Shown here: positions 1 to 6,805 of the stretch, one piece after another
Layout: each line of letters begins with the position of its first letter
How positions within the stretch are numbered: the first letter of the stretch is position 1
Origin: an uncultured Ruminococcus sp.
Lineage (GTDB): Bacteria > Bacillota_A > Clostridia > Oscillospirales > Ruminococcaceae
NCBI GenBank assembly: GCA_902782875.1
Contig: CACZPE010000446.1
Span: forward strand, 1 to 6,805
Direction: 5' to 3'
Length of the DNA: 6,805 bases
Notes under the pieces: generated by a model
The model's input: only the letters and a program-made list of their open reading frames with translations
Told to the model about the DNA's origin: nothing
The model's database searches: none
Translations under genes and position numbers: made by a program

Positions 1-181
1 GACTAAGCTGATTTTTGATATGAACGGCCTCGAATATATCTCATCTGCAGGACTTCGTGTACTGCTTACAGCACAGAAGATCATGAGCAGACAGGAAGGC
101 ATGACAGTAAAGAACTGCAGTGCAGAGATCAGGGAGATATTTGATATCACCGGATTTACAGATATTCTTACAATCGAATAA
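1..181 (+). CDS. STAS-domain anti-sigma factor antagonist, C-terminal part (5' end outside window)
   Basis: The open frame begins at base 2 as a continuing codon and runs to TAA at 179-181, giving 59 residues that start TKLIFDMNGLEYISSAGLRV. This matches the second half of the STAS fold of SpoIIAA/RsbV-type anti-anti-sigma factors. It has the strand-turn-helix segment 'D.NGLEYISSAGLRVLL' and the late 'REIFDITGFTDIL' segment, which corresponds to 'KRLFDMSGLFKII' in SpoIIAA. The second Ser of 'ISSAG' aligns with the phosphorylated Ser58 of B. subtilis SpoIIAA, so the site used for kinase control is kept. In this family the unphosphorylated protein binds the anti-sigma kinase and frees a sigma factor, or acts in a comparable partner switch. 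The next gene starts 12 bases downstream and encodes a divergent kinase-like protein, which suggests the two are partners. The N-terminal half and promoter are not in view. The family call is firm; the sigma factor or other target is unknown. Confidence 0.9.
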   Translation, partial: TKLIFDMNGLEYISSAGLRVLLTAQKIMSRQEGMTVKNCSAEIREIFDITGFTDILTIE

Positions 182-193
182 GGAGCAGAAAAT

Positions 194-832
194 ATGAAAA
201 CTGATGTTATTACTATATACAGCGATATGAAAGGTACAGACCAGGCTATGAAGCAGTCTGAGCTCTTTGCGGCTTATAACGGACTGACAGGCAGGAATGC
301 CATGCATCTTCGTCTGCTCACCGAGGAAACGATTAGTATGGTACATGGTATCCTCAGCGATTTCAGCGGCGATTTCTGGATAGAGAGCAAAAAGACCGAT
401 AAAGGACTGTTGTGCCGTATATGTGTCCAGGCAAACAAATCTGTGGATGATATACAGGAAGACAGACTCCTCAGCGTATCAAGCTCAGGCAGAAACGAGG
501 AAGCAAGAGGCATCATGGGCAAGATACGCCAGATACTCCGCTGGAGCGTTCAGAGCAGCGGAACTCCCGAGACCGATGAGGAATGGGAGAGGTCGTATAT
601 GTGGTATGCTATGGGCACGAGCACCTCAGATATGATGAACGATTATGATTATGGTATGGCAAATTACTGGTCACTGCAGCAGTATCGTGACGCTCTAGAA
701 ATGAAAGAAGACAAGGGAGAGGCTCACGATGAACTTGAAAAGTCTATCGTTGCAAAAATTGCCGATGAAGTAAAGGTCGGAATAAGCAGCGGCAAGGCTG
801 AGGTCATAATTGAGAAGCTGTTTGCTATATGA
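194..832 (+). CDS. Divergent RsbW/SpoIIAB-like (HATPase-fold) protein, putative STAS partner
   Basis: Encodes 212 residues from ATG at 194, with AGGAG at 181-185 eight bases upstream and overlapping the stop region of the STAS gene, so the two are almost certainly co-transcribed and perhaps translationally coupled. The residue 38-53 segment (HLRLLTEETISMVHGI) resembles the N-box helix of anti-sigma kinases. It is followed by a strand pair at about 60-80 (FWIES...GLLCRICVQA) and by ARGIMGKIRQIL (104-115), which resembles the 'GRGL..IRQL' segment around the G2 box. The N-box Asn is absent, the Asp-x-Gly-x-Gly G1 box is replaced by QANKSVD, and the first Gly of G2 is Ala, so ATP binding is doubtful. 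Residues 125-212 form an extension not usual for RsbW, with an aromatic patch (WERSYMWYAMG, YDYGMANYW) and a charged C-terminal helix. No signal peptide or membrane segment is seen. The fold assignment rests on motif resemblance plus gene order. It may instead be a family of unknown function. Confidence 0.6.
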   Translation: MKTDVITIYSDMKGTDQAMKQSELFAAYNGLTGRNAMHLRLLTEETISMVHGILSDFSGDFWIESKKTDKGLLCRICVQANKSVDDIQEDRLLSVSSSGRNEEARGIMGKIRQILRWSVQSSGTPETDEEWERSYMWYAMGTSTSDMMNDYDYGMANYWSLQQYRDALEMKEDKGEAHDELEKSIVAKIADEVKVGISSGKAEVIIEKLFAI

Positions 833-848
833 ACATTGGATAAGAAAT

Positions 849-890
849 ACCCGCAGACAACCGTGAACGTTGTCTGCGGGTTTTACTTTT
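849..890 (+). terminator. Rho-independent terminator of the STAS/RsbW-like operon
   Basis: A perfect 13-bp stem (849-861 with 869-881; core CCCGCAGACAAC / GTTGTCTGCGGG) with a 7-base loop is followed on the plus strand by TTTTACTTTTT. It begins 16 bases after the TGA of the 194-832 gene. The minus-strand epimerase gene ends at 900, so the hairpin may also stop transcripts from that side, but the U-tract in that direction is weak. Confidence 0.92.
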
Positions 891-899
891 TATGCATGA

Positions 900-1799
900 T
901 CATTTCATGTTTTCATTTATAAAATCAAGCAGCGGTTTGCGCCTTATGGATTCTTTATTGTGGCAGTACCACTTGTAGGAACTGCAGAGACCGTCATAGA
1001 GAGGGGTAAGTTCGCTCATAAGCGAACGCTGTTTATTGACATCAAGGATATATGCATAGTCAAGAAAAGGAAAATAACTTCTCTGGGGAATGCTTCCGTC
1101 TGTATATATAAGCTCCGGTTCCTTTCCGAGCACCTTGTAGCAAAGCTTTACCCATTGCACGATATCGACAGTTTCAGTGTTTCCTGTATTGAATATACGT
1201 TCTGAAGGCTGTTTTTCTATGAGTATTTCCATAAACCTGCAGAGATCGTCTATATGGAAAAACTGCAGGGGCATCTTTCCGTCTTTCGGTATATAGAACG
1301 GCAGATCTTTTTCAGCACATTCAAAAACAAATGCTTCGCGGTACAGATTATTCATCGGGCCGTACAGATACGGCGGTCTGATGATATAGTAGTTGCTGAA
1401 GTTTTCGGTCACATACTTTTCTGCAGCGATCTTATTTGTGCCGTAATCTCCCCAGTATATATTTGCTCCGCATTCCTGATCTTCTCTGAAGGGCTGGGAA
1501 AGAGTTTCGGGATATACTGCGCTTGAACTGAGGAAAATATATGTTCCGTAACTGCTCAGAGCTTTATGAAGACAGCTTACATCGTCGGCGTTATATGCTG
1601 TTATGTCAAGTACTGCATCAAAACTGTATTCTTTCAGTGTGTCACCGAGGGCATGCCTGTCAGCTTTTATATGTACTACATTCTCTGACTGAGGGTGGGT
1701 GCCGCGGTTGAGAACATATACGGTATGTCCCTTTCTGATGAAGTATTTTGCAGTATATCTGCTTGCGAATACGGTTCCGCCTGTGATGAGTATATCCAT
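900..1799 (-). CDS. NAD(P)-dependent epimerase/dehydratase family protein (extended SDR)
   Basis: Encodes 299 residues of the extended short-chain dehydrogenase fold, the class that includes nucleotide-sugar epimerases, dehydratases and reductases. The N-terminal Rossmann motif is ILITGGTVFASR (residues 3-14), the GGxxFxxR variant in which the last Gly of the usual GxxGxxG is Ser. NRG at 31-33 ends the second strand and would favour NADP binding (inference). The catalytic set is visible as a Ser run at 91-93 (LSSSAVYP) and Y119-x3-K123 (YGTNK). RPPYLYGP (141-148) and FFHIDDLCRF (180-189) are typical of the substrate-binding half. A cytosolic enzyme is expected, as no signal peptide is seen. 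AGGAGG sits a few bases upstream of the ATG, so the start is secure. The gene is monocistronic, divergent from the 1931 gene and convergent with the 194-832 gene. No sugar biosynthesis neighbours reveal the substrate, so only the family is assigned. Confidence 0.85.
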   Translation of the reverse strand: MDILITGGTVFASRYTAKYFIRKGHTVYVLNRGTHPQSENVVHIKADRHALGDTLKEYSFDAVLDITAYNADDVSCLHKALSSYGTYIFLSSSAVYPETLSQPFREDQECGANIYWGDYGTNKIAAEKYVTENFSNYYIIRPPYLYGPMNNLYREAFVFECAEKDLPFYIPKDGKMPLQFFHIDDLCRFMEILIEKQPSERIFNTGNTETVDIVQWVKLCYKVLGKEPELIYTDGSIPQRSYFPFLDYAYILDVNKQRSLMSELTPLYDGLCSSYKWYCHNKESIRRKPLLDFINENMK

Positions 1800-1847
1800 T
1801 TTTTCCTCCTTATTACGCAGCCTGGAACGGCATAATATCTACTATAC

Positions 1848-1856
1848 ATTATATCA
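1848..1856 (-). promoter_or_regulatory. Extended -10 promoter for the epimerase gene
   Basis: On the minus strand TATAAT occupies 1853-1848, preceded by TG plus one base (the TGn extended -10, TG at 1856-1855). No good -35 lies 17 bases upstream, where the sequence is GCAAAA. Initiation would fall near 1841, giving a leader of about 41 bases that ends in AAGGAGG before the ATG at 1799. The upstream part overlaps the plus-strand promoter at 1865-1893. Confidence 0.5.
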
Positions 1857-1864
1857 TATGATAA

Positions 1865-1893
1865 TTGACTTTTTGCCAAAGGTGTGTTATAAT
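1865..1893 (+). promoter_or_regulatory. Sigma-A-type promoter for the 1931-2503 gene
   Basis: TTGACT (1865-1870), a 17-base spacer and TATAAT (1888-1893), with an extended -10 TG at 1885-1886. Transcription would begin near 1900, leaving a leader of about 30 bases. It is strong by sequence and drives a single gene. Confidence 0.82.
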
Positions 1894-1917
1894 CCGGTAA
1901 ACAATATCATACAGAAC

Positions 1918-1921
1918 GGAG
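1918..1921 (+). promoter_or_regulatory. Ribosome binding site that decides the 1931 start
   Basis: GGAG at 1918-1921 lies nine bases before ATG at 1931. An in-frame ATG at 1922 directly abuts the GGAG, with no spacing, so it is an unlikely start. The 1931 ATG is preferred. Confidence 0.75.
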
Positions 1922-1930
1922 ATGATCATA

Positions 1931-2503
1931 ATGCACGATATATGTCTGAACATCCATTACTCTGCACCTGAAGAGGTATGGAAAATGATAGAGGAAGTAT
2001 ATCACTCGATGGATTACTGGTACGGCTATGAAAATGACGGCTGCCCGTCATGGAGAGGCGAGGCGATAGATCTCTGCGCTTCTGCAGAGCCCGGCGGAAT
2101 ACAGATCAGCGGAGAGATGCCTGAAGAAATATGGGAAAGATGGTATGAACAACTGAAGTCCAGACTTACGGAAAAGCTGGGGTATGAGATAGGTGATGTC
2201 TGTGACGGGTATGAATTCAAATACTGGACTCCTTTTGAGAAGAATTATTCTGATATAAAAAATATAGATGCCGAGAAAATCGTATTCAATGATCTGTCCA
2301 TGTTCTGCTGGTCGTACTTCCGTGAATACAAAAGAGATATAACCGCTGCACGTCCTTATTATGTATTCAGTTCACCTATGATAGAACTGCGGATTTATTT
2401 TGATAATAACGGTATTTTCGGAAAAACCAGGCTCAGACAGGATTTTCATGATCTTGAGACTAAATTGAATGATATCGGGATAAAAACACTTGATCTTTCC
2501 TGA
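1931..2503 (+). CDS. Hypothetical protein, 190 residues, no family recognised
   Basis: An intact gene with its own promoter (1865-1893), a GGAG site nine bases upstream, and a terminator just after the TGA, so it forms a one-gene unit. I do not recognise the family. The product looks soluble and acidic, with no signal peptide or membrane segment. It is rich in aromatics (7 Trp, 15 Tyr) and has five scattered Cys without a CxxC pair. The N-terminal half alternates predicted helices (PEEVWKMIEEVYHSM; PEEIWERWYEQLKSRLTEKLGYEI) with a Gly-rich turn region (CPSWRGEAIDLCASAEPGGIQISGE). The C-terminal half has strand-like stretches (YYVFSSPMIELRIYF) and a final helix (RQDFHDLETKLNDIGI). Codon use resembles its neighbours and gives no sign of recent transfer. 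Small orphan proteins of this kind can be immunity or accessory proteins, but nothing here shows that. Confidence 0.8.
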   Translation: MHDICLNIHYSAPEEVWKMIEEVYHSMDYWYGYENDGCPSWRGEAIDLCASAEPGGIQISGEMPEEIWERWYEQLKSRLTEKLGYEIGDVCDGYEFKYWTPFEKNYSDIKNIDAEKIVFNDLSMFCWSYFREYKRDITAARPYYVFSSPMIELRIYFDNNGIFGKTRLRQDFHDLETKLNDIGIKTLDLS

Positions 2504-2510
2504 TATAACA

Positions 2511-2540
2511 AAAGCGCAGTACCCGAAAGTACTGCGCTTT
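2511..2540. terminator. Bidirectional rho-independent terminator between convergent genes
   Basis: A perfect 12-bp stem (2511-2522 AAAGCGCAGTAC with 2529-2540) and a six-base loop. It is followed by TTTATTAGT on the plus strand and by TTTTGTTAT on the minus strand, counting the U-run within the stem end. It lies between the stop of the hypothetical gene (2503) and the stop of glnN (2558) and can serve both. Confidence 0.88.
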
Positions 2541-2557
2541 ATTAGTAGTATTATAGA

Positions 2558-4660
2558 TTATACCCTGAACATAAGATCGCCGTATGTGGGGAAGGGCCAG
2601 AGATTTTCGGGAACGTTCATCTCAAGCTCATCTGCAACAGCACGAAGGCTCTGCATGGATGAGAATATCACATCACGGTAATATCTTGCGCACTCGATGA
2701 CCTCGCTCTTGTCGCAAGCGCCGATAACCTTTGAATCAAGATCATCTATTGCCTGAGAAATAGAAGTGTTGAGCTCGGTAACCTTGTCTGCGATCTTCTT
2801 TTCAAGTGTGTAGTCAAGGCCTGCTTCCTTCTTGGCAACGATGGAATCAGCAAGCTTTGAAGCATAGGAAAGACCTGCAGGGAGTATCTGCTTCTTTGCC
2901 ATATCGAGCATAGTAAGTGCTTCGATGTTGATTATGCGGGAATAGTTCTCAAGCAGAGCATCTGTTCTTGCCTGGAGCTCTGTTTTGGTATATACCTTGA
3001 ATGTGTCAAAGAGCTTGACATTCTTTTCATCGGTATAATGGGGCATAGCATCAACAGTTGAAACATAGTTGGGAAGGCCTCTTCTTGCAGCTTCCTCTAC
3101 CCAGCTTGCATCATAACCGTTGCCATTGAAGATAACTCTCTTATGCTTCTTGAGAGTCTCAACAAGAAGGCTGTTGAGATCCTTCTTGAAATCAGAGGAG
3201 TTCTCGAGCTTGTCAGCAAATTCCTTGAGAGAGTTTGCAACGATGGTGTTGAGTATGGTATTTGTGCAGGAAACGGTATCGGAAGAACCAAGGCTTCTGA
3301 ACTCGAACTTGTTTCCTGTGAATGCGAAGGGAGAAGTTCTGTTGCGGTCTGTGTTGTCCTTCGGGAAGTTGGGAAGTGCTTCAACGGCAATAACAAATTC
3401 CTGCTGCTCGTTGGACTTTATCATTTCGCCTGTCTCGAGAGCGTCGAGTATTTCCTGAAGCTCAGTGCCCACAAATATGGAGATGATTGCGGGAGGAGCC
3501 TCGTTAGCGCCGAGACGGTGATCGTTGCTTGCAGATGCTACCGAAAGTCTGAGAAGGTCTGCATATTCGTCAACAGCCTTGATTATAGCAATAAGGAAGG
3601 TAAGGAACTGGATGTTGTCCTTGGGGCTGTCACCGGGATCGAGAAGGTTCTCGCCGAAGTTGGTGTTCATGGACCAGTTGTTGTGCTTACCGGAACCGTT
3701 AACACCTGCAAAGGGCTTTTCATGAAGCAGGCATACAAGACCGTGCTTGAGAGCAAGCTTCTTCATGATCTCCATTGTGAGAGCGTTCTGGTCTGCAGCC
3801 ACATTGGATGTTGTGAATATAGGAGCGAGCTCGTGCTGAGCGGGAGCAACCTCGTTATGTTCGGTCTTTGCACAGATGCCGAGCTTCCAGAGCTCTTCAT
3901 CAAGGTCCTTCATGTACTGATGTACTCTTTCCTTGATGTTGCCGTAGTAATGGTCATCAAGCTCCTGACCTCTGGGTGCCTTAGCACCGAAAAGTGTTCT
4001 GCCTGTGAACATGAGGTCTTTTCTCTGATCGTAGAGCTTCTTGTCAACAAGGAAGTATTCCTGCTCAGGACCAACTGTAGTGGTAACTCTTGTAGCGTTG
4101 GAACCGAAAAGCTTCAGGATTCTTACTGCCTGCTCGGAAAGAACTTCCATCGAACGGAGAAGGGGAGTCTTCTTATCGAGGATCTCGCCTGTATATGAGC
4201 AGAATGCTGTGGGGATGTAGAGTGTATCATCCTTTATGAATGCGGGGGAGGTAGGATCCCATGCGGTATATCCTCTTGCCTCAAAAGTAGCTCTGAGTCC
4301 GCCGGAGGGGAAGGATGAAGCGTCAGGCTCACCCTTGATGAGGTTTTTGCCCGAAAATTCCATTATTACCTTGCCGTCTGCTGTGGGAGCGATGAAAGAG
4401 TCATGCTTTTCAGCAGAGAAACCTGTAAGAGGATGGAACCAGTGTGTAAAGTGTGTGGCACCCTTTGATACAGCCCAGTCCTTCATAGCGGCTGCGATAA
4501 CGTCAGCAACGTCACTGTCGAGAGAGATACCGAGATTCTTGGTCTTGAGGAGTGCTTTGTATACATTCTTGGGAAGAAGATTCTTCATCGTATCCTCGTT
4601 GAATACATTGCATCCGAAGTAGTCGGGTACGTTTTTTACACCCTGCATAAATTCAGGCAT
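2558..4660 (-). CDS. glnN: Glutamine synthetase type III (GSIII)
   Basis: Encodes 700 residues, the usual size of GSIII, the large form found in Bacteroides, cyanobacteria and many Clostridia. It makes glutamine from glutamate, ammonia and ATP in the cytosol. Visible motifs in order: the GSIII N-terminal block (THWFHPLTG, 72-80), GPEQEYF (197-203) and NEVAPAQHE (269-277) carrying metal and glutamate ligands, [11 protein letters not shown] (320-330) in the nucleotide-binding region, [14 protein letters not shown] (379-392), [17 protein letters not shown] (439-455), and the GSIII-specific C-terminus [11 protein letters not shown] (688-698). All catalytic blocks are intact. AGGAGG (4668-4673) stands seven bases before the ATG. 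The gene has its own consensus promoter (4770-4798). Its leader of about 100 bases holds a terminator and two hexaloop hairpins (4718-4759), which suggests control by antitermination. The AspRS gene lies 210 bases upstream on the same strand, and a shared terminator follows at 2511-2540. Confidence 0.97.
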
Positions 4661-4675
4661 GATGATTCCTCCTTG

Positions 4676-4724
4676 AAAAATAAAAAGTCGCCGACAGGAT
4701 CACAGCGAAGTGATCATATCGGCG
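4676..4724 (-). terminator. Leader attenuator (intrinsic terminator) upstream of glnN
   Basis: In the minus-strand RNA the 5' arm (4724-4710) pairs with the 3' arm (4703-4689). CGCCGA pairs with UCGGCG, then come a U-G wobble, an A-U pair, one U/C mismatch and GAUCAC with GUGAUC, closed by the six-base loop UUCGCU. The stem is followed by AC, then UUUUU-A-UUUUU (4686-4676). The U-tract ends three bases before AGGAGG of glnN, so termination here would block glnN completely. The first bases of the 5' arm are shared with the hairpin at 4718-4735, making the two structures mutually exclusive. Confidence 0.88.
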
Positions 4725-4759
4725 CCATTGCCTATCAATATTCATGGTCTTCCTTGACC
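4718..4759 (-). promoter_or_regulatory. Tandem hexaloop hairpins: predicted ANTAR-protein antitermination element of glnN
   Basis: Read as minus-strand RNA, hairpin 1 is GGUC-AAGGAA-GACC (4759-4746). Hairpin 2 is AUAGGC-AAUGGC-GCCGAU (4735-4718), with one A/G mismatch below three G-C pairs. Both loops have six bases with A at position 1 and G at position 4, and the hairpins are ten bases apart. This is the dual-hairpin signature known for RNA targets of ANTAR-domain antiterminators, such as EutV targets. The 3' arm of hairpin 2 (4723-4718) is also part of the 5' arm of the terminator at 4689-4724, so protein-stabilised hairpin 2 would prevent termination. What is seen: the loops, stems and overlap. 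What is inferred: the ANTAR protein. A nitrogen-related ANTAR regulator (NitR) has been reported beside glnA in Clostridium. No such gene is in this window. Confidence 0.7.
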
Positions 4760-4769
4760 TTATGTGCGT

Positions 4770-4798
4770 ATTATACACCATGATATTTTCTTTGTCAA
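4770..4798 (-). promoter_or_regulatory. Consensus promoter of glnN
   Basis: On the minus strand TTGACA (4798-4793), a 17-base spacer and TATAAT (4775-4770) match the housekeeping consensus exactly. Initiation near 4763 places hairpin 1 of the leader only a few bases from the RNA 5' end. Just upstream of -35, an A-rich run on this strand (AAAAATAAAAAAAG, 4815-4802) resembles an UP element. Such a strong promoter ahead of a terminator fits control by attenuation rather than initiation. Confidence 0.9.
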
Positions 4799-4811
4799 GG
4801 GCTTTTTTTAT

Positions 4812-4843
4812 TTTTGCAGGATTTTACACAATTGTCTGCAAAA
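4812..4843. repeat. Inverted repeat between aspS and glnN
   Basis: TTTTGCAG (4812-4819) and CTGCAAAA (4836-4843) form perfect 8-base arms around a 16-base centre, which itself holds the palindrome ACAATTGT (4828-4835). It begins 28 bases after the aspS stop and ends just upstream of the glnN -35. No U-tract follows on either strand, so it is not a standard terminator. It could be an operator for glnN or a 3' end structure for aspS mRNA. The arms are seen; any function is inference. Confidence 0.45.
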
Positions 4844-4870
4844 CATGATATAACATTGTTGATTTTGCTG

Positions 4871-6187
4871 TCACGGGGTAAGTCTGGAAAGATCTCTCGG
4901 GAACATGGATGCCTGTCTTACGTTCTGCAGGCCGAGAAGCTTCATTACAAGCCTTTCGAGACCGATACCGAGACCGCCGTGAGGAGGCAGACCGTACTTG
5001 TGGCTCTCAAGATAATACTTGAAGTCATCAGGATCAAGACCCTGAGCTTTCATCTTTTCGAGCTGCTCGTTGTAGTCGTGAATACGCTGACCGCCTGTTG
5101 TGATCTCAAGACCTCTGAAAAGAAGGTCAAATTTGCATGCGGTCCTGGGGTCTTCTTTGTCATTCATAGCATAGAAGGGAGGCTTTGATGACGGGAAGTT
5201 TGTTACAAATATGAACTCAGTACCGTAGTTCTCCTTGGCCCAGTCACAGAGGAAGACCTCGTCCTCGGGCTCAAGATCGAATTTGTTCTTGGATTTGCTG
5301 CCCTTGATGAGAGCAACTGCATCTTCAAACTTTATAGCAGGTATCTCGGTTATCTCGGGGATGTCTGCACCGAGCATCTTTATCTCAGTTGCATAATTCT
5401 CCTTGAGATATTTCATAAGATAGCGGAGCATAGCAGTTTCCATATCCATAACATCGTACATGTCATTGATATAGCCCATCTCGAAGTCAAGACCGATATA
5501 CTCGTTGAGATGTCTTGATGTGGAGTGCTTCTCCGCACGGTATACGGGTGCTATCTCAAAGACCCTGTCGAAGAATGCCACAGCTGCCTGCTTGTAGAAC
5601 TGCGGGGACTGATTGAGAAAAGCCTCATTGTCAAAATAATCGAGACGGAATATATTCGCGCCGCCCTCTGCGCCCTGAGCAACTATCTTGGGAGTGTGTA
5701 TCTCTGTGAACTTGTTATCGAGCATGAACTGCCTGAAACCTGAAACTACACCCTCCTGGAATTTGAATACTGCTCTTTCCTGAGGATTTCTCAGAGCAAC
5801 GCTTCTGTTATCGAGATTTACATCGAGAGAGCAGCCGAGCTTCCATTTGCTTACGTGCAGGGGATAGTCAAAATCGGGCTTGTGAAGAAGCTCGATAGAA
5901 GAAAGTACGATCTCTATGCCTATCTTGGATCTTTCTTCCTCTCTGACAGTACCTGTTACCTTAACAAAGCAGCCTTCCTTTATACCGTCTGCTGAGCCTG
6001 CACATTTGTCTGCCGAATAAACCGACTGAATCACATATCTTCCCGTACGCAGGTGTATGAATGAGAAAGCACCCATATCATTTACCTTGTGAACGCACGC
6101 AGAAAAGCTTATATCACTGCCTACAGAGGCCTTTGCCTTTTCAAGGTCAAATTCCTCGAGCACCGAAGTGCCGCTGACTGTTTTCAT
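4871..6187 (-). CDS. aspS: Archaeal-type aspartyl-tRNA synthetase, probably nondiscriminating (aspartate--tRNA(Asp/Asn) ligase)
   Basis: Encodes 438 residues of a class IIb synthetase that charges tRNA with aspartate using ATP. An N-terminal OB-fold anticodon domain (about 20-105) precedes the catalytic core: motif 1 region HTPKIVAQGAEGG (164-176), QSPQFYKQ (193-200), motif 2 YRAEKHSTSRHLNEYIGLDFEM (216-237), and motif 3 GIGLERLVM (407-415), ending FPRDLSRLTP. EITTGGQRIHDY (361-372) and the short length without a GAD insertion mark the archaeal AspRS type, not the bacterial AspRS or an AsnRS. His33 aligns with the position where discriminating archaeal enzymes carry Trp, which favours use of tRNA(Asn) as well. 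Lys88 aligns with a Lys of discriminating enzymes, so the signature is mixed. In Clostridia such enzymes usually work with GatCAB, which converts Asp-tRNA(Asn) to Asn-tRNA(Asn) using glutamine. The start is set by AGGAGG at 6196-6201. An upstream in-frame ATG at 6220 has no such site. Confidence 0.93.
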   Translation of the reverse strand: MKTVSGTSVLEEFDLEKAKASVGSDISFSACVHKVNDMGAFSFIHLRTGRYVIQSVYSADKCAGSADGIKEGCFVKVTGTVREEERSKIGIEIVLSSIELLHKPDFDYPLHVSKWKLGCSLDVNLDNRSVALRNPQERAVFKFQEGVVSGFRQFMLDNKFTEIHTPKIVAQGAEGGANIFRLDYFDNEAFLNQSPQFYKQAAVAFFDRVFEIAPVYRAEKHSTSRHLNEYIGLDFEMGYINDMYDVMDMETAMLRYLMKYLKENYATEIKMLGADIPEITEIPAIKFEDAVALIKGSKSKNKFDLEPEDEVFLCDWAKENYGTEFIFVTNFPSSKPPFYAMNDKEDPRTACKFDLLFRGLEITTGGQRIHDYNEQLEKMKAQGLDPDDFKYYLESHKYGLPPHGGLGIGLERLVMKLLGLQNVRQASMFPRDLSRLTP

Positions 6188-6195
6188 CTTAAGAT

Positions 6196-6201
6196 CCTCC
6201 T
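6196..6201 (-). promoter_or_regulatory. Ribosome binding site that decides the aspS start
   Basis: AGGAGG on the minus strand lies eight bases before the ATG at 6187 and inside the longer frame that opens at 6220. This fixes the start at 6187 and gives an N-terminus (MKTVSGTSV) of normal length for the family. Confidence 0.88.
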
Positions 6202-6234
6202 GTATCACGTCTGATACCATATGGCACAGCTGTG
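6202..6234 (-). promoter_or_regulatory. Palindrome-rich aspS leader
   Basis: The leader of about 60 bases holds three dyads in a row: CACAGCTGTG (6225-6234), CCATATGG (6217-6224), and GTATCA-GACG-TGATAC (6202-6217, six-bp stem with four-base loop). The last directly abuts the AGGAGG at 6196-6201. It could shape translation initiation or be a protein site. There is no terminator and no room for a T-box. A regulatory role is only suggested by the structure. Confidence 0.4.
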
Positions 6235-6253
6235 ATGATAAATATACTAAATA

Positions 6254-6282
6254 ATTATAGCATATTATAAGGCTGTTGTCAA
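6254..6282 (-). promoter_or_regulatory. Consensus promoter of aspS
   Basis: On the minus strand TTGACA (6282-6277), a 17-base spacer and TATAAT (6259-6254), with TGn just before the -10. All twelve consensus bases are present. Initiation near 6247 gives a leader of about 60 bases. A/T-rich sequence lies upstream of the -35. Confidence 0.9.
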
Positions 6283-6323
6283 TTCAAAATTGATATACTA
6301 ATAACAGTATATGTGCTTGTTTA

Positions 6324-6358
6324 TTGCATACACAATATAGGCTCATATTGTCCTGCAA
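6324..6358. repeat. Dyad between the SDR terminator and the aspS promoter
   Basis: Outer arms TTGCA (6324-6328) and TGCAA (6354-6358) enclose inner arms ACAATAT (6332-6338) and ATATTGT (6345-6351) with a six-base centre. No U-tract follows. It sits about 40-75 bases upstream of the aspS -35, where an operator could lie. Nothing else is seen in this A/T-rich gap. Confidence 0.35.
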
Positions 6359-6375
6359 GCTTTTATATTCTTCAT

Positions 6376-6416
6376 AATGATAAAAGTAACCTCATCGGAT
6401 ATCCGTTGAGGTTACT
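6376..6416 (-). terminator. Rho-independent terminator of the SDR gene
   Basis: The 10-bp arms AGTAACCTCA (6385-6394) and TGAGGTTACT (6407-6416) enclose a further CGG-ATAT-CCG pairing (6396-6405) after one T/T mismatch. On the minus strand the stem is followed by TTTATCATTATG, a modest U-tract. It starts 16 bases after the SDR stop codon at 6432. Confidence 0.82.
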
Positions 6417-6431
6417 CATGATCTTATAACG

Positions 6432-6805
6432 TCATATGCATGTATATCCGCCGTCGATGGGAAGTATAACTCCCGTCACATAGGATGCCTCGTCACTTGC
6501 GAGGAATATCGCACCGGCGTTGAGCTCGCCCTCTTTGCCGTATCTGCCGAGGGGAACGGTAGCTTTCATATATGCTGTGAAAGCATCGGTATCAAGTGTC
6601 TCCTGTGTGAGCTCAGTTGCGAAATATCCCGGGCATATCGCGTTGCAGGTGATGTTGTACTTTGCAAGCTCTGCTGCAACAGCTCTTGTGAAGTTTACCA
6701 CGCCGCCCTTTGATGTGTGATAAGCGATTGTGTCGATAGCTGTATTTCCTACAAGTCCGTACATGGATGCTATATTTATGATCCTGCCGTAGTTGTTCTT
6801 TTTCA
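6432..6805 (-). CDS. Short-chain dehydrogenase/reductase (SDR), C-terminal part; gluconate 5-dehydrogenase-like
   Basis: The open frame enters from the right edge (first full codon at 6803, two bases inside) and ends at TGA 6434-6432, giving 123 residues. It holds the catalytic half of a classical NAD(P)H-dependent SDR: NYGRIINIASMYG with the catalytic Ser (about residue 13 of the visible part), Y-H-T-S-K (Tyr-x3-Lys), the NAICPGYFATELT loop after strand six, PLGRYGKEGEL, and the terminal ASYVTGVILPIDGGYT block that closes most classical SDRs. The PGYFATELT...TVPLGRYGK wording is close to gluconate 5-dehydrogenase/2-deoxy-D-gluconate 3-dehydrogenase-type enzymes, which act in sugar-acid use. 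FabG-like 3-oxoacyl-ACP reductase remains possible. The cofactor-binding N-terminus, start and upstream neighbours lie outside the window, so substrate specificity is unresolved. A terminator follows the gene, separating it from aspS. Confidence 0.9.
   Translation of the reverse strand, partial: KKNNYGRIINIASMYGLVGNTAIDTIAYHTSKGGVVNFTRAVAAELAKYNITCNAICPGYFATELTQETLDTDAFTAYMKATVPLGRYGKEGELNAGAIFLASDEASYVTGVILPIDGGYTCI

What the first reader, a model, noticed from the sequence alone, without database searches (positions are those of the whole stretch)
4676..4763. Predicted ANTAR-type antitermination switch in the glnN leader
Seen in the sequence: a perfect consensus promoter, then two hairpins whose loops (AAGGAA and AAUGGC) both have six bases with A1 and G4. 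The second hairpin shares bases 4718-4724 with the 5' arm of a strong terminator, whose U-tract ends three bases before AGGAGG. Both hairpins even share the same lower-stem plan: a 1x1 mismatch, then two more pairs. Known: ANTAR-domain proteins bind two A1/G4 hexaloop hairpins and prevent an overlapping terminator. Inference: glnN is turned on by an unlinked ANTAR response regulator sensing nitrogen state, instead of by GlnR/TnrA repression.
Basis: partly seen in the sequence, partly recalled or inferred. Interest (0 to 1): 0.82.

Follow-up and report, generated by a model that had tools for sequence, protein, structure and literature searches.

The report
ANTAR switch ahead of glutamine synthetase
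The stretch in front of a rumen-type bacterium's glutamine synthetase gene looks like an RNA on/off switch worked by an ANTAR protein; relatives carry a similar switch ahead of several nitrogen genes, but with only one of the two protein-binding hairpins that the best-studied case needs.

Summary
In detail: consensus promoter 4798-4770, two A1/G4 hexaloop hairpins (P1 4759-4746, P2 4732-4721) and a strong terminator (4724-4676) sharing P2's 3' arm, just before glnN (GSIII). Folding growing transcripts gives P1, then P2, then the terminator displacing P2.

The ANTAR reading gains comparative support. A model from 13 relatives' glnN leaders, window excluded, finds the window site (E 3.5e-5). Relatives carry the element before amtB, gltB, glnN and a urea-type binding protein. 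In 297 family genomes, 69 of 70 with a detected element encode ANTAR, against 148 of 227 without.

Two corrections. P1 is seen only in the window: 0 of 38 other leaders and 0 of 21 further family leaders have one between predicted start and P2; 37 of 53 leaders with a strong promoter have no room. The shared element is a SINGLE hexaloop, unlike EutV's two. And 17 of 18 ANTAR proteins examined lack the receiver's phospho-acceptor Asp, so a classical phosphorylated response regulator is unlikely.

I file it as a variant of ANTAR attenuators. Nothing was tested experimentally; the window's own genome is not held.

The parts
4793..4798 (-). -35 box TTGACA
   Evidence: sequence; promoter scoring
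4770..4775 (-). -10 box TATAAT, 17-nt spacer; predicted transcription start about 4763
   Evidence: sequence; promoter scoring; start not measured
4746..4759 (-). P1: hairpin GGUC-AAGGAA-GACC, A1/G4 hexaloop; not found in the other leaders examined
4733..4745 (-). 13-nt linker between P1 and P2
   Evidence: E. faecalis eut linkers 5-12 nt, and 14 nt (or 3 nt) sharply reduced induction of eutP (PMC3369931, passages)
4721..4732 (-). P2: hairpin GGC-AAUGGC-GCC, A1/G4 hexaloop, the shared antiterminator element
4676..4724 (-). intrinsic terminator (8-bp outer stem, 6-bp inner stem, U tract), shares 4724-4721 with P2
4668..4673 (-). Shine-Dalgarno AGGAGG of glnN
   Evidence: sequence
2558..4660 (-). 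glnN, glutamine synthetase type III, 700 aa
   Evidence: ORF; Pfam GSIII_N 1.2e-79, Gln-synt_C-ter, Gln-synt_C

Best explanation
A nitrogen-responsive transcription attenuator of glnN. RNA polymerase starts at about 4763; P2 forms first and, unless held, is displaced by the terminator, giving an abortive leader of about 88 nt. When nitrogen is short, an ANTAR protein encoded elsewhere binds the A1/G4 hexaloop of P2, keeps its 3' arm out of the terminator, and polymerase reads on into glnN. Shown by sequence and comparison: the architecture, predicted P2/terminator exclusion, conservation of P2, a nitrogen-gene set in relatives, co-occurrence with ANTAR genes. Inferred: binding, direction of the response, and signal. 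P2 is the shared element; in the window the extra P1 may act as a recruitment hairpin. Relatives' ANTAR proteins have a degenerate receiver, so activation is probably by a partner protein or small molecule rather than by phosphorylation.
For: Growing-transcript folding: P2 probability 0.75-0.98 at the lengths 46-70 nt sampled, 0 from 74 nt on. Covariation: in 16 leaders one P2 pair is GC in 9 and AU in 7, and no shuffle of 500 reaches the covariation score; the same for the terminator stem in 13 leaders. Independent model hits the window, E 3.5e-5. In the genomes of 30 of the 80 GlnN loci, 17 matches at E <= 0.1 besides the 13 training sites: 12 lie before amtB, gltB, glnN, a urea-type binding protein, NAD synthase or CP-ATP-grasp genes (one a remnant), 2 do not, 3 not examined. 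ANTAR gene in 30 of 30 of these genomes and 0 of 14 controls. Family draw: 69 of 70 element-positive genomes have ANTAR against 148 of 227 others, Fisher p 3e-10; at least 16 of 79 element sites lie within 10 kb of an ANTAR gene. In about ten of the 30 genomes the ANTAR gene directly follows a glnA-like gene, named by eye.
Against: No RNA or binding data. The window's genome is not held, so its ANTAR gene is inferred. The best-studied ANTAR protein, EutV, needs both hexaloops in vivo (PMC3369931, PMC8934654, passages), while relatives have one. The window's 13-nt linker lies between lengths found in eut leaders (to 12) and one that failed (14). Two of the 20 closest leaders (L016, L019) lack the element, and the R. 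flavefaciens-type glnN leaders show none, although those tested have ANTAR genes. Not every covariation measure beats shuffling: the number of pairs with double changes and of further pair types is reached by 311 and 468 of 500 shuffles for P2, and by 23 and 163 of 500 for the terminator. Half of the P2 pairs never vary. Related genomes make the Fisher p too small.
Confidence: 0.83

Rival explanations
1. Classical two-hexaloop ANTAR switch exactly: P1 and P2 are both needed, and a phosphorylated response regulator binds them.
For: Both loops are A1/G4 hexaloops; P1 has a 1.2% chance in its leader; the 13-nt linker is close to the eut range 5-12.
Against: P1 absent from 38 of 38 other leaders between predicted start and P2 and from the 21 further family leaders retained; 37 of 53 leaders with a strong promoter have under 14 nt there. 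Receiver Asp missing in 17 of 18 ANTAR proteins aligned.
Confidence: 0.25
2. P1 is not an ANTAR site but part of a start site for a short leader ORF: AAGGA in the P1 loop is a Shine-Dalgarno before ATG 4745, opening a 30-codon frame that overlaps the glnN start, so translation influences the terminator.
For: The frame runs from 4745 through the terminator and stops 8 nt inside glnN.
Against: Most leaders with a strong promoter have too short a stretch before P2 for such a start (37 of 53 under 14 nt); conservation of a leader ORF was not searched as such. No codon enrichment by eye.
Confidence: 0.1
3. P2 is an accident of a constitutive or partial terminator; the A1/G4 loop carries no meaning.
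For: The terminator alone is strong (-23.1 kcal/mol), and small hairpins can be drawn at many terminator 5' arms: a loose scan of 111 sequences gave 72 places, many clearly unrelated.
Against: P2 5'-arm bases, outside the terminator, covary with the 3' arm; the element recurs before nitrogen genes and tracks ANTAR genes.
Confidence: 0.05

Closest known systems
EutV (ANTAR)/eutP-type leaders of Enterococcus faecalis
   Same: A1/G4 hexaloop hairpin P2 overlapping an intrinsic terminator; the window also has a P1. ANTAR domain PF03861 in relatives' proteins.
   Different: Relatives show one hexaloop, a median 8 nt from the predicted start (53 leaders with strong promoters); 17 of 18 proteins lack the phospho-acceptor Asp; genes are of nitrogen assimilation, not ethanolamine use.
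ANTAR RNA regulons predicted by Ramesh et al. 2012 (PMC3369931, passages read; its Tables S1 and S2 not seen)
   Same: Same gene themes: that paper reports hits before synthases for glutamate and glutamine, ammonium and urea transporters and P-II genes.
   Different: Their search motif was two hairpins of at least 3 bp each, so single-hexaloop leaders would tend to be missed. I cannot exclude that individual leaders of this kind are in their tables.
Departures from the dual hexaloop already noted (PMC8934654, discussion passage)
   Same: That paper binds EutV to isolated single hexaloops, and mentions an added single hexaloop in EutX and M. tuberculosis stem-loops that do not always obey the dual motif.
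   Different: Those are not a set of terminator-overlapping leaders of nitrogen genes; the authors call for further work on single-hexaloop motifs.
NitR, antiterminator of glutamine synthetase in Clostridium (PMC4676874, passages; linkage to glnA recalled)
   Same: ANTAR gene follows a glutamine synthetase gene in about ten relatives; antitermination of ammonia assimilation proposed.
   Different: In 9 of the 14 genomes closest to the window (G003-G011) the ANTAR gene lies beside a dapF-like gene instead (by eye); target here is GSIII.
AmiR (ANTAR with pseudo-receiver; recalled)
   Same: Receiver-like domain without the phosphorylation site.
   Different: No amiC-like partner was looked for; signal and partner unknown.

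Membership tests
ANTAR-responsive antitermination leader (definition in PMC3369931) | P2 hairpin of at least 3 bp with hexaloop A1/G4 | tested here: met
   window 4732-4721; 18 of the 20 closest relatives' leaders plus L072
ANTAR-responsive antitermination leader (definition in PMC3369931) | upstream P1 hairpin with A1/G4 hexaloop | tested here: inconclusive
   present in the window, absent from the 38 and 21 other leaders examined between predicted start and P2; met in one sequence, not met in its relatives
ANTAR-responsive antitermination leader (definition in PMC3369931) | intrinsic terminator overlapping P2 | tested here: met
   4724-4676; P2 and terminator exclude each other in folding with growing length; terminator stem covaries in relatives
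ANTAR-responsive antitermination leader (definition in PMC3369931) | ANTAR protein in the same genome | tested here: inconclusive
   window's genome not held; 30 of 30 relatives searched are positive; 69 of 70 element-positive family genomes
ANTAR-responsive antitermination leader (definition in PMC3369931) | ANTAR protein binds the RNA and raises read-through | not testable with these tools
   needs binding and transcription assays
Classical response regulator | receiver domain with phospho-acceptor Asp | tested here: not met
   relatives only: 1 of 18 ANTAR proteins aligned (of 39 matches in 30 genomes) keeps Asp at the column aligned, by eye, with the acceptor of 1s8n (that residue's role is recalled); Pfam Response_reg below its cut-off in 1 of 4 scanned and no match in 3

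The most novel reading that the evidence does not exclude
In Oscillospiraceae-type Clostridia, ANTAR antitermination of nitrogen assimilation runs on a single hexaloop hairpin placed right at the transcript's 5' end, bound by an ANTAR protein with a pseudo-receiver that needs no phosphorylation; the two-hexaloop requirement found for EutV is then not general, and the window's P1 is a later addition.
Probability: 0.6. Interest if true: 0.72.

Novelty: new variant of a known kind. Interest (0 to 1): 0.6.

Why it matters
How far single hexaloops serve ANTAR antitermination is left open by the authors of the EutV-RNA structure (PMC8934654, discussion passage). These leaders are natural single-hexaloop candidates in front of defined nitrogen genes, so the question becomes directly testable, with the window's glnN leader as a natural comparison that has a P1. 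It also suggests how gut and rumen Clostridia may control ammonia assimilation.

Tried and rejected
Rfam 15 on the whole window, E up to 10: five weak matches, none at the leader. Second hexaloop downstream of P2 (a displaced P1): 11 of 58 leaders against 6.1 expected from shuffles; not general. Hexaloops anywhere in the 45 nt before P2 whatever the promoter: 5 of 59 with 4 or more pairs against 2.7 expected, 8 of 59 with 3 or more against 7.0; by eye the five lie wholly or partly upstream of the predicted start. Leaders of glnA-ANTAR operons: 9 stretches fetched, one (L188) has a hexaloop-terminator by eye, 8 show no clear one. Closer kin with P1: leader DNA searched in 20 genus genomes, 3 matched, none with P1. 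Papers: no listing reported such leaders; I saw listings, abstract starts and passages of three papers, and the library lacks most subscription journals, so this is weak.

Limits of the counts. The glnN leaders were picked by a pattern holding A1, A2 and G4, so loop invariance is partly by construction; absence of P1 is not. Terminators of L007, L015, L017, L020 and L021 were judged by eye; the scan did not return them. Model R1 misses leaders that show the hairpin: L001, L015, L017, L018 and L020 (given 71 of the 80 loci), so element-negative genomes are partly false negatives; one search also used stricter filters and scored 17 candidates a genome, at most 150. The ANTAR list was cut, so 16 of 79 is a lower bound. 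Of 26 family loci, 5 were dropped before the counts: L163, L178 (no hexaloop at the place my script assumed), L165, L166, L177 (P2 very short or implausible). L146 was dropped as a duplicate. The loose scan also marks hexaloop-terminators upstream of glnN in L022, L073 and L075; these were not followed up.

Full report
WHAT IS THERE. On the minus strand an exact consensus promoter (TTGACA 4798-4793, 17-nt spacer, TATAAT 4775-4770) precedes a leader of about 103 nt and glnN, a 700-aa type III glutamine synthetase. The leader holds P1 (4759-4746, GGUC-AAGGAA-GACC), a 13-nt linker, P2 (4732-4721, GGC-AAUGGC-GCC) and an intrinsic terminator (4724-4676, -23.1 kcal/mol) that takes P2's 3' arm. It folds better than all 200 shuffles (z -2.9). 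Folding prefixes of growing length, sampled every 4 nt, P1 is there at 18 nt, P2 from 46 to 70 nt, and from 74 nt the terminator has replaced P2.

IS IT CONSERVED. A scan for GlnN relatives in one genome per species found 138 and kept 80 loci; 79 were read upstream, L011 being cut. Of the 20 closest with a leader (L001-L021 without L011), 18 have a hairpin with a C-AANGRY-G tip, L016 and L019 do not, and the more distant L072 does. A model search of 71 of the 80 loci found the 13 training leaders, L072, a reverse-strand echo in L009 and a weak match in L038, and nothing else in the R. flavefaciens-type loci; it also missed L001, L015, L017, L018 and L020, which do show the hairpin. In 16 aligned leaders one P2 pair is GC in 9 and AU in 7; two of four pairs never vary. 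The terminator stem in 13 leaders has 93% of cells paired against 36-56% when slid. In both cases no shuffle reaches the covariation score, but counts of doubly changed pairs and of further pair types are not, or less clearly, above shuffles (311 and 468 of 500 for P2; 23 and 163 of 500 for the terminator). A covariance model of 13 relatives, window left out, finds the window's site first, 31.1 bits, E 3.5e-5; the next match has 9.9 bits.

A NITROGEN GENE SET. In the genomes of 30 of the 80 loci the model gave, besides the 13 training sites, 17 matches at E <= 0.1. Twelve stand before amtB (L124, L138, L140, and L139 with a P-II-like gene behind), gltB (L125), a second glnN (L127), a urea-type binding protein (L137), an NAD synthase (L130) or CP-ATP-grasp genes (L128, L135, L151, and a remnant in L136); two (L126, L129) do not look regulatory; three were not examined. 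Pfam supports L125, L127, L130, L135, L137 and L151 (L137 is a periplasmic-binding-protein match, 'urea-type' is by eye); the others are named by eye. In the genus of the nearest relative 13 of 20 genomes have a match at E <= 0.1; two of these sites (L150, L152) precede amtB, one by Pfam. Weaker matches (E 0.12-0.57) lie before amtB (L134, Pfam) and, by eye, gltB (L131 at a contig end, L133). A family-wide draw added 26 loci; of 21 retained, 19 stand before GSIII (15), amtB (3) or CP-ATP-grasp (1), named by eye; two (L167, L169) are unassigned.

THE PROTEIN. ANTAR (PF03861) is found in 30 of 30 relatives' genomes and in 0 of 14 control genomes. In 297 family genomes 217 have ANTAR and 70 have a detected element at E <= 0.02. 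69 of those 70 have ANTAR, against 148 of the other 227; Fisher p 3e-10. Genomes are related, so this p is too small. At least 16 of 79 element sites lie within 10 kb of an ANTAR gene. In about ten of the 30 genomes the ANTAR gene directly follows a glnA-like gene; in L101 element and amtB come next. In 9 of the 14 genomes closest to the window (G003-G011) it sits beside a dapF-like gene. Names glnA and dapF are by eye. One such protein aligns at its ANTAR end with EutV (6wsh, 6ww6), with 1s8n and with the nitrate regulator 4akk. The receiver part is degenerate: at the column aligned with the acceptor Asp of 1s8n, read by eye, 1 of 18 proteins (L095) has Asp. Phosphorylation is therefore unlikely; no partner or ligand was identified.

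ONE HEXALOOP, NOT TWO. Between predicted start and P2, 0 of 38 other leaders has an A1/G4 hexaloop with 3 or more pairs; shuffles would give 0.5; the window has one. None of the 21 retained family leaders has one. Of 60 distinct leaders, window included, 53 have a promoter scoring 12 or more of 14; their median distance from start to P2 is 8 nt, and 37 have under 14 nt, the least that a 4-bp hexaloop hairpin needs. Ignoring promoters, 5 of 59 have a 4-bp hexaloop in the 45 nt before P2 against 2.7 expected. Starts are predicted, not mapped. A displaced second hexaloop downstream is not general (11 of 58 against 6.1 expected). So the shared element is a single hexaloop near the 5' end of the transcript. 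For EutV both hexaloops are needed in vivo and linker length matters, yet its crystal structure shows the dimer on a single hexaloop, and its authors leave the role of single-hexaloop motifs open (PMC3369931 and PMC8934654, passages).

THE WINDOW'S P1. It is there (1.2% by shuffle, 2.9% if G-U pairs are allowed) but no relative supports it. It could be a recruitment hairpin gained in this lineage, chance, or part of a start site for a short leader ORF at 4745. The data do not decide.

MECHANISM. Most likely: termination by default; an ANTAR protein on P2 blocks the terminator and lets polymerase into glnN when nitrogen is short. Architecture, conservation, gene set and co-occurrence are shown; binding, direction and signal are inferred. 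GlnR/TnrA control was not tested.

NOVELTY. ANTAR control of glutamine synthetase genes is already reported in general terms (PMC3369931), a nitR antiterminator of ammonia assimilation is known in Clostridium (PMC4676874, passages), and departures from the dual motif are mentioned elsewhere (PMC8934654). A single-hexaloop, pseudo-receiver form across nitrogen genes did not appear in the searches made. I call it a new variant of a known kind; the window alone, with its P1, would count as a new member.

Noticed in passing
window 4745-4653 (-): Possible 30-codon leader ORF with AAGGA inside the P1 loop as a Shine-Dalgarno; it overlaps the glnN start by 8 nt.
   Followed up: partly
window 2507-2563: Hairpin with T runs on both sides between the convergent ORF 1922-2503 and glnN, a likely two-way terminator; gives weak sub-threshold Rfam matches (sbrA, Atu_C9, FasX).
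   Followed up: no
window 2-181 and 194-832 (+): End of a STAS-domain protein followed by a 212-aa ORF with no Pfam match.
   Followed up: no
window 1922-2503 (+): 193-aa ORF without Pfam match.
   Followed up: no
window 4871-6220 (-): Class II (D, K, N) tRNA synthetase gene upstream of glnN on the same strand.
   Followed up: no
L135, L151, L128, L136, L171: The hexaloop-terminator element stands before circularly permuted ATP-grasp genes, not obviously tied to nitrogen; in L136 only a broken start of the gene remains. Pfam was run for L135 and L151 only.
   Followed up: partly
L138 and L140, terminator apex: The apex of the terminator is itself an A1/G4 hexaloop with 7 bp (AAUGAA, AAAGAU), perhaps a second ANTAR site in reversed order.
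   Followed up: partly
L012-L014, about 2405-2425: Near-palindromic AATATTACGGT(A/G)ATATT-like sequence around the predicted start of the glnN transcript.
   Followed up: no
L075 about 2353 and L080, upstream of glnN: A hairpin GAAC-AAGGAT-GTTC over a possible terminator in L075; the matching place in L080 reads GAGGAT (no A1).
   Followed up: no
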